Source: Acidimicrobiales bacterium (GTDB lineage Bacteria; Actinomycetota; Acidimicrobiia; Acidimicrobiales; MedAcidi-G1). Taken from it: 64,000 bases of DNA. This document shows, piece after piece, positions 1 to 64,000 of the stretch. Within the stretch, counting starts at the first letter, position 1; each line of letters opens with the position of its first letter. Made by a program: the position numbers and the translations under genes. The notes under the pieces are model-generated. The model searched no databases, had not been told where the DNA came from, and was given only the letters and a program-made list of their open reading frames with translations. The stretch covers positions 1 to 64,000 of the forward strand of contig JAKURV010000011.1 of the NCBI GenBank assembly GCA_022452035.1, written 5' to 3'.

Positions 1-332
1 GCGCCGGCGCGCGGCTGGCGGTGGCAATCGGGCACGGGTTCGGGGACAGGGTACCAGACCTGCGGCGCTCCGGCTGAGCCGTCGCCCGGCTCGGGCTCGG
101 GATCCGGCTCCGGCGGCTTCGCGACCTTCTTCTTGCCTGGTTCCTCAGGCTGGACGTCGCGCACCAAGCCCTCACGCTGTGCCTTGCGACGGGCCCGGTC
201 GGCCTGGGCTTCGACGATGCCCGATGAGTGGCTCTTCACACCTATACCCAGGGATTCACAGAGGTCGAGGACCTCGGCGTTGGTCATCCCCAGTTCTCGC
301 GCCAGCTCATAGACGCGGATGTTCTTCGGCAC
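1..332 (-). CDS. infB: Translation initiation factor IF-2, N-terminal fragment
   Basis: IF-2 is the GTPase that brings initiator tRNA to the 30S subunit. Only the first 110 residues lie in the window; the gene runs off the left edge, so the G domain is not visible. The start PKNIRVYELARELGM is the classic IF-2 N-terminal helical module, followed by the Lys/Arg-rich and then Pro/Glu-rich linker expected before the GTPase domain. The GTG start is chosen because the IF-2 motif begins there and AGGACG lies about 11 bases upstream. It is the last gene of the rimP-nusA-ylxR-infB run. Confidence 0.93.
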   Translation of the reverse strand, partial: MPKNIRVYELARELGMTNAEVLDLCESLGIGVKSHSSGIVEAQADRARRKAQREGLVRDVQPEEPGKKKVAKPPEPDPEPEPGDGSAGAPQVWYPVPEPVPDCHRQPRAG

Positions 333-350
333 GGTGGTTTCGTCGTCCTG

Positions 351-376
351 TTTGTTGGTGGAGTTTGTTGGTGGAG
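351..376 (-). repeat. Two perfect 13-bp tandem copies in the infB leader
   Basis: The plus-strand unit TTTGTTGGTGGAG occurs twice back to back, ending about 20 bases upstream of the infB start and outside both ylxR and infB. In the mRNA it reads as a C/A-rich, unstructured CUCCACCAACAAA pair. Function unknown; it may simply be a slippage duplication. Confidence 0.85.
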
Positions 377-474
377 TTCTGCTCGTACGGGGATCGGCCC
401 CCGAATCAAAGAGATCGACAGGTGGGTCGGCACCGGCCGAACCGCCGTCTGACGCTATCGGTTGGAGGGTTGGA

Positions 475-753
475 TCACCCGTCCGACTCCCGCGGGTCGG
501 AGATGGCTCGACAGGCAGCGACTATCGAACGGAGATAGTCGACAGTCGCCGGCCGACGAAAGGACCGGGCCAGGTCGCTGACCCGCAAAGCTTCCAGACA
601 GGCGTCTGTCGGGTGCAGCCAAGCACCCCGGCCGGGGGCCGTCCGGTCGACCCGTGGGCCGGCCGCACCCTCCGGCCAGGCCAACCGGACCATCTCGGTG
701 GCCGGCCCTATGGCCCGGCAGGCGACACAGGTCCGCTCTGGCCCGACCCCCAC
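475..753 (-). CDS. ylxR: YlxR family (DUF448) RNA-binding protein
   Basis: Small basic protein of the YlxR family, usually encoded between nusA and infB and thought to bind RNA. The diagnostic RTCVACR motif is at the N-terminus, followed by the GRGAWLHP and C-x-EAL segment typical of the fold; about 92 residues, the normal length. I chose a GTG start 24 bases after the nusA stop because the family motif begins just after it. An in-frame start at 819 would overlap nusA and add non-conserved residues. No good Shine-Dalgarno is seen, so translational coupling to nusA is likely. Confidence 0.87.
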   Translation of the reverse strand: MGVGPERTCVACRAIGPATEMVRLAWPEGAAGPRVDRTAPGRGAWLHPTDACLEALRVSDLARSFRRPATVDYLRSIVAACRAISDPRESDG

Positions 754-776
754 GGGAGCGGTACCGGGTCGGACGC

Positions 777-1904
777 CTACTTCTCTTCCTCCCCGGTCTC
801 GGTGGCCGCCACGGTCCACTCGCCAGCCGAGACGGCCGGGCCGCCCTCGGCGGGCTTCCAGACCTGTTCACCAGTCTCCTTGTCGACCACCCACTCGCCC
901 TCGGCCCAGTCGACGTCGGCGTACGCCGCTTCTTGGGCCACCTGGGTCTCACTCTTAATGTCGACCCGCCAGCCCGTCATCCGTGCAGCCAAGCGGGCGT
1001 TTTGGCCCTCCTTGCCGATGGCAAGGGACAGCTGGTAGTCAGGAACAACCACCGTGGCGGTGCCGGTGTCCTCGTCAATGAGGACTTCCTTTACCTTGGC
1101 CGGAGAGAGGCCCTTCATCACGAAGTCGGCCGGATCCTCCGAGAACGGGACGATGTCGATCTTTTCGCCCCGCAGTTCGTTGACGACCATCCGTACCCGG
1201 GCTCCCCGCGCACCCACACAGGCCCCAACCGGGTCCACGTTGGAGTCGTTGGACCACACAGCGATCTTGGTGCGGTGACCTGGCTCCCGGGCACAGGCCC
1301 TGATCTCGACAACGCCGTCCGCGATCTCGGGAACCTCCAGCTCGAACAGCCGCTTGATGAGTCCCGGATGGGTCCGACTGACCACGATCTGGGGGCCCTT
1401 AGCCGTCTTGCGGACCTCTACGATGTAGGCCTTAAGCCGGGCGTTGGCCTCCGGGCGCTCGAAGGGAACCTGCTCGGCCTGAGGCAGCAGGGCTTCGACC
1501 CGGCCTAGGTCCAGAAGGGTGTACCGAGCGTCAGTCTGCTGGATCATGCCGGTAACGATGTCGCCCTCGCGGCCGGCGTACTCCTCGTACTTGAGGTCGC
1601 GCTCGGCCTCCCGGATCCGCTGGGTCATGACCTGCCGGGTCGTCTGGGCGGCGATTCGACCGAAGTTCTCAGGCGTAACGTCAAACTCCTCACCAACCGG
1701 CTCGCCCTCCTCGTCTAGGTCCTGAGCCAGCACCCGAATGTCCATCGTCTCGGGATCAATGGTTACCCACGAGAATTCGTGGGCGCCGGGCATGCGCTTG
1801 TAGGCCGACTCGAGGGCATCGGCCAGAGCGGCGAACAGGGAGTCCACGGAGATCCCGCGGTCAGCCGCCAGGGCCTGGAGGGCCTCCATCATCTCGGGGT
1901 TCAT
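777..1904 (-). CDS. nusA: Transcription termination/antitermination factor NusA
   Basis: NusA binds RNA polymerase and nascent RNA and modulates pausing, termination and antitermination. Visible order: N-terminal polymerase-binding domain (about 1-110, including the TTRQVMTQRIREAER helix), S1 domain (about 113-180), and two KH domains with GxxG-type loops at GARG (about 233) and GKEG (about 297). The 375-residue length and absence of acidic C-terminal repeats fit the short actinobacterial form. The last 40 residues are a loosely conserved Trp/Glu-rich tail. Its ATG overlaps the rimP stop (ATGA), so the two are translationally coupled. Confidence 0.97.
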   Translation of the reverse strand: MNPEMMEALQALAADRGISVDSLFAALADALESAYKRMPGAHEFSWVTIDPETMDIRVLAQDLDEEGEPVGEEFDVTPENFGRIAAQTTRQVMTQRIREAERDLKYEEYAGREGDIVTGMIQQTDARYTLLDLGRVEALLPQAEQVPFERPEANARLKAYIVEVRKTAKGPQIVVSRTHPGLIKRLFELEVPEIADGVVEIRACAREPGHRTKIAVWSNDSNVDPVGACVGARGARVRMVVNELRGEKIDIVPFSEDPADFVMKGLSPAKVKEVLIDEDTGTATVVVPDYQLSLAIGKEGQNARLAARMTGWRVDIKSETQVAQEAAYADVDWAEGEWVVDKETGEQVWKPAEGGPAVSAGEWTVAATETGEEEK

Positions 1905-2419
1905 GACCCGACCTTCCTTCCCGAGTCGGCGGAGCCGTCCCGATCGTGCCCCTTACGAGCCGACTTGGGCTCAGGGGTCCAGATGAAGACGGTGCGCGCC
2001 TTAAGAATCTCGTCGTGGCGGATGGATCGGACCGAGCCGTCGGCCGTCCGGACAACGACGCCCTCGCGATTACTCGCCTGCAGGACGCCGGAGACCCGAC
2101 GATCGCCGTCGGTGCCGGGCTGGGTCTTGATCGTCACCTCGGTACCGACGGCCCGCTCGAAGTGGACGGGACGCTTGAGGGGCCGCTCGAGGCCAGGGCT
2201 GGTGACCTCGAGGGTGTAGGTCCCGGCAATGAGATCCTCATGGTCGAGGGCACGCGAGACCTCGCGGGTGATCCCGGCGATGGCGTCCATCCCGACTCCC
2301 TCGGGGTGGTCGACCACTAAGCGAAGCACGCCGCCCTCGTACTCGACGTCGAGCAACTCGATGCCTATCCGGTCACACAGAGGAGCCGCCATAGCGTCGA
2401 TCCTGTCGGTCACCGCCAT
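1901..2419 (-). CDS. rimP: Ribosome maturation factor RimP
   Basis: RimP assists 30S subunit maturation. The 172-residue protein shows the expected start (APLCDRIGIELLDVEYEGG), the VTSPGLERPLKRPVHFERAVG motif region and a C-terminal SH3-like domain, followed by an actinobacterial basic tail. The ATG is fixed by a strong AGGAAGGAGG Shine-Dalgarno 4-5 bases upstream, which rules out the longer upstream reading. It is first in the rimP-nusA-ylxR-infB run and lies directly downstream of an intrinsic terminator that separates it from ispG. Confidence 0.95.
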   Translation of the reverse strand: MAVTDRIDAMAAPLCDRIGIELLDVEYEGGVLRLVVDHPEGVGMDAIAGITREVSRALDHEDLIAGTYTLEVTSPGLERPLKRPVHFERAVGTEVTIKTQPGTDGDRRVSGVLQASNREGVVVRTADGSVRSIRHDEILKARTVFIWTPEPKSARKGHDRDGSADSGRKVGS

Positions 2420-2496
2420 GATGCCTCCTTCCTGTCGTTCCGTCCCGGTGTCGCCACCGGAGCCTCGATTTCCGTCACGGTCACCCGCCGGAACCG

Positions 2497-2527
2497 AAAA
2501 CAAAAGGCGTGGGCAGAGCCCACGCCT
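2497..2527 (-). terminator. Rho-independent terminator after ispG
   Basis: Perfect 10-bp stem (AGGCGTGGGC at 2505-2514, GCCCACGCCT at 2518-2527) with a 3-base loop. On the minus strand the stem is followed by TTTTGTTTTC. It lies about 120 bases beyond the ispG stop and 80 bases before rimP, so it should end the rpsB-to-ispG transcription unit. It is the only hairpin with a real U-tract that I found in the window. The 2528-2648 stretch before it holds no gene. Confidence 0.9.
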
Positions 2528-2648
2528 CGTCGGGAAACCGGCGATGCACGTCGGCGGAAGCATACCGGCGACAGCGGTCAGCGACTAGGGCCAACTGGTG
2601 ACCGCGGTCGCTGGGCCAACGTGCCCTGGAGCCGCGGACTGACCCGGA

Positions 2649-3875
2649 TCAGACCGTATGACGCCGGATGAGCTCGATCCGCGAGCTGGTGTCGTTGGCA
2701 TCTTCACCCTGTTCGGCCAGGAGCCGCTCCCGGTCGCGTTCGGCCTCGCGGGCCGCCTTCTCGGTGTCAACGCGGGCCAAGGCGGCCTCGACCCCCTCGG
2801 CATGGATGAACTCGGCCCACTCCACCAGGGCATCGACCATCTCGTCCTCGGCCACCACGGCGGCGTTGCGCCCCTTCACGAATAAGTGACCCCGGCGGTT
2901 ACCTGCCGCGATCCCCAGGTCGGCGTCCCTCGCCTCGCCAGGCCCGTTCACCACGCAGCCCATGACGGCCACCTGCAGGGGGATCTCCCGGTCGGCGAAG
3001 GCGGCCATGGCATCGGCGGCCACTGCCACCACATCGATCTCGGCCCTCCCGCAACTCGGACAGGCGATCAGGTCCACGTTCTTGCGCTCACGGAGGCCCA
3101 TGGCCTCAAGCAGGGCCCGACCGGCACGGGCTTCCTCGACCGGGTCGGCGGTCAGTGAGTACCGGATGGTGTCGCCAATCCCCTCAGCCAGCAGGGTGCC
3201 GATGCCGGCCGAGGACTTGATCAGTCCGGCGGGCGGGGGGCCGGCCTCGGTTACGCCAAGGTGCAGCGGATAGTCGGTCACCTCGGAGAGTTGCCGATAG
3301 GCCTCGATCATGAGCGGAACGCTGGACGCCTTGACGGAGATCTTGATGAGATCGAAATCAACCTCGGCGAAGTAGCGGATCTCGTCGAGGGCCGACTCGA
3401 CCATGGCCTCCGGGGTCACCCGTCCGCCGTATTTCTCGTAGAGATCGGGGTGTAGCGAGCCGCCGTTGACACCGATCCGGATGGGCACGCCCCGGTCGCG
3501 GGCCTCGGACGCCACGGTTCGGATGTGCTCCGGTCGTCTGATATTGCCGGGGTTGAGACGCAGGCAGTGAACCCCGGCCTCCAGGGCGGCCAAGGCCATT
3601 CGGTACTGGTGGTGGATGTCAGCCACGATGGGGACCGGCGAGCGGGGGACGATCCGAGCAAGCCCCTCTGCGGCCTCCAACTCATTGCACGTACAGCGGA
3701 CGATGTCGGCACCGGCCATGGCCAGGTCGTAGACCTGCTGGAGGGTGGCCTCGTGGTCGGCGGTCCGGGTGATGGTCATGGACTGCACCGAGATCGGTGC
3801 TCCCCCACCCACGGCCACGTCTCCCACCATCAGGCGACGGGTGGGGCGGCGTTCGATCCCGGCCTGGACCTCCAT
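2649..3875 (-). CDS. ispG: 4-hydroxy-3-methylbut-2-enyl diphosphate synthase (flavodoxin/ferredoxin)
   Basis: IspG (GcpE) makes HMBPP from MEcPP in the MEP isoprenoid pathway using a 4Fe-4S cluster. The N-terminal TIM barrel (PISVQSMTITRT, RLNPGNI, IRIGVNGGSL) and C-terminal cluster domain are complete. Cluster ligands are Cys272, Cys275 (ACPSC) and Cys307 (GCVVNGPGE), with Glu314 the probable fourth ligand. The last 45 residues form a charged Glu/Arg/Ala extension. Dxr, the pathway's first committed enzyme, is two genes upstream. A TAGCCT hexamer 7 bases before the ATG suggests an internal leaderless promoter. Confidence 0.97.
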   Translation of the reverse strand: MEVQAGIERRPTRRLMVGDVAVGGGAPISVQSMTITRTADHEATLQQVYDLAMAGADIVRCTCNELEAAEGLARIVPRSPVPIVADIHHQYRMALAALEAGVHCLRLNPGNIRRPEHIRTVASEARDRGVPIRIGVNGGSLHPDLYEKYGGRVTPEAMVESALDEIRYFAEVDFDLIKISVKASSVPLMIEAYRQLSEVTDYPLHLGVTEAGPPPAGLIKSSAGIGTLLAEGIGDTIRYSLTADPVEEARAGRALLEAMGLRERKNVDLIACPSCGRAEIDVVAVAADAMAAFADREIPLQVAVMGCVVNGPGEARDADLGIAAGNRRGHLFVKGRNAAVVAEDEMVDALVEWAEFIHAEGVEAALARVDTEKAAREAERDRERLLAEQGEDANDTSSRIELIRRHTV

Positions 3876-3882
3876 GGGGATG

Positions 3883-3888
3883 AGGCTA
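3883..3888 (-). promoter_or_regulatory. Putative -10 box of ispG (leaderless)
   Basis: TAGCCT ends 7 bases before the ispG ATG, placing transcription initiation at the start codon itself. No Shine-Dalgarno is present. Confidence 0.55.
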
Positions 3889-3926
3889 CCGGTGACCCGA
3901 CAGAGCCTCCCCTCGGCCGGCGTCGG

Positions 3927-5222
3927 TCAGCCGAAGTCGGGGAAGTCCACGATGTCCCGGTAGAGGGCAACCACGGTGATGGCCAGGATGAGAGACACCA
4001 CAGCCCAGGTGACCGGCACCAGCCGGGAGGCGTCGGCCATGTGGCGCCGCCCACCGATTGACCTCACCCGCTCGTATGTGGCGATGGCTACGTGCCCGCC
4101 GTCGAACGGGAGGAGCGGCACCAGGTTGAAGACGCCGACGAACACGTTCACCAGGATCAAGAACCACACGTAGGTAGACCAGCCGTCGTCGAACATGGCG
4201 CTCCCGAGGCGGGCCGCCCCGTAGATGGAGAGCAGCCGCTCATCGTCGGCCGGGTCGGCTGCTGGCTCCACGACCGGGGCCGGCGATTTGTCGGGCACGG
4301 CAGACGGACCACCGGTGGTGGCCTCAGACGGACCTACTGCTCCGGCGAAGAACTTGGCTAGGCCATCGGGGCTGAAGATGCCCACCAGCCCCGTGACCGA
4401 CATCCACGCTAGGTCGGCGAAGCGAACTACGGCCTCGCCCGCCGCCCGGACGGGACCCATCGTGACCAGGGGTCGGTCCGCTCCGACGCCGAAGAACCCG
4501 GTCACCACGCCGTCCACGCCGACCCGCTCCCCGATCACCGCCCGGTGGACCATCGCCTCCCCGTCTCGCTGGACCACCACGTCCACCAGGTCGCCGGGCA
4601 CCGATCGGACAACGGCGCCGAACTCGTCGAACCGTGTGGTCTCGACCCCGTCCACCGACAGGATCCGGTCGCCCGCTTGAACGTCAACGGCGGCGGCCGT
4701 CGATCCTGGTACCACCTCTCCGACTACCCACCGGTCGGGGTCGGGGGTCCCCACGGCGGCGTAGACCACGACTAGCAAGAACAGGGCGATGGCGAAGTGG
4801 GTGGCCGACCCGGCGAGGGCCACGGCCATCCGCTTCGGGTAGGACTGCTGGCGGTAGGTCCGCGGCTCGTCTGTCGGATCGACGACGTCGAGGCTGCTCA
4901 TACCGGTGATCCGGACGTAGGCGCCGGCAAGGAAGATGGCCTTGACCCCGTAGGTGGTCTCTCCCCGGCGCACTGACCACAGTCGCGGGCCGAAGCCGAC
5001 GAAGAACTCGGTGACCTGCATCCCCGCCCACCGGGCGACCAGGAAGTGGCCTAGTTCGTGCAGGGCCAGCATTGCGACGATCGACAGGACCACCACCAGC
5101 CCGGACAGGCCTCCGATGAGGCCGAAGGACACCAGGGCGCCGATCAGGAGGGTTAGCCGGATTCGATCGTTGCGGGGTTCGTTACGGACCGCACGGTCTC
5201 TCGGCTCTGGCAGATCGGTCAC
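3927..5222 (-). CDS. rip1: Site-2 intramembrane zinc metalloprotease (RseP/Rip1 family)
   Basis: Membrane M50 protease that cleaves substrates such as anti-sigma factors within the bilayer. HELGHF (His55, Glu56, His59) is the zinc site in the first membrane segment. A PDZ domain follows (about 165-225; AGDRILSVDGVETTRFDEF), and the second catalytic motif NLVPLLPFDGGHV lies near the C-terminus with its zinc-ligand Asp. At 431 residues it is typical for a one-PDZ actinobacterial homolog. It sits between dxr and ispG, the usual actinobacterial order, and begins 7 bases after dxr. No sigma/anti-sigma pair is in the window, so the substrate is unknown. Confidence 0.94.
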   Translation of the reverse strand: MTDLPEPRDRAVRNEPRNDRIRLTLLIGALVSFGLIGGLSGLVVVLSIVAMLALHELGHFLVARWAGMQVTEFFVGFGPRLWSVRRGETTYGVKAIFLAGAYVRITGMSSLDVVDPTDEPRTYRQQSYPKRMAVALAGSATHFAIALFLLVVVYAAVGTPDPDRWVVGEVVPGSTAAAVDVQAGDRILSVDGVETTRFDEFGAVVRSVPGDLVDVVVQRDGEAMVHRAVIGERVGVDGVVTGFFGVGADRPLVTMGPVRAAGEAVVRFADLAWMSVTGLVGIFSPDGLAKFFAGAVGPSEATTGGPSAVPDKSPAPVVEPAADPADDERLLSIYGAARLGSAMFDDGWSTYVWFLILVNVFVGVFNLVPLLPFDGGHVAIATYERVRSIGGRRHMADASRLVPVTWAVVSLILAITVVALYRDIVDFPDFG

Positions 5223-5228
5223 GGCCGG

Positions 5229-6386
5229 TCAGTTCCCGGCAACAACGAGGGCCCGGGTCGCCTCGCGGGCCCGCCGATCAACGTCCAGCACTGATTCCAC
5301 GTCCTCGGCTCGATCACCGGGCCACTGGTCCAGGACCTCGGCCAGGAGGCGGCCGATGCCGACCCATGGCAGGACCCCATCGAGGAAGGCGGCCACAGCT
5401 ACCTCGTTGGCGGCGTTCAACCAGGCCGGGGCCGTTTCGCCCAGCCGACCGGCGGCGATGGCCAGGTCCAGGCACGGGAAACCGTCCCTGTCGGGTTGCT
5501 CGAAGTCGAGGCGCCCTAACTCGGCCCAGTCGATGGCCCCGTAGGCCACTTCGAACCGGTCCGGCCAGGCCAGGGCGTAGCCCATGCACAGGCGCATGTC
5601 CGGGTTGGAGAGCTGAGCGATGGTGGCACCGTCGGTGAACGTCACCATGGAGTGGACGATGGACTGTGGATGGACAACCACGTCGATGTTGTCGTAGGCC
5701 GTCCCGAACAGTTCGTGGGCCTCGATCACTTCGAGCCCCTTGTTCATGAGGGTCGAGGAGTCGACGGTGACCTTGGGGCCCATGGCCCACGTCGGATGGG
5801 CCAACGCCTCTTCCACGGTCACGGCGGCCAGTTCTTCGGCCGACCGGCCCCGGAACGGGCCCCCGGACGCTGTGAGGACGATGCGCGCCACCCGTTCGTC
5901 CACGTCGTTGGCTCGCAGGCACTGGTGGATGGCGCAGTGCTCGCTATCGACTGGCAGCAGTTCGGCGCCCGGGGTGGTCCGCACTCGCTGGACAACCGGA
6001 CCGGCGGCGATCAGGGACTCCTTGTTGGCCAGGCCGAGGCGGCGGCCGGCGGCCAGGGTGGCCAGGGTCACCGGGAGCCCGGCGAACCCGACCACGCCGT
6101 TGATGGTCACGTCGGCTAGGACGGCCGCCTCGGCCAGGGCGTCGGGTCCAGCCAGCACTTCGGTTCCGTCGGGCACCCCGGACGCCACGTCGGCGGCCAC
6201 CGACGGGTCGGCCACAGCCACCAAGTCGGGTCGAAAGGTACAGGCTTGTTCGACCAGCAGGTCGACGGAGCGGGCGGCACCGAGGGCCACCACGTCGAAG
6301 TCGTCGGGCCGGTCGGCCACCACCTCGAGGGTTTGGGTGCCGATGGATCCAGTCGACCCGAGTACGGCGACCGAGGTCGGTGACAT
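5229..6386 (-). CDS. dxr: 1-deoxy-D-xylulose 5-phosphate reductoisomerase
   Basis: Converts DXP to MEP with NADPH, the committed step of non-mevalonate isoprenoid synthesis. Complete at 385 residues: N-terminal Rossmann motif VLGSTGSIGTQTLEV, NKESLIAAG, the metal/substrate motif PVDSEHCAI, SGGPF and the C-terminal helical domain (LNAANEVAVAAFLDG). TAGGCT lies 6 bases before the ATG with no Shine-Dalgarno, so a leaderless promoter inside the long cdsA-to-ispG run is likely. Confidence 0.97.
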   Translation of the reverse strand: MSPTSVAVLGSTGSIGTQTLEVVADRPDDFDVVALGAARSVDLLVEQACTFRPDLVAVADPSVAADVASGVPDGTEVLAGPDALAEAAVLADVTINGVVGFAGLPVTLATLAAGRRLGLANKESLIAAGPVVQRVRTTPGAELLPVDSEHCAIHQCLRANDVDERVARIVLTASGGPFRGRSAEELAAVTVEEALAHPTWAMGPKVTVDSSTLMNKGLEVIEAHELFGTAYDNIDVVVHPQSIVHSMVTFTDGATIAQLSNPDMRLCMGYALAWPDRFEVAYGAIDWAELGRLDFEQPDRDGFPCLDLAIAAGRLGETAPAWLNAANEVAVAAFLDGVLPWVGIGRLLAEVLDQWPGDRAEDVESVLDVDRRAREATRALVVAGN

Positions 6387-6392
6387 GGGGCG

Positions 6393-6398
6393 AGCCTA
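6393..6398 (-). promoter_or_regulatory. Putative -10 box of dxr (leaderless)
   Basis: TAGGCT ends 6 bases before the dxr ATG. This is the classic actinobacterial -10 form. Confidence 0.6.
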
Positions 6399-6427
6399 CC
6401 GACGGGCTCCCGGACGCCGTGAGCGGA

Positions 6428-7729
6428 TCAGACGGTGAACAGGTCCATCAGCCGGGCAGCGAAGTAGGTGGCCGGCAGGACGAACAGAAGGGCGTCGAAC
6501 CGGTCCATCAGGCCGCCGTGGCCGGGGAGGATGCTTCCCATGTCCTTGATCCCGAGATCCCGCTTGATCATCGACTCACAGAGGTCGCCGAGCGGAGCGG
6601 CTAGGGCGACCACGATGCCGAGTACGAACGCCGTGCCCAGGTCGCCGGGGTCCTGGCCGAACGGGGTTATACGCCCCACCACCAGCACAGCGACCCCGAA
6701 TGCGACGGCCATACCGCCAATCAGGCCCTCCATGGTCTTGTTGGGACTGACCGCCGATAGTGGGCTGCTCCCGAACATGCGGCCGATGAGCAGGCCTCCA
6801 GTGTCGTAGCCGACCGTGCACAGCACGGCGGCCAGCAACATCCCGATGCCGTTCGGGTCGCTCAGCATCAGCCCGACGAAGGAACCCAGGAATCCCACAT
6901 AGAGAACGCCGAAGAGGGTCACCGAGACGTTGAGCATGGGTGCCTGGCGGTCGATGCCCGTCAGGTACCAAAACAGGGTGAACAACACGGTCAGGGCCAG
7001 GATCAGCGGGATGGCGGCTTCAAAACGCCAGTAGGCCCCCAGGTTCAGGGCAGCCACCGCTGTGACGCCGAGAAGGGAGGCCGGCTGGTAGCCGGACCGG
7101 CGGACTGCGAGGAAGAACTCGCCGGCGGCCAGGGTGAGCAGCACGGTGGTCAGGGCGAGCGTCGCGTTGGCTCCGATGCGGAAGGCCACCAGGGCCAGGG
7201 CACCCAGCCCGACACCTGTCACCACGGCCAGCGGGAGGTCCCGTCCGCTGCTGCTGCCAGCCATGCCCGAGCCGCCCCGGAGCGGAGGGGACGGGGCCAC
7301 GGGAGTGCCCGACGGCGGAGCCGACCGGGTCCCGGTGGATGCAGCCGAGGCGGTGAGGTCGGGAAGGGGCTCGTCGGGTGGCAGAAGGGGCGGGTCGAAT
7401 TCGGCGGACGAGGATGATCCGAGCGGCCCGTCATCGAAGAACGCCGCCACGGCCGCCTCGTCGTGGTCACCGACCGGCTGCTGGGACTCGTGATCATCCG
7501 GGACGTCGTCAGACCATCGAGGGGCATCGTCGAGGCCGGTCCAGGGGTCGACAGAAGGCGAACCGCCGGTAACGTCGGTGGGCGGTTCTGTCCAGTGGGG
7601 CAACTCGTCGCCAGGCGATTCGCCACCGAAAACGGAACGACCGGGTTCGACCACGTCGTCCGGCGAGTCCAGGCCGAGGATCCTGATCTCCTCGAAGCCC
7701 TGGTCTTCGCTCCCCTTCTGTTCGTTCAC
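6428..7729 (-). CDS. cdsA: Phosphatidate cytidylyltransferase with long disordered N-terminus
   Basis: Makes CDP-diacylglycerol, the precursor of anionic and inositol phospholipids. The C-terminal 260 residues are a multi-span membrane enzyme ending with the family signature (SPNKTMEGLIGG, then GDLCESMIKRDLGIKDMG and LPGHGGLMDRFDALL). The first 150-170 residues are an acidic Pro/Ser/Asp-rich stretch without predicted structure, much longer than in typical CdsA. The GTG start follows a GAGGGGAG Shine-Dalgarno, and no better internal start with a Shine-Dalgarno was seen. It follows frr in the rpsB-tsf-pyrH-frr-cdsA order common to many bacteria. Confidence 0.93.
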   Translation of the reverse strand: MNEQKGSEDQGFEEIRILGLDSPDDVVEPGRSVFGGESPGDELPHWTEPPTDVTGGSPSVDPWTGLDDAPRWSDDVPDDHESQQPVGDHDEAAVAAFFDDGPLGSSSSAEFDPPLLPPDEPLPDLTASAASTGTRSAPPSGTPVAPSPPLRGGSGMAGSSSGRDLPLAVVTGVGLGALALVAFRIGANATLALTTVLLTLAAGEFFLAVRRSGYQPASLLGVTAVAALNLGAYWRFEAAIPLILALTVLFTLFWYLTGIDRQAPMLNVSVTLFGVLYVGFLGSFVGLMLSDPNGIGMLLAAVLCTVGYDTGGLLIGRMFGSSPLSAVSPNKTMEGLIGGMAVAFGVAVLVVGRITPFGQDPGDLGTAFVLGIVVALAAPLGDLCESMIKRDLGIKDMGSILPGHGGLMDRFDALLFVLPATYFAARLMDLFTV

Positions 7730-7756
7730 CCCGGGTCTCCCCTCGTGATCACTGGC

Positions 7757-8320
7757 TCAGACTTCGAGCAGGTCATCTTCCTTGGCTTGACGAGCCTCGT
7801 CGATTTCGGCCTCGAAGCCGTGGATCAAGGAGTCCAGGCGGTCGGCGGCCCATCGGAGATCGTCCTCGGACACCGACCCCTCAATATCGTCGAGGTCCTT
7901 GCGGGCGTGTCGTCGGACTCCCCGCATCCTGTTCTTGCCGTCCTCTGCCATGGTGTTCACCATGCGTACCAGATCCCGGCGCCGTTCTTCGGTCAGCTCT
8001 GGAAAGCTGAGCCGAATACTCCGCCCGTCGTTGCCCGGGGAGAGACCCAGGTCGGCCACCAGGATGGCCTTCTCGATGGCCGGTACGTTGCTCGGGTCGT
8101 GTGGCGTGATGAGTAGTTGCCGAGCTTCGGGGATGGAGAACGAGGCCAGTTCCTGGAGGCGCATCTCCACGCCGTAGGCGGTGACTGGCAACTTCTCCAC
8201 CAGGGCGGAAGAAGCCCGACCAGTGCGCACGGTCGAGAACTCGCGGCGGGTGTGGGCCACGGCCTCCTCCATGGATGACGAGGCCTCGTCGAGGACCATC
8301 TGGATCATCTCGTCGCTCAA
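7757..8320 (-). CDS. frr: Ribosome recycling factor
   Basis: Splits post-termination ribosomes together with EF-G. The 187-residue protein has the invariant core (FSTVRTGRASSALVEKL, the hinge, and the C-terminal helix EERRRDLVRMVNTMAEDGKN). I chose a TTG start because GGAGG lies 5 bases upstream of it and the length then matches the family norm of about 185. The next ATG, at 8308, would leave a 17-base spacing. It sits between pyrH and cdsA. Confidence 0.95.
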   Translation of the reverse strand: MSDEMIQMVLDEASSSMEEAVAHTRREFSTVRTGRASSALVEKLPVTAYGVEMRLQELASFSIPEARQLLITPHDPSNVPAIEKAILVADLGLSPGNDGRSIRLSFPELTEERRRDLVRMVNTMAEDGKNRMRGVRRHARKDLDDIEGSVSEDDLRWAADRLDSLIHGFEAEIDEARQAKEDDLLEV

Positions 8321-8372
8321 CGCTGCCTCCGTCGTCTGACCGGCGGTCTGCCGGGTCCTCGTCGGTGACGGA

Positions 8373-9110
8373 TCAGGCGACCAGCGTGCCCACCGACTCC
8401 CCAGCGAGGATTGACCGGACGTTACCCGAGGCCATGAGGTCGAACATGACGATCGGGAGGTCGTTGTCCATACACAGCGTGATGGCCGTGGCATCCATGG
8501 CCCGGAGTCCCTTCTGGATCACGTCTAGGTAGCTGACCTGTTCGAGCCGGGTGGCCTCTGGGTCCACCTTGGGGTCTGCGGTGTAGATGCCATCGGTTCC
8601 TGAGTGGGTGCCCTTGAGAACCACGCCAGCCTCGATCTCGACGGCCCGCAGGGCAGCAGCCGTGTCGGTAGTAAAGAAGGGGTTGCCGGTCCCCCCGGCA
8701 AAGATCACGACCCGACCCTTCTCGAGGTGTCGGATGGCCCGGCGACGGATATACGGCTCGGCGATCTGCTCCATGTGGATGGCCGTTTGGACCCGGGTGG
8801 GCTGACCGAGCTGTTCAAGGGTGTCCTGGAGGGCCAGCGCGTTGATCGAAGTGGCGAGCATGCCCATGTAGTCGGCCTGGGCCCGGTCCATGCCGGCGCC
8901 AGCGCCGGACATGCCGCGCCAGATGTTGCCGCCGCCGACGACCACGGCGATGTCGACGTCGAACTCGGAGCGGACGTCGGAGATGTCCCGGGCGATCCGC
9001 CCGACGATCTCACCGTCGATGCCGTATCCGGCCTCGCCGGCGAACGCTTCGCCGGAGACCTTGAGGACGATCCGATCCCAGCGTGCCGGGATCCGATCGC
9101 CGGTGGTCAT
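8373..9110 (-). CDS. pyrH: Uridylate kinase (UMP kinase)
   Basis: Phosphorylates UMP to UDP in pyrimidine synthesis; a hexameric amino-acid-kinase-fold enzyme. Motifs seen: [11 protein letters not shown] (ATP site), [29 protein letters not shown] and [10 protein letters not shown] near the C-terminus. 245 residues. The ATG lies one base after the tsf stop (TGAGATG), with a G-rich stretch in the end of tsf acting as ribosome site, so translation is probably coupled to tsf. Confidence 0.96.
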
Positions 9111-9111
9111 C

Positions 9112-9903
9112 TCAGGCCCCCAAGTAGGCCTGGGTGAACCTCTCGATGCTGCCACCGTTCAGGACGTCGGCTACCGAGGTCTTGTCGCCATGAAGTCCCT
9201 GCTCGAGGAGAACGGTGTCGCGGAACCAGCCGGTCAGCCGGCCCTCCACGATCTTGTCCCAGGCCTGTTCGGGCTTGCCCTCGGCCTTGGTGATCTCCAG
9301 CAGGGCGGCCCGCTCCCGCTCCACCAGATCGGAGGCGACCTCCTCGCGGGTGAGCACTGTGGGCTTGGCGAAGGCGATGTGGAGGGCTACCTGGTGGAGG
9401 GTCTCCTGGTCGACGCCCGAACCCTCGACCACCACGCCGTTCACGCCCCGCCCGTCCTGTACGTGGAGGTAAGTATCGAGCACGTTGCCCTCGGCCGCTT
9501 CGATAAGGGAGACCCGGCCGACCTCGACGTTTTCCTTGATGGTGAGACGGAGGTCGTCGATGGCCGTCGAGCGGGCCTCGACAGCCGCTTCGCCATCGGT
9601 CAGCACGGCGTTGACCAACTCGTCCACGAGAGACAAGAAGCCGTCTGACTTGGCCGAGAAGTCAGTCTCGCACTTGAGGTGGACTAGGGCGGCCCGGCGA
9701 CCATCGGAGACGAGGGCCACGGCGCCCTCGACATTTTCCCGGTCAGATCGGGTGGCTGCGTTGGCCAGGCCCTTCTCACGAAGTATCTGGGAGGCCGCCT
9801 CGAAGTCGCCGTCGCACTCGACTAGCGCCCTCTTGGCATCCATCATCCCGGCACCGGTGGCGTCGCGCAACGCCTTCACGTCCTTGGCGGCGATATCACC
9901 CAT
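9112..9903 (-). CDS. tsf: Elongation factor Ts
   Basis: Nucleotide exchange factor for EF-Tu. N-terminal UBA-like domain with the signature [18 protein letters not shown]; the core CETDF motif is present in a slightly altered context ([15 protein letters not shown]). About 263 residues. Start is ambiguous: an in-frame TTG six bases earlier overlaps the rpsB stop and has better Shine-Dalgarno spacing (AGGAG, 5 bases) than the ATG used here (11 bases). The protein differs by two residues only. Confidence 0.95.
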
Positions 9904-9905
9904 GG

Positions 9906-10877
9906 TCAAGCCTGCTCCTCGTCGGTGCTCTCGACCAGGGCGTCCGCCTCGGCGACTGACTCTTCGGTCTCGGTAGAAGCCTCACCGGCCGCTTCTTCGG
10001 CGACCGGGGCTTCGGTGGGCAAATCCTCAGCACCCGCGTCCTCGTCGTCGCCAGCCCCTGCCACGGTGGAGGCCACCCGGGCCTCGCGCTCGACCGACTC
10101 AGAAGCCGCTTCGTCGCGAGCCTTGGTTTGCTCGGCGGCCCGATCCTCTGCATCCAGCGACGGTCCATCGTCCTTGCCGGCGCTGCGGGAGTTAAGGATG
10201 AAGCGACCCTCCTCGACGGCATCGGCCACCACGCGGCATAGCAGGCTGCCTGACCGAATGGCATCGTCGTTGCCGGGAATGAGGTACTGGATGACGTCTG
10301 GGTTGCAGTCGGTGTCGACGACGGCCACCACCGGGATGCCCAGCTTGTTGGCCTCGGTTACGGCGATGTGCTCCCGCACGGTGTCGAGCACGAAGATGGC
10401 GTCGGGCAGGCGCTCCATCTCCTGGATACCGCTCAGGTTGCGCTCAAGCTTCTCGAGCTCGCGGCCCAGCATGAGGGCTTCCTTCTTGGGCATGGCGTCA
10501 AACTCGCCGGAATCCCGCATGCGCTGGTACTCCTGCATCTTGGAGACGCGCTTGGAGATCGTCTGGAAATTGGTGAGCATGCCGCCCAGCCAGCGCTGGT
10601 TCACGTAGGGCATGCCGCACTTCTCGGCGTAGGAGCGGATGGCGTCCTGGGCCTGGCGCTTCGTGCCGACAAACAGCACCCGACCACCGTCAGCGACAAG
10701 ATCGCGGACGAAGGTGTAGGAAGACTCGATCCGCTCGAGGGTCTGCTGGAGATCGATGATGTAGATCCCCGACCGCTCGCCGTGGATAAACCTCTTCATC
10801 CGCGGGTCCCAGCGCCGGGTCTGGTGTCCGAAGTGGACGCCCGCCTCGAGCAGCTGCTTCATGGTCACGACAGCCAT
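9906..10877 (-). CDS. rpsB: 30S ribosomal protein S2 with acidic C-terminal tail
   Basis: Universal small-subunit protein. Canonical start [22 protein letters not shown] and the [25 protein letters not shown] and [10 protein letters not shown] motifs end near residue 235. A further tail of nearly 90 residues, rich in Ala/Glu/Asp, follows the globular domain. The ATG is set by the conserved N-terminus and a GGGAGA element upstream. First gene of the rpsB-tsf-pyrH-frr-cdsA run, with its own promoter and a leader of about 110 bases. Confidence 0.97.
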
Positions 10878-10993
10878 GCCGTGGTCTCCCTTCCCATCGG
10901 TTCGTCTCGCCCCCACCTCGCGCCCGAGGGCGACCGTGGGTGGGTGGGGGTGTTCTGGTCTGGTCCGACACTCGGTGTGCGAACCGGGGACAA

Positions 10994-11022
10994 AGTGTAC
11001 CGGTGCCTGCTGGGAATCAGTT
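10994..11022 (-). promoter_or_regulatory. Putative rpsB promoter
   Basis: On the minus strand TACACT (10994-10999) makes a good -10 box, with a weak -35 (AACTGA) 17 bases upstream. Transcription would start near 10987, leaving a leader of about 110 bases that is C- and G-rich and could fold for autoregulation by S2. No other gene lies in the 10878-11043 gap. Confidence 0.45.
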
Positions 11023-11043
11023 CGGTGACCCCTGACTAACGAG

Positions 11044-11379
11044 TCAAAGGACCTCTCGGGTGTAGCGGACCACGGCCTCGATCTCGACAGTCGTGTACCG
11101 GCCCCGGAAACCGGGCATCCCTCCCCGGCCGTCCTCCACAACCGTTAGTTGGTCCTGGATGTCGGTGAATCGGTCCTCCACCGCCCGCATCGACGGACCA
11201 CGACCTCCCGAACCGTCCGGAGCATGGCAGGAGGCGCAGGATCGCCCCCAAACATCCCGGCCCAGGACGAGGACGGGGTCGGCCGACCCCGTGTCAGTTC
11301 CGGGTACGAGCGGAGGAGCCCCGGCACAGGCCGAAGCGAGCAGGAGGACGACAAGAGCGGCCGAAGGGTGGGGACGCAT
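11044..11379 (-). CDS. Predicted class I cytochrome c lipoprotein
   Basis: Small exported haem protein, probably an electron carrier anchored to the outer face of the membrane. It has a 17-residue lipoprotein signal with lipobox LLASAC (lipidated Cys18), a single haem site CASCH (Cys48, Cys51, His52) and a likely distal ligand Met88 in GGMPGF. 111 residues. No oxidase, reductase or maturation gene is nearby, so its partner is unknown. It is divergent from the tiny gene at 11404. A TATCGT hexamer 10 bases upstream could be its -10 box, overlapping that gene's promoter on the other strand. Confidence 0.85.
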
Positions 11380-11391
11380 GGCATGGGCGAC

Positions 11392-11397
11392 GATACT
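11392..11397 (+). promoter_or_regulatory. Putative -10 box of the 36-residue membrane protein (leaderless)
   Basis: GATACT ends 6 bases before the ATG at 11404 and overlaps, on the other strand, the TATCGT candidate -10 of the cytochrome gene. Confidence 0.45.
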
Positions 11398-11403
11398 GAC
11401 GCC

Positions 11404-11514
11404 ATGGGCTTCGACCCCCAGCGCTCACACCGACGACGACCGAGCGACGTGCTCTACGTTGGGGCAACCGTCGTCATCGGCATCCTGCTCGTGGCCTGGG
11501 CGCTCTTTCGGTAA
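11404..11514 (+). CDS. Small single-span membrane protein, unknown function
   Basis: A 36-residue protein: a basic, polar N-terminus (about 17 residues ending RRRPSD) followed by one hydrophobic helix (VLYVGATVVIGILLVAWALF) that ends the protein. By the positive-inside rule the N-terminus would be cytoplasmic. No family recognised. The ATG is chosen because of the GATACT -10-like box 6 bases upstream; longer in-frame starts would run through the divergent cytochrome gene. It is followed 28 bases later by another small same-strand gene. Probably real but short. Confidence 0.5.
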   Translation: MGFDPQRSHRRRPSDVLYVGATVVIGILLVAWALFR

Positions 11515-11541
11515 CCGATGCCAGGCCGAGGAGGTCGTGAG

Positions 11542-11736
11542 GTGGAAGACCCGGAGATCCTGGGAGAGTTGGAGGAACGTTTCGTCCAGCCGTACCAGGC
11601 CACCAAGACCTACTTGTGTCCAGGCTGTAACCGGGAGATTCCCCCCGGTCTCGGCCACATGGTCATCCTGCCGGTCGACGCCCCCGACCTTCGCCGGCAC
11701 TGGCACCGCGGGTGCTGGGTCGGACGCCAGCGCTGA
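11542..11736 (+). CDS. Small Cys/His protein conserved in Actinobacteria, unknown function
   Basis: A 64-residue protein with a possible metal site: TYLCPGCNREIPPG provides a CxxC pair and the C-terminal RRHWHRGCW adds His and Cys. The QPYQATKTYLCPGC...IPPG...GH...VDAPDLRRHWH pattern resembles a short family found across Actinobacteria, sometimes labelled ATP/GTP-binding without support. The GTG start is decided by GAGGAGG 7 bases upstream; an in-frame ATG at 11518 would add 8 residues. Convergent with rplS. Function not known. Confidence 0.72.
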   Translation: MEDPEILGELEERFVQPYQATKTYLCPGCNREIPPGLGHMVILPVDAPDLRRHWHRGCWVGRQR

Positions 11737-11755
11737 CCCGTTCGAACCGGAACGG

Positions 11756-12103
11756 TCAGAACTCCCGCTTCTCCTTGACCTTGGCCCGCTTCCCAATCCG
11801 GTCGCGTAGGTAGTAGAGCTTCGCCCGACGGACGTCACCCCTGCTGAGCACCTCGATGTGGTCGATGATCGGCGAATGGACTGGGAAGGTCCGCTCCACT
11901 CCCACGCCGAAGCTGAGCTTGCGCACCGTGAAGGTCTCCCGAACACCGCTGCCCTGGCGCTTGATGACCACGCCCTCGAACAGCTGGACGCGCTGGCGGT
12001 TGCCCTCCACCACGCGAACGTGCACCTTCAAGGTGTCGCCGGCACCGAAGTCGGGAACGTCGTCTCGGAGGTTCTCATGGTCGACGAGATCGGTGGGCTG
12101 CAT
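11756..12103 (-). CDS. rplS: 50S ribosomal protein L19
   Basis: Large-subunit protein at the 30S/50S interface. 115 residues with all family landmarks: [56 protein letters not shown] and the basic end [21 protein letters not shown]. Last gene of rpsP-khpA-rimM-trmD-rplS. A 169-base gap from trmD leaves room for a structured leader. Confidence 0.97.
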
Positions 12104-12124
12104 GGCTCGTCCTCGAGAGGCCGG

Positions 12125-12145
12125 GTCCGGAGAAGCGATCCGGAC
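12125..12145 (-). promoter_or_regulatory. Hairpin in the trmD-rplS spacer
   Basis: Perfect 7-bp stem (GTCCGGA / TCCGGAC) with a 7-base loop, ending 22 bases before the rplS ATG. There is no U-tract. It could belong to an L19 leader that tunes rplS relative to trmD. The rest of 12146-12272 holds no gene. Confidence 0.4.
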
Positions 12146-12272
12146 GGATTCGTGGACCGACCCGGAAGCGAATCGGCAGGATCTGCGGCCCGCTTCACGG
12201 ACCGGTCGGCCAGCATACGGCCAGCAGCAGCTGACGACACCGGCACCAGTCGGTCCCGCCATGTCGTCCGAC

Positions 12273-13007
12273 TTAGTCCCCGCCCTGACCGAACTCCTCT
12301 AGGAGCGCCTGATCGGCTTCGGTGAGTCCACCTCGGCGCTCGATGAGGTCCGGTCGGAGGGCCAAGGTACGGACCAGCGCCCCGGCCCGACGCCAGCGGG
12401 CCACCCGCCCGTGATCGCCGGAACGCAATACCTCGGGCACCTCCATGCCCCGGAAGTCGGCCGGGCGTGTGTAGTGCGGATACTCCAACAGCCCGTCGGC
12501 AAACGACTCGTCGTCGGGAGAGGCCTCGTTGCCCAGCACACCCGGGCGGAGTCGAGCCACCGCCTCCATGATTGCCAACGCCGCCAACTCGCCACCGGCC
12601 AGCACGAAGTCACCCAGCGATACCTCGTCGTCGCACAGCCCGGTCCGGATTCGCTCGTCGACGCCCTCGTAGCGGCCGCACAACAGAGAGAAACCGTCGA
12701 GGGCGGCCAACTCAGCCGCTACCGACTGGTCGAAGCGCCGTCCACCCGGGCCTAGCAGGATCAGCGGTCGTGGTGGGTCAACTGCCTCGACAGCGGCGAA
12801 CACCGGCTCGGGCATCATGACCATGCCGGCCCCACCCCCGAACGGACTGTCGTCGATCGTGCGGTGTGCATCCTCGGTGGCCAGGCGGAGGTCGTGGGCC
12901 CGCACGTCGAGGTGACCGGCCACTCCGGCCCGACCCAGGATGCTCTCTCCCGCGTACGCCTCGACCATTCCGGGAAAGATCGTGAAGACGTCGATCCGAA
13001 GCGTCAC
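12273..13007 (-). CDS. trmD: tRNA (guanine-N1)-methyltransferase
   Basis: Methylates G37 of tRNAs next to the anticodon; a SPOUT-fold dimer with a trefoil-knot SAM site. Diagnostic stretches: [65 protein letters not shown] and [18 protein letters not shown]. 244 residues. The GTG start overlaps the rimM stop by 4 bases (GTGA) behind GGGGGAGG, so the pair is coupled. Confidence 0.97.
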
Positions 13008-13531
13008 GGGGCACCTCCCCCGTCACCAACGAAATCATCGTCGAGCAAACCGGCTGGCACCTCTACGTCGATGCGGATGCCGGGCTCAAAGCCCACGAGG
13101 AAGGCCAGCGGGACTAGCCGACCGTCGTCCAACTCCAGGAGATCGCTGGCTGGGTTGTCGATTAGGGCAATCACCGTGCCGTGTTCGGCACCGTGCTGGT
13201 CGACGACCGTCGCCCCGACCAGCTCATGAACCCAGAGGGTCTCGTCGTCGGCATCGAGGATCGGCGAGGCTGACAGCACCACCCCGCGCCAGGCCTCGGC
13301 AGCGTCCCGGCCGTCGATTCGGTCGAACCGGACCAGGTGGCGGTGCTGGTGAGGTCGGCTGGACACCACAGTCAGCGGCCCGCGCCCGGTCTCCAGTACC
13401 GATCCGGGGTCCAGCCGCTCCAGGCGCTGGGTGACGAGGCTGACAACTACCTCCCCACGAACACCGTGGGGCTTGTCGATCCGGCCGATCTCGAGAAGGG
13501 CCGGACCGTCGGGGTCCGACCGGCCGTCCAT
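13004..13531 (-). CDS. rimM: 16S rRNA processing protein RimM
   Basis: Assists maturation of the 30S head by binding S19. N-terminal RimM domain begins EIGRIDKPHGVRGEVVV; a PRC-barrel-like second half contains LWVHELVGATVVD, IDNPASDLLEL and VPLAFLVGFEPG. 175 residues. The ATG lies 7 bases beyond the khpA stop; the upstream in-frame extension is not conserved. It overlaps trmD. Confidence 0.94.
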   Translation of the reverse strand: MDGRSDPDGPALLEIGRIDKPHGVRGEVVVSLVTQRLERLDPGSVLETGRGPLTVVSSRPHQHRHLVRFDRIDGRDAAEAWRGVVLSASPILDADDETLWVHELVGATVVDQHGAEHGTVIALIDNPASDLLELDDGRLVPLAFLVGFEPGIRIDVEVPAGLLDDDFVGDGGGAP

Positions 13532-13538
13532 CGGACAG

Positions 13539-13787
13539 TCAGTCGACGAAGTCGACGTCGATCTCGGTCTCGTCGCGGACCGCGGCGGCCCGGACAATGG
13601 TCCGGATGGCGTTGGCCACCCGGCCGCGACGGCCGATAACCCGGCCCATGTCGCCGTCAGCGACGGTCACTGAGAAGGTGCACCGCTCCTCGCCCGACGT
13701 CTCGATGCGGACCTCGTCCGGCTCTTCGACGATCGACTTGATCAGGTACTCGAGGACTCCCTCGGCGGTCTTGGCTTCAGCGCTCAT
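13539..13787 (-). CDS. khpA: KH-domain RNA-binding protein KhpA
   Basis: One-domain KH protein of 82 residues with the GRRGRVANAIR form of the GxxG loop and the VRIETSGEERCTFSVTVADGDMGRVIG core. In other bacteria KhpA pairs with KhpB (Jag) and affects cell elongation and RNA metabolism. No khpB is in the window. Its ATG overlaps the rpsP stop (ATGA) behind AGGAGG, giving tight coupling in the rpsP-khpA-rimM-trmD order. Confidence 0.93.
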   Translation of the reverse strand: MSAEAKTAEGVLEYLIKSIVEEPDEVRIETSGEERCTFSVTVADGDMGRVIGRRGRVANAIRTIVRAAAVRDETEIDVDFVD

Positions 13788-14188
13788 GATGCGTCCTCCT
13801 CGGACTCCTCGGCAGGAGCCTCCTCAGCGGCCTCTTCAACGGCCTCATCAACGGCCTCTTCAACGGCCTCATCAACCGGTGCCGGCACAGCAGGGGCGAC
13901 TGGCGCCGCGGTGACGCTGGTACCCACTGGCTGACCCTTGAACTCGTCCCAAGCCCCGGTGATCTTCAGGAGCTTCTCGACGCGCTCGGTTGGCTGGGCG
14001 CCGTTGCGGAGCCACTCGACGGCCTTCTCGTTGTCGATCTCGATGACGGACGGATCACGGCGGGGGTCGTAGAAACCGACCGCCTCGATGATCCGCCCGT
14101 TGCGCGCCTTGCGCGAGTCGGCGGCCACCACACGGTAGGTCGGCTGCTTCTTCTTACCCATCCGCATCAGGCGGAGCTTCACGGCCAC
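13784..14188 (-). CDS. rpsP: 30S ribosomal protein S16 with acidic repeat tail
   Basis: S16 is an early-assembling 30S protein. AVKLRLMRMGKKKQPTYRVV, GRIIEAVGFYDPR and WLRNGAQPTERVEKLL mark the normal domain of about 85 residues. A 45-residue Ala/Glu/Val tail follows, partly made of a perfect 24-bp tandem repeat. The GTG start gives the conserved (M)AVK N-terminus. First gene of its run, preceded by a structured spacer after ffh. Confidence 0.97.
   Translation of the reverse strand: MAVKLRLMRMGKKKQPTYRVVAADSRKARNGRIIEAVGFYDPRRDPSVIEIDNEKAVEWLRNGAQPTERVEKLLKITGAWDEFKGQPVGTSVTAAPVAPAVPAPVDEAVEEAVDEAVEEAAEEAPAEESEEDAS
13828..13875 (-). repeat. Two perfect 24-bp tandem repeats within rpsP
   Basis: The two adjacent, identical 24-bp copies encode an eight-residue acidic unit (EAVDEAVE in register) in the S16 tail. 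The length of this tail is expected to vary between relatives. Confidence 0.9.
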
Positions 14189-14215
14189 GTCGGTACCACT
14201 CTCTTCTCGTGTGTG

Positions 14216-14237
14216 GCCCCGCACGGTCTGGCGGGGC
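14216..14237 (-). promoter_or_regulatory. Stem-loop just upstream of rpsP
   Basis: Perfect 7-bp GC stem (GCCCCGC / GCGGGGC) with an 8-base loop, ending 28 bases before the rpsP GTG. No U-tract. It stacks after the larger hairpin at 14249-14291 and may be part of an S16 leader. Confidence 0.45.
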
Positions 14238-14248
14238 AGGGATCGGGG

Positions 14249-14291
14249 CACGGCAGACTATGCACCCCTTCGGTCCGCACAGTCTGCCGTG
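14249..14291 (-). terminator. Strong hairpin between ffh and rpsP
   Basis: Perfect 11-bp stem (CACGGCAGACT / AGTCTGCCGTG) enclosing a 21-base loop that contains a CTTCGG segment. It lies 80 bases past the ffh stop. Without a U-tract it may be a Rho-type or processing barrier, or the first element of an rpsP leader. The spacer 14189-14369 has no gene and does not match SRP RNA. Confidence 0.5.
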
Positions 14292-14369
14292 ACGCGGCCC
14301 ATTTTCCAGCCCCTCCGGTCGGAAGCCACGAATGACGGCCGTCTCACCGACCGGACCCAGTGCTCGGAA

Positions 14370-15821
14370 TCAGCTCTTCGGCCGGTCCAGGCCGCCGCCC
14401 AGCAACCCCGGAACGTTCGTCTCATCACCCAAACCGGGTAGGGAGAGCCCCTTCTTACGGTCCACCGGGACTGGGCCCCGGGCCGTGGTCCGCCCACCGC
14501 CTCCCTTCCGACCCTTCCGGACCTTCTTCTTCGTCGCACCCCGACCACCCATTTGCTTCATCATCTTCCGCATCTCACGGAACTGCTTGACCAGCTGGTT
14601 GATCTCCCCTGCCTGGGTGCCGCTGCCCCGGGCGATCCGGGCCCGACGTGAGCCGTCGATGATGTCGGGATCAAACCTCTCAGCCGGGGTCATCGAGTTG
14701 ATGATCCCCTCGATCCGGTCGATACGCCCATCATCGACGTCGACGTCGCCCATCTGCTGCGCCATGCCCGGCACCATGCCCATCAGGTTGCTGATTGGCC
14801 CCATCTGGCGGAGTGCTCGGATCTGGTCCAGGAAGTCGTCCAGCGTGAAGGTGCCCTCCAACATCCGGGCAGCCGCCGCCTCAGTTTGCTCCTTCTCGAA
14901 GGTCTCCTCGGCCTTCTCGATGAGTGTCTCCACATCACCCATTCCCAGGATCCGCCCAGCTAGGCGGTCCGGATGAAAGGTTTCGAAGTCCTCTAGGCCC
15001 TCCCCCGTCGAGGCGAAGGCAACCGGGCGACCAACCACCTCTTTGATGCTCAGGGCCGCACCACCACGGGCATCGCCGTCGAGCTTGGTGAGAACCAGAG
15101 CATCTAGGCCCAGGCGAGCGTGGAAGGCCTCAGCCGTTGACACCGCGTCCTGGCCGGTCATGGCATCGATGACCAGGAACGTGTGGTGGGGCTCCAACAC
15201 TCCGGACACCTCGGCCACCTCGGCCATGAGGTCGTCGTCGATGGCTAGACGCCCCGCCGTGTCGCAGACCACGACGTCGCGTCCCAGCCGGGCCGCCTCG
15301 GCCAGGCCAGCCCTGGCAACGGCCACCGGATCCGACGGCTCGCTGAACACCGGGACGCCGATGCGGTCGCCCAGGGTCCGCAACTGCTCGACGGCCGCCG
15401 GCCGCTGGAGGTCGGCCCCGATCAGTATCGGGTTACGTCCCCGGGCCTTGTACCACCGAGCCAACTTGGCCGCCGTGGTCGTCTTGCCCGCTCCCTGCAG
15501 GCCCGCCAGGAGAACCACGGTCGGCGGCTTCGAGGCATACGGAAGGCGGGCCGCCTCGCCGCCCAGGATCTCGGTGAGCTCCTCGAGAACGATCTTCACC
15601 ACCTGCTGGCCAGGGTTGAGCGCACCAGCCAACTCGGCGCCCACAGCGCGCTCCCGGATCCGGTCCTGAAGGGTGCGCGCCACCTCCAGGTGGACGTCGG
15701 CCTCCAGGAGCGCCACCCGAACCTCTCGGAGGAACTCGTCGACGTCGTCGGGACCCAGGCGACCCTTACCACGGACCCTCCGCAGGATCCCCTCGAAACG
15801 GTTGGTCAGGCTCTCAAACAC
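14370..15821 (-). CDS. ffh: Signal recognition particle protein Ffh
   Basis: SRP54 GTPase that binds signal sequences and 4.5S RNA and docks on FtsY. N domain then G domain with LAGLQGAGKTTTAAKLA (P-loop), DTAGRLAIDDDL and TKLDGDARGG; the C-terminal M domain (about 300-430) is Met-rich (ALRQMGPISNLMGMVPGMAQQM, MRKMMKQMGG). 483 residues. The GTG start has GGAGG 7 bases upstream and matches the family start FESLTNRFEGIL. Follows ftsY by 22 bases, so SRP and receptor are co-transcribed. Confidence 0.97.
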   Translation of the reverse strand: MFESLTNRFEGILRRVRGKGRLGPDDVDEFLREVRVALLEADVHLEVARTLQDRIRERAVGAELAGALNPGQQVVKIVLEELTEILGGEAARLPYASKPPTVVLLAGLQGAGKTTTAAKLARWYKARGRNPILIGADLQRPAAVEQLRTLGDRIGVPVFSEPSDPVAVARAGLAEAARLGRDVVVCDTAGRLAIDDDLMAEVAEVSGVLEPHHTFLVIDAMTGQDAVSTAEAFHARLGLDALVLTKLDGDARGGAALSIKEVVGRPVAFASTGEGLEDFETFHPDRLAGRILGMGDVETLIEKAEETFEKEQTEAAAARMLEGTFTLDDFLDQIRALRQMGPISNLMGMVPGMAQQMGDVDVDDGRIDRIEGIINSMTPAERFDPDIIDGSRRARIARGSGTQAGEINQLVKQFREMRKMMKQMGGRGATKKKVRKGRKGGGGRTTARGPVPVDRKKGLSLPGLGDETNVPGLLGGGLDRPKS

Positions 15822-15843
15822 CGTGCGGCCTCCTGAACCCGTC

Positions 15844-16749
15844 TCAGGCCGGAACGTCGGCCGCGAACAGGGCGTCCACGAACTCCTCGGGATCAAACGG
15901 CACCAGGTCGTCCACGCCCTCTCCCACCCCGACCAACTTCACCGGGATGCCGAGGTCGTCCTGAACGGCCACCACGATCCCCCCGCGCGCTGAACCGTCC
16001 AACTTGGTCAGCACAATTCCGGTCACATCGACGGCCTCGGCGAACTGTCGAGCCTGAACCAGACCGTTCTGGCCGGTCGTGGCGTCGATGACCAGGAGGG
16101 TCTCGGTGACCGTACCGGCCCCCTTATCAGCCACCCGCCGAACCTTGGATAGCTCGTCCATGAGGTTGGCCTTCGTGTGGACCCTCCCTGCGGTGTCGGC
16201 CAGCACAAGGTCGGCCCCCCGAGATGCTGCATGGGCCACGGCGTCATACACCACCGAGCTGGGGTCGGCACCCTCGGCGCCCCGCACCACGGTCGAACCC
16301 GACCGGTCGGCCCACAGCGACAGCTGGTCAGCCGCCGCGGCCCGGAACGTATCGCCAGCAGCGAACACCAGCCGGCGACCGGACACCGACTCCCTGTAAC
16401 CCAGCTTGCCGATGGTCGTCGTCTTGCCGACGCCGTTCACGCCAACAAACAGCCAAACCGACGGCTCGCCCCCGAGGGCCAGATCACGATCCGCCTCGCC
16501 TAGTCGGGCCAGGAGCTCCACCTTGAGCAGCCTCAGCAGGCCATCGGCGTCAGCTACCCCCTCGCGTCCCACCCGCTTCCGGAGGCCGTCGACTAGGGCA
16601 TCGGTGGTGACCACACCCACATCAGCCAGAAGCAGGGCGTCGGCCAGGCCCTCCCACGTGGAGTCGTCGATCGACGAACTGTTCCGCACCGGCGCAAGGT
16701 GTGTGGACCAGGCATCGCGAGCGCGACCAAGGCGGGAGCGGAGACCCAT
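15844..16749 (-). CDS. ftsY: SRP receptor GTPase FtsY (NG-only form)
   Basis: Docks SRP-ribosome complexes on the membrane. Full NG domain: GVNGVGKTTTIGKLG (P-loop), FAAGDTFRAAAADQL, LADTAGRVHTKANLM, TKLDGSARGG and GVGEGVDDLVPFDPEEFVDALF. At 301 residues it lacks the long acidic N-terminal A domain of E. coli FtsY and starts almost directly with the N domain, so membrane contact probably relies on the basic first helix. TAGGAT lies 9 bases before the ATG with no Shine-Dalgarno. Confidence 0.96.
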   Translation of the reverse strand: MGLRSRLGRARDAWSTHLAPVRNSSSIDDSTWEGLADALLLADVGVVTTDALVDGLRKRVGREGVADADGLLRLLKVELLARLGEADRDLALGGEPSVWLFVGVNGVGKTTTIGKLGYRESVSGRRLVFAAGDTFRAAAADQLSLWADRSGSTVVRGAEGADPSSVVYDAVAHAASRGADLVLADTAGRVHTKANLMDELSKVRRVADKGAGTVTETLLVIDATTGQNGLVQARQFAEAVDVTGIVLTKLDGSARGGIVVAVQDDLGIPVKLVGVGEGVDDLVPFDPEEFVDALFAADVPA

Positions 16750-16758
16750 GGGAGGCGC

Positions 16759-16764
16759 ATCCTA
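16759..16764 (-). promoter_or_regulatory. Putative -10 box of ftsY
   Basis: TAGGAT ends 9 bases before the ftsY ATG. The spacing is slightly long for a strictly leaderless start, but no Shine-Dalgarno is present. Confidence 0.45.
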
Positions 16765-16805
16765 CCGGTGGGGTCCGAACCCACCCCGGGGCACCAACCG
16801 GCGCG

Positions 16806-18323
16806 CTAGCCGGTGAACTGGTCGTCGAGGTCGCCCAACTGAACCAGGGCCAGACCGACCTCGCCATCGCGTTCGTACTCCAACTCGACCCGTGATCCCG
16901 GTAGCCGGATCTGGATGTCGGCTCGTAGGGCACCCATGTCGCGGATGATTCGGCCATCCGACCGGAAGACGCGGTCGCCGACCAGTAGGCCCGCCAACTC
17001 GGCGGGCGATCCCTCCACCACTTCAACGATCAGGGCGCCCGGCCGTCCGTCAATGGTCGACTCGCCCCGGATGCCCAGCCATGCCGTTCCGATTGGTTCG
17101 CCCAGGATCAGACGACGGGCCACCAGCACCACTGTGTCGCTGGGGATGGCGAAGCCCACGCCGATGTTGCCGGTTGCGAAGCCAGTGCTTTGGATGGCCG
17201 TGTTCATGCCGATAACCCGGCCCTCGCGATCGGCTAACGGCCCTCCCGAGTTACCCGGGTTGATCGGCGCGTCGGTTTGGATCATGGAAACCCCGGCACA
17301 CTCGGCGCTGAATCCCGACTGGCAGCCGTACGAGTCGATGACCCTTCCCACGGCACTCACGATTCCTGCGGTGACCGTGCGGTCCAGGTCGAAGGGGCTC
17401 CCCAGGGCGACAGCCAACTGCCCCACATGGATGTCCTCGGTAAAGGCGAAAACCGCTGGCACCAGGCTGCTGTCCGGCTCGGTCAGCTGAAGCACGGCCA
17501 CGTCGCGCCGAACGTCGAACCCCACCACCTCGGCGACGATTTGCCGACCGTTGGGCAGACTGACCACCACCTCGTCGGCATCATCGACCACGTGGGCGTT
17601 GGTGACGATCCGACCCCCGTCGTCAAAGACGATGCCGGAACCGTGACTGGTCTCGGGGACCGAGACCAGCACCACCGAGTCAACCAGCGCTTCGGCCACG
17701 GCGACCACCGGCTCGTCGCCCGAATCGTCGACCGGCGCCTCGGCGAACAGACGGGCCACCAGTAACTCGACCTCCTCGGCGGTCAGGCCGGCCGACTCCT
17801 CGATAAGGCGTCCGACCACGGTTTCTACCTCTTCGGCCGACAGCCCGGCCGACTCCTCGACCACGGAGGCGGCGATAGAAGCCACGTCGTCGGTCGACAG
17901 GCCAGGGGCTTCGGAAAGCCGGTCGGCCACGATGACCTCCACGTCGGCGGCCGAGAGCCCCTCGCGCTCGGACAAAATTCCCTCGACCAGGGCCGTCACC
18001 TCGGCCTCGGACAACCCCCCGGTGGCCAGGACAGTCCCGGTCGCCTCCTCGGACCGGATCTCTAACGGGACGCTGGAAGCCGCATCGCCATCCTCGCCGC
18101 GCAGCATCCAACCGGCCACGGCCCCGGCCACCAGTGCAGCCACCAGGACGGCCACGGCGAACAAGCCCGCCAAGAGTCGGCCGCTGATGCGGACCGGAGG
18201 TTCGATCGGCGGTACGGGTGCCGGCAGCAGGCCCGGAAAGGTGGGCTCAACGGGCCGACGCCCCCCGACCTCGATGGACCGGCGGTCGACGGACCGTCGC
18301 TGGTGGGCCTGATCGTCCTCCAT
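16806..18323 (-). CDS. Membrane-anchored HtrA/DegP-like serine protease with five-repeat stalk
   Basis: Extracytoplasmic quality-control protease. Order in 505 residues: basic cytoplasmic head (1-48), one membrane helix (about 49-72), five tandem repeats of 19-20 residues with pattern GLSxxEVxxxVxxxLxE (about 103-198), trypsin-like domain with catalytic His244 (TNAHVV), Asp274 (RRDVAVL) and Ser359 (GNSGGPL), then a PDZ domain (about 405-495). Two Cys (CQSGFSAEC) in the protease domain may form a disulfide. ATG chosen because TATTTT lies 7 bases upstream. It follows a two-component pair and could be its target; that is inference. Confidence 0.92.
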   Translation of the reverse strand: MEDDQAHQRRSVDRRSIEVGGRRPVEPTFPGLLPAPVPPIEPPVRISGRLLAGLFAVAVLVAALVAGAVAGWMLRGEDGDAASSVPLEIRSEEATGTVLATGGLSEAEVTALVEGILSEREGLSAADVEVIVADRLSEAPGLSTDDVASIAASVVEESAGLSAEEVETVVGRLIEESAGLTAEEVELLVARLFAEAPVDDSGDEPVVAVAEALVDSVVLVSVPETSHGSGIVFDDGGRIVTNAHVVDDADEVVVSLPNGRQIVAEVVGFDVRRDVAVLQLTEPDSSLVPAVFAFTEDIHVGQLAVALGSPFDLDRTVTAGIVSAVGRVIDSYGCQSGFSAECAGVSMIQTDAPINPGNSGGPLADREGRVIGMNTAIQSTGFATGNIGVGFAIPSDTVVLVARRLILGEPIGTAWLGIRGESTIDGRPGALIVEVVEGSPAELAGLLVGDRVFRSDGRIIRDMGALRADIQIRLPGSRVELEYERDGEVGLALVQLGDLDDQFTG

Positions 18324-18330
18324 CAGACTG

Positions 18331-18336
18331 AAAATA
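18331..18336 (-). promoter_or_regulatory. Putative -10 box of the HtrA-like gene (leaderless)
   Basis: TATTTT ends 7 bases before the ATG; unusually AT-rich for this region. Confidence 0.55.
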
Positions 18337-18372
18337 GAGCGCCCAACGCCCAACTCCTACGCATCAAGAGAT

Positions 18373-19584
18373 TTAGGAGTCCACATACCGGGGCAACCAA
18401 AGGGTGAACGTGGCCCCCTCGCCCTCTACTGACCTCACAGTGGACCGCCCACCGTGGCCCTCGGCGATCTGGCGCACGATGGCCAGACCCAGGCCAGACC
18501 GCCCGGCTTCCCGGGCCGACGCCCGGTCACCCCTCCAGAACCGCTGAAATACCCGGTCGACGTCACCGACAGCGATCCCAGGTCCGTGGTCGATAACCGA
18601 GGCCCAGACCATCTCCTCGTCCCGGCCCACAGAGACCCGGACCGTTCCGCCCCCCGCCGAGACCCGAATGGCGTTACTCAGAAGATTCGCTACCGCGCGG
18701 CGCAGGGCCACGGCGTCCCCCACCACCTCCAGGCCATCGATCCGGTCGTGGTCCAGCACCACACCAGACCGCGAGGCAGCCGCTGCGAAGTCCTCGACCG
18801 TCTCACCTACCACGGCGCCCACGTCGATGGGCTCGCGTCGGCTGTCCGGACGCTCGTGGTGGGCGTACAGCAGTAGGTCGTCGACCAGAGCCGACATGCG
18901 CTCGGCGGCCCGGAGGGACACCCGCCCGGCCGCCCGAAAGTCCTCCGGCCCGGCCTCTGGATCGGCCATAACCACGTCCAGGTTTGTGCGCAGTACAGCC
19001 AACGGGTTACGCAGCTCGTGTGACGCCTCCTGGACGAATCGCCGCTGGCCCTCGAAAGCCTCGTCCAGCCGGTCCAGCATCTCGTCGAAGGTGTCGGCCA
19101 GGTCCCGGAGCTCGTCCGACGAGCCTCCCAGTTCGATCCGCCGGGACAGATCGGTGGCGGTGATCTCCCGGGCCACAGCCGAAATCCGACTAATGGGTCG
19201 AAGAACCAGGCCGGCCACATACCAGCCCACGGCCAGACTCCCGAGGAACACGCCGGCCAGGGCGGTGAAGGAGTAGGCCCGCAGCCGCTCGAGAGCCCTC
19301 CGGTTGACCTCCTCCTCGAAGATGACCAGCCACGGACGATCCTCCTGTTGGTCGACCGACAAAGAGGCCTGGTCGGTAGAACCCTCTTGGGCCAACTGCT
19401 CAAATCGGGCCAGGTGCGACGTGGGCTGTTCGGACAGAGCGCGGGACAGACCTAGGTAGATACCCCCCACCATCACGGCGGCCAGCGCGAAGAGAACAAT
19501 GGAGTAGAGCAGGGCCAACCGGGTACGTAGGCTGCCGAACCGGTCCGGGAAGCGCCCGGCCAGGCCCACCCCGGTCCGGTTCAC
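18373..19584 (-). CDS. Sensor histidine kinase (EnvZ/BaeS type)
   Basis: Membrane kinase of 403 residues: TM1 (about 22-45), a short external loop of about 50 residues (Gln/Glu-rich, too small for a known sensor domain), TM2 (about 105-128), HAMP, then HisKA with phospho-acceptor His189 in EASHELRNPL, and HATPase with N box NLLSNAIRVS, G1 DHGPGIA and G2 SGLGLAIV. The GTG start overlaps the regulator's stop (GTGA). The signal is unknown; the neighbouring HtrA-like protease suggests envelope stress, by analogy with MprAB-pepD, which is inference. Confidence 0.94.
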   Translation of the reverse strand: MNRTGVGLAGRFPDRFGSLRTRLALLYSIVLFALAAVMVGGIYLGLSRALSEQPTSHLARFEQLAQEGSTDQASLSVDQQEDRPWLVIFEEEVNRRALERLRAYSFTALAGVFLGSLAVGWYVAGLVLRPISRISAVAREITATDLSRRIELGGSSDELRDLADTFDEMLDRLDEAFEGQRRFVQEASHELRNPLAVLRTNLDVVMADPEAGPEDFRAAGRVSLRAAERMSALVDDLLLYAHHERPDSRREPIDVGAVVGETVEDFAAAASRSGVVLDHDRIDGLEVVGDAVALRRAVANLLSNAIRVSAGGGTVRVSVGRDEEMVWASVIDHGPGIAVGDVDRVFQRFWRGDRASAREAGRSGLGLAIVRQIAEGHGGRSTVRSVEGEGATFTLWLPRYVDS

Positions 19585-20273
19585 CGGTCCACCGGCTCAT
19601 CGACCAACCGGTAGCCCGACCCGACCACGGTCTCCAAGAGCGGCTCCTCGCCCTCCAGGGAGAGCTTGCGGCGCAATGTCCCCACGGTCACCCGCACGGT
19701 GTTGGTGAACGGGTCGGCGTGCTCGTCCCACACGTGGTCCAGGAGAACCTCCTGGGACACCACGTCGCCGGGACGGGTCATGAAGTACCGCAGCAATGCG
19801 AACTCCTTGGCCGTGAGGTCTAGATCACGCTCACCCCGGCTGGCTCGGTGGCGGGCCGTGTCCAACACCACGTCGCCGACCTCCAGTACGGCCCCCGACC
19901 GGCCCGGGTCGCGCCTCAGCAGGGAACGGATACGGGCCGAGAGTTCGTCGAAGGCAAACGGCTTGACCAGATAGTCGTCGGCCCCGACGTCCAACCCCCG
20001 TATACGGTCCTCGACGGTGTCCCGAGCCGTCAGCATCAGGATCCGGGGTGGGACCTCGCCCGGCGGATCGGCCCGCAACGTCGAGCAGACCTCCAGCCCA
20101 TCGATCCCAGGCATGGTCAGATCCAGGCAAATCAGGTCGTATGGGATGAAGGTGGCCTTCTCGATCGCCTCCGCTCCCCCATCGGCCGTGTCGACGGCGT
20201 AGCCCTCCCGACGGAGCCCTCGGGCCACCGCGTCGAGCAGGTCGGCCTCATCGTCGACCACGAGGATGCGCAC
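19581..20273 (-). CDS. OmpR/PhoB-family response regulator
   Basis: 230 residues: receiver domain with acidic pair DDE at 7-9, phospho-acceptor Asp51 (ICLDLTMPG) and the Lys of VKPFAF, followed by a winged-helix DNA-binding domain (LTAKEFALLRYFM, VRVTVGTLRRKL, GSGYRL). Co-transcribed with and overlapping the kinase gene. TACCGT lies 7 bases before its GTG, so the operon probably starts as a leaderless mRNA here. Confidence 0.95.
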   Translation of the reverse strand: MRILVVDDEADLLDAVARGLRREGYAVDTADGGAEAIEKATFIPYDLICLDLTMPGIDGLEVCSTLRADPPGEVPPRILMLTARDTVEDRIRGLDVGADDYLVKPFAFDELSARIRSLLRRDPGRSGAVLEVGDVVLDTARHRASRGERDLDLTAKEFALLRYFMTRPGDVVSQEVLLDHVWDEHADPFTNTVRVTVGTLRRKLSLEGEEPLLETVVGSGYRLVDEPVDR

Positions 20274-20280
20274 GGGGACG

Positions 20281-20286
20281 ACGGTA
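20281..20286 (-). promoter_or_regulatory. Putative -10 box of the response regulator (leaderless)
   Basis: TACCGT ends 7 bases before the GTG start. Confidence 0.55.
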
Positions 20287-20324
20287 CTCCGACCTTCCCC
20301 GCGGCCAGACCGCGGGACTCCAGA

Positions 20325-23300
20325 TCAGCCGTTGGTCAGGACTCCGAGCCGCCGGGCCACCCGCTCGGCCTCCACCCGCTCGCTGATCACCCTCGACGAC
20401 CCGCCGGGAGCCATCGATACGCCGTAGAGGCAGTCGGCGGCCTCCATGGTCCGCTTCTGGTGACTGACGATCATCAGCTGGGCGTGGTCTCGGAACTGGT
20501 CGACCAGGCCCAGGAACCGGTGCAGGTTGACGTCGTCGAGGGCCGCCTCCACCTCGTCCATGACGTAGAACGGCGAAGGACGACTGCGGAACACGGCGAA
20601 CAGGAAGGCCAGGGCGGTTAGTGACCGCTCGCCGCCGGACAGCAGCGAGAGCTTCTTAACGTTCTTGCCCGAGGGTCGCGCCTCCACGTCGAGACCCGTC
20701 TCCAGTAGGTCGTCGGGATCGGTGAGGCGCAGCTGCCCCTCACCACCAGGGAAGAGGGCATCGAACAGGTCGGTGAAGTGGCTTGACACCTCGGCGAAGG
20801 CAGCAGCGAACACCGACACAATCTCTTCGTCCACCGACCGAATGACCTTCCTCAGGTCCTTACGGGTGGAACGGATGTCGTCCAACTGCTCTTGGAGGAA
20901 CTCATGGCGCTCCCGGAGACCGTCAAACTCAGCCAAAGCCAGCGGGTTAACCGGTCCCATCAACTTCAGCTCGCGCTCTAGGTCGGCTATCCGGTTGGCC
21001 GCCGTTACCCCCTCGTCCAGTTCGGGGCACGGAGCATCCAGGGCGGCGTCGGGCTCCAGGTCGAACTCGGCGCGGATCGACTCGGTCAGGCTCTCAAGGC
21101 GCAAACGTGTCTCAGCCCGCTCGATCTCCAGCCTCGACTGGTGCTCACGGGCCTCCCGGAGGACGGTCTCGGCAGTCGAGCGCTCGCGACGCAGGCCGTC
21201 CAGGCGGGCGGCCACGGCCCGAACCCGCTCGGATTGCTGGCGCCGGTGATCACGCAGGGCATCCAACCGGGTATCGACCATCGACAGGCGCTCATCCAAC
21301 GCCGCTGTGAGTTCACGGGTAGCGGCCTCCCGCCCGTCTAGGTCACCGCGCTGGGCAGCGGCAGCGGCCCGCTCGTCGGCCAACTGGCCCAACCGTGACC
21401 TCAGGTCGGTAGCCCGAGCCCGAACCACGGTCTGGCGACCGGTGGCCTCGGCGACCCGAACGTCGTGGCCGGTTCGTCGGGCACCCAGCTCGGCGGCCCG
21501 CTCCTCCAGTGAACTCCGGGCAGCGTTCATCCGGTGTCCTGCCTCCACGGACGCCTCCTCGACCGCCTCCAGACCGGGCAGGCGCCGCTCCAAGTCGTCG
21601 ACCCTCCGGGCCTCGTCTTCCAGGCGCTGGCCCAACTCGCCCAGGCGGGTCCGCAGCGACTCCGCCTCGGTAGTCAGGTCACGACGTTCGACCTGCAGCC
21701 GCTGGAGCGCCTCGGTCGACGCCGTGAACCGGCCGTCATGCTCGTCCAGGGCCCGGTTCCGACGGGCCACCTCGTCGTCGGCGTCGCCCGTCGCCCGCTC
21801 GGCCACGTCCAGGGCCCGGGTGGCCTCGCCCCGCTCGACCTCGGCATCGGCCAGCCGGCGCTCGGCATCGGCCAGCGCTGCGCCGGTCGCTCCCCGCCCG
21901 TCCCCACCGATCCGCCAGCCCGACGGGCCGAAACGGTCACCGGCCAGGGTGACGATGATGGACTCCGGGTAGCTCAGGGCCAGATCGACCACGGCGTCAA
22001 GATCGCCGTCGACGACCACGGCGTGGCCAAGCAAGCGGTCTAGGAGACCGTCGACGCCCTCCCGTCGGGCCCGGACCCGGGACCGGATGGGCGACCCCAC
22101 CGGCGGAGAAGAACAACCGCTCGAGCCGGCGTCCAGAGCCAGCACAGCCGCCGAGAGCCGACCTTCGCGCAGGGCGGTCAGGGCGTGTCGAGCCTGGCCG
22201 ACGTCGCCGACCACCACAGCGTCCAGCGCCGAACCCGCCGCTGCCTCGAAGGCCGCCTCGAAGCCATCGTCCACCTCGACCAGGTCCAGCAGCGTCCCCA
22301 ACACGCCTTCGATGCCGGCCAAGTGCTCGGCGCCGGCCCGTGACCGGGCCTCGTTCAGGGCCAGGGACAGGGCATCCACCCGGGCTGTCACCGACTGGAC
22401 TTCAGCCTCGGCGGCCATGACCCGTTCCCAAGCCGCGTTCCGGGCCACGGCGGCCCCGTGGGCCCGGGACTCGGACTCGGCCACGGCCTCCACCAGGGGC
22501 TCTTCGGCTGTCTCTCCCACCGACAGTTCAGAGCGTAAGCAATCGGCCTCGGCGTCCAGGCGAGTCGATGCCTCCTCCAACCCGCCCAGTCGAATGCCTA
22601 GGCGCTCACGCTCCGAGGTGGCCTGGGCAACGGCGGCCCTCAGGACGCCGAGCTCGCCACGAGCCTCGGCGGCGTGACCGCCCAGGGCCGGCACGCCTTC
22701 CGACCAGTCCATCTCGAAGGCCGCCCGATCGGCGGCCAGCTCGGTCTCGGCCACGGCCAAGCGCTCGGCCTCCGGTGCCAGGCGGTCGGCCTCAGCGTCC
22801 AATTCGGCGGCCTCGGCCTCGGCCCGCTCCAACTCCACCTCCAAGCCCACGACTACCTGCTGGGAGGCCAGAGACGACCGCTCCCGCTCAATGCCCCGGA
22901 GCCGTTCGACCAGAAGGGCCCTGAGACCCCGACCTCGCTCCCGCAGGGACTCCAGCCGCACCAGCCGGTCGCCCAGGTCGTCGCCTCCCCTGGCAGCCAA
23001 CTCGGTCTCGGCCGCCGCGACCTCGGCGTCCACTCGGGCCAGCACCCCACCCTGGGTCGACTCATCGGCAGCCAGCGTGGAGCGCCGCCCAGCCTCGTCC
23101 CGGGCCCTGGTCTGGAGGGTGTCCAGCTCCCGTCCCGCCCGGTGGAGGCGCAAAGCGGTCAACTCGCCCAGCAGGTCGCCGTGCCGGCGGGCAGCATCGG
23201 CCTGACGTTCCAGCGGACGGAGCTGTCGGCGGACCTCGCGCAGCAGGTCAGACAGCCGGTCCAGGTTGGTTTCGGTGGCCCGCAACCGCCGCTGAGCCTT

Positions 23301-23825
23301 CTCCTTACGGCGCCGGTATTTCAGGATCCCGGCCGCGTCCTCGATGATCATCCGCCGGTCCTCCGGACGGGCGTTCAGTACGGCGTCGATCTGGCCCTGG
23401 GAGATGATGACGTGCTGTTGGCGGCCGACCCCCACGTCGGACAGCAGTTCCTGGATGTCCAGCAGGCGGCAGGGCGCGCCGTTCATCGAGTACTCGCTAT
23501 CACCGCTTCGGAACAGGGTCCGGGTGATGGTCACTTCCGCAAACTCCACCGGGAGCTGGCCCAACGAGTTGTCGATGGTCAACGAGACCTCAGCCCGACC
23601 CAGGGCAGCCCTGGTGGACGTGCCAGCAAAGATGACATCGTCCATCTTCTGGGATCGCACGGCGCTCGGCGCCTGGGCGCCCAGCACCCACGCGATGGCG
23701 TCCACCACGTTGGACTTTCCACTGCCGTTGGGCCCTACGACCACCGTGACACCGGGCTCCATCTCCAGGGTCGCCGTGTCAGCGAACGACTTGAAGCCCT
23801 TGATGGTCAGCTGTTTCAGGAACAC
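20325..23825 (-). CDS. smc: Chromosome segregation protein SMC
   Basis: Condensin-type ATPase that compacts and segregates chromosomes with ScpA/ScpB (not in this window). 1166 residues: Walker A GPNGSGKSN near the N-terminus with KQLTIKGFKSFAD, long coiled coil, hinge around 500-640 (EGVLGTLLDLVEVDDGFE...), second coiled coil, and C-terminal head with LSGGERSLTALAFLFA (signature) and YVMDEVEAALDDVN (Walker B). The GTG start gives (M)FLKQLTIKGF; upstream residues are not conserved. Preceded by the degenerate fpg gene. Confidence 0.97.
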   Translation of the reverse strand: MFLKQLTIKGFKSFADTATLEMEPGVTVVVGPNGSGKSNVVDAIAWVLGAQAPSAVRSQKMDDVIFAGTSTRAALGRAEVSLTIDNSLGQLPVEFAEVTITRTLFRSGDSEYSMNGAPCRLLDIQELLSDVGVGRQQHVIISQGQIDAVLNARPEDRRMIIEDAAGILKYRRRKEKAQRRLRATETNLDRLSDLLREVRRQLRPLERQADAARRHGDLLGELTALRLHRAGRELDTLQTRARDEAGRRSTLAADESTQGGVLARVDAEVAAAETELAARGGDDLGDRLVRLESLRERGRGLRALLVERLRGIERERSSLASQQVVVGLEVELERAEAEAAELDAEADRLAPEAERLAVAETELAADRAAFEMDWSEGVPALGGHAAEARGELGVLRAAVAQATSERERLGIRLGGLEEASTRLDAEADCLRSELSVGETAEEPLVEAVAESESRAHGAAVARNAAWERVMAAEAEVQSVTARVDALSLALNEARSRAGAEHLAGIEGVLGTLLDLVEVDDGFEAAFEAAAGSALDAVVVGDVGQARHALTALREGRLSAAVLALDAGSSGCSSPPVGSPIRSRVRARREGVDGLLDRLLGHAVVVDGDLDAVVDLALSYPESIIVTLAGDRFGPSGWRIGGDGRGATGAALADAERRLADAEVERGEATRALDVAERATGDADDEVARRNRALDEHDGRFTASTEALQRLQVERRDLTTEAESLRTRLGELGQRLEDEARRVDDLERRLPGLEAVEEASVEAGHRMNAARSSLEERAAELGARRTGHDVRVAEATGRQTVVRARATDLRSRLGQLADERAAAAAQRGDLDGREAATRELTAALDERLSMVDTRLDALRDHRRQQSERVRAVAARLDGLRRERSTAETVLREAREHQSRLEIERAETRLRLESLTESIRAEFDLEPDAALDAPCPELDEGVTAANRIADLERELKLMGPVNPLALAEFDGLRERHEFLQEQLDDIRSTRKDLRKVIRSVDEEIVSVFAAAFAEVSSHFTDLFDALFPGGEGQLRLTDPDDLLETGLDVEARPSGKNVKKLSLLSGGERSLTALAFLFAVFRSRPSPFYVMDEVEAALDDVNLHRFLGLVDQFRDHAQLMIVSHQKRTMEAADCLYGVSMAPGGSSRVISERVEAERVARRLGVLTNG

Positions 23826-23919
23826 GCAGGACCCCGCGCGCCGCCCGCCCAAATCACAGGGGTGTCATTCGCCATTCACGCCACCCTAGGCGCGCCAAAG
23901 GCGCCCGAGGGGCGCTCCG

Positions 23920-24759
23920 TCAGACCTGGGTCTCGCAGAAGTAAGTCCAGCTTCCCTTGAGCTTGATTCGCTGGATGGCTGACCGGTTGCGCTGGCTGAG
24001 CGCACCCGCCCGGCCGTAAACCGCCAAGTGGTCGCCGTAGGTCCCCGGCTCGCCGTACAGGTCGACGAACGGACGCTCTTCGAGGTCAGTCCCTCGGTAC
24101 TTGATGGCATCGTTGACCACCGAGATCATCGCCCCATGGAGGCGCCGGACCTCCTGGGTGGAAAGGGTGTTGCTGATCCGGTCGTAGCGCAGTCCGGCGT
24201 GGAACAGGATCTCGTCGGAGTAAACGTCGCCGATGCCCACCACCACCGTGTCGTCGCACAGGAGATCCTTGAGCGGTACCTCCCTAGCCAGGACCTGTCC
24301 TCCGAACATCGTCCACGGAACCATCTCGCCGGCCGGATCGATGCCCAGCGTGGCCAGGTCTGGGAACTCAGTGAGCAGCTGGTCGCCGGACACCACGCAC
24401 ACCTCCGAGGTGCCGCCGGGGTCGATCAGGCGGACCTGACCGCCCACCGTGAAAGTGAAGGTCATCTCGGTGCCGGGTGCCTTCGCGTCCCGGGCGGCGT
24501 GCCGCCGAATACTGGAGCCGGCGCCCGGGCGGATGACCAGTAGGTCGTCTTCCATCTTGATGACCAGGGTGAGTCCGATCCGGCGGACCGGGCCCAACTT
24601 GCAGCCCTCCACCGTTCCGGCGAACGATCGGCGGGTGCGGTACCGGGCCAGGGTGGCCATCGAGGCGACCTCCACCGTCTTCACCTTGCGGCCGGAAATC
24701 TCCCGGTCCAGGGCGTAGCGGATGATCTCTACCTCGGGTAGTTCGTGTTCGAGAGTCAC
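23920..24759 (-). CDS. Fpg/MutM-fold protein lacking catalytic and zinc-finger residues
   Basis: Clearly homologous to formamidopyrimidine-DNA glycosylase: N-terminal ELPEVEIIRYALDR, an intact helix-two-turn-helix (GIGDVYSDEILFHAGLRYD, about 185-203) and family-like ending. Yet the nucleophile Pro2 is absent (GTG-T-L-E-H before ELPEVE), the catalytic hairpin Lys is missing (RRIGLTLVI), HLGMSG is replaced by RPGAGS, DPRTFGE by DPGGTSE, and the C-terminal zinc finger keeps only one Cys (YFCETQV). The 279-residue frame is intact. The GTG overlaps the rnc stop (GTGA), so no alternative MPELPEVE start exists. Likely a non-glycosylase DNA-binding derivative; a zincless glycosylase is less likely. 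Confidence 0.85.
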   Translation of the reverse strand: MTLEHELPEVEIIRYALDREISGRKVKTVEVASMATLARYRTRRSFAGTVEGCKLGPVRRIGLTLVIKMEDDLLVIRPGAGSSIRRHAARDAKAPGTEMTFTFTVGGQVRLIDPGGTSEVCVVSGDQLLTEFPDLATLGIDPAGEMVPWTMFGGQVLAREVPLKDLLCDDTVVVGIGDVYSDEILFHAGLRYDRISNTLSTQEVRRLHGAMISVVNDAIKYRGTDLEERPFVDLYGEPGTYGDHLAVYGRAGALSQRNRSAIQRIKLKGSWTYFCETQV

Positions 24760-25511
24760 GTTGATTCCTGACCTGTCGTCGGAGTCCCAGCCTCAACCGG
24801 GGATGGGTGTTCAAGGGCGTCCCAGGCCAACTGGGCCGCCTCCTGCTCGGCCCGCTTGCGCGACGTGCCGGTTGCCGGGCCGTACGAACGCCCGGCCACC
24901 TCGACCACAGCGTGGAACCGCTTGTCGTGGTCCGGACCGTCGTCGGTCAGCACATAGCGCGGCGGCGGGTCGGATCGGCGGGCGGCCAACTCCTGGAGGC
25001 GCGTCTTGAAGTCGTGGAGGCCCGGATCGACCGCCGAGTCGGCCAGCACGTCGGCGAACAGCCGGTCCACGACCGTCCTCACGGCCGCCGGCCCACCGTC
25101 TAGGTAGACAGCGGCGACCACAGCCTCCAGGGCATCGGCCAAGATCGAGTCCTTGTCGCTCCCACCGGTCGATGACTCGCCCCGACCTAGGCGGAGTGCC
25201 TCACCCAACGGGATCGACCGGGCCACGTCGGCCAACGCCGGGGTGCTCACTACGGCGGCCCGGATCAGAGCCAGTTGGCCCTCGGGCAGCCCAGGATGGT
25301 CGCGGTAGACACGTTCAGCGACCGCAAACCCCAGCACAGCGTCACCCAAGAACTCCAGCCGCTCGTTGGAGGAGGCCTCGTGCTCGGCACACCACGACCG
25401 GTGGGTCAGGGCGATCTCCAGTAGGTCCGGATCACCGAACCGGTGGCCAAGACCGTCCTCGAGGGCTTCCGAAACGACGGACCGCGGGTCAGCCGAGACG
25501 GGAGACGACAT
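24756..25511 (-). CDS. rnc: Ribonuclease III
   Basis: Double-strand-specific endonuclease for rRNA and mRNA processing. Catalytic domain with the signature NERLEFLGDAVLG and the second acidic cluster DALEAVVAAVYLDGG; C-terminal dsRNA-binding domain (DFKTRLQELAARR ... GTSRKRAEQEAAQLAWDAL). About 251 residues with a Pro/Thr-rich tail. I chose the ATG at 25511, which overlaps acpP by 23 bases; a slightly longer ATG start (25523) cannot be excluded. The acpP-rnc-fpg-smc order is usual in Actinobacteria. Confidence 0.95.
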   Translation of the reverse strand: MSSPVSADPRSVVSEALEDGLGHRFGDPDLLEIALTHRSWCAEHEASSNERLEFLGDAVLGFAVAERVYRDHPGLPEGQLALIRAAVVSTPALADVARSIPLGEALRLGRGESSTGGSDKDSILADALEAVVAAVYLDGGPAAVRTVVDRLFADVLADSAVDPGLHDFKTRLQELAARRSDPPPRYVLTDDGPDHDKRFHAVVEVAGRSYGPATGTSRKRAEQEAAQLAWDALEHPSPVEAGTPTTGQEST

Positions 25512-25779
25512 AGTCGACGGCATCGCGGACTGTCTTGAGGTCCTCGAGGTCATCGTCCTCGATCCGGAAGCCGGCAGAACGCTCGCTGAGTTCCTCCTCC
25601 AGGGCCTCCACCAACTCGATAAGGGCCAGCGAGTCGGCGTCGAGGTCGTCGGCGAACGAGTTGCCCTCGCCGATCTCGGACGGCTCGATCTCCAGGATGT
25701 CGGCGAGACGGTCGCGGATCAGTTCCAGGACCTCGTCGCGCCCGATCGGGACGCCCTCGACATGGGTTTCTGCGGGCAC
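25489..25779 (-). CDS. acpP: Acyl carrier protein
   Basis: Carries acyl chains on 4'-phosphopantetheine during fatty acid synthesis. 96 residues with the attachment motif DLDADSLALIELVEALEEEL (Ser in DSL) and an acidic helical bundle; the loop before the last helix (SERSAGFRIEDDDLEDLKT) is a few residues longer than usual. GTG start with GAGGAG 5 bases upstream. It lies between plsX and rnc, linking phospholipid and fatty acid synthesis. Confidence 0.95.
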   Translation of the reverse strand: MPAETHVEGVPIGRDEVLELIRDRLADILEIEPSEIGEGNSFADDLDADSLALIELVEALEEELSERSAGFRIEDDDLEDLKTVRDAVDYVVSRLG

Positions 25780-25858
25780 GTCGGCTCCTCGCCGTTCAGA
25801 GATGTGGGGTGGTCATCGGCCGCCGGGGACAATGAATCAGCCCCAGGAACGGTGGGTC

Positions 25859-25864
25859 ATCCTA
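25859..25864 (-). promoter_or_regulatory. Possible -10 box for acpP-rnc
   Basis: TAGGAT in the 140-base plsX-acpP gap. Transcription from here would give a leader of about 75 bases ending in the acpP Shine-Dalgarno. No convincing -35 was seen. Confidence 0.35.
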
Positions 25865-25919
25865 CCGGTCACAACCCTGGGTCGGAGCGTGGTCGAAAGG
25901 GATGGAGATGGTGGGAAGG

Positions 25920-26903
25920 TCAGGCCTGGGCGGCCACGGCCTCCGTGAGATGGTTGACCACGTCGGCACGCACCATCTCGGCGGCCACGCCGATGGCGTT
26001 TCGCATGGCCACGGCCTTCGTGGAGCCGTGGCTAATGACGCAGACCCCCTTGACGCCCAGGAGCATGGCCCCGCCGTAGGTGTCCGGGTGGAACTCCCGG
26101 TAGAGGTTGTCCAGTTCGGGAGCCAGTACTTCGGCCGCAGCCATGGCCTCCGGTCGTTCGGCCATAGCGGTCAGGAGGGCGGTCAGGAGGGCCTTGAAGG
26201 CCCCTTCGGCCGTCTTGAGGGCCACGTTTCCGGTGAACCCGTCGGTCACGATGACGTCGGCAGTGTCGGTGAGGAGGTCGCGTCCCTCCACGTTGCCGAT
26301 GAACTCGGCGTCGCGGAACTCGGCGGCGGCCAGGGCCGCGTAGGCGTCCTTGACGAAGGGGCTTCCCTTCCCTGGCTCCTCACCGATGGACAACAGAGCC
26401 ACCCGGGGCTGTTCAACGCCTAGGCGGGCTCGGGAGAACACGGCGCCCATCTGGCCGAACTGAACCAGCCACCCGGGGCTGCACTCGGCGTTGGCCCCCG
26501 AGTCCAGCAGCACGGTTGGGGTCCCACCGGGTACCGGGATCAGCGTGGCGATGGCCGGCCGGGCCACACCGGAGATCCGCCCCATGCGGAGCAGGGCGCT
26601 GGCCATGGTGGCCCCCGTGTTACCAGCGCTGACCATGGCCGATGCCCGGCCATCGCGAACCGCCTCAGCCGCCCGGACTAACGAGGAGTCCTTCATCCGA
26701 CGGACGCTGGAGCCCGGTTCGGCGTCCATGGCGATGACCTCAGACGCCTCGAGGACCTCCAGGTCGCCGACATCGGCGAGCTCCTCGGGGCGGCCGACTA
26801 GCAGCACCGGGACGCCGTCCTCCTCGTGGGCCTGCCGGGCGCCGGCGACGATCTCGGCCGGTGCGTGGTCACCGCCCATGGCGTCGACCGCTACGGGCAG
26901 CAT
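25920..26903 (-). CDS. plsX: Phosphate acyltransferase PlsX
   Basis: Makes acyl-phosphate from acyl-ACP, the first step of the PlsX/PlsY route to phosphatidic acid. 327 residues with PVAVDAMGGDHAP at the N-terminus, VSAGNTGATMA, LLDSGANAEC, VTDGFTGNVALKTAEG and LGVKGVCVISHGS. Lies between rpmF and acpP in the standard yceD-rpmF-plsX order. The start has no clear Shine-Dalgarno; coupling to rpmF, 19 bases upstream, is likely. Confidence 0.97.
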   Translation of the reverse strand: MLPVAVDAMGGDHAPAEIVAGARQAHEEDGVPVLLVGRPEELADVGDLEVLEASEVIAMDAEPGSSVRRMKDSSLVRAAEAVRDGRASAMVSAGNTGATMASALLRMGRISGVARPAIATLIPVPGGTPTVLLDSGANAECSPGWLVQFGQMGAVFSRARLGVEQPRVALLSIGEEPGKGSPFVKDAYAALAAAEFRDAEFIGNVEGRDLLTDTADVIVTDGFTGNVALKTAEGAFKALLTALLTAMAERPEAMAAAEVLAPELDNLYREFHPDTYGGAMLLGVKGVCVISHGSTKAVAMRNAIGVAAEMVRADVVNHLTEAVAAQA

Positions 26904-26922
26904 GATGCGAGGAAGGGGTAGG

Positions 26923-27102
26923 TCAGTCGACGTCGACGGCCTGGCGACCCGCGTACCAGCCGCAGTTCCCGCAGATGCGATGCGGGCGCTTGGTGACGCC
27001 GCAGTGGTCGCAGGAGCTCCGGGCTGCGCGGTCCAGGGTCCAGGCGGACGCCTTTCGGCTACGGCCCTTGGCCTTGGAGGTCTTCTTCTTTGGGACGGCC
27101 AT
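26923..27102 (-). CDS. rpmF: 50S ribosomal protein L32, zinc-binding form
   Basis: 59 residues: [17 protein letters not shown] start, then the zinc ribbon with two Cys pairs (CDHCG and CGNCG). This is the C+ (zinc-containing) version. ATG with GAGGA 7-8 bases upstream. A 136-base gap separates it from yceD; that gap holds no gene. Confidence 0.97.
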
Positions 27103-27238
27103 CGTCGGTTCCTCGGAGGCGGTCGGTGGGGTGGAGATCGGGTACGTCGACCAGGTGCGCCGACGGCTAGACGAGGCTACCGGCACCGGCTGCGAACCGG
27201 TACGGCCATGACGGGGACCACTCCCGGAACCGGCCGCT

Positions 27239-27775
27239 TCACCCCAAGTCGGGTTCGTCGAACCGGAGAACGTCCAGAGCGGCCCACCGCGGGTCTCCCG
27301 CCGGGCCGTCCTCCGTTCCCGATGGGCTTTCGGCGGACCGAAGCCACTCCGGGTCGGGGCCCATGCAGTCGTCGGCGCAGAGCGGCGAGAGGGGCAGAGC
27401 CAACAGGACGGCGTCGCGGACCACCGGCTCCAGGTCGGCCTCATCTCCACCCAACTGGTAGGCATCGGCGGCGTCCGTCTCGGGGGCCGACCGACCCGGC
27501 TCGTCGGAGGCCATCACCTCGTGGACCCGTAGGTCGACCTCGCCGACCACCGGCTCCAGACAGCGTCGGCAGTCGCCGGACCATCCGGCCCGGACACCGC
27601 CCGTCACCACAACCTCGGCACCGCGGGCTTCGGCCTCCAGGTCCACGACAACCCGGCCATCCACCACCGACACGTCGCCAACCCGCAGGTCGTCGAGCAC
27701 CACCGAGGCCCGGATCAGCCGAGGATCGGCGCGCCGACGCAGGACGGCCAGCGGTATCCGCAGGTCGTCGGTCAC
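27239..27775 (-). CDS. yceD: YceD family (DUF177) protein
   Basis: Family usually encoded next to rpmF and implicated in 23S rRNA or ribosome accumulation; mechanism unsettled. 178 residues with the conserved CRRCLEPV motif and [11 protein letters not shown] near the C-terminus. The usual final Cys cluster (GLC..CG) is replaced by MGPDPEWLR, so the C-terminal metal site looks incomplete. The GTG start (VTDDLRIPL) is chosen because the upstream frame runs through the sepIVA end and is not conserved. Confidence 0.88.
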
Positions 27776-27815
27776 CGGGAGGCCACCGGGGCGGGGCGGC
27801 ACGCTCCCGCCGGGG

Positions 27816-28481
27816 TCATGGCCCGTCGGTCTCGGCGTCCTGGTCGAAGAACGTGACGCCCGGTCGACCGGCCACCGCCTCACGGGAAGCCTGGGCAGCC
27901 TCGGCCGCACGGCGATCCCGGTCCCGGTCAAGGACGGTCTCTTGCAGGCGACGTCGACCCTGGGCGATGGCGTCACGGGTACTGCTCAGCAGCGACTCGA
28001 AGCTGCCCAGTTTCTGGTCGCAGTAGTCCTCGGTCTCCCGGCGCATCTTCCGGGTCTCGTCCTCGGCCTTCTCGACCAGGTGGCGGGCCTTCTGCTCGGC
28101 GGTCCTCACCACCTCAGTGCGCTGGACCAACCGCTCGGCCCTGGACCGAGCCAACTCGAGGATCTCGTCACCCTCCCGACGCACCTTGGCCAGAAACTCC
28201 TCCCGCTCCTTGAGTAACCAGCGGGCCGACCGGAGCTCGTCAGGAAGGCGGGTGATGGCCTCATCGACGAGGCCCAGCAGCTCATCCTTGTTGACCATGG
28301 AGGAGGCGGACAACGGCATCGGCCGCGCATTAGCCACCTGCTCGCGCAGTTGGCGCAGGATGGTCTCCATCTGGGGCGGCCGGTAGGGGTCCGGGGTCGT
28401 CGGCGTAGTGGGCTGCTGCGGTGGCGGCGCCGCGGTCGGGCCGACCGACTGAAGGGGCGCCACCTCGGCGGGATCGGTCAT
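27816..28481 (-). CDS. sepIVA: DivIVA-like coiled-coil protein (SepIVA homolog)
   Basis: Cytoplasmic coiled-coil protein, 221 residues. The Pro/Thr-rich N-terminus (1-45) precedes a helix-rich segment with PLSASSMVNKDELLGLVDEAITRLPDEL and a long charged coiled coil (ILELARSRAERLVQRTEVV ... ETRKMRRETEDYCDQKL). Position upstream of yceD matches mycobacterial Rv2927c (SepIVA), which acts in septation and envelope growth; function here is by synteny and similarity. Its ATG overlaps the coaD stop (ATGA). Confidence 0.83.
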   Translation of the reverse strand: MTDPAEVAPLQSVGPTAAPPPQQPTTPTTPDPYRPPQMETILRQLREQVANARPMPLSASSMVNKDELLGLVDEAITRLPDELRSARWLLKEREEFLAKVRREGDEILELARSRAERLVQRTEVVRTAEQKARHLVEKAEDETRKMRRETEDYCDQKLGSFESLLSSTRDAIAQGRRRLQETVLDRDRDRRAAEAAQASREAVAGRPGVTFFDQDAETDGP

Positions 28482-28957
28482 GTCGCCAGCCGGTTCTCAA
28501 GACGGGTGCGCACCGGGACCGGCACCATGTCGTTGACGTCGCCACCCAGACGGGCCACCTCGCGAATCAATCGGGAAGCCAGGAACGACCGACGAGACGC
28601 CGTAGGCAGGAAGAGGGTCTGCACCCCAGAGATGGCGGCGTTCATCTGGGCCATCTGGAGCTCGCTTTCGAAGTCGGAGACGGCCCGTAGTCCCTTGATG
28701 ATGAAGTCGGCCCCGGCCTCAGCGGCCAGGTCGACGACCAGACCGTCGAACATGGTGGTCCGCACGTTTGTGAGGTGGGAGAAGCATTCGTCGAGCATCG
28801 CCATCCGCTCCTCCAGATCAAACAGGCCGTCACCCTTCGCCGGGTTCATCAGGGCGGCCACCACCACTTCGTCGAACAGGCCGGCTGCCGTCTGGACCAT
28901 CTCGACATGGCCGTTGTGCACCGGATCGAAGGATCCTGGATACAGGACGCGGGTCAC
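28478..28957 (-). CDS. coaD: Phosphopantetheine adenylyltransferase
   Basis: Penultimate step of coenzyme A synthesis. 159 residues of the nucleotidyltransferase fold: VLYPGSFDPVHNGHVEMV (with the HxGH motif as HNGH), KGLRAVSDFESELQMAQMN and the ISSxxIR-like ASRLIREVARLGGDV. GTG start overlaps the rsmD stop (GTGA). Order rsmD-coaD is standard. Confidence 0.97.
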   Translation of the reverse strand: MTRVLYPGSFDPVHNGHVEMVQTAAGLFDEVVVAALMNPAKGDGLFDLEERMAMLDECFSHLTNVRTTMFDGLVVDLAAEAGADFIIKGLRAVSDFESELQMAQMNAAISGVQTLFLPTASRRSFLASRLIREVARLGGDVNDMVPVPVRTRLENRLAT

Positions 28958-29541
28958 GGCCTCGGCACCTCTCGCTCGATCGTGGCTGGTTGGTCGGCGG
29001 CCCCCGCCGCCTCGGCTCCCGGCAGGAGCAGCGTTACCACGGTACTCCCGTACCGACGGCACGATTCGGCATGCCAACCGGGTCCCGGCTCGATCTGGCG
29101 GTCGGATTCGGTGACCACCGGGCCGTCGACACGGCCAGCCAACCCGACCAGCAGGTCGGCCCAGCCGTCGAAGGGGTACGGCGGGTCCAAGAGGACTAGG
29201 TCCCACCGGTCGTCGGTGGTGGTCAACCATCGCAGACCGTCGGCCCGAACCACCCGGGCCCGGTCTTCCAGATCACAGGACCGGAGGTTCCGGGACACCA
29301 GGTCCACCGCCTCGGCTGACCGGTCCACGAACACGGCCCGTCGGGCACCCCGGGAGAGCGCCTCGATACCCAGTGCCCCGGTCCCGGCAAACAGGTCGAG
29401 GACGTCGGCATCCACGACGGCCCCCCGGCTGTGGAGGGCGTTGAACACCGCCTCCCGGACCCGGTCGCTGGTGGGACGCACGTCCACCCCTGATGGTGAG
29501 GCCAGACGACGGCCCCGGGCGGTTCCAGCCACGACTCGCAT
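28954..29541 (-). CDS. rsmD: 16S rRNA (guanine966-N2)-methyltransferase RsmD
   Basis: SAM-dependent methyltransferase: start RVVAGTARGRRL, RPTSDRVREAVFNAL, SAM motif DLFAGTGALGIEALSRGA and the catalytic LLDPPY. 195 residues. CATACT lies 6 bases before the ATG without a Shine-Dalgarno, suggesting a leaderless start for the rsmD-coaD-sepIVA-yceD run. It is divergent from a small zinc-ribbon gene. Confidence 0.96.
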   Translation of the reverse strand: MRVVAGTARGRRLASPSGVDVRPTSDRVREAVFNALHSRGAVVDADVLDLFAGTGALGIEALSRGARRAVFVDRSAEAVDLVSRNLRSCDLEDRARVVRADGLRWLTTTDDRWDLVLLDPPYPFDGWADLLVGLAGRVDGPVVTESDRQIEPGPGWHAESCRRYGSTVVTLLLPGAEAAGAADQPATIEREVPRP

Positions 29542-29547
29542 CTAACC

Positions 29548-29553
29548 AGTATG
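29548..29553 (-). promoter_or_regulatory. Putative -10 box of rsmD (leaderless)
   Basis: CATACT ends 6 bases before the ATG; the first base departs from the TANNNT pattern. Confidence 0.45.
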
Positions 29554-29576
29554 GAGGCCCGGTGGTCGGCGCGAAC

Positions 29577-29582
29577 TACGGT
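29577..29582 (+). promoter_or_regulatory. Putative -10 box of the zinc-ribbon gene (leaderless)
   Basis: TACGGT ends 7 bases before the GTG at 29590 and supports that start over the longer ATG reading at 29551. Confidence 0.5.
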
Positions 29583-29589
29583 CGGCCGG

Positions 29590-29781
29590 GTGCGGGCTCC
29601 GGAGACCATCGTGTGCGTGGACTGCGGGGGCACCTGCCACCTACTGGCCCACCCCGAGACCGAGTTCGACCCGGGAGACCCGGTGGCCTACCGCTGTGCC
29701 GACTGCGTAGACCGCTGGGACCTGGTGATGCCCGACGACGAGGACGACGGTCAGGGCGACGAGCCACCCAGGGACGTCTGA
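29590..29781 (+). CDS. Small zinc-ribbon-like protein, unknown function
   Basis: A 63-residue acidic protein with two CxxC pairs, VDCGG and ADCVD (Cys in CVDC and CADC), spaced about 24 residues apart as in rubredoxin-like zinc ribbons, and a Asp/Glu-rich tail. No known family named with confidence. Divergent from rsmD and convergent with a GNAT gene 10 bases downstream. Start fixed by a TANNNT box rather than a Shine-Dalgarno. Confidence 0.65.
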   Translation: MRAPETIVCVDCGGTCHLLAHPETEFDPGDPVAYRCADCVDRWDLVMPDDEDDGQGDEPPRDV

Positions 29782-29791
29782 ACTGGACGCA

Positions 29792-30394
29792 TCAGCGGGG
29801 GTCGCGCCACATGAGCGGAACCGTTGGACCGCCGTCGACGGCCACCTCACCGGTGACCACGAACCCGTGCCTTTCGTACAGCGGCACGTTGTCCGGGTCG
29901 CTGGACTCCAGGTAGGCCCCCAAGCCGTCTACGTCGCAACGGGCAGTCACCGCCCCGATGCAGGCCGAGGCCAGCCCCAGACCCCGATCCGCTTCCCGGG
30001 TGCCGACGAACGCCAGGTACCAGTGGGGCGTTCGCGGGTGGGACTGGAAGATCGGAAACAACCGACTCAGGCGCTCCATCGCCCCGGCATCTTCCAGGAG
30101 GGCCCGGTTGGCCGCCCCGGCCTCGGCGGCGGCGGCCTCGGCATCATCAGGCTCGTGAGGTCCGACCCACAGGGCGGCGCACCGGCGCAACCCGTCCGGG
30201 TCGGTAGGCACGAACACCTCGTCGAACCCGCTCCCGGCAGCCAGGCGGTTGGCAAACAGGGCTGCCAGCTGGGCGGGCCTCCGGTCGGCGTCGTCGAAGA
30301 GGAACGCCAGCACGGGGTCGTGGACGAAGGCGTCGGCCAGGGTGGCGACCACGTCGGGCACCTCGCCGGGTCCGATTGTCCGGGCGTCGGTCAT
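29792..30394 (-). CDS. GNAT family N-acetyltransferase
   Basis: 200 residues with a C-terminal GNAT fold: HWYLAFVGTREADRGLGLASA is the beta-4/alpha-3 region with the acetyl-CoA loop, and ESSDPDNVPLYERHGFVVTGEV is the usual end. N-terminal half (AFVHDPVLAFLFDD) resembles GNATs that modify small molecules or antibiotics. ATG behind AGGAAGG. Substrate unknown; next gene upstream is recG. Confidence 0.88.
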   Translation of the reverse strand: MTDARTIGPGEVPDVVATLADAFVHDPVLAFLFDDADRRPAQLAALFANRLAAGSGFDEVFVPTDPDGLRRCAALWVGPHEPDDAEAAAAEAGAANRALLEDAGAMERLSRLFPIFQSHPRTPHWYLAFVGTREADRGLGLASACIGAVTARCDVDGLGAYLESSDPDNVPLYERHGFVVTGEVAVDGGPTVPLMWRDPR

Positions 30395-30442
30395 GGGACC
30401 CTTCCTAGTCCGGTAGACGCCGTGGCCACGACCTCGACGGCA

Positions 30443-32572
30443 TCACGACTTCAGCAGGTAGCCGGACTCGTCGTCCCCGAGGAACAGGGTGACCTCGTCG
30501 GCTAGCTCGGGGTGGTCAGCCAGGCCCCCTCCACCGCCGACCAGCCGGAGGGCCTCCTCTCTAGCTGCCTCCACCCATTCCCGGTCGCGGCGCAGCGAGG
30601 CTAGGCGGAGGTCGTTACGCCCCTTCTGGCGCTCCCCCATGATCGTGCCCTCGCCCCGCAGGTCCAGGTCCACCTCGGCCAACTCGAAGCCGTCGGTGGT
30701 CCGGACCACCGCCCGGATGCGCTCCTCGGACTCCGGGGTAGGCGCCTTACCGACCAGCAGGCAACGACTGGAATGTTCACCGCGCCCCACCCGACCCCGG
30801 AGCTGGTGAAGTTGGGCGATGCCAAACCGGGCGGCGTCGAGCACCACCATGACGGTGGCGTTCGGAACGTCGACTCCCACCTCGATCACCGTGGTGGCCA
30901 CCAGCACGTCGAGGGCGCCGGACCGGAAGAGCCGCATGGTTTTCTCCTTTTCGGACCGACCCACCCGTCCGTGAAGCAGCCCAACCCGGAGCCCGGCCAG
31001 CTCGCCGTCCGACAGCGACGTAAAGGCCTCCTCCGCCGACCGTACCTCCAGGTTCTCAGACTCTTCGATCAACGGGCACACCACGTAGGCCTGCCTGCCG
31101 GCCTCCACCTCACCCCGGACGACCGGCCACACGTTGGCGTCGTCCTCGTGCCAAGACGTCGCTATGGGGTTGCGCCCCGGTGGCATCTCGTCGAGAACCG
31201 ACACGTCGAGGTCCCCATAAACGGTCATGGCGGCCGTCCGGGGAATGGGCGTGGCCGTCATGACCAGCACGTCGGGAACCGTGCCGTCGTCGTTCTTCTC
31301 TCGAAGAGCGGCCCGCTGTTCGACACCGAACCGGTGCTGCTCGTCGATAACCACCATGCCGAGCGACCCGAACCGGACCCCCTCCTGGATCAGCGCATGG
31401 GTACCGATGAGCACGTCGATGCCGCCGGCCACCAACTCTGTACCAATCCGCCGACGCTCGGTCGTGGTGGTGCGGTTGGTCAGCAATTCGACTTTCAGCG
31501 GTCGCTGCCCTAGCAGGGTGGCCGGGTCGTCGACGGTGATGCGGTCCAGCATCTCGGCCACCCCCAGGTGGTGTTGTTCGGCCAGGACCTCGGTGGGCGC
31601 CATGAGGGCGCCCTGATACCCACCCTGGACGGCGGCCAGCAGCGCCGAGACGGCTACCACCGTCTTGCCGGAGCCCACGTCGCCCTGTAGGAGCCGGTGC
31701 ATGGGTGCGGGTCGAGCCAGGTCCTCCAGGATCTCGGCCACCACCCGGTCTTGGGCGTCGGTAAACGGGAAGCCGAGACCGGCCCGGAACCCCTCCAGCA
31801 GAATGGTCGTGGCGGTGTCGTGGGCAATTCCGACCGAGGTGCGCTCCAGGTCCCGCTTACGCTGGACCAGAGCCAACTGGATCCGGAGCAACTCGTCGAA
31901 CACGAGGCGGCGGCGGGCCTCAGCCATCTCCTGCATCGACTCTGGGCGGTGGATGGACCGGTAGGCGTCCGAGCGCCCGACCATCCGGTACCGCTCGAGG
32001 ACGCTTACCGGTACCGGGTCGGACAGGCCCCGGACCTTCCCGACCCGACGGAGTGCCTCGCCCACGAACCCGTCCACGTCCCAGCTCTGGAGGCCGGCCG
32101 CCTCGGACTGCGGGTAGACGGCCACGATGCGTCCCGTCCGGTCGCCCACCAGGTCCACCACGGGGTTCGTCATCTGGAGGTCACCTCGAAAGCTGTCGGC
32201 CTTCCCGAACACCACGGCCTCCCGGCCCTCGGTCAGTTGCTTGAGGCGCCACGGCTGGTTGAAGAACGCCAGGCGTAGCCCACCCGTGTCATCGGCCACC
32301 CGGACCTCGACCAGCGAACGCCCGTTGCGGGTTCGACGCGATGTCACAGCCTCCACCCGGATTAGGACCATGCCCTCCTCGCCGGGAGTCAGCCGGTCCA
32401 CGGTCGCCTCGCGGCTTCTGTCGAGGTAGCGGCGGGGGTAGTAGCTGAGAAGGTCCAGCACCGACCGGACCTCCATGGCGGCCAGCGAGCGGGCCCGGGC
32501 CTCCCCGACCCCGTTCAGGACGGTGACCGGGCGCCCGTCGAGCTCCCGGAGGGTGATGCCCTGGTCGGCCAC
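30443..32572 (-). CDS. recG: ATP-dependent DNA helicase RecG
   Basis: Remodels stalled forks and branched DNA. 709 residues: N-terminal wedge/OB region (about 1-160, VLNGVGEARARSLAAMEV start), Walker A LLQGDVGSGKTVVA, DEQHRFG box, TATPIPRTAAM, and helicase C-terminal motifs (TTVIEVGVDVPNA, QLRGRVGRGEH). The TACCGT box 6 bases before the GTG suggests its own leaderless promoter behind fakA. Confidence 0.97.
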   Translation of the reverse strand: MADQGITLRELDGRPVTVLNGVGEARARSLAAMEVRSVLDLLSYYPRRYLDRSREATVDRLTPGEEGMVLIRVEAVTSRRTRNGRSLVEVRVADDTGGLRLAFFNQPWRLKQLTEGREAVVFGKADSFRGDLQMTNPVVDLVGDRTGRIVAVYPQSEAAGLQSWDVDGFVGEALRRVGKVRGLSDPVPVSVLERYRMVGRSDAYRSIHRPESMQEMAEARRRLVFDELLRIQLALVQRKRDLERTSVGIAHDTATTILLEGFRAGLGFPFTDAQDRVVAEILEDLARPAPMHRLLQGDVGSGKTVVAVSALLAAVQGGYQGALMAPTEVLAEQHHLGVAEMLDRITVDDPATLLGQRPLKVELLTNRTTTTERRRIGTELVAGGIDVLIGTHALIQEGVRFGSLGMVVIDEQHRFGVEQRAALREKNDDGTVPDVLVMTATPIPRTAAMTVYGDLDVSVLDEMPPGRNPIATSWHEDDANVWPVVRGEVEAGRQAYVVCPLIEESENLEVRSAEEAFTSLSDGELAGLRVGLLHGRVGRSEKEKTMRLFRSGALDVLVATTVIEVGVDVPNATVMVVLDAARFGIAQLHQLRGRVGRGEHSSRCLLVGKAPTPESEERIRAVVRTTDGFELAEVDLDLRGEGTIMGERQKGRNDLRLASLRRDREWVEAAREEALRLVGGGGGLADHPELADEVTLFLGDDESGYLLKS

Positions 32573-32578
32573 CAGCCG

Positions 32579-32584
32579 ACGGTA
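32579..32584 (-). promoter_or_regulatory. Putative -10 box of recG (leaderless)
   Basis: TACCGT ends 6 bases before the recG GTG, within the 62-base fakA-recG gap. Confidence 0.5.
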
Positions 32585-32634
32585 CCCCCACCACCCGGAC
32601 GGACCGGGGCTCCCCGGGCCCGGAGGACGGTCGC

Positions 32635-34278
32635 CTACTCCACGCCCAGGAAGTAGGGGTAGAGGGGTTGGCCGCCGTCGTGCACCTCGACCTCGACGCC
32701 CGGGTGTTCAGCCTCCAACCACGAGACGACGGCCGCCGTGATGGCCTCCTCGGCACCCTCTCCGGCAATCATGGTGACGATCTCGTGCGAGTCGTCGACT
32801 ATCTCGCCCAGGAGGCTGGTGGTGGCCTCGAACAGGGTGCTGGCCACCACCCGGACCTTTCCCCCGGCGAGGCCCAGGTGGTCGCCCTCGGCGATGTTGC
32901 CCACGTCGCTTCCCGAGTCGCGCACAGCCACTGTCACCTCACCGGCCACCACGGCCTCGGCCGCAGCGGCCATGGCCGTCTGGTTGTCCTGGGCGGTGGA
33001 CTGGGGGTCGTACTCCAGGAGCGAGGCGAACCCCTCGGTGATGCCCCGGGTCGGGACCACCCGGACGTTTTTGTCGCTCTGGGCGTCGACCTGTTCGGCC
33101 GCGGCGACGACGTTCCCGTTGTTAGGCAACACCACCACGTCGTCGGCCGGGACAGCCTCCACTGCGGCCAGCAGGTCGGCCGTGGACGGGTTCATGGACT
33201 GGCCCCCGGCCACTACTCGCCGTACCCCCAGGGAGCGGAAGATGTCGCGGATACCAGGACCGTTGGCCACGGCCACCACGGCGCACGGCACCGGGTCGCC
33301 GACGTCCTCGGCGTCGGCCGACATCTGGTCGCGAACCCACGCTTGCTCCTCGACCTCCTCGAACAAATCGGTAACTCGAATCCGGTTGGGGCGGCCTACG
33401 GCGATCCCTGCCTCAATGGCGCCGCCGATGTCGTCGGTGTGGACGTGGCAGTTCCAGACCCCATCGCCCCCGACCACCACGATCGAATCCCCCAGGGCGG
33501 CCCACGCCTTCTTGAAGCCGTCGATCGACCCGTCCGGTGCGTCGAGGAAATACATGACCTCGTAGCGGGTCCCCGTCGCCTCGTCGGCGCCGTGGTCGTC
33601 GGGGCGCCCTTCGGTCACCGGCGCCGCAACCTCCGGTGGGTCAGGCAGCGGTCGTCCGTCGACGACGGTGAGCACGGCGTCCAGCAGCAGCAGGTATCCG
33701 CTGCCCCCGGCGTCTACCACGCCGGCCTCGGCCAGCACGGGCAGCAGTTCGGGTGTCCGGGCCAGGCTCTCGCCGCCGGCCTCCCGGGCCGACTCGGCCA
33801 CGGCCAGCAGGTCACCGCCTCCTCCGGCGGTGGCCTCGGCTGCTACCGACGACTCGCGGACCACAGTCAGGATGGTCCCCTCCACCGGCGTCATTACGGC
33901 CCGGTAGGCGGCCTCCGAGGCGGCGACCAACCCGTCGGCCAGGGTCCGTCCGTCGACCGCTCCGGCCTCAGCGAAGTTGGCGGCCAGGCCACGCAAGACC
34001 TGAGAGAGGATCACGCCGGAGTTGCCGCGGGCTCCCATTAGCGAGCCGTGGGAGATGGCGCCGGCTACCTCGACCATCCCCGGAGGGCCACCAGCATCCA
34101 AGCCATCCAGCTCGGCGACCACTGATTCGACAGTCATGGTCATGTTCGACCCGGTATCCCCATCGGGTACCGGGTAAACATTGAGCAGGTTCAGCACATT
34201 CCGGTGCGAGATCAGCGCATCCCGGAAGGTCCCCATAAGGCCACGCAACGCCGCGGCATCCAACGAGGTGGCGGTCAC
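32635..34278 (-). CDS. fakA: DAK2-domain fatty acid kinase subunit (FakA-like)
   Basis: 547 residues. N-terminal DAK2 (dihydroxyacetone kinase L-like) domain with ATP/Mg motif NVYPVPDGDTGSNM and GARGNSGVILSQ; middle linker; C-terminal domain (about 340-547, PNNGNVVAAAEQVDAQ) typical of FakA, which phosphorylates fatty acids bound to a DegV/FakB partner. No fakB is in the window. Position between rpmB and recG is conserved widely. GTG start with TACGCT 8 bases upstream. Confidence 0.92.
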   Translation of the reverse strand: MTATSLDAAALRGLMGTFRDALISHRNVLNLLNVYPVPDGDTGSNMTMTVESVVAELDGLDAGGPPGMVEVAGAISHGSLMGARGNSGVILSQVLRGLAANFAEAGAVDGRTLADGLVAASEAAYRAVMTPVEGTILTVVRESSVAAEATAGGGGDLLAVAESAREAGGESLARTPELLPVLAEAGVVDAGGSGYLLLLDAVLTVVDGRPLPDPPEVAAPVTEGRPDDHGADEATGTRYEVMYFLDAPDGSIDGFKKAWAALGDSIVVVGGDGVWNCHVHTDDIGGAIEAGIAVGRPNRIRVTDLFEEVEEQAWVRDQMSADAEDVGDPVPCAVVAVANGPGIRDIFRSLGVRRVVAGGQSMNPSTADLLAAVEAVPADDVVVLPNNGNVVAAAEQVDAQSDKNVRVVPTRGITEGFASLLEYDPQSTAQDNQTAMAAAAEAVVAGEVTVAVRDSGSDVGNIAEGDHLGLAGGKVRVVASTLFEATTSLLGEIVDDSHEIVTMIAGEGAEEAITAAVVSWLEAEHPGVEVEVHDGGQPLYPYFLGVE

Positions 34279-34286
34279 GGTCCACG

Positions 34287-34292
34287 AGCGTA
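34287..34292 (-). promoter_or_regulatory. Putative -10 box of fakA (leaderless)
   Basis: TACGCT ends 8 bases before the fakA GTG. Confidence 0.5.
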
Positions 34293-34364
34293 GCCATCCT
34301 CCTGGGAGGCCCGCCCCCACGCCCGACGGCCAGCGTGACTCGCTACGCAGCGATGCACCGGTGG

Positions 34365-34394
34365 TTGGAGTCCCCCTCGGGTGGGCCGTAGCCT
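34365..34394 (+). promoter_or_regulatory. Putative rpmB promoter
   Basis: TTGGAG (-35, 34365-34370) and TAGCCT (-10, 34389-34394) separated by 18 bases. Initiation near 34401 gives a leader of about 50 bases containing the palindrome GGCCGGT-GG-ACCGGCC at 34413-34428. This is one of the few promoters here with a recognisable -35 and a true leader. Confidence 0.55.
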
Positions 34395-34451
34395 TGTGCC
34401 GTTCGAGGACCGGGCCGGTGGACCGGCCGGTTGAGGTGATAGGGGTTTGTG

Positions 34452-34646
34452 ATGGCGTCCGTTTGTGAGATCTGTGGCAAGAAGCCCTGGTTCGGCAAGT
34501 CTCTGAGCCACTCCCATCGGCGGACCAACCGGCGTTGGAACCCCAACATCCAGCGTGTGCGCGCCGTGGTCGGTAAGTCGACCAAGCGCATGAACGTCTG
34601 CACCGGTTGCATCAAGGCTGGCAAGGTCGTCAAGGCCGGCCACTAG
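34452..34646 (+). CDS. rpmB: 50S ribosomal protein L28
   Basis: 64 residues: [32 protein letters not shown] and [13 protein letters not shown]. The two Cys pairs (CEIC, CTGC) mark the zinc-binding version. Divergent from fakA, a conserved arrangement. The ATG directly follows an in-frame GTG, so the start could be one codon earlier. A short inverted repeat (CCGGCC / GGCCGG) spans its stop codon. Confidence 0.97.
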
Positions 34647-34668
34647 TCGGCCGGACGAGAACACCGCA

Positions 34669-34893
34669 GTGCAGGGAGTCGTCAAGTCCTACGACCCGGG
34701 AACCGGCGACGGTGTCGTTATCCGGGATACCGACTTCGCCGAGTTCGACCTCGCCGACGGCGCGCTCGAGGGCTCGGTGTTTCGCATGCTCCGTCAGGGG
34801 CAGCGGGTCTTGTTCGTTCTGGACGACGATCAGCGGGCAACCTCGCTGTCGCTGGGCTCCGAGGTCGATATGGGGACCCCGGACCTCACCTGA
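34669..34893 (+). CDS. Cold-shock-domain-like small protein
   Basis: 74 residues starting GTG: QGVVKSYDPGTGDGVV resembles the first strands and RNP1 region of cold-shock proteins (GVVKWF...GFGFI), then VFRMLRQGQRVLFVLDDDQRAT matches the G-Q-x-V-x-F strand. The aromatic RNP residues (FGFI, VFVH) of true CSPs are missing, so nucleic acid binding is not assured. It follows rpmB by 22 bases and is probably co-transcribed. Confidence 0.72.
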   Translation: MQGVVKSYDPGTGDGVVIRDTDFAEFDLADGALEGSVFRMLRQGQRVLFVLDDDQRATSLSLGSEVDMGTPDLT

Positions 34894-34938
34894 GACGAGG
34901 CGTTCCCCTGAGCCGGCCGACCCCGGCCGATTGACCAC

Positions 34939-34961
34939 TGTCACACCCGCTCCGTGTGGCA
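34939..34961. promoter_or_regulatory. Imperfect inverted repeat upstream of pckG
   Basis: TGTCACAC and GTGTGGCA, one mismatch, separated by 7 bases and centred about 45 bases before the pckG ATG. It could be an operator, but no matching regulator was identified. The arm order is the reverse of a CRP site. Confidence 0.3.
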
Positions 34962-34994
34962 TCGTCGCGCCAGAGCCACTACCGATGGGCGGCC

Positions 34995-36803
34995 ATGGTG
35001 GAACGCGGCGCACTGACCACCAACCGGGAACTCCTCGACTGGGTCGAGGACTGGACCAGGGTCCTGGCCCCCGACGCCGTCCACTGGTGTGACGGGTCGG
35101 CTACCGAGCACGACCGCCTGGCCGCCGACCTGATCGAGGCCGGCACGTTTCAGCGATTGGCCCATGACCGGAGGCCCGGCAGCTATCTGGCCCTATCTGA
35201 CCCCGACGACGTGGCTCGGGTCGAGGATCGCACTTACATCGCCACGACCAGCCCGGGTGACGCCGGCCCCACCAACAACTGGCGGGACCCCTCCACCCTG
35301 AAGGCCGAAATGCTGAGCCTCTATCGGGGCTGCATGCGGGGACGGACCATGTACGTGGTCCCGTTCTCGATGGGTCCGCTGGGCTCCCCTATCGCCCATA
35401 TCGGCGTGCAGCTGACCGACTCGGCTTATGTGGCGGTCAGCATGCGAATCATGACCCGCATGGGTCGGGCCGTCCTGGAGGTGCTGGGCGACGACGACTT
35501 CGTCCCGTGCGTGCACTCGGTGGGCGCCCCCCTGGAGGTCGGACAGGCCGACGTGCCGTGGCCATGCGATCCCACCAACCGCTACATCTCTCACTTCCCG
35601 GAGACCCGGGAGATCTGGTCGTACGGCTCCGGCTACGGCGGTAACGCCCTGCTGGGCAAGAAGTGCTTCGCTCTGCGGATCGCCTCCACTATGGCCCGGA
35701 ACGATGGCTGGCTGGCCGAGCACATGCTCATCCTCGGGCTTACCTCGCCGGAGGGCGAAAAGACCTACGTAGCCGCCGCCTTTCCGTCGGCGTGCGGTAA
35801 GACCAACATGGCCATGCTCGTCCCGACCCTGCCCGGGTGGACGGTGGAAACGATCGGTGACGACATCGCCTGGATGAAGTTCGGCGACGACGGCCGCCTG
35901 CACGCCATCAACCCGGAAGCTGGGTTCTTCGGGGTGGCCCCTGGAACCTCAGAGGCCACCAACGCCAACGCCATGGCGACCCTGTGGGGGAACTCCATCT
36001 TCACCAACGTGGCCCGCACGCCTGACGGCGACGTCTGGTGGGAGGGCATGACCGACGAGCCGCCGAATCATCTGACCGATTGGCGGGGCGAGCCGTGGAC
36101 GCCGGAGAGCCCCACTCCGGCCGCCCACCCAAACGCCCGGTTCGCCGCCCCGGCCGACCAGTGCCCGTCGATCGCCGACGAGTGGCAGGATCCGGCCGGC
36201 GTGCCCATTTCAGCCATTCTCTTCGGAGGACGCCGGGCCACCAACGTGCCGCTGGTAACGGAGGCCCGGGACTGGGACCACGGCGTGTTTCTGGGTTCCA
36301 TAATGAGCTCGGAGCGCACGGCGGCCGCCGCTGGAACGGTCGGTCAGGTGCGGTTCGACCCCTTCGCCATGCTCCCGTTCATGGGCTACAACGTCGGCGA
36401 TTACTTCTCCCACTGGCTGTCCATCGGCGACCGGGCCGAGGCCAATCGACTCCCCCGGCTGTTCTGGGTGAACTGGTTCCGCAGGGACGCCGACGGTGGG
36501 TTCCTGTGGCCCGGATTCGGAGAGAACTGCCGAGTCCTGAAGTGGGTGGTCGAGCGGGTGGCCGGAACGGCCGACGCCGCTGAGACACCGATCGGCCTCG
36601 TCCCTACCGTGGATGCCATCGACCGAACAGGCCTCGATCTGGATGACGACGCTATGACCCGACTGCTGGCCGTGGACCCGGCGTCGTGGGGCCACGAGGT
36701 GGCCCTCATTGATGAGCACTACGCCATGGTCGGCGACCGGCTGCCCAAGCGGCTGGACGCCGAACTGGATGACCTGCGGCGCCGGTTGGACGCCGAGTCC
36801 TAG
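34995..36803 (+). CDS. pckG: Phosphoenolpyruvate carboxykinase (GTP)
   Basis: Interconverts oxaloacetate and PEP at the entry to gluconeogenesis. 602 residues, GTP-type family: [49 protein letters not shown], the P-loop [21 protein letters not shown] and GFFGVAPGT. Active-site Cys in the SACGK loop is present. I start at the ATG at 34995 (an in-frame GTG at 34956 would add 13 residues). No anaplerotic gene is nearby. The upstream inverted repeat may regulate it by carbon source (inference). Confidence 0.97.
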
Positions 36804-36812
36804 GAACCGCCG

Positions 36813-37196
36813 TCAGGCGACGATCATGGCCCGGATGCCCAGGCCCATCAGGAAGAGGCCAGCGAACCCATAGAGCAGGTGCCGGTGGGGGCGCAGGCTC
36901 TGCCGGTAGCTGTAGACAATGCCCACGGTGATGAGGGCCACAAAGCCGTAGAACAGGTGGAACTGCGGCGGCTCGATGTCCTGGCCGGCCACCAGGCCAA
37001 CCCCCAGAGTCACCTGTATGGCGATGACCACCTGGACGAGGGCGGTGAACCACCAGAGGGCTCGACCCCGGAGGGCATCCGCCCGGTGGGCGGCCAGGGC
37101 CCAGGCTCCGGCCAGGCCGTTGCCGACCACCATCACCCAGGCCAGGCCCTCGTGGATGTCGCTCAGCGTGGCGAGGAGGATCGGGACGCCGGTCAC
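36813..37196 (-). CDS. Four-span membrane protein, unknown function
   Basis: 127 residues with four hydrophobic helices (about 17-35, 48-68, 78-95, 103-125). His residues occur near helix starts (DIHEGLAWV, FHLFYGFVAL, HRHLLYGFAGL), which hints at haem or metal binding as in cytochrome b561-like folds, but no family is certain. GTG start; a CATGAT hexamer lies 6 bases upstream. Convergent with pckG, 9 bases away. Confidence 0.72.
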   Translation of the reverse strand: MTGVPILLATLSDIHEGLAWVMVVGNGLAGAWALAAHRADALRGRALWWFTALVQVVIAIQVTLGVGLVAGQDIEPPQFHLFYGFVALITVGIVYSYRQSLRPHRHLLYGFAGLFLMGLGIRAMIVA

Positions 37197-37240
37197 CGGG
37201 TCATCATGCCAGCAGGGCTGTAGTGCAGGTCACCGGGCCG

Positions 37241-38065
37241 TTATGCCAACAGTAGGTCGTCGCTCTGCACCCGTCCGTTGCGGGGACGTCCGGGGTCCAC
37301 GAACCACTCGGTCCCGAAGGTGGCGGCGAACGCCTCGTCGGGCATGGACAGGAAGAACGAGTCGGCGGCTACTTGGCTGGCGTGGGCTCGGATGGCCTCC
37401 CGCTTTCGGTCGATGACCGCCGTGACGTCTACGGCGTGGGTGATCTCGTCGTCCGCCATGCCGAAGGTGTCGACCTCGGTCCGCTGTCGCCGCAGCTCCA
37501 GCATCTCCTCGTTGGCCCATGTGGCCTCACCAGACGCGAGTTCGTCAACTGCCCGGTCGATCGCCGCCCGGATGGCGTCTCGGTTCATGGTCACCCAGCG
37601 CACCGGGACACCGGCGGTGACCGAAGCCCATCGGACGCCCACCCGGTGGACCTGGATGTGGTCGGGATGTCCGTAGCCGCCGGACGGGTCATAGACCACC
37701 AGTAGGTCGGGGTCCTCACCGTCCAGCAGGCCTCCAAGGCGTTCAGCAGCGGCGGCCACGTCAGCCTGCCAGAAGCAGTCCGGGTGGTCGTTGGCCGGGT
37801 CATCGGCCATGCCACTGTCCCGGTAGCCCAGAAAGGCCAATCGGTGGACGCCCAGGATTCCGGCCGCCGCGTGCAGCTCGGCCGTCCGCCGTTCGCCCAA
37901 AGCCTCGTCGTCGTCTAGCACCCCGGGTACTGGTTCACCCTCCTCGCCCCGGGTCGCGGCGATCAGGACCACCCGATGGCCCTCGTCGACCAGGCGGGCC
38001 ATGGTCCCCCCGGTGGCTAGTGCCTCGTCGTCCGGATGGGCGTGGAGGAAGGCAACGGTCGCCAT
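37241..38065 (-). CDS. PIG-L family LmbE-like deacetylase
   Basis: Zinc-dependent N-acetyl-hydrolase of 274 residues. The motif AHPDDEA at the N-terminus supplies His/Asp zinc ligands and the catalytic Asp; the third ligand is in GGYGHPDHIQVH. The family includes MshB (mycothiol synthesis), Mca and antibiotic deacetylases; sequence around ATRGEEGEPVP and LGYRDSGM is compatible with MshB-like activity, but I cannot assign it. It follows the racemase gene by 2 bases, so the two are co-translated. Confidence 0.88.
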   Translation of the reverse strand: MATVAFLHAHPDDEALATGGTMARLVDEGHRVVLIAATRGEEGEPVPGVLDDDEALGERRTAELHAAAGILGVHRLAFLGYRDSGMADDPANDHPDCFWQADVAAAAERLGGLLDGEDPDLLVVYDPSGGYGHPDHIQVHRVGVRWASVTAGVPVRWVTMNRDAIRAAIDRAVDELASGEATWANEEMLELRRQRTEVDTFGMADDEITHAVDVTAVIDRKREAIRAHASQVAADSFFLSMPDEAFAATFGTEWFVDPGRPRNGRVQSDDLLLA

Positions 38066-38067
38066 GG

Positions 38068-39210
38068 TCAGGCCACAGCCCCCGACTCGCGGAGGGCGGC
38101 CACCTCGTCATCACCCAGGCCGGCCTCTGCCAGCAGCTCGTCGGTGTGCTGTCCCTCGTGGGGTGGCGGTCGGCGGATCTCTCCCGGGGTGGCGCTCAGG
38201 CGGGGGGCCGGCCCGGGCTGGACGATGCCTCCGATGTCTACGAAGGTGCCCCGAGCCACGTTGTGGGGATGCTCGATGGCCTCGGACACAGCCAGCACCG
38301 GGGCGTAGCAGACGTCGGTTCCCTCCAGCACGGCGTCCCACTCATCGCGGGTCCGGGTGGCCACCACGGCCGCCACCTTCTCCTTCAACTCGGGCCAGCG
38401 GGACCGGTCGTGCTGGGCGGCGAAGTCCTCGGCGTCCAGGCCCAGCTTCTCGACCATCTCGGCGTAGAACTGTGGCTCGATCGAGCCGAGGGCGATGTAC
38501 TCCCCGTCGGAGCACTTGTACACGTCGTAGAAGTGGGCACCGGTGTCCAGCATGTTCTCGCCTCGGTTCGGCGTGGAGAACCCGGTGTGAAGCATCCCGT
38601 AGAAGAAGGCCATGAGGCTGGCCGCCCCGTCGACCATTGCCGCGTCCACCACCTGGCCCACACCGGTGCGCTGGGCCGACAGCAGGGCACAGACGATCCC
38701 GTAGGCCAGGTACATGCCACCGCCGCCCATGTCGCCGACCAGGTTCAGTGGGGGGACGGGACCGGTGTCATGACGCCCCATGTGGGCCAGCACGCCGGCC
38801 AGGGCGATGTAGTTGATGTCGTGCCCGGCCGACGTGGCGTACGGGCCGTCCTGACCCCAGCCGGTCATCCGCCCGTACACAAGGGCCGGGTTCCGGGCCA
38901 GGCAGTCGTCGGGTCCGATGCCGAGTCGCTCGGCCACCCCGGGTCGGAACCCCTCGAACACCACGTCGGCCCCCTCCACCAGGCGGAGCACCACCTCGCG
39001 GCCTTCGTCGGATTTGAGGTCCACGCCGACGCTTCGACGGCCGCGACCGTTGACGAAGGCGGGCGGACGGTCGGGATCACCGCCGCGGACCGAGGCCGCC
39101 CGGTCGATTCGGACGACGTCGGCCCCCATGTCAGCCAGCATCATCCCGCAGAATGGGCCGGGCCCTATCCCGGCTAGCTCGATTACTCGGACGCCGTCGA
39201 GTGCTCCCAC
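38068..39210 (-). CDS. mcr: Alpha-methylacyl-CoA racemase (CaiB/BaiF family)
   Basis: Epimerises 2-methylacyl-CoA esters so that branched or sterol side chains can enter beta-oxidation. 380 residues; racemase-type catalytic residues are visible as His in GHDINYIAL, Asp in NLVGDMGGGG and Glu in ALGSIEPQFYAE, which argues for MCR/AMACR over a formyl-CoA transferase. N-terminal ELAGIGPGPFCGMMLADMG is also racemase-like. GTG with GAGGAG 8 bases upstream. Precedes the PIG-L gene. Confidence 0.9.
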   Translation of the reverse strand: MGALDGVRVIELAGIGPGPFCGMMLADMGADVVRIDRAASVRGGDPDRPPAFVNGRGRRSVGVDLKSDEGREVVLRLVEGADVVFEGFRPGVAERLGIGPDDCLARNPALVYGRMTGWGQDGPYATSAGHDINYIALAGVLAHMGRHDTGPVPPLNLVGDMGGGGMYLAYGIVCALLSAQRTGVGQVVDAAMVDGAASLMAFFYGMLHTGFSTPNRGENMLDTGAHFYDVYKCSDGEYIALGSIEPQFYAEMVEKLGLDAEDFAAQHDRSRWPELKEKVAAVVATRTRDEWDAVLEGTDVCYAPVLAVSEAIEHPHNVARGTFVDIGGIVQPGPAPRLSATPGEIRRPPPHEGQHTDELLAEAGLGDDEVAALRESGAVA

Positions 39211-39244
39211 GGTGATGTCTCCTCGGTCGGTTCTTTGGTCGTGG

Positions 39245-40081
39245 TCAGGTGGTGCCGTCGGCCCGGTGGCAGTGGGTCGAGATGGCGTCGATCAGGTACG
39301 GCCAGGCTCCGGGGGCCAGGTCGTGACCCCAACCGTCGACCAGCACAAAGTCGGCCCCGGGGATGACAGCGGCCGTCCGCTCGCCACCCGACGGGGTGAT
39401 CAGGGTGTCGGCTGTGCCGTGGAGTACCAGGGTCGGGATCCTGATGGTGGCCAGGAGGTCCTCCCGGGAGCCCCCGTCGTAGGCGGCACGAGCTTGGCGC
39501 CTCCAGGCGTGGTGGGGCTGGACCGACCGCTCGGCGTAGGCGGCGAACACCGAGCCCGCGTGGTCGTCGTCGTGCCAGACGCTGGCCCAGACGCGCCGGT
39601 CAGCCAGGTTCTTCTTAGCGGCCAGCACCGGGTCCTCGGGAACGGCGACGCCCATGGCCTCGCGGGCCTGGTCGGTAGCCCGGCCAAACCGACGGTCGCC
39701 GGTGTGGGAGGCCATGGACACCAGGCTGCGACACCGCTGTGGGTGTTCGGCGGCCAGGACCTGGGCCGTCATGCCGCCCAGCGACAGCCCGACCACGTGG
39801 ACGTCGACGAACTCCAAGTGGTCCAACAGCCCCACGGCGTCGAGGGCCATGTCGGACAGCGTGTACGACGCACCCTCCTCGAGGATCGTCGACCACCCGC
39901 TGTCCCGCTGGTCGTAGCGGACCACCCGGAAGCCCGTGGCGGCAAGCCCCTCACAGAAGCCCTCCTCCCACAGGAGCAGTTGGCTGCCCAGCCCGTGCAT
40001 AAGCAGCACCGCGGGATCGCCGGGGTCGCCAAACGCCTCGTGGCAGAGGTCAATTCCCGAGGGCAGGGAGGCGATCGGCAC
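39245..40081 (-). CDS. Alpha/beta-hydrolase
   Basis: 278 residues. Oxyanion region LLMHGLGSQLLLW, nucleophile elbow GLSLGGM (Ser), acid in HGTADTL and base His in GWGHDL complete a catalytic triad. Resembles TAP-like or 3-oxoadipate enol-lactonase-type hydrolases; substrate unknown. GTG start with GAAGAT 6 bases upstream; longer in-frame readings run under the divergent GNAT gene. Upstream of the racemase with 34 bases between. Confidence 0.88.
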   Translation of the reverse strand: MPIASLPSGIDLCHEAFGDPGDPAVLLMHGLGSQLLLWEEGFCEGLAATGFRVVRYDQRDSGWSTILEEGASYTLSDMALDAVGLLDHLEFVDVHVVGLSLGGMTAQVLAAEHPQRCRSLVSMASHTGDRRFGRATDQAREAMGVAVPEDPVLAAKKNLADRRVWASVWHDDDHAGSVFAAYAERSVQPHHAWRRQARAAYDGGSREDLLATIRIPTLVLHGTADTLITPSGGERTAAVIPGADFVLVDGWGHDLAPGAWPYLIDAISTHCHRADGTT

Positions 40082-40128
40082 CCGGCCATCTTCGGACGCC
40101 GGCCCCGGGGGAGCAAACCCGTCGGGGC

Positions 40129-40134
40129 TAGCGT
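40129..40134 (+). promoter_or_regulatory. Putative -10 box of the ElaA-like gene (leaderless)
   Basis: TAGCGT ends 7 bases before the GTG at 40142. Confidence 0.55.
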
Positions 40135-40141
40135 CCCGACC

Positions 40142-40582
40142 GTGACCGAGATCCACGACCGGCGCTTCGATGAGTTGGACGCGGCCACGTTCCACGACCT
40201 GGTTCGGCTCCGGGTGGACGTGTTCGTCGCCGAGCAGGAGTGCCCCTACCCTGAACTGGACGGCCGGGACATAGAGGCCGGCACCCGCCACGTGTGGATC
40301 GACGGTGGGAACGGTCCGATCTCCTACCTGCGGGTCGTGGCCGAGCCGGGGGGCAGCTGCCGGATCGGCCGGGTGGTGACCCATGCCGACGCCCGGGGCA
40401 ACGGCCTGGCCGGCGTGCTGCTGGACCACGTGCACGCCACCACACCTGGCCTCTTGGTCCTCGACGCCCAGACCTATCTGGTCTCCTGGTACGCCACCCT
40501 GGGCTACGTGCCCACTGGCCCCGAGTTCGTAGAGGACGGCATCTCCCACGTTCCCATGGCCCGGCCGTCGGTCGACGCTTAA
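40142..40582 (+). CDS. ElaA-family GNAT acetyltransferase
   Basis: 146 residues. LRVDVFVAEQECPYPELDGRD is the ElaA hallmark, followed by the GNAT core (RIGRVVTHADARGNGLAGVLL) and LDAQTYLVSWYATLGYVPTGPEFVEDGISHVPM. Substrate unknown, possibly a small amine. The GTG is set by TAGCGT 7 bases upstream. Divergent from the hydrolase and convergent with the small metallopeptidase gene. Confidence 0.92.
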   Translation: MTEIHDRRFDELDAATFHDLVRLRVDVFVAEQECPYPELDGRDIEAGTRHVWIDGGNGPISYLRVVAEPGGSCRIGRVVTHADARGNGLAGVLLDHVHATTPGLLVLDAQTYLVSWYATLGYVPTGPEFVEDGISHVPMARPSVDA

Positions 40583-40593
40583 CCGAAGGACCT

Positions 40594-40938
40594 TCAGCCC
40601 CAGCCCAGGTCGTCGAGGGTGTCGTCGTCGATACCGAAGTGGTGAGCGACCTCGTGCACCACGGTGACCACCACCTCGCGCCGGAGCTCGTCAAGGTCGG
40701 CACAGGCCTCGCAGAGGGCTAGGCGGTACACGTGGATCCGGTCGGGTAGGACTAGCCCGCCGTAGTCCTCGCGTTCGGTGAGGGGGACACCGTCGTAGAG
40801 GCCGAGTAGGTCCGGGGGGTCGCCCCGGTCGGCGGTCAGGACCACCACGTTGTCCATCAGGCCGGTCAGGTCGGGGGGCAGGGTGTCGAGGGCGTCGGCC
40901 ACCAACGCCTCGAACTCCCGCCTGTCGACCGGCTCCAC
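40594..40938 (-). CDS. Small zincin-like metallopeptidase family protein (DUF1025 type)
   Basis: 114 residues with the zinc site HEVAHHFGIDDDTLDDLGW at the C-terminus (HExxH followed by Asp), plus DPPDLLGLYDGVPLTER and IHVYRLALC, the usual features of this short family. Catalytic activity is not established for the family. GTG start with TACCAT 6 bases upstream; divergent from uvrD2. Confidence 0.9.
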   Translation of the reverse strand: MEPVDRREFEALVADALDTLPPDLTGLMDNVVVLTADRGDPPDLLGLYDGVPLTEREDYGGLVLPDRIHVYRLALCEACADLDELRREVVVTVVHEVAHHFGIDDDTLDDLGWG

Positions 40939-40944
40939 GGGACG

Positions 40945-40950
40945 ATGGTA
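40945..40950 (-). promoter_or_regulatory. Putative -10 box of the metallopeptidase gene (leaderless)
   Basis: TACCAT ends 6 bases before the GTG at 40938. Confidence 0.5.
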
Positions 40951-41004
40951 GGCCCACTCTCCGACGGACCCGGCGGTCCCGCCGAAGCCGTCGTGGGCCG
41001 TCGC

Positions 41005-41010
41005 TAGGGT
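41005..41010 (+). promoter_or_regulatory. Putative -10 box of uvrD2 (leaderless)
   Basis: TAGGGT ends 7 bases before the ATG at 41018. An alternative GTG at 41009 would overlap the box. Confidence 0.55.
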
Positions 41011-41017
41011 GCGCCCG

Positions 41018-43348
41018 ATGGACATGGCGGACCGATCCGACAGCTGGGCAGCCACCCTCGAGGACGTCGCCGCGTCGGACGCGGCCGACGCCGACGCCCT
41101 GCTCGCCGGCCTGAACGACGAGCAGAGGGAGGCTGTCACCTCTGAGGCCCTCCCGCTGGCCATTCACGCCGGTGCCGGATCGGGAAAGACCCGGGTCCTG
41201 ACCCACCGGATCGCCTGGCGGACGCTGACCGGTCGGAGCGACCCCCGCCGGGTCCTGGCCTTGACCTTCACCCGAAAGGCGGCGTCCGAGATGCGTCGGC
41301 GGCTTTGGAGGCTGGGCATGCGGGACCAGGTGGCGGCCGGCACCTTCCACTCAGTGGCTTACGCCCAGCTGCGTAACCTTTGGCGAGAAAATGACCAACG
41401 GGAACCAGAGCTGCTGGTCCGCAAGATGGGTCTCGTGGCCCCGCTGCTCCCCCGCGATCACCGGGCCACCGCCGCCCTAGACGTGGTGGCCGAGATCGAG
41501 TGGGCCAAGGCCCGGCGCATCCGACCGGAGGCCTACCCGGATGCCGCCGAGGCCGCTGAGCGGAACCTCCCCCTGCCCCCGCCCACCGTGGCCCGGATCT
41601 TTCGGGAGTACGAGGAGGTCAAAGAAGAGAAGCGGATGGTCGACTTCGACGACCTGCTCGACCAGTGCCGTCGGGCCCTGGCCACCAACAAGCGGTTTGC
41701 CGAGGCCCAGCGGTGGCGGTTCCGCCACCTGTACGTGGACGAGTTCCAGGACGTGAACCCACTCCAGTTCCAGCTTCTCGACGCCTGGCTGGACGGTCGA
41801 CCCGACCTCTGCGTGGTGGGCGATCCCGACCAGGCCATCTACGGGTGGAACGGTGCCGACGCCGACCACCTGCGCCGGTTCCCAGTCCACTTCCCCGGGG
41901 CGACGGTGCTGAACCTGCGGCAGAACTACCGCAGTACCCCGCAGATCCTGCGCACCGCAGCAGCCGTCCTAGGCGGAAGCGACCCGATGCTGGCCAACCG
42001 CGACCGGGGTCCCGACCCGGTGGTGGAACGCCATCCCGACCACGAGGCCGAGGCCCTCGCTGTGGCCCGACGCATCCGCGAGTTGCGAGGTCCGGACGGT
42101 CGCTGGTCCGACCATGCCGTACTAATGCGCACCAACGCCCAGGCCGAGCCGTTGGTGGCCGCTCTCCAAGCGGCTGACATCCCGGTCCGGACCCGAGCTG
42201 GGAGCGGCCTGCTGGACCGGGCCGACGTGAAGGCGCAGCTGACCACTCTCGGTCGCAGCGACCGCCCCCTAGCCGACCGGATGGCCGACCTACGCGCCGT
42301 CGGCGACGGCGCGGATGATGATGGGGAAGACGGTGGGGATACCGAGAGGCAGGCGGCCTTCGCTGAACTCCGGCGCCTGGCCGACGAGTTCCAGGCCCTC
42401 GACCCGTCGGGCACAGCCCGGGGCTTTGTCGCATGGGCCCGATCGCAGGCCCGGGCGACTTCCGACGAGTCGGCGGACGCCGTGGAGGTTTCCACCTTCC
42501 ACGCTGCCAAGGGGCTGGAGTGGCCGACTGTCCACCTGACCGGCCTCGAGCTGGGCCTGGTGCCTATTGCCCACGCCCAGACCACGGAGGCCCGGGCCGA
42601 GGAAAGACGCCTTCTCTACGTGGCCCTCACCCGGGCCGAGGACCGCCTCTTCTGCTCGTGGGCCGCCCAGCGCACTTTCGGGACCCGTACCTCGGCCAGG
42701 AAGCCGTCGTTCTGGCTAGAGGACGTGGAGGCGGCCATCGCCGGGCTGGACCGTCCGGTCGGCCGGTCCGAGGGGATGCGCCAGGTGGCCGAAATCCGCC
42801 GACGGACCGGGCGGGCCAGCCTCCCCGACCACCCCGTAGTGGACGCTCTGCGCCGGTACCGGTCTACGGCCGCCCAGGCTGCCGACGTTCCCGCTTACGT
42901 GGTGTTCACTGACGCCACACTGGCCGACCTCGTGTCCGTCTGGCCTACCACGACCACCGAGTTGCTCGACGTCTCCGGGATCGGGCCGACCAAGGCCGAC
43001 CGACATGGGGAGGCCCTCCTGGCCGTGCTGGCCTCCCACGACCGGCCGGACCGGACCCGGTCCGACGAGGCGACCCCACCGACCGTGGTCGCGGCTCCCT
43101 CGTTCGACCCGGACACCGCCGACCGACCGGAGGATCCCGTCTGCGACGCCCTGCGTACCTGGCGGCTGGAGGCCTCCCGGAAGGCTGGAGTTCCCGCCTA
43201 CCGGGTCCTCACCAACCGGGCCCTGGACGCCCTGGTGGAGCTCCGGCCGGTGGACGCCGAGGGGCTGCTGGCCGTACCGGGAATCGGCCCGCGCACAGTG
43301 GAGGCCTACGGCGATGAGATCCTGGCCGTGCTGGCCGCTACCGGTTAA
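41018..43348 (+). CDS. uvrD2: UvrD2-like superfamily 1 helicase with two HRDC domains
   Basis: 776 residues. SF1A helicase motifs: LNDEQREAV (Q motif), GAGSGKTRVLTHRI (Walker A), LTFTRKAASEMRRRL, VDEFQDVNPLQFQLLD (Walker B), GDPDQAIYGW, NYRSTPQIL and VSTFHAAKGLEW/LYVALTRAED. Two HRDC-like domains follow in tandem (about 604-671 and 705-776), both with ALRxxR, VPAYxVxT and a helix-hairpin-like GIGP. Mycobacterial UvrD2 has a tetracysteine and a single HRDC; no Cys cluster is present here. Probably a replication/repair helicase. Confidence 0.94.
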   Translation: MDMADRSDSWAATLEDVAASDAADADALLAGLNDEQREAVTSEALPLAIHAGAGSGKTRVLTHRIAWRTLTGRSDPRRVLALTFTRKAASEMRRRLWRLGMRDQVAAGTFHSVAYAQLRNLWRENDQREPELLVRKMGLVAPLLPRDHRATAALDVVAEIEWAKARRIRPEAYPDAAEAAERNLPLPPPTVARIFREYEEVKEEKRMVDFDDLLDQCRRALATNKRFAEAQRWRFRHLYVDEFQDVNPLQFQLLDAWLDGRPDLCVVGDPDQAIYGWNGADADHLRRFPVHFPGATVLNLRQNYRSTPQILRTAAAVLGGSDPMLANRDRGPDPVVERHPDHEAEALAVARRIRELRGPDGRWSDHAVLMRTNAQAEPLVAALQAADIPVRTRAGSGLLDRADVKAQLTTLGRSDRPLADRMADLRAVGDGADDDGEDGGDTERQAAFAELRRLADEFQALDPSGTARGFVAWARSQARATSDESADAVEVSTFHAAKGLEWPTVHLTGLELGLVPIAHAQTTEARAEERRLLYVALTRAEDRLFCSWAAQRTFGTRTSARKPSFWLEDVEAAIAGLDRPVGRSEGMRQVAEIRRRTGRASLPDHPVVDALRRYRSTAAQAADVPAYVVFTDATLADLVSVWPTTTTELLDVSGIGPTKADRHGEALLAVLASHDRPDRTRSDEATPPTVVAAPSFDPDTADRPEDPVCDALRTWRLEASRKAGVPAYRVLTNRALDALVELRPVDAEGLLAVPGIGPRTVEAYGDEILAVLAATG

Positions 43349-43376
43349 CCGGCCGCCGGCACCCAGCGCGCGGTGA

Positions 43377-44159
43377 TCAGACCAAGGTGAATTCGGCCAC
43401 TACCGGTGCATGGTCGCTGGGCTTCTCGCCCTTGCGCTCGTTGCGGTCCACCACTATGAAATCCAGTACCGCGGCGGCCGGCGCTGAGGCGTAAACCAGG
43501 TCGATCCTCATCCCCATGCGCTTGTAGAACGCCCCACCCCGGTAGTCCCACCAGGAGTGCAGGCCGTTCCCCTCGAACCGCTCGCGGAACACGTCGGTGA
43601 ACCCAAGGTCCACCAGCCGGGCCAGGGCGTCCCTTTCGGGCGCCGTCACGTGGGTCATCCCCTCAAGGGCCGCCGGATCCCAAACGTCCCGGTCGTCGGG
43701 AGCCACGTTGAAGTCGCCCACCACCACTACGGGCTGGTCGGCTGGGTCGGTGTTGGCAACCAGGTCATCGTGCAGGCGCCCCAGCCAGTCAAGCTTGTAG
43801 CGGTAGTGGTCGTGGTCGACCTCTCGCCCGTTGGGTACGTAGCAGCTCGCCACCCGCACGCCGCCGCAGGTCGCCCAGAGGATCCGGGCATCGGGATCGG
43901 GATCTGCTCGGCCATCGGCGAACCCCGGACGCACGTCGGCTAGCCCAACCCGGGAGATCACAGCCACGCCGTTCCACTGTCCCTCGCCATGGTGGGCCGA
44001 CTCGTAGCCCAGTGCCTCGAACCGCTCGTGGGGGAACGCAGGGTCAGCCATCTTGGTCTCCTGGAGGCAGAGGACGTCGGGTCCTACGGCCTGGACCCAA
44101 GCCTCGACGCGGTCGATGCGGGCCTTCAGCGAGTTGACGTTCCAGGTGACGATGCGCAT
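43377..44159 (-). CDS. xthA: Exodeoxyribonuclease III (AP endonuclease)
   Basis: Cleaves abasic sites in base-excision repair. 260 residues of the EEP fold with Asn7 (VTWNVNSLKARI), Glu34 (CLQETKM), VGDFNVAP (Asp/Asn), WDYRGGAF and the C-terminal SDHAPVVAEF with the catalytic His. Numbering of the first two residues matches E. coli exonuclease III. ATG with TACCGT 7 bases upstream. Convergent with uvrD2. Confidence 0.96.
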   Translation of the reverse strand: MRIVTWNVNSLKARIDRVEAWVQAVGPDVLCLQETKMADPAFPHERFEALGYESAHHGEGQWNGVAVISRVGLADVRPGFADGRADPDPDARILWATCGGVRVASCYVPNGREVDHDHYRYKLDWLGRLHDDLVANTDPADQPVVVVGDFNVAPDDRDVWDPAALEGMTHVTAPERDALARLVDLGFTDVFRERFEGNGLHSWWDYRGGAFYKRMGMRIDLVYASAPAAAVLDFIVVDRNERKGEKPSDHAPVVAEFTLV

Positions 44160-44166
44160 CGGGGTG

Positions 44167-44172
44167 ACGGTA
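44167..44172 (-). promoter_or_regulatory. Putative -10 box of xthA (leaderless)
   Basis: TACCGT ends 7 bases before the ATG; the hexamer overlaps the last bases of the upstream HAD gene region. Confidence 0.5.
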
Positions 44173-44176
44173 GCGG

Positions 44177-44821
44177 TCAGCCGAGCGGGAAGCCGACGAT
44201 CGCCTCGAGCTCGGCGATGGCCTCCTCCGGGTCCACCACCTTGATCGTGGTCATCCCCATGGCCCGGGCTGGCTTGAGGTTGACACCGAGGTCGTCAAGG
44301 AAGACGCATGCGGCGGGTTCCACCCCCAGGCGTTCGCAGGCGATCTCGTAGATCCGCGGCTCGGGCTTGCGGCAGCCCTCGACGCTCGACTGGATCAGCT
44401 CGTCGAACAGGCCGACCACCTCCAGGACGTCGTCGGAGAACGGTTGGGAACCGATCGGGGTGATGTTGTTGGTCAGCATCCCGGTCCTGAGCCGGTCGGC
44501 GCACCGCCGGAGGGCCTCGACCATGGTCGGACGCAACGTCCCGTGGAGCCCTTCCATGATCCGGGCGGCGTCCACGATGTATCCCTGGGCGGCAGCCTCG
44601 GCCTCGAACAGTCGGCCGAACTCGCCGGCGTCAACCTGGCGGCGCTCAAATCGGGCCCAGGCGTTGTCGTCCGGGTTGGTCGAGTTGATGCGTCGCACGG
44701 TCCCCGATGGGAGGCCCACTTCGGCCTCGTAGGCGGCGAAGGCGTCGAACGGGCTGGTGAGGATGACACCGCCGAAGTCGAATAGCACGGCCTCGATACC
44801 GGTCGACGGGGGTTTGAGCAC
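44177..44821 (-). CDS. HAD-superfamily hydrolase (HAD-IA)
   Basis: 214 residues. Motif I DFGGVIL (DxG form: the second Asp is replaced by Gly, as in the epoxide-hydrolase-N-terminal/ACAD10-like group), motif II MLTNN, motif III GCRKPEPRIYEIA (Lys) and motif IV FLDDLGVNLKPA. Loss of the acid/base Asp in motif I argues against ordinary phosphatase activity. The GTG at 44821 is supported by TACGCT 7 bases upstream. Confidence 0.88.
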   Translation of the reverse strand: MLKPPSTGIEAVLFDFGGVILTSPFDAFAAYEAEVGLPSGTVRRINSTNPDDNAWARFERRQVDAGEFGRLFEAEAAAQGYIVDAARIMEGLHGTLRPTMVEALRRCADRLRTGMLTNNITPIGSQPFSDDVLEVVGLFDELIQSSVEGCRKPEPRIYEIACERLGVEPAACVFLDDLGVNLKPARAMGMTTIKVVDPEEAIAELEAIVGFPLG

Positions 44822-44828
44822 CAAGGAG

Positions 44829-44834
44829 AGCGTA
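44829..44834 (-). promoter_or_regulatory. Putative -10 box of the HAD gene (leaderless)
   Basis: TACGCT ends 7 bases before GTG 44821; the competing in-frame TTG at 44824 would leave only 4 bases. Confidence 0.5.
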
Positions 44835-44872
44835 GGGACTGACCGGCCACGGGGCCATGCCGGGACCGCCGG

Positions 44873-44878
44873 TAGCCT
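44873..44878 (+). promoter_or_regulatory. Putative -10 box of ettA (leaderless)
   Basis: TAGCCT ends 8 bases before the ettA ATG at 44887. Confidence 0.55.
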
Positions 44879-44886
44879 CGGCGCCC

Positions 44887-46584
44887 ATGGGGGCCCAGTT
44901 CATCTTCACCATGCACCGGGTAGGTCGGTTCCATCCGCCGGACCGGGACGTGCTCTCCAACATCACGCTGGCCTTCTACCCCGGGGCCAAGATCGGCGTC
45001 CTGGGAGCCAACGGGGCCGGCAAGTCGTCGTTGCTGCGGATCATGGCCGGGGTAGACGACGGGTTCACCGGCGAAGCCCGGCTGACCGAGGGGTTCACTG
45101 TGGGACTCCTGGAGCAGGAACCGACGCTGGACGCCGACAAGGACGTGCAGGGCAACGTCATGTCCGGGGTAGGTGAGGTGGCGGGCCTACTGGCCCGCTA
45201 CGAGGAGGTTCTAGCCGGGTGGGGTGACCCCGATGCCGACTACGACAAGTTGGGCGCCGACCAGGCCGAATTGGAGAAGAAGATCGAGGCGGCCGGCGCC
45301 TGGGACCTCCAGCGAACAATCGAGATCGCCATGGACGCCCTCCGCCTACCACCTGGTGAGGCCGACGTAGCCACCTTGTCCGGTGGCGAGCACCGACGGG
45401 TGGCGCTGTGCCGGCTGCTGCTGTCCCGCCCCGACCTGCTGCTGCTGGACGAGCCCACCAACCACTTGGACGCCGAATCGGTGGCATGGCTGGAACGCAC
45501 CCTGCGCGACTACCACGGCACCGTGGTGGCCATCACCCACGACCGCTACTTCTTGGACAACGTGGCCGGGTGGATCCTGGAGTTGGATCGGGGGAAGGGC
45601 ATCCCCTACGAGGGCAACTACTCGGGCTGGCTGGAACAGAAATCGGCCCGCCTGGCCGCCGAGAACCAGGAGGACTCGGCCCGCCGCCGCACCCTGGAAC
45701 GCGAGCTGGAGTGGGTGCGGATGGCCCCCCGGGCGCGCCAGGCCAAGGGCAAAGCCCGACTGTCGGCCTACGAGCGTCTCGTAGCCGAGGCGGCTGAGAC
45801 CGAGCGTCGGGCCCGGGAACTCCAGATCGACATCCCGGCCAACCAGCGGCTGGGAGACCAGGTGATCGAGGTCGAAAACCTGTCCAAGGGGTTTGGTGAC
45901 CGCCTGCTCATCGACAACCTCTCGTTCTCCCTGCCCCCGGCCGGAATCGTCGGCGTGATCGGCGGTAACGGCGCCGGGAAGACCACGCTGTTCCGGATGC
46001 TCACCGCTGCAGCCGACGGTACGGCCGTCGGGGACACGGCGCCTGACACCGGTGAGATCCGGATCGGTCCGACGGTCGAGATGGGCTACGTCGACCAGTC
46101 CCGCGAGAGCCTGAATCCGGACCGGACCGTCTACCAGGAGATCACCGACGACCGGGAGTTCATCGATGTGGGCCGCCGGGAGGTGAACGGCCGCGCCTAC
46201 GTGGCGTCGTTCAACTTCAAGGGCGCCGACCAGCAGAAGCGGGTCGGCGACCTATCGGGCGGCGAGCGAAACAGAGTGCACCTGGCCAAAGTGCTGCGCA
46301 GCGGGGCCAACGTTCTACTGCTCGACGAGCCGACCAACGACCTGGACGTGGACACTCTGCGGGCCCTGGAGGCGGGCCTGGACGCTTACGCCGGGTGCGC
46401 CGTGGTGATCAGCCACGACCGGTGGTTCCTGGACCGGGTGGCCACCCACGTCCTGGCCTTCGAGGGAGACTCCCAGGTGCGGTGGTTTGAGGGGAACTTC
46501 ACCCAGTACGAGGCCTACCGGAGGGACGAGTTGGGCCTGGACGACCAGCCCCACCGAATGAAGTACAGGCCACTGGTCCGATGA
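44887..46584 (+). CDS. ettA: Energy-dependent translational throttle protein EttA (ABC-F)
   Basis: Soluble twin-ABC ATPase that binds the ribosomal E site and gates elongation by ATP level. 565 residues: two nucleotide-binding domains with Walker A GANGAGKSS and GGNGAGKTT, signatures LSGGEHRRVAL and LSGGERNRVHL, Walker B LLLLDEPTNHLD and VLLLDEPTNDLD, and the EttA arm and linker (RELEWVRMAPRARQAKGKARL). The start fits the EttA form FIFTMHRVGRFHPP. First gene of a same-strand run to the PAP2 gene. Confidence 0.96.
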   Translation: MGAQFIFTMHRVGRFHPPDRDVLSNITLAFYPGAKIGVLGANGAGKSSLLRIMAGVDDGFTGEARLTEGFTVGLLEQEPTLDADKDVQGNVMSGVGEVAGLLARYEEVLAGWGDPDADYDKLGADQAELEKKIEAAGAWDLQRTIEIAMDALRLPPGEADVATLSGGEHRRVALCRLLLSRPDLLLLDEPTNHLDAESVAWLERTLRDYHGTVVAITHDRYFLDNVAGWILELDRGKGIPYEGNYSGWLEQKSARLAAENQEDSARRRTLERELEWVRMAPRARQAKGKARLSAYERLVAEAAETERRARELQIDIPANQRLGDQVIEVENLSKGFGDRLLIDNLSFSLPPAGIVGVIGGNGAGKTTLFRMLTAAADGTAVGDTAPDTGEIRIGPTVEMGYVDQSRESLNPDRTVYQEITDDREFIDVGRREVNGRAYVASFNFKGADQQKRVGDLSGGERNRVHLAKVLRSGANVLLLDEPTNDLDVDTLRALEAGLDAYAGCAVVISHDRWFLDRVATHVLAFEGDSQVRWFEGNFTQYEAYRRDELGLDDQPHRMKYRPLVR

Positions 46585-46928
46585 GCGCCGCCGATGCCCG
46601 CACCCGGCTCCTGACCCCCGGAACTCTGCGGGGGGCCGCCCTATTGCTGTGCGCTACCGGCATCGTGGGGATGATCATCACCTCCATCGCCGACGAGGTC
46701 GGGGCGGCCATCACCTTCGGGTTCATCGGGGCAACCGGGGCCTTCGCCCTGCTGCTGGTCGGCGTCCTGGTGCCCGCCGTGGAGTCCGCCGCCTCGTGGG
46801 ACGAGGAGCGCGCCGCGGCGGTCGAGGACGCGGTCCAGCGCCTGGTGGCTGCCGGTGCCGACGAGGAGGACCTACGGTCCACCATCGCCGCAGCCATCCA
46901 TCTGGGCCGACGGTCGGCCGGCGACTGA
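46581..46928 (+). CDS. Two-span membrane protein, unknown function
   Basis: 115 residues: short basic head, two hydrophobic helices (about 17-35 and 42-64) and a soluble Ala/Glu-rich C-terminal helix pair (about 72-110). No family recognised. ATG overlaps the ettA stop (ATGA), so it is translationally coupled to ettA; that constancy could be checked in relatives for a functional link. Followed by cysQ after 10 bases. Confidence 0.75.
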   Translation: MSAADARTRLLTPGTLRGAALLLCATGIVGMIITSIADEVGAAITFGFIGATGAFALLLVGVLVPAVESAASWDEERAAAVEDAVQRLVAAGADEEDLRSTIAAAIHLGRRSAGD

Positions 46929-46938
46929 TCCGCCCAGC

Positions 46939-47703
46939 ATGGCGACGCCCGACGACCACGCCCTGGCCGCCGACCTGGCCACCCGGGCCGGTGCCCTCCT
47001 CATAGAGGTCCGGGGACACCTGGCCTCCGGGGACTCCTCCTCGGAGGCCCTGAAGCGGGAGGGCGACCAGCGATCCCACGAGTTTCTGATGGACGCTCTG
47101 GCCGGGCATCGCCCGCACGACGCCGTGCTGTCCGAGGAGGGTGCGGCGGCCGCCGTTCATCCCAACCGGGCTGAGACATCACGGGTCTGGATCGTGGACC
47201 CGGTGGACGGGACGAGGGAGTACGGCGATCCTCCCCGCACCGACTGGGCGGTCCACGTAGCCCTGGCAGAGGACGGCCGTCCGACGGCCGGGGCGGTGGC
47301 GCTCCCAGCGCTCGACCTCACGCTGTCCACCATGGCCTTGCCGAACCCCACGGACCTCCCGCCGATCCCCGACCGCCCCCGGGTGGTGGTCAGCCGGTCC
47401 CGTCCCCCGGCCGAGGCGATGGACGTGTGCGACGCCCTGGGCGGGGTGGTGGTGGAGTTGGGCTCAGCCGGCGCCAAGGCCATGGCGGTAGTCCGAGGCG
47501 AGGTCGAGGCCTACGTCCACTCCGGCGGCCAATACGAGTGGGACAGCTGCGCACCGGTAGCCGTGGCGATCGCCGCCGGCCTACACGCGTCAAGGATCGA
47601 CGGCACGACGCTGCGCTACAACTCCGCCGACCCGTACCTCCCCGACCTGGTGATCTGCCGGGCCGAGTTGGCCGAAGCGGTGCTGGCCGCCCTGGCGGGT
47701 TGA
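46939..47703 (+). CDS. cysQ: 3'(2'),5'-bisphosphate nucleotidase CysQ-like
   Basis: Removes PAP formed in sulfate assimilation; FIG/inositol-phosphatase superfamily. 254 residues with metal site GDQRSHEFL, SEEG, the hallmark IVDPVDGTREY and the C-terminal EWDSCAPVAVAIAAGL. The TREY variant matches the actinobacterial CysQ group. Start ATG follows a GGCGACTGATCC stretch with no clear Shine-Dalgarno. nucS starts 3 bases after its stop. Confidence 0.9.
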   Translation: MATPDDHALAADLATRAGALLIEVRGHLASGDSSSEALKREGDQRSHEFLMDALAGHRPHDAVLSEEGAAAAVHPNRAETSRVWIVDPVDGTREYGDPPRTDWAVHVALAEDGRPTAGAVALPALDLTLSTMALPNPTDLPPIPDRPRVVVSRSRPPAEAMDVCDALGGVVVELGSAGAKAMAVVRGEVEAYVHSGGQYEWDSCAPVAVAIAAGLHASRIDGTTLRYNSADPYLPDLVICRAELAEAVLAALAG

Positions 47704-47706
47704 CCG

Positions 47707-48390
47707 GTGCGCCTGGTTATCGCCCGCTGCACCGTCGATTACGACGGCCGGCTGACGGCCCACCTGCCTGAGGCAGTCCGGCTCCTCATGGTCAAGGCCG
47801 ACGGCTGCGTGGCCATCCACGCCGACGGCGGGGCCTACAAACCGTTGAACTGGATGAACTCCCCTAACACCCTCACCGTGGACGACGACCCGGAGGCCGA
47901 CGACGCCCGGGCAGTCTGGACAGTCCGCAACCCAGGGGGCGAGACGCTGACCATTACCCTCCACGAGGTCCTGTCCGACGAGGCCCACGAGATGGGCCTC
48001 GACCCCGGCCTACAAAAAGACGGCGTAGAGGCCCACCTCCAGGAACTGCTGGCCGCCGACCCGACGACCATCCTCGACGGCCTGCGCCTCGTCCGGCGGG
48101 AGTATCCCACCGACATCGGGCCGGTGGACCTGCTCTGCCGCGGCGCCCGGGGCGAGACAGTGGCCATCGAAGTAAAGCGTCGGGGCGAGATCGACGGCGT
48201 GGAACAACTCACCCGCTACCTCGAGTTCCTGAACCGGGATCCCCTACTGCGTCCCGTCCGAGGGGTGTTCGTGGCCCAGGAGATCCGACCGCAGGCCCGG
48301 GTCCTCGCCGAGGACCGGGGCATCGGCTGCGTGGTCGTGGACTACGACGACTTGAGAGGCATCGAGTCCGACGAGCTGAAACTCTTCTGA
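47707..48390 (+). CDS. nucS: Mismatch-specific endonuclease NucS/EndoMS
   Basis: Central nuclease of the non-canonical mismatch repair used by many Actinobacteria and archaea in place of MutS/MutL. 227 residues: N-terminal dimerisation/DNA-binding half ([25 protein letters not shown]) and C-terminal RecB-like nuclease with GPVDLLCRG (Asp), [10 protein letters not shown] (Glu-x-Lys) and [12 protein letters not shown]. It ends ELKLF, similar to the C-terminal LRLF-type sequence through which NucS contacts the sliding clamp. GTG start; coupled to cysQ. Confidence 0.96.
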
Positions 48391-48397
48391 GGATCGT

Positions 48398-49603
48398 ATG
48401 GAGGTCGATCTAGCAATCGTGGGAGGAGGTCCCGCCGGCTCGGCAGCCGCCGTCACCGCGGCCCGGGCCGGAGCCTCGGTCCTGGTAGTGGACAAGGCCT
48501 CGTTTCCCCGGGATAAGTGCTGTGGCGACGGGTTGACCACCTTGGCCCTCCGCCTAGGTGAGGAACTCGGCCTGGATCCCGGAGCCATCGCCGGATGGCA
48601 GGTGGTAGACGGAGCGGTCCTCCACAGCCCCTCGGGACGGACCATCCGGTTCCCCCTGCCCCGGGACGACGGGCAGTACGCCGCAGTCGTCCCCCGTCGC
48701 GAATACGACGCGGCCCTCCTTGATCTGGCCCACCGGGCCGGCGCCAACGTTCGGGTCGGTCACGCAATGGTTGGGATCAAGGTGGATGCCAAGGGTGCGA
48801 CCCTCGCCGTCGACAGGATGGGCGAGGTACGTGCCACAACGGTGGTGGCCGCCGACGGCATGTGGTCGCCGACGCGACGCCTACTGAGGCTGGCCGACAA
48901 GGGCTACCGGGGTGAGTGGCACGCCTTCCGGCAGTACGTAGCCGACGTCGGACCGGCGGCGGCCGACCTCCATGTCTGGTTCGAACCCGACCTACTACCC
49001 GGCTACGCCTGGTCGTTCCCCCTCTCCGGTCGTCGGGCCAACGTGGGCTTCGGCGTGCTCCGCGGAGGGCGGGTCGCCGTGGGTGACACCGGGCGACTGT
49101 GGGACGAGCTCCTGAACCGACCGGCCATCCGGGAGGTTCTGGGTCCCTCAGCCCGACCAGTGGGGCGTCGCATGGCCTGGCCCATCCCGGCCCGGGTGGG
49201 CTCGTCGGCACTGGACCACGGACCGGTCCTGTTCGCCGGGGACGCCGCGGCGGTCACCGATGCCTTGACTGGCGAGGGCATCGGCCAGGCCCTGTTGACC
49301 GGGATCCTGGCCGCTGAGGCCTCACTGGCTGGAGGTGGACAGGACCGGGTGGCGGACCGGTACCGACGGTGGGTACTCGGTGACCTGCGGGCCGACCACC
49401 GGATGTCGGTCGCCCTCCAGCGGATCCTTGCTCGCCGAATTGGTGCCGACGGTGCCGTCCGTCTCGCCGGGATATCGCAGTGGACCCGGCAAAACTTCGC
49501 CCGCTGGATGTTCGAGGACTACCCCCGGGCCCTGGTGGCTACCCCTCGGAGGTGGAGCCGGGGAGCGCTCTCCACCTCGGGCGCCTACCAGGACAGTGGC
49601 TGA
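48398..49603 (+). CDS. Geranylgeranyl reductase family FAD-dependent oxidoreductase
   Basis: 401 residues. FAD-binding start VDLAIVGGGPAGSAAAVTAARAG, DKCCGDGLT, then LFAGDAAAVTDALTGEGIGQAL, the standard GGR-family motifs. Members reduce isoprenoid chains of lipids or of menaquinone (MenJ in mycobacteria), so a role in menaquinone or lipid saturation is plausible but inferred. ATG with GAGG 5 bases upstream and only 7 bases after nucS. Confidence 0.88.
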   Translation: MEVDLAIVGGGPAGSAAAVTAARAGASVLVVDKASFPRDKCCGDGLTTLALRLGEELGLDPGAIAGWQVVDGAVLHSPSGRTIRFPLPRDDGQYAAVVPRREYDAALLDLAHRAGANVRVGHAMVGIKVDAKGATLAVDRMGEVRATTVVAADGMWSPTRRLLRLADKGYRGEWHAFRQYVADVGPAAADLHVWFEPDLLPGYAWSFPLSGRRANVGFGVLRGGRVAVGDTGRLWDELLNRPAIREVLGPSARPVGRRMAWPIPARVGSSALDHGPVLFAGDAAAVTDALTGEGIGQALLTGILAAEASLAGGGQDRVADRYRRWVLGDLRADHRMSVALQRILARRIGADGAVRLAGISQWTRQNFARWMFEDYPRALVATPRRWSRGALSTSGAYQDSG

Positions 49604-49648
49604 ACGCCTCCCCGATTGGGGCGAATCGGCTCCCGACCCTGCCCGCCG

Positions 49649-49654
49649 TAGGCT
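49649..49654 (+). promoter_or_regulatory. Putative -10 box of the PAP2 gene (leaderless)
   Basis: TAGGCT ends 6 bases before the GTG at 49661. Confidence 0.6.
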
Positions 49655-49660
49655 GGATTA

Positions 49661-50314
49661 GTGGCTACCGCCGAGGTGCCGGCCCCCGAGCCGGCTGACC
49701 AGCCGGCCGATCTCTCCGCTCCGCCCGACCCGGACCTCCAGGACTACGCGGCCGGACTACTGGACGAGGTATCGGACGACGACTCTCACCCGCTGGGTCC
49801 GATCGGCGCCTCGCTGGACGAGGCGGTGGACCGGATCTGGGACCGGCTTCGGGGAAACCCGGCCATGGACCGGCTCTTCTACACAGCCAGCGAGTTGGGC
49901 GACTTCAGCCTGATCTGGCACCTCCTAGGCACGGCCCGTGGCGTGGCCACCCGCGGCGGAACCCGGGAGGCGGCCCGCCTGGCCCTCGCCCTGGGGGCCG
50001 AGTCGGCACTGGTCAACGGCGCCGTGAAGTCTGTCTTCAAGCGTGAGCGACCCATCCAGGACGGGGAGCGGCCCCACCACCTGCGCCTTCCGCTAACTAG
50101 CAGCTTTCCGTCTGGACATGCCTCGGCGGCCTTCCTGGCTGCCACTTTGCTCTCAGAGCGATCGAAGGTGAAGCCACTCTGGTACGGGTTGGCCTCCGTG
50201 GTCGCCACCTCGCGGATCCACGTCCGGATCCACCACGCCAGCGATGTGCTGGTGGGAGCGGGGGTCGGCTTGGCGCTGGGGCGCCTAATCCGGAAGGTCT
50301 TCCCGCTGCGCTGA
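49661..50314 (+). CDS. PAP2 superfamily phosphatase
   Basis: 217 residues. Active-site motifs in order: KSVFKRERP (C1), SSFPSGHASA (C2) and SRIHVRIHHASDVLVGA (C3, catalytic His). The N-terminal 50 residues are an acidic, Pro-rich tail. Fewer clear membrane helices than usual, but the domain is complete. Likely acts on a lipid or isoprenyl phosphate such as undecaprenyl diphosphate; substrate not provable here. Confidence 0.9.
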   Translation: MATAEVPAPEPADQPADLSAPPDPDLQDYAAGLLDEVSDDDSHPLGPIGASLDEAVDRIWDRLRGNPAMDRLFYTASELGDFSLIWHLLGTARGVATRGGTREAARLALALGAESALVNGAVKSVFKRERPIQDGERPHHLRLPLTSSFPSGHASAAFLAATLLSERSKVKPLWYGLASVVATSRIHVRIHHASDVLVGAGVGLALGRLIRKVFPLR

Positions 50315-50334
50315 ACCGGGCCGACCGGCCCGGT
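50315..50334. terminator. Palindromic hairpin between convergent genes
   Basis: Perfect 8-bp stem ACCGGGCC / GGCCCGGT with a 4-base loop, filling the 22-base gap between the PAP2 stop and the end of the minus-strand gene. No U-tract on either side; probably a bidirectional transcription barrier. Confidence 0.5.
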
Positions 50335-50336
50335 GG

Positions 50337-50522
50337 TCAGTTGGTGGGAGCGGCCTCGAGTTCGGCGTCACTCGCCGCCAGTAGCAGGCGAAGATCGAGA
50401 AGGAGGTCGGCGACCTCCGAGGCAGCGATCAACTCACGGCTCTTCGTGGTCCCCAGGCCGCGGTCGATGATGGCCCGGATCTCTTCGATCGTCGCCGTAT
50501 CGAGTGCCTCGGTCACCGCCAT
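50337..50522 (-). CDS. Small helical protein, unknown function
   Basis: 61 residues, mostly helical and acidic: TIEEIRAIIDRGLG then a segment with SRELIAASEVADLLLDLRLLLA. No family recognised; spacing of hydrophobics suggests a small helical hairpin. Start uncertain: GGAGG is only 2 bases from this ATG but 8 bases from an in-frame GTG two codons downstream (50516), so the GTG may be used. TAGGGT about 27 bases upstream could be its -10 box. The gap 50523-50625 holds nothing else visible. Confidence 0.55.
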   Translation of the reverse strand: MAVTEALDTATIEEIRAIIDRGLGTTKSRELIAASEVADLLLDLRLLLAASDAELEAAPTN

Positions 50523-50625
50523 GTCCTCCCGCTTCTCGTCGATCGCCCCACCCTAGACGGCAATCGGGGAGAACGGCGCCACAGATTCCCCGATCGGGAT
50601 CTGAAACGTCGCTCTTAGGCCCCCC

Positions 50626-51423
50626 TCAGCGGGGGTTGCGGAACTGGCAGGTCTGGCTGGCCGTAGCCAGCAGGTGGCCGTCCTCGGCCCACAGGTGGAC
50701 CGTGCCGTGGGCGTAGCCGTGTACGAGGCTGCCTACCCGGACGTCCACCAGGATCCACTCGGTGTCGACCGGATCGACGACCCGGAGGGTGTTGTCCAGG
50801 CTCTGTCCCCCGCCCAGGCCGCCACCCACCGCGTCACGGCCACCCCACGGGACGTAGTCGCCGAGCACGGCCAGAAAGGCCGGATCGACCACCAGGTGGC
50901 CTGGAACCCGCACCCACATTGCAACCCGCCCGTCGTCCATGGCTGGCTCGTGGTCGACGGTGCGCCCCCGCACCAGGCGCCGCTCCAGGTTGGCCGAGAC
51001 CGACCGGGTGGCGGACCGGCTGGGAAAGGGTGGACAGTCCTCCGGTGGTGGGGCGTCCGGCGGGGAGACCCACACGCCGGACCGGGCAACGTCTCGCCGG
51101 CCCAGGGTGGCGAACACGGCGATGACCTCGCGACCGTCGACGTGGCCCCGGGCCCTGGCTTGTGTGGTGGCCCGACCCTCAGCCAGTAGATCTACCTCGA
51201 GGGTCAGGTCCTCACCCGGCACGGCATGGGAGATGAACTGGGCGGTGGCCCACACGAGGGGCCGGGCGGCGTCGGCCTCCAGCGCCCGCACGGCCGCCCC
51301 CAGGCCCGTCCCCCCGAACAGGCGACCCGCTCCCGAGCACTCGTCCTCCGTGAGGGGAAGGATCCAGGTCCGAGGGGTTGGGCCACGACGCAACTCTGTG
51401 CTCAGGTAGGACCGGCGAACCAT
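50626..51423 (-). CDS. TesB-like acyl-CoA thioesterase (double hotdog)
   Basis: 265 residues. The first hotdog half contains FGGTGLGAAVRALEADAARPLVWATAQFISHAVPGEDLTLEV, matching acyl-CoA thioesterase II geometry; the second half contains GGGLGGGQSLDNTLRVVDP (D-NT-x-R pattern) and VHGYAHGTVHLWAEDGHLLATASQ, a typical TesB end. Substrate range unknown. Start ATG with CATCAT 6 bases upstream. The 51424-51522 gap holds only candidate promoter sequence for the next gene. Confidence 0.87.
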   Translation of the reverse strand: MVRRSYLSTELRRGPTPRTWILPLTEDECSGAGRLFGGTGLGAAVRALEADAARPLVWATAQFISHAVPGEDLTLEVDLLAEGRATTQARARGHVDGREVIAVFATLGRRDVARSGVWVSPPDAPPPEDCPPFPSRSATRSVSANLERRLVRGRTVDHEPAMDDGRVAMWVRVPGHLVVDPAFLAVLGDYVPWGGRDAVGGGLGGGQSLDNTLRVVDPVDTEWILVDVRVGSLVHGYAHGTVHLWAEDGHLLATASQTCQFRNPR

Positions 51424-51522
51424 GGTCCGATGATGCCGTCGCCAACCCGTCCGTCCCTCATCCGGAACACCTCAGAGGGGTCCACGGCGGGCGTTGTCAC
51501 ACCTCGTCGCCAAGATGGGGAT

Positions 51523-51771
51523 ATGGAAACGCAGCTTCCCTTCCCGAAGCAAACTCCCCGCCGTCCGGCAGCCCGACGTCGTCCGGCGCCTGCGGCCTTC
51601 TCTTCTGGTGGGCTAACCCCGGTAAGCCGACTCGACGAGGAGACACGGCGGATTGGCCGAGCCGGCCTGGCAAATGCACGGGCCACCCTGGCGGCTAGCC
51701 GTAGGCCCCACGATCTGTTGGTCCGGGAGCCGCCCCCGGGGCAGCCCCTGACAGACGGAGCGAGGCGGTGA
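51523..51771 (+). CDS. Small Arg-rich protein, unknown function
   Basis: 82 residues, strongly basic, Pro/Arg-rich first 30 residues, then RLDEETRRIGRAGLANARATLAAS, a charged helix of a type I have seen in short actinobacterial hypothetical proteins. No enzyme motif. CAAGAT lies 6 bases before the ATG, consistent with the leaderless pattern. Codon use looks like its neighbours. Existence moderately sure, function unknown. Confidence 0.5.
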   Translation: METQLPFPKQTPRRPAARRRPAPAAFSSGGLTPVSRLDEETRRIGRAGLANARATLAASRRPHDLLVREPPPGQPLTDGARR

Positions 51772-51791
51772 TACGGGGAGGGACCGTCGGG

Positions 51792-51797
51792 TACCGT
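51792..51797 (+). promoter_or_regulatory. Putative -10 box of the ChbG-like gene (leaderless)
   Basis: TACCGT ends 7 bases before the GTG at 51805. Confidence 0.55.
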
Positions 51798-51804
51798 TCA
51801 CTAC

Positions 51805-52635
51805 GTGACCACCTTGGGCGAGCGACTCGGCCAGAGCCCCGACGACCGACTCCTGATCCTCACTGCTGACCTGCTGGGGATGTGCCACGCGACAAATGTC
51901 GGCGTCTACGAGAGCATCCGCAGCGGCCTAGCCACCGGCGCCGGCCTCATGGTGCCTGGCCCGTGGGCTCGTGACGCGGCGTCCCACTATCGCGGTGAGG
52001 CGGTTGGGGTGCACCTCACTCTCAACGCCGAGTTGGACTGCTACCGCTGGCGGGCCATCACCCAGGCCCCCAGCCTCCACGACGGCGATGGTGGCTTTCC
52101 CCGCACCGTGGAGGACCTTTGGGACCACGCTGACCTGGACGAGACCCGGCGCGAGTGCCGGGCCCAACTGGAACGGGCTGTCCTCTGGGGCTTTGACATC
52201 AGCCACCTGAGTTCCCACCTCGGCGCTCTCCAAAACCGCCCTGAGTTCTTCGACCTGTACTTGGAGTTGGCCATCGACTTCGGCCTGCCCCTCCGTTTGG
52301 AGGGTGGGCAGGCCGAGGAGGGAGCCGGGTTCCCATTTCGGTCCCTGGCCGCCGACGAGGGTGTGCTGACCGTCGACCACCACCGGTCGCGCCGGCTGGC
52401 CGACCCGGCGGTCCTGGAACGGATGGCCATGGACCTCCAGCCCGGGGTGACCGAGATCGTGGTCGAGCCGGCCGCCGACACGCCGGAGTTGCGGGCCGTC
52501 TGCGACGAGTGGGGACGCCGGGTCGAACACCGGGATCTGGTGTGCGGCAACACCGAACTGCTGGCCGACCTCGACCGGGGCGGGATCACCCTGGTCAGTT
52601 GGCGGGACTTGCGCGACGCGCAACGGGCTGGCTAG
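51805..52635 (+). CDS. ChbG/HpnK (YdjC-like) family deacetylase, variant metal motif
   Basis: 276 residues of the YdjC carbohydrate-deacetylase fold. The family's N-terminal ADDFG metal motif reads ADLLG: the first Asp is kept and the second replaced by Leu. GVHLTLN (His ligand) and HLSSHLGALQ (in place of the usual DSHQH) are recognisable. Homologs deacetylate chito-oligosaccharides or hopanoid precursors; with altered motifs, activity is uncertain. GTG start with TACCGT 7 bases upstream. Confidence 0.82.
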   Translation: MTTLGERLGQSPDDRLLILTADLLGMCHATNVGVYESIRSGLATGAGLMVPGPWARDAASHYRGEAVGVHLTLNAELDCYRWRAITQAPSLHDGDGGFPRTVEDLWDHADLDETRRECRAQLERAVLWGFDISHLSSHLGALQNRPEFFDLYLELAIDFGLPLRLEGGQAEEGAGFPFRSLAADEGVLTVDHHRSRRLADPAVLERMAMDLQPGVTEIVVEPAADTPELRAVCDEWGRRVEHRDLVCGNTELLADLDRGGITLVSWRDLRDAQRAG

Positions 52636-52644
52636 GCCTCCGAC

Positions 52645-53040
52645 TCAGAACTCGGTACGAGCCGCCAGGTCAGCCAGCAGGTCGGCCCATGCAGGGCCGC
52701 CGAACACTGTCCGGAGGTCGAACACGTAGCGGGCGTAGGCGTCCTCCACCTTGCACCGACCGGTCATGTAGGCCACGTCGGGGTCCAGATCCCCCCGGAA
52801 CTGGGCCACCGCGTCGGCGTACTTCCAGGTGACTGTGGCCTCGGCCTCGCCGTCGCGTCCGACCAGCACCTCAGCCACCCGACCGTCGGACACCACGAGC
52901 CGGAACTGGACCTTGCCGTGCGGCGTGCTGGTCACCACAAACCGCACCACCCCATCCACGCCGGGCTGTTCGGGGAGGCCGGCTGCTCCGTCGGCCAGGT
53001 TGGTCAGCCACTCCTCGGACAGGAACGAGAGAGTGGCCAT
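52645..53040 (-). CDS. SCP2 sterol-carrier-like protein
   Basis: 131 residues resembling the SCP2 fold: VRFVVTSTPHGKVQFRLVVSDGRV, ATVTWKYADAVAQFRGDLDPDVAYMTGRCKVED, the usual lipid-binding sheet and the Gly-x-Lys-x-Asp segment. Probably binds a hydrophobic ligand in the cytoplasm. Its ATG shares bases with the mca stop (TGATG), so expression is tied to Mca. Confidence 0.82.
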   Translation of the reverse strand: MATLSFLSEEWLTNLADGAAGLPEQPGVDGVVRFVVTSTPHGKVQFRLVVSDGRVAEVLVGRDGEAEATVTWKYADAVAQFRGDLDPDVAYMTGRCKVEDAYARYVFDLRTVFGGPAWADLLADLAARTEF

Positions 53041-53939
53041 CAGGCGGCCGACTCCCCGGCGGTCCGGATTCCGACGAAGAGATCCTCCTCGACCTCCCCG
53101 TCTGCCGGATGGCCGACTTGGCTGACCTCCAACCGGTACTCGTCAAACGGGTGAATGGTCCGGGCCACCTCGTCGGGAAGCCCGAACCAGAACGAAGACG
53201 CCGGGTCGATCTGCGTGGCGTGCGCCCGGAGCGCGTCGACCCCCACCTGCCAGTGGTCAGCAATCGGCACCCTCGTGGTGATCAGGTGATCCCGCGACGG
53301 GCGCTCGAACCACCAATCGTCGTACGGCGACTCCAGGCCCAGCTCCAGGAACTTGGCGTGCCGTCCGAGGATCCGGGCCCTCGACCACAGGGTGAAGTAG
53401 AGCTTCGACGGTTGCCAGGCCGGTCCGGCCTCCGGGTAGCACCGTGGGTCGCCAGCGGCATGGAAGGCGGGTACCGAGACGTCGTGCACCTGGACGTGGT
53501 CCGGATGGTCGTACTCCCCCCGGGCATCCGGGTAGGTGACGATGACCTGTGGGCGGACCCGGCGGATGATGGCCACCAGACGGCCGACGGCCTCGTCTTG
53601 ATCGGCGTTAGCGAAGGCCCCGGGGTGGGCGTTGGCCTCCGAGTCCTTCATGCCTGAGTCCCGGTAACCGAGCATGACAACCTCGTCGTAGCCGATGATC
53701 TCGGCCGCCCGGGCCAGCTCGGCCTCTCGCACCGTGGTGATGTTGGCGTGGACCTCCGGCTGGTCCATGGCCGGATTCAGGACGTCGCCCGCTTCGCCCC
53801 CTGTGCAACAGACCAGCACACAGTGGACTCCCTCGGCGTGCAGGGAGGCCACGGTGGCCGCTCCCTTGGAGGCCTCGTCGTCCGGATGGGCATGAACAGC
53901 CAGGAGGCACAACGGGACGTCGGGAGAAACGGCGGACAC
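53040..53939 (-). CDS. mca: Mycothiol S-conjugate amidase
   Basis: Cleaves mycothiol-toxin conjugates to export mercapturic acids. 299 residues; AVHAHPDDEASKGAAT is very close to the mycobacterial Mca start, with CCTGGEAGDVLNP, GYRDSGM and the third zinc ligand in EYDHPDHVQVH; the C-terminal SSFWFGLPDEVARTIHPFDEY also fits Mca rather than MshB. Implies that the cell makes mycothiol. GTG start with TACCGT 8 bases upstream. Confidence 0.92.
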   Translation of the reverse strand: MSAVSPDVPLCLLAVHAHPDDEASKGAATVASLHAEGVHCVLVCCTGGEAGDVLNPAMDQPEVHANITTVREAELARAAEIIGYDEVVMLGYRDSGMKDSEANAHPGAFANADQDEAVGRLVAIIRRVRPQVIVTYPDARGEYDHPDHVQVHDVSVPAFHAAGDPRCYPEAGPAWQPSKLYFTLWSRARILGRHAKFLELGLESPYDDWWFERPSRDHLITTRVPIADHWQVGVDALRAHATQIDPASSFWFGLPDEVARTIHPFDEYRLEVSQVGHPADGEVEEDLFVGIRTAGESAA

Positions 53940-53947
53940 GGGCTGGA

Positions 53948-53953
53948 ACGGTA
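53948..53953 (-). promoter_or_regulatory. Putative -10 box of mca (leaderless)
   Basis: TACCGT ends 8 bases before the mca GTG. Confidence 0.5.
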
Positions 53954-54031
53954 GCGGCCACGACCGGGCCCGAAGCGCCCTCAGACGTGCTCCGTAGTAC
54001 GTTGCTGAGAGACGTCGCGAGGAGAAGTCTG

Positions 54032-54481
54032 ATGGATCCCGAGGTCTGGCGCTGGATCTGGCTGGCCACCGCCGCCACGTTCATCGTCGGTGAAATCGCC
54101 ATGACCGGGGCGTTCTTCCTCCTACCGTTCGGCGTGGGAGCCGCCGCGGCAACAGCGGTCGCCTTCACCGGAGCTAACGCCACCTGGCAGTGGCTGGCCT
54201 TCGTGCTGGTCTCGATCGCCGCCTTCGCCGGCATCCGACCGATGGCCCGCCGGATGAGACGGGGCGGCAACCCGGTCGGTGTGGGGGCCGATCGCCTGGT
54301 CGGCGAGACCGGCGTCGTGGTGACCGACCTCTCCCCCGATCCCGAACACCTGGGCACCGTCCGGATCGGACGCGAGGAGTGGCATGCCGAGACCCCGGAC
54401 CGCGGACACCTCCCGGCCGGCACCTCCGTCGAAGTGGTCCGGATCGAAGGCACCCGCGCCGTGGTCCAATCCACCCACTAA
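54032..54481 (+). CDS. NfeD-like membrane protein
   Basis: 149 residues: two or three membrane helices (about 10-30, 35-55, 57-72) followed by an OB-fold domain (VGETGVVVTDLSPDPEHLGTVRIGREEWHAE ... VVRIEGTRAVVQ), the short NfeD form. NfeD proteins pair with SPFH proteins in membrane microdomains; the next gene, 39 bases on, is one. ATG with GAGGAG about 8 bases upstream. Confidence 0.9.
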   Translation: MDPEVWRWIWLATAATFIVGEIAMTGAFFLLPFGVGAAAATAVAFTGANATWQWLAFVLVSIAAFAGIRPMARRMRRGGNPVGVGADRLVGETGVVVTDLSPDPEHLGTVRIGREEWHAETPDRGHLPAGTSVEVVRIEGTRAVVQSTH

Positions 54482-54520
54482 TCCGAACGACAGACACCAC
54501 CGACCCGAGGAGCACCACCA

Positions 54521-55528
54521 ATGGCCGCCACGATCGTCCTAATTGTCATCGCCTTCGTCCTGTTTGCTTTCGCAGCGTCCGGGATCAAGATCGTTCGGCC
54601 GTACCAGAAGGGCATCGTCGAACAGCTGGGTCGCTACAAGGCCACCGTCGATCCGGGCCTGAAGCTGATCATCCCGTTCATTCAGTCCCTGACCCGGGTG
54701 GACATGCGGGAGCAGGTAATCGACGTGCCCCCACAGGAGGTCATCACCAAGGACAACGTGACGGTCACCGTGGACGCCGTCATCTACTTCGAGCCCACCG
54801 ACGCCCAGCGACTTATCTACAACGTGGCCAACTTCATCCTGGCTGTCACCAAGCTGGCCCAGACCAACCTCCGAAACGTGATCGGCGACATGTCGCTGGA
54901 CAATGCCCTGACGTCCCGAGACAACGTCAACGTGGCCCTTAGGGAGGTACTCGACGACGCTACCGACAAGTGGGGCGTTCGGGTAGTCCGCGTGGAGATC
55001 CAGCGGATCGACCCACCGGCCGACGTGATGCACGCCATGCACGAGCAGATGAAGGCCGAGCGGAACCGTCGGGCCGTCGTTCTGGAGGCCGACGGCGGTC
55101 GGGAGGCGGCCATCACCCGGGCCGAGGGTGACAAGCAAGCAGTCATCCTGGCCTCCGAGGCCGTCCGGCAGCGGGCCATCCTGGAGGCCGAGGGCGAGGC
55201 CGAGGCCATCCGGGCCGTGGCCGACGCCGAGCGGTACCGCCAACTGACGGTGGCCGAGGGCGAGGCCGCTGCTGTACGCAGCGTCTACGGCGCCATTCAC
55301 GACGGCGATCCGACGCCCGACCTGCTGGCCATCAAGTACCTAGAAGCGCTGGGAACAGTGGCCGACGGACGGGCCACCAAGATCTTCCTGCCCGCCGACA
55401 TGAGCGCCACTCTCGGCTCGCTGGGCGCCATCGCCGAACTGTTCACCGGCGACGAACCGGAGGACGACCGTCTAGAGATGTCGGCCGGGGACGCGGCTCC
55501 CGACGAGCCCGAAGACGCGGCCGGCTGA
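54521..55528 (+). CDS. SPFH/Band 7 family protein (QmcA/paraslipin type)
   Basis: 335 residues: N-terminal membrane anchor (about 3-24), SPFH domain beginning KIVRPYQKGIVEQLGRYKATVDPGLKLIIPF, with VDVPPQEVITKDNV and LRNVIGDMSLDNALTSRDNVN, then an Ala/Glu-rich coiled coil (EAEGEAEAIRAVADAERYRQL) and an acidic tail. Forms large membrane-associated oligomers. ATG with GAGGAG 8 bases upstream; partner of the NfeD gene. Confidence 0.94.
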   Translation: MAATIVLIVIAFVLFAFAASGIKIVRPYQKGIVEQLGRYKATVDPGLKLIIPFIQSLTRVDMREQVIDVPPQEVITKDNVTVTVDAVIYFEPTDAQRLIYNVANFILAVTKLAQTNLRNVIGDMSLDNALTSRDNVNVALREVLDDATDKWGVRVVRVEIQRIDPPADVMHAMHEQMKAERNRRAVVLEADGGREAAITRAEGDKQAVILASEAVRQRAILEAEGEAEAIRAVADAERYRQLTVAEGEAAAVRSVYGAIHDGDPTPDLLAIKYLEALGTVADGRATKIFLPADMSATLGSLGAIAELFTGDEPEDDRLEMSAGDAAPDEPEDAAG

Positions 55529-55548
55529 CGACCCGAGCACCCAAGGTG

Positions 55549-55567
55549 GACCGGCCGGAGGCCGGTC
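55549..55567. terminator. Hairpin between convergent SPFH and PhoU-like genes
   Basis: Perfect 8-bp stem GACCGGCC / GGCCGGTC with a 3-base loop; its right arm includes the first base of the minus-strand stop codon. No U-tract. Likely bidirectional terminator. Confidence 0.5.
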
Positions 55568-56786
55568 AGCCAGCAGGAACCAGTTCGTCCCCGCCCTCGT
55601 CGTCTTCCACCAGTTCCCAACCGCACATGGCGGCCAGGAGTGCCTGGCCCTCCTCGGGACCGCTGGCGATGATCTCGTCGCCGGCAGCCAGGCACACCGG
55701 CCCCCGTGGCCGATAGATGTACCCGCCACCGCGGCGGATGGCCAAAACCGTGAAGCCAGGCTCGATGTTTAACTTGAGGTCCTTGAGCATCGAGCCGTCG
55801 AGGGTCGAGTCGGAGGCCACCGGGAATCGCACCACCACCTCGTCGGCCTCTGCGAGGGCTATACCCAGGATGGGGTGGAGTTCCTCGTCCTCCTCAACCA
55901 GCCAAACCATGGCCTTAGCCTGGTCACCCAGGTCCTCGGCCGCCTCGGCTAGGTGGAGCAAGCCTCGCAGCGCCGTGGGGTCCAGGCCATCGGCTGCCGC
56001 GCGCAGCACCCACAGTTCGAGCTGTTCCTTCATCTCGTCTAACCGCTCCTCTAGGTGTCGAACCTCTGCGGCCAGGCCCTGATCCCCGAGCACCAGGGCG
56101 CTGTAGGCCAGGCCCACGGCAGCCTCCGACAGGTTCTTCATCTCGACTAGGACGTCGACCGCCCGGTCTAGGTCGGTCAGCGCCTCCCCGTCGTCGGAAT
56201 GCGGAGGCTCCCAAACCGGGGCGGCGGCCAGCTCTCGAAGTCGGGTGATTCCGTCCGGGGACCCGTGCAGGAACAGGACGTCACCGGGTACGAGCACTGT
56301 GTCGCCGTCCACATGGGTGATCCACTGCCGGCTGCGACGGACCGCCATAACCCGCATTCCGGCCTGCACGGTCAGTTCGAGGGCCGACAGCGGCCGGTGG
56401 GCCATGTGGGAACCCTCGCTGACCAGTACCCGGTGCGAGACCTCCTCCGCGTCGGACAGGTCGGCCACCAACTGTTGGGGAATGCCCAGCCGGTGGGTGA
56501 CGATCCGGGCGATGTCCACCGCGTCGTTGGCCATGCGCTCGATGGCCGAGACCACCTGGAGCACCGACGACATGCCCTCCGCCTCCCGGGGACTCCGGGC
56601 GGCCAGAACGCACACGGCGCGCATGTCGTGGACCAGCTCGGTCATCTGCTGCTCCAGTTCGTCGACCTCTTCGGCCATGTCCGGGTCACCGAAGTAGACC
56701 GAGGCGTACGCCAAGTCCACCATCAGTTCCGAGGTGTCCTTGGCCTCAGCCAGCATGGCCCGCAGGTTGCGGGGTCTATCGTCCAT
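55566..56786 (-). CDS. Duplicated PhoU/TrkA-C regulatory protein
   Basis: 406 residues made of two copies of the same module: PhoU-like helical domain (about 10-100 and 205-300) followed by a TrkA-C/RCK_C domain (about 115-187 and 315-388). Repeated landmarks are VMAVRRSRQWIT with PGDVLFLHGSPDGI, and VLAIRRGGGYIY with AGDEIIASGPEEG. TrkA-C domains bind small ligands and gate ion transporters, and an SLC41-type transporter lies 88 bases upstream on the same strand. ATG with GAGG 5 bases before; TACCAT further upstream may be a -10. Cytoplasmic regulator; ligand unknown. Confidence 0.87.
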   Translation of the reverse strand: MDDRPRNLRAMLAEAKDTSELMVDLAYASVYFGDPDMAEEVDELEQQMTELVHDMRAVCVLAARSPREAEGMSSVLQVVSAIERMANDAVDIARIVTHRLGIPQQLVADLSDAEEVSHRVLVSEGSHMAHRPLSALELTVQAGMRVMAVRRSRQWITHVDGDTVLVPGDVLFLHGSPDGITRLRELAAAPVWEPPHSDDGEALTDLDRAVDVLVEMKNLSEAAVGLAYSALVLGDQGLAAEVRHLEERLDEMKEQLELWVLRAAADGLDPTALRGLLHLAEAAEDLGDQAKAMVWLVEEDEELHPILGIALAEADEVVVRFPVASDSTLDGSMLKDLKLNIEPGFTVLAIRRGGGYIYRPRGPVCLAAGDEIIASGPEEGQALLAAMCGWELVEDDEGGDELVPAG

Positions 56787-56874
56787 CAGGTCCTCACTCG
56801 ATGTCGTGGGTCAATGGTATTCCCGGCCGTCGGGCAGCCAGAGAGGGGTTCCGGGGAGAGGCGGGGGTCGGTCC

Positions 56875-58089
56875 TCATACCACCCCCACGGCCACCATGG
56901 CCAGGATCAGGGCGAACGCACCGGCGAGGTCCAGGGTCGACAGCACGACCGGAATCCCGTAGGTGTCCGGATCCAGGCCGAACCGGAAGGCAGCCATCGT
57001 CGTGTAGTAGGCCACTACAACGACCAGCACTGTGGCCGCCACCCCGGCCAGCAGGACGACGGTCATCAGGTCTCCCAGCCCCGGTGTGGTCTGGCCGGTG
57101 GCCACCGAGGCCCACTGGGCCACGACAGCGCAGAACGCGAAGACCGGAACCGCCAACAGGCCCAAGGAACGGGCCTCCCGGAAACTGGAGCGGCTAGGCA
57201 GGGGCGTGGCGTCGTCCAGGCCCAGGTGGAACTGGGTGGACAGGCGGCTGGACAGGATGCCACCCAGAGCGCCGGCCGTCCCGAGAAAGGCCGGTAGGAC
57301 CACCAGTAGGGCCTCGGCGGCCAGCAGGTCGTCGAGCCGCTTCTCGATGGTCACCCCGGCCACCAGGTCCAGCAGGCCGGCAGCGACCAGCACGGGAACC
57401 GACTGGCGGACGATCCGCCGTACGTCGACCAGGGAGGTCCGCCAGGCAGCCACGAGGGCCGCCACGGCCGCCAATCCCAGGATGCCCCCCATGGCCTCGG
57501 TCAGCCCGGAGCGGTCGGCCAGGGTGGCCGCCACCACGAGGGCGGGCACGGTGGCCAGGTCGCCCAGCGTGCTGACCAGGGGGGCCGTCACGTTGTCGAG
57601 GTCCCATCCGAACCGGACTGACCCAGCGGCTAGACCCAGGCTGACCGCACCCACCACCACCGAGGCCAGCAAGCCGCCGACGGTGGAGACCACCACGAAG
57701 TCGGCCACACCCATGGTGGGGGCGATGCCGAACACGATGGCCGTGCCCCGGGCCATGAGCCCGAGGAGGGCGCTCAGGGCGAGGGTCAGGACGGAGGCTC
57801 CCAACAGGTTCTGGCCGACCACTCCGTCGACGCGACCCGAGAGGCGGAAGGTGCCGGTGTGCACGGCGGTCCCCAGACGGCTCCCCATGGCACCGAACAC
57901 GTTGCCCCTCAGGGCGATGGCCCCTGGCACGAGGAGCAACAGGCCGGGAAGGTCGGTCAAGGTCCCATCGGCGGCGGCCAACACCAAGCCCCCCGCCGAG
58001 GCAGCCACCACTCCGATGGCGAGCGCGACGATCCGCTGGCGAGCGTCGGTCGTGGGGACAACCGAGAGGGAAAGCGACGCGGAACGCAT
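56875..58089 (-). CDS. SLC41/MgtE-type divalent cation transporter, duplicated membrane domain
   Basis: 404 residues, nearly all membrane. Two homologous halves, each with the SLC41/MgtE loop: GNVFGAMGSRLGTAVHTG in the first and GTAGALGGILSSRLSTQFHLG in the second. The cytoplasmic MgtE N and CBS gating domains are absent, so regulation may be supplied by the PhoU/TrkA-C protein next door. The ATG at 58089 is supported by CACACT 7 bases upstream; an in-frame GTG two codons earlier is possible. Probable Mg2+ or other divalent cation transporter. Confidence 0.88.
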   Translation of the reverse strand: MRSASLSLSVVPTTDARQRIVALAIGVVAASAGGLVLAAADGTLTDLPGLLLLVPGAIALRGNVFGAMGSRLGTAVHTGTFRLSGRVDGVVGQNLLGASVLTLALSALLGLMARGTAIVFGIAPTMGVADFVVVSTVGGLLASVVVGAVSLGLAAGSVRFGWDLDNVTAPLVSTLGDLATVPALVVAATLADRSGLTEAMGGILGLAAVAALVAAWRTSLVDVRRIVRQSVPVLVAAGLLDLVAGVTIEKRLDDLLAAEALLVVLPAFLGTAGALGGILSSRLSTQFHLGLDDATPLPSRSSFREARSLGLLAVPVFAFCAVVAQWASVATGQTTPGLGDLMTVVLLAGVAATVLVVVVAYYTTMAAFRFGLDPDTYGIPVVLSTLDLAGAFALILAMVAVGVV

Positions 58090-58169
58090 GTCCACCAGTG
58101 TGCTGGACCGCCGGTTGGGTGGTCGTGACCATTCCGCGGCCGGCGAGCCCGGAGGGCGACCGGGACGGC

Positions 58170-61100
58170 TCACCGGAAGTCCCGAGATCGGGACGGGAGC
58201 CGAACCCCAAGCGGCTCCAAGAGCTCGGCCACCACGTTGACCACCCCGTCGGAGGCCTCCACCCGGCCCCGGATCAGCAACGCCGAGGCGCCGGCCGCTA
58301 CCTCCCGGTAGTGGGCCCAGCACCCCTTCGAGACAACCACGTTGACCAACCCGGTCTCGTCCTCCAGGTTCAGGAAAGTGACCCCACCGGCGGTGTGGGG
58401 TCGCTGGCGGTGAGTGACCACCCCAGCCACCCGAACCCGGGTCCCGTCGTCCACCGACCGAAGGTCGGCCGCCGTGACCACCCCGGCGGCGGCCAAGCGG
58501 GAGCGGAGGAACCGGGTGGGGTGGCCGTCGGGCGATACTCCGGTGGCCCACAGGTCGGCCCGGGCTAATTCCGATTCGGTCATGGCGGGCAAGGGTGGCG
58601 ACTGTGTTCCGGTGACCACTCCGGCGAGGCGGTCGGGCCCGGTGGCGACCAGGGCCCCCGCCGTCCACAGGGCCTCCCGTCGGGCCACGTCGAAGCAGGC
58701 GAACGCCCCGGCGGTGGCCAACGCCTCCATGGCTAACCGCCCCGGGTCCACCCGTCGCTGGAGGTCCTCGATCGACGCGTAGGGACGGGCCGCCGTAATG
58801 GCAGCGGCCAGGTCCCGGCCGACGCCCCGGACCGACCCGATGCCCATCCGCAGGGCCGGACCGGTGGGGGCCGGGACGTCCGAAACCTCCCGTGTCCCCC
58901 GATCGGAGACCCCCGGTTCGAGGGTGGCGTCAGCCTCCGACTGGTTCAGGTCCGGGGTGCGGACCTCCACCCCGTGGCGTCGGGCGTCCTGGGCCAGGGT
59001 GTGGGGCGAGTAGAAGCCCATGGGCTGGGCGTTCAACAACCCGGCACAGAACGCCGCCGGGTGGTGGAACTTGAGCCAGCAGCTGGCGTACACCAGGTGG
59101 GCGAAGGACACGGCGTGGCTCTCCGGAAAGCCGTAGTCGGCGAAGGCGGCCATCTTCTGCCAGACCTGTTCGGCCACGTTAGACGGGACCTCCCGCTCCC
59201 CCGCCCCGTCCAGGAACCGCTGGTGCAAAGCCTCCATGCGGGTGTGGCTCCGCTTGGAACCCATGGACTGCCGGAGCCGGTCGGCCTCGGCGGCGGTGAA
59301 CCCGGCCACGTCGATGGCCAGCTGCATGAGCTGCTCCTGGAACAGCGGGATTCCGAGGGTCTTGGCCAGAGCGTTCTCGCACAGCGGGTGGAGGTAGGTG
59401 ACCTCCTCCTGCCCGTTGCGACGTCGGATGTAGGGGTGGACCGAACCGCCCTGGATGGGCCCGGGACGAATGAGGGCGATCTCGACCACCAGATCGTGGA
59501 AGCACCGGGGTCGGAGACGGGGCAGGGTGGCCATCTGGGCCCGGCTTTCGATCTGGAACACCCCGACGGTGTCGGCGGCACAGACCATGTCGTAGACGGC
59601 CTCATCCTGGGGTAGTCGAGCCAAATCCACCTGGATGCCCTCGTGGTCGGCCACCAGGTCCACGGTGTGGTGCAGGGCGCTGAGCATCCCTAGACCCAGC
59701 AGGTCGAACTTGACCAGGCCCACGGCTGCGCAGTCGTCCTTGTCCCACTGCAGCACGCTCCGGTCGGCCATGCGTCCCCACTCCACCGGGCAGACCTCGG
59801 CCATCGGCCGGTCGCAGATCACCATCCCCCCCGAGTGGATCCCGAGGTGCCGGGGGGTGTCGCACAGTTCGTCGGCTAGAGCGACCACGTCGTCGGGGAG
59901 CCGGGAGGTGCCACCCGAGACCCCCTCCCGGCCTCCGACGATCCGGTCCCACCGGTCCACCCCCCGAGCGAAGGCGTCCTGCTGACCCGGGGCGTACCCC
60001 AGGGCCCGGGCTGCGTCGCGGATCGCCGAGCGGGGCCGGTAGGTGATGACGTTGGCTACCTGTGCGGTGTGGCGCCGGCCGTAACGGCCGTACACGTACT
60101 GGATGACCTCCTCCCGTCGATCGCTCTCGATGTCGAGGTCGATGTCGGGAGGGCCCTCGCGTTCCGGGGAGAGGAAGCGTTCGAAGAGCAGGCCGAGGCC
60201 CACGGCGTCGGCGTTGGTGATGCCCAGCGCGTAGCAGACGGCCGAATTGGCCGCCGACCCCCTCCCCTGGCAGAGGATTCCAGACCGACGGCAGAACCCG
60301 ACGATGTCCCACACCACGAGGAAGTAGCCCGAGAAGCCCATGGTGGCAATGACGTCCAGCTCCCGATCCACCTGAGCCCAAGCACCGGCCACCCACTCCG
60401 AGCCCCGGGGCCCGTACCGGTCCGTGGCCCCCTCAGCGGCCAAGCGTCGGAGGAAGCCCATCTCGTCCAGCCCGCTAGGGCATGGGTAGGGCGGTAGGCC
60501 GGGGGCCACCAGGCGGAGGTCGAAGGCGCACCGCCGACCTACCTCGGCGGCCAGAGCTACCGACCCGGGCCATCGGGCGAACCGTCGCTCCTGCTCGGCC
60601 CCCGACCGGAGGTGGGCAGTGCCGGCCGCCGGGAGCCAGCCGTCCAGGTCGTCCATAGACCGGCGGGCCCGGACAGCGGCCAGGGCGGTGGCTAGCCGAC
60701 GACGGGCCGGCCGGTGGTAGTGAACGTTGTTAGTGGCCACCAGCCCGACCCCGGCGGCAGCGGCCACTCCGGCCAGGGCGTCATTCCGCTCAGCGTCCAC
60801 CGGGTGGCCGTGGTCCCAAACCTCGACCAGTACCCGGTCCCGGCCGAACCGATCCACCAGGTCGTCTAGAGCCTGGCGGGCCGCCGTCGGCCCTCCAGAC
60901 TCCAGGGCCGCCGGAACGGTGCCCTTCCGGCATCCGGTGAGGACCATCCACCGTGGATCGGTCCCAGCCAGCTCGGCCAGAAGGTCCAACGACAGGCGGG
61001 GATGGCCCTTGGTCCCGGCTAGTTGCGCCTCGGTGATGGCCGTGCCCAGCCGGGCATAGCCGGCTGGTCCGTCGGCCAGGACCACCAAGTGGTGGGCCGC

Positions 61101-61493
61101 CGGGTCGGGCGTGCCGACGCGGGCCGTCGGGGTGTCCAGCGACAACTCGCTGCCGAACACCGTGGGAAGGCCGTGTTCGCGGGCCGCCTCGGCGAACCGC
61201 ACCACCCCGTAGAAACCGTCGTGGTCGGTCAGGGCCAGGGCGGCGAGGCCTAGACGGGCCCCCTCGGCCACCAGCTCGTCCGGGGATGAGGCACCGTCCA
61301 GGAAACTGAAGTGGGAGTGGCAATGCAGCTCGGCGTAGGGCACTGGGTCGACAACCCGGGGGCCCGACGAGGACGGGACCGGAACCGGCCGGCCCTCCCC
61401 GGACGACGCCGACCGGGGTACGGGGTCGAACGGGCGATCGGAGAGTCGAACCTCCAGCTCACGCCACGGCATCCGGGGGTTGGACCATCCCAC
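58170..61493 (-). CDS. dnaE2: Error-prone DNA polymerase III alpha subunit DnaE2
   Basis: Damage-inducible translesion polymerase. 1107 residues: PHP domain (YAELHCHSHFSFLDGAS), palm with PDIDLDIESDRREEV carrying catalytic Asp residues, fingers (GGMVICDRPMAEVCPVEW), helix-hairpin-helix and C-terminal OB domain (VRVAGVVTHRQRPHTAGGVTFLNLED). Start MGWSNPRMPWRELE-like, as in mycobacterial DnaE2, from a GTG. It lacks the tau-binding tail of replicative DnaE1. A perfect LexA palindrome contains its -10 box. The usual partners imuA' and imuB are not in this window. Confidence 0.97.
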   Translation of the reverse strand: MGWSNPRMPWRELEVRLSDRPFDPVPRSASSGEGRPVPVPSSSGPRVVDPVPYAELHCHSHFSFLDGASSPDELVAEGARLGLAALALTDHDGFYGVVRFAEAAREHGLPTVFGSELSLDTPTARVGTPDPAAHHLVVLADGPAGYARLGTAITEAQLAGTKGHPRLSLDLLAELAGTDPRWMVLTGCRKGTVPAALESGGPTAARQALDDLVDRFGRDRVLVEVWDHGHPVDAERNDALAGVAAAAGVGLVATNNVHYHRPARRRLATALAAVRARRSMDDLDGWLPAAGTAHLRSGAEQERRFARWPGSVALAAEVGRRCAFDLRLVAPGLPPYPCPSGLDEMGFLRRLAAEGATDRYGPRGSEWVAGAWAQVDRELDVIATMGFSGYFLVVWDIVGFCRRSGILCQGRGSAANSAVCYALGITNADAVGLGLLFERFLSPEREGPPDIDLDIESDRREEVIQYVYGRYGRRHTAQVANVITYRPRSAIRDAARALGYAPGQQDAFARGVDRWDRIVGGREGVSGGTSRLPDDVVALADELCDTPRHLGIHSGGMVICDRPMAEVCPVEWGRMADRSVLQWDKDDCAAVGLVKFDLLGLGMLSALHHTVDLVADHEGIQVDLARLPQDEAVYDMVCAADTVGVFQIESRAQMATLPRLRPRCFHDLVVEIALIRPGPIQGGSVHPYIRRRNGQEEVTYLHPLCENALAKTLGIPLFQEQLMQLAIDVAGFTAAEADRLRQSMGSKRSHTRMEALHQRFLDGAGEREVPSNVAEQVWQKMAAFADYGFPESHAVSFAHLVYASCWLKFHHPAAFCAGLLNAQPMGFYSPHTLAQDARRHGVEVRTPDLNQSEADATLEPGVSDRGTREVSDVPAPTGPALRMGIGSVRGVGRDLAAAITAARPYASIEDLQRRVDPGRLAMEALATAGAFACFDVARREALWTAGALVATGPDRLAGVVTGTQSPPLPAMTESELARADLWATGVSPDGHPTRFLRSRLAAAGVVTAADLRSVDDGTRVRVAGVVTHRQRPHTAGGVTFLNLEDETGLVNVVVSKGCWAHYREVAAGASALLIRGRVEASDGVVNVVAELLEPLGVRLPSRSRDFR

Positions 61494-61501
61494 CTCTCGA
61501 C

Positions 61502-61507
61502 AGTATC
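61502..61507 (-). promoter_or_regulatory. Putative -10 box of dnaE2, inside the LexA site
   Basis: GATACT on the minus strand ends 8 bases before the dnaE2 GTG and forms one edge of the LexA palindrome. Confidence 0.55.
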
Positions 61508-61525
61508 GAACAGGTGTTCGATACT
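61502..61525. promoter_or_regulatory. LexA (SOS) operator of dnaE2
   Basis: A 24-bp perfect palindrome with 11-bp arms (AGTATCGAACA) around a 2-base centre. The core TCGAACAGGTGTTCGA (61506-61521) equals the actinobacterial SOS consensus TCGAAC-N4-GTTCGA. It lies 9 bases upstream of dnaE2 and includes the likely -10 box, so bound LexA should block polymerase directly. Confidence 0.93.
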
Positions 61526-61571
61526 CAAGTGGGGGTCGGGCCCACCCACCCCCGCAGGTCGAACAGTCCGG

Positions 61572-62321
61572 TCAGCCGACCAGACCCTGGATGAGTGCGC
61601 TGACCTCGGGGCCACAATCACTGAGGTCCCCGTCGGCGATACAGGGCTGGCCCAGCAGCTGGGCCACCAGTTGGGCCCCCAGGTTCCCGAACATCCCCAC
61701 CGTCGTGCTGGGCGGCGAAACGGTGGTCGTCGGAGCAGCCGTCGTAGTAGAGGTCGGTGCCGTGGTGGTCGGAGCAACCGTGGTGGCCGGCGAAACAGTG
61801 GTGGTCGTGGTGGTCGTAGTGGTGGCGGGAGCGGCGGTAGTCGTGGTGGCGGGAGCGGCGGTAGTCGTGGTGGTGGGAGGCGCCGGGACGCCGTCGACCG
61901 AGAGCCCCCGGGCCTCGTTCTCAGCAATGTGCGCCACTCGGGTAGCCGGCCCGTACCAGCCGTCGGCCGATACCCCCAGCACCTCCTGGAGCAGGACGGC
62001 GTCCACACTCGGCCCCCAGGCGTAGGGCGCTGTCAGCACCGCCACTTCGTCCACCGGGGCCACCGTGGTGGTCGTCGTGGTGGTCGTTGTGGCGACGGGA
62101 GCGACAGTGGTCGTGGACGGTGCCGCCGTCGTAGTGGTCGTGGTTGCCGGGGCGGCTACCGCCGACGCCTCGGCGGGAGCCGGTACGACGGTCGTCGCCG
62201 GAGACACAGAGGCGGGGTACAGGATGGGCCGCACCGAGGGTTCGGCCACGCGCGCCGCGATGATCACGACTACCCCGATGACGCCAAGGGTCATCACGAC
62301 ATTGAGGATCCGGCGAACCAC
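61572..62321 (-). CDS. Secreted/anchored Thr-rich protein with a peptidoglycan-binding-like segment
   Basis: 249 residues: N-terminal membrane helix or uncleaved signal (about 4-26, VVMTLGVIGVVVIIAA), then long Thr/Ala/Pro tracts on both sides of a short folded segment (about 96-150) with PYAWGPSVDAVLLQEVLGVSADGWYGPATR, which resembles PG_binding_1 domains (D-G-x-Y-G-P-x-T). The C-terminal 40 residues contain two Cys (QPCIADGDLSDCG), possibly a disulfide. Tract composition is typical of Acidimicrobiia surface proteins. GTG start with AAGGCT 7 bases upstream. Confidence 0.82.
   Translation of the reverse strand: MVRRILNVVMTLGVIGVVVIIAARVAEPSVRPILYPASVSPATTVVPAPAEASAVAAPATTTTTTAAPSTTTVAPVATTTTTTTTTVAPVDEVAVLTAPYAWGPSVDAVLLQEVLGVSADGWYGPATRVAHIAENEARGLSVDGVPAPPTTTTTAAPATTTTAAPATTTTTTTTTVSPATTVAPTTTAPTSTTTAAPTTTVSPPSTTVGMFGNLGAQLVAQLLGQPCIADGDLSDCGPEVSALIQGLVG
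61821..61868 (-). repeat. Two perfect 24-bp tandem repeats coding Thr/Ala tract
   Basis: Identical adjacent 24-bp units encode a TTTTAAPA-like octapeptide in the linker of the secreted protein. Part of a longer, imperfect GTGGTCGTx low-complexity region (about 61700-61870 and 62060-62150). Confidence 0.85.
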
Positions 62322-62464
62322 GGGGGACAGCCTTGCATCGCGGCGTCCTGGATCCGCGGCACCCCGACGTGGTATCGGACACGTCGTCCCACGTGGTGTG
62401 GGCGACTACCGTCGTCCTACCTTCCGAGATCAACATTTTGTCAATCCAATCCGTGGGAACTGGC

Positions 62465-62470
62465 TAGCCT
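62465..62470 (+). promoter_or_regulatory. Putative -10 box of the PLP enzyme gene (leaderless)
   Basis: TAGCCT ends 6 bases before the ATG at 62477. The 155-base gap before it contains no gene. Confidence 0.6.
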
Positions 62471-62476
62471 GCGACC

Positions 62477-64000
<1,524 letters not shown>

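Follow-up and report, generated by a model that had tools for sequence, protein, structure and literature searches.

A MutM homologue without its catalytic residues, probably a conserved pseudoenzyme, beside rnc in Acidimicrobiales

Introduction

The gene found between rnc and smc in the window (the whole stretch of 64,000 nucleotides of Acidimicrobiales DNA that was analysed) raises a simple question: why should a bacterium keep, at full length, a homologue of the repair glycosylase MutM (Fpg) in which the residues for catalysis, lesion probing and zinc binding have been replaced? The features concerned are the following.

20325 to 23852, minus strand: smc, downstream neighbour of the MutM homologue
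23920 to 24759, minus strand: rnc-linked MutM/Fpg homologue (here the "dead" gene) without catalytic, lesion-probing and zinc residues, 279 amino acids, GTG start
23923 to 24030, minus strand: former zinc-finger hairpin, about residues 244–279, with a single zinc Cys remaining and a C-terminus ending in C-E-T-Q-V
24088 to 24348, minus strand: H2TH domain, residues 138–224, the best-kept part, with Asn168 replaced by Asp
24415 to 24744, minus strand: MutM N-terminal domain, about residues 6–115, with Pro2, Lys57, HLGMSG and DPRTFGE replaced and Glu3 and Glu6 kept
24756 to 25553, minus strand: rnc (RNase III), upstream neighbour, whose end overlaps the GTG of the MutM homologue by 4 bases

Results and Discussion

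The MutM homologue of the window

The original prediction had described an intact frame with an Fpg/MutM fold and a kept H2TH region, and this is what was found. The 279-residue protein has the two-domain architecture of MutM/Fpg, with the Fpg N-terminal domain (PF01149, Fapy_DNA_glyco, 43.9 bits) and the H2TH domain (PF06831, 58.5 bits) both above the Pfam cut-off, and the solved structure that it matches best is that of a MutM chain, over residues 6–276 (phmmer, E 2.8e-30). The curated NCBIfam fpg models gave 149.7 and 140.6 bits, both below the cut-offs (212 and 203.3, respectively) that mark a MutM/Fpg equivalog. The AlphaFold prediction with the window protein and ten close relatives was poor (mean pLDDT 45.6), and no structural support is drawn from it.

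Residue columns were defined on a canonical rnc-linked MutM of the same class (L029), and the E. coli-style residue numbers are taken here as labels only. Against this reference, Lys57 (Leu63 in the window protein), His70, the Met-Arg-Phe wedge and Asn168 are all replaced: HLGMSG has become RPGAGS, DPRTFGE has become DPGGTSE, Asn168 is Asp and Arg258 is Ser. Among the zinc cysteines the first is Ser, the second Asn and the fourth deleted, leaving only the third. The place of Pro2 is taken by His5, with four residues ahead of it, and the N-terminal proline nucleophile is absent; it cannot be recovered by the choice of start, since TLEH precedes ELPEVE whichever start is chosen. The set of replacements listed in the original prediction (Pro2, the Lys, HLGMSG, DPRTFGE and three of the four zinc cysteines) matches this alignment, and its exclusion of a missed MPELPEVE start is borne out by the TLEH. 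Beyond what the original prediction lists, both histidines of the HTH motif seen in canonical copies have been lost, and so have positions 224, 228, 230 and 231, which presumably form the lesion-capping loop. The window protein shares with the canonical rnc-linked MutM its place, its architecture and its H2TH, at about 40–46% identity, and differs from it in lacking Pro2, Lys57, His70, Met74, Arg109, Phe111, Asn168 and three zinc cysteines; Glu3 and Glu6 are retained as in the canonical orthologues.

Distribution in the order

Ten relatives at 72–98% identity, from assemblies titled Acidimicrobiales, Acidimicrobiaceae, Acidimicrobiia or Candidatus Microthrix, were all devoid of Lys57, of the HLGMSG and DPRTFGE residues and of the zinc set; in other families of the class and the order the gene at the same place was canonical. 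We surveyed 108 genomes of the order (requested completeness ≥90%), 107 of which had a readable copy; the other (G296) gave no match at 1e-25. Classed on five core residues (Lys57, His70, Met74, Arg109 and Phe111), the rnc-linked gene was canonical, with all five, in 60 genomes and dead in 45, 39 of these copies keeping none of the five and six keeping one. One copy with two core residues (L175, genome G266) is long-branched, rnc was not found beside it, and it was set aside. Another (G245; L265, gene at 1043–1876) is partly stripped: Pro2, Lys57, His70, Arg109 and the zinc cysteines remain, that is three core residues, and the Met and Phe of the wedge, Asn168 and Arg258 are lost; its placement in the tree is unsure, and it is possibly a transitional or a separate case. 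The canonical rnc-linked copy of G149 (L089) is split over two frames with one stop, which is due to a genuine break or to faulty assembly. A scan of viral contigs (viral_contigs) found no relative of the window protein.

The gene order rnc-mutM-smc is widespread. Of the 45 dead loci, 44 have rnc upstream and 43 have smc downstream, the loci where one or the other was not seen lying at a contig start or having about 1 kb of flank. The original prediction suggested a job linked to RNase III or SMC, and this arrangement would agree with a partner of either, acting in RNA processing or chromosome organisation. However, 58 of the 59 canonical loci compared, a set that does not include G308, have rnc upstream as well, and 40 of the 59 have smc downstream, many loci having only about 1 kb of flank. 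The position is hence ancestral and gene order gives no evidence for such a link, which we regard as unlikely.

Phylogeny and order of the losses

Trees were computed without the catalytic columns. Loci present twice, L175 and rows with fewer than 200 aligned residues were excluded, and the canonical rows and those of the window's family (f1) were thinned in later trees and comparisons. A single clade, placed inside the canonical orthologues, takes in 74 dead sequences of 19 families, with an SH-aLRT support of 90 in a quick tree, 100/96 in a careful tree with 53 dead rows and 94/92 with 25 rows. Its first branch is family f77. Throughout this main clade Met74 and Phe111 are never kept, Lys57 and Arg109 are kept in one sequence each, Asn168 in three and His70 in four, although the five core residues among these also served to define the class. 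On the other hand, Lys155 is Lys or Arg in all 74, Tyr180 and Glu183 are kept, Glu6 is present in 73 of 73 readable sequences and Glu3 in 65 of 73 (Ala in L023, L081 and L086, another residue in five more rows). Pro2 is still there in 10 of the 73 readable sequences, and within the clade the careful tree requires at least five changes of state for Pro2 and at least four for the four-cysteine set. We infer that the first losses from the rnc-linked copy, in the common ancestor of at least 19 families, would have been those of the lesion wedge, of the phosphate grip and of Lys57, and that the nucleophile and the zinc cysteines would have changed later, several times.

Family f5 mixes dead copies (G055, G102, G106 and G118) and copies that by eye are canonical (G047, G063, G067, G099, G126, G130, G141 and G165). 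One of the dead f5 copies nests with the canonical ones with a support of 100/99, and a family-specific insertion after the DPRTFGE loop was seen by eye in dead and canonical copies alike (e.g., L195–L202, L211 and L212). Under the AU test, one common loss behind every dead copy remained compatible with the data (p 0.198). Because of the nesting and of the common insertion, a separate event is favoured, and f5 has probably lost the residues independently of the main dead clade.

The 19 canonical families compared have 107 near-invariant positions. For 34 of these, at most nine of the 19 dead families keep the residue, and many of the 34 belong to Pro2, Lys57, HLGMSG, the HTH histidines, PRTFGE, Asn168, the stretch 224–231 and the zinc finger. 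The positions near-invariant in both groups are 33, and 19 of these fall at residues 131–232, around the H2TH domain. The mean pairwise identity between dead families was 0.39 in the N-terminal domain, 0.51 in the linker and H2TH and 0.45 in the last part, versus 0.63, 0.68 and 0.61 between canonical families. We also looked for a new conserved surface in the dead clade and dropped it, only four positions being tighter than in the canonical group (19 family representatives each).

Loss of activity

Published mutants of this superfamily help to judge what these replacements would do. In E. coli Fpg the change N168D is described as very damaging, and mutants of Asn168, Arg258 and Arg108 lost catalysis with a KM that, where measurable, was hardly altered (PMC4737139), so binding can outlive catalysis. 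For mycobacterial Nei2, PMC11323726 reports that P2A abolishes the AP lyase and retains 5-hydroxyuracil glycosylase activity, that the equivalent of Lys57 is required for both activities and that K51A and E3A each abolish the glycosylase; it also mentions that NEIL3, for which a scaffold role was suggested, has Val at the place of Pro2. By making Pro2 the nucleophile in every active Fpg/Nei enzyme, the original prediction thus went too far. NEIL3 and Nei2 P2A resemble the window protein in lacking Pro2, but Nei2 has its essential lysine and the window protein lacks both Lys57 and the wedge. It is the joint loss of these two, in the light of the Fpg and Nei2 mutants, that gives the strongest reason for considering the protein inactive, a call that is made from sequence.

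An alternative is that the protein is still an enzyme, a glycosylase, lyase or hydrolase of altered chemistry that would act on another substrate through Glu3 and Glu6 and the kept floor of the pocket. The conservation of both glutamates, Tyr180 and Glu183 would fit, as would the glycosylase activity left in Nei2 P2A. However, Lys57 is gone in 73 of 74 sequences, Glu3, whose replacement silenced the Nei2 glycosylase, is itself replaced in the eight rows mentioned above, and no new invariant polar cluster was found in the dead clade. We consider this alternative very unlikely.

A second MutM in the same genomes

Three genes of the Fpg family are present in the genome of the window (2.18 Mb, 96% complete): the window gene and one each on contigs C10 and C17. 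The C10 gene (L001) is a canonical MutM with every catalytic residue and the four cysteines, and it scores above two general fpg cut-offs (246.6 versus 212 and 232.8 versus 203.3), so that the second, canonical mutM that the original prediction had proposed to look for is present. This canonical-looking gene (L001:185-1003) adjoins an opposite-strand gene that reads as ParA-like. The C17 gene (L005:1498-2277) is of another Fpg/Nei type, beginning PEILEVEAYRR, with DPRRLGG and with Asp and His at two of the zinc-Cys places; it is above none of the NCBIfam cut-offs shown, and genes like it were seen in several more genomes across the order.

Of the 45 dead-gene genomes, 39 have a C10-type MutM (E ≤ 1e-40), versus none of the 60 canonical ones, an association that reflects few evolutionary events and for which no p-value is warranted. 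A fortieth match, in G138, is the canonical rnc-linked gene of that genome and was not counted. Of the 39 copies, 22 were read: 19 were inspected by residue, with all catalytic columns canonical, and three more (L183–L185) looked canonical. The family scan gave at least two Fpg-domain matches in all 45 dead-gene genomes and a single match in 18 of the 60 canonical ones; other canonical genomes often have extra family members too, counted here irrespective of type.

The dead-gene genomes without the C10 type are G055, G169, G210, G251, G273 and G299. In the two from f77 (G273 and G299; L177 and L180), where the rnc-linked copy is dead, there is another MutM-like gene starting PEAAEVAVA, which retains Lys57, HLRMSG, DPRTFGE and the cysteines and has Ser in place of Asn168. 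Two f5 genomes (G106 and G118) have yet another canonical-looking MutM, and in G055, G102, G169 and G210 only a C17-type gene was seen besides the dead one. G251 gave further matches to the Fpg family.

A sample of 245 other genomes of the phylum included 44 with relatives of the C10 type (E ≤ 1e-45), all outside the class and at no more than 55% identity; at seven of these loci, inspected with some 4 kb of flanking sequence (L226 had less), neither rnc nor smc was detected. This distribution fits an acquisition of the C10-type MutM from another class. The gain may have come after the loss in the rnc-linked copy and not have been its cause, a possibility left by the six dead-gene genomes without the C10 type and by the early-branching f77 with its other MutM-like gene.

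Selection and retention

The dN/dS values quoted here come only from hand-picked close pairs, the medians over all pairs not being meaningful with synonymous sites saturated. In 17 close pairs of dead copies (families f1, f7, f15, f75, f77 and f5) dN/dS ranged between 0.030 and 0.215, and in the neighbouring rnc of the same pairs between 0.031 and 0.413, the dead gene being lower in 14 of the 17; some pairs share a row, and L074/L075 and L092/L093 have a dS above 1.6. For the window gene the values were 0.098 against L009 and 0.057 against L010. Internal stops were absent from 44 of the 45 dead copies, the remaining one (G055) falling below the threshold of that search. By these measures the dead gene is kept about as strictly as the adjoining RNase III gene and is not in decay; with dead copies in 45 of 107 genomes of the order, it is no local oddity either. 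The stops, frameshifts and relaxed selection expected of a pseudogene are not seen in these copies and pairs, and the selection on the protein that the original prediction had suspected, despite the lost chemistry, is supported.

In the family of the window, f1, all 48 genomes have a match to the dead gene, which in three of them (G199, G218 and G225) consists of pieces only; the truncation may be real in G199 or G225. A C10-type MutM above 200 bits was found in 37 of the same 48. One genus of this family, g2 (G169 and G208–G214), has the dead gene in eight of eight genomes and the C10-type MutM in none, five of the eight being 72–85% complete. In the two g2 genomes that were read (G169 and G210), only the C17-type gene remains besides the dead one. 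Judged by these matches, f1 retains the dead gene no less firmly than the active-type MutM.

These figures bear on two further explanations. Slow decay, or the mere service of a spacer coupling rnc and smc, might be imagined for a gene that a canonical MutM elsewhere makes dispensable for repair and that is in pieces in three of 48 family genomes; against the rnc-like dN/dS, the lack of internal stops and the match in every f1 genome, it is extremely improbable. The protein could also regulate the active MutM or act as its decoy, or it could protect abasic sites as has been postulated for the non-catalytic Mag2 (PMC4433238), and the presence of a C10-type MutM alongside it in most dead-gene genomes would agree with this. 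However, the dead gene stays in all g2 genomes, where that MutM was not found, and the residues that would hold a lesion or an AP site (Lys57, the wedge and mostly Asn168) are gone, which makes such a role quite unlikely.

Probable function

We consider it probable that the window gene, which holds the mutM place in the order rnc-mutM-smc and is orthologous to MutM by position, has become a conserved pseudoenzyme, with a second MutM in charge of repair and a non-catalytic binding role left to the old copy. A canonical MutM of another lineage, here that of contig C10 and present in most of these genomes, would carry out the repair of 8-oxoG and FapyG and would free the rnc-linked copy, which would have been retained for binding by its H2TH body. 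The chemistry of MutM has thus probably moved to another gene, the displaced one being kept for a non-catalytic role.

It is the conservation of the H2TH body that argues for binding. Our leading guess would be a clamp-like protein that sits on a nucleic acid backbone or on a protein partner, neither flipping nor cutting. The median net charge is −2.5 in the dead proteins versus +7 in the canonical ones, and compared with the C10-type MutM of the same genome the dead protein was lower in 16 of 19 genomes, equal in one and higher in two. This loss of positive charge weakens the case for DNA binding and for a simple DNA clamp. Binding of nucleic acid is a serious possibility all the same, if short of an even one, and contact with another protein may be proposed a little more tentatively.

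Relation to known systems

The closest parallels appear to be the non-catalytic glycosylase relatives AlkD2 and Mag2. Mag2, AlkF and AlkG have other folds than MutM. AlkD2, a HEAT-repeat relative of AlkD, is kept beside an active relative, lacks a DNA-reading element and does not excise, as the window protein would; it differs in its unrelated fold and in that weak DNA binding was measured for it, while the window protein is known from its sequence (PMC4433238). The same paper describes Mag2 of fission yeast and AlkF/AlkG as non-catalytic glycosylase homologues that bind DNA. The combination that characterizes AlkD2 in sequence (a conserved protein, recognition and catalytic residues lost, a canonical homologue elsewhere in the genome) was found in the window's genome and in 38 others of the 45.

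Within the Fpg family, the M. tuberculosis form of mycobacterial Fpg2 (Rv0944) is likewise without the usual catalytic N terminus, but there it is truncated, and complete in other mycobacteria (PMC2734929), whereas here the protein is full length, substituted, and spread over 19 families. Our literature search, through titles and the openings of abstracts and with few subscription papers, found no full-length, clade-wide MutM free of its active site.

Implications

At one gene place there are canonical forms, a partly stripped one (G245) and fully stripped ones, which makes the locus a natural experiment in the conversion of a DNA glycosylase to a pseudoenzyme, and family f5 is a probable independent repeat of the stripping. 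It is also a warning for annotation by domain, as an rnc-linked gene with Fpg and H2TH domains need not provide 8-oxoG repair in these bacteria. More tentatively, the repair enzyme would have been displaced by a foreign MutM and the old copy made into a new non-enzymatic factor across 19 families, kept even where the replacing MutM is missing, with RNA, DNA or protein as its partner. The function for which it is kept, if found, would then be a new one for the MutM fold, outside repair.
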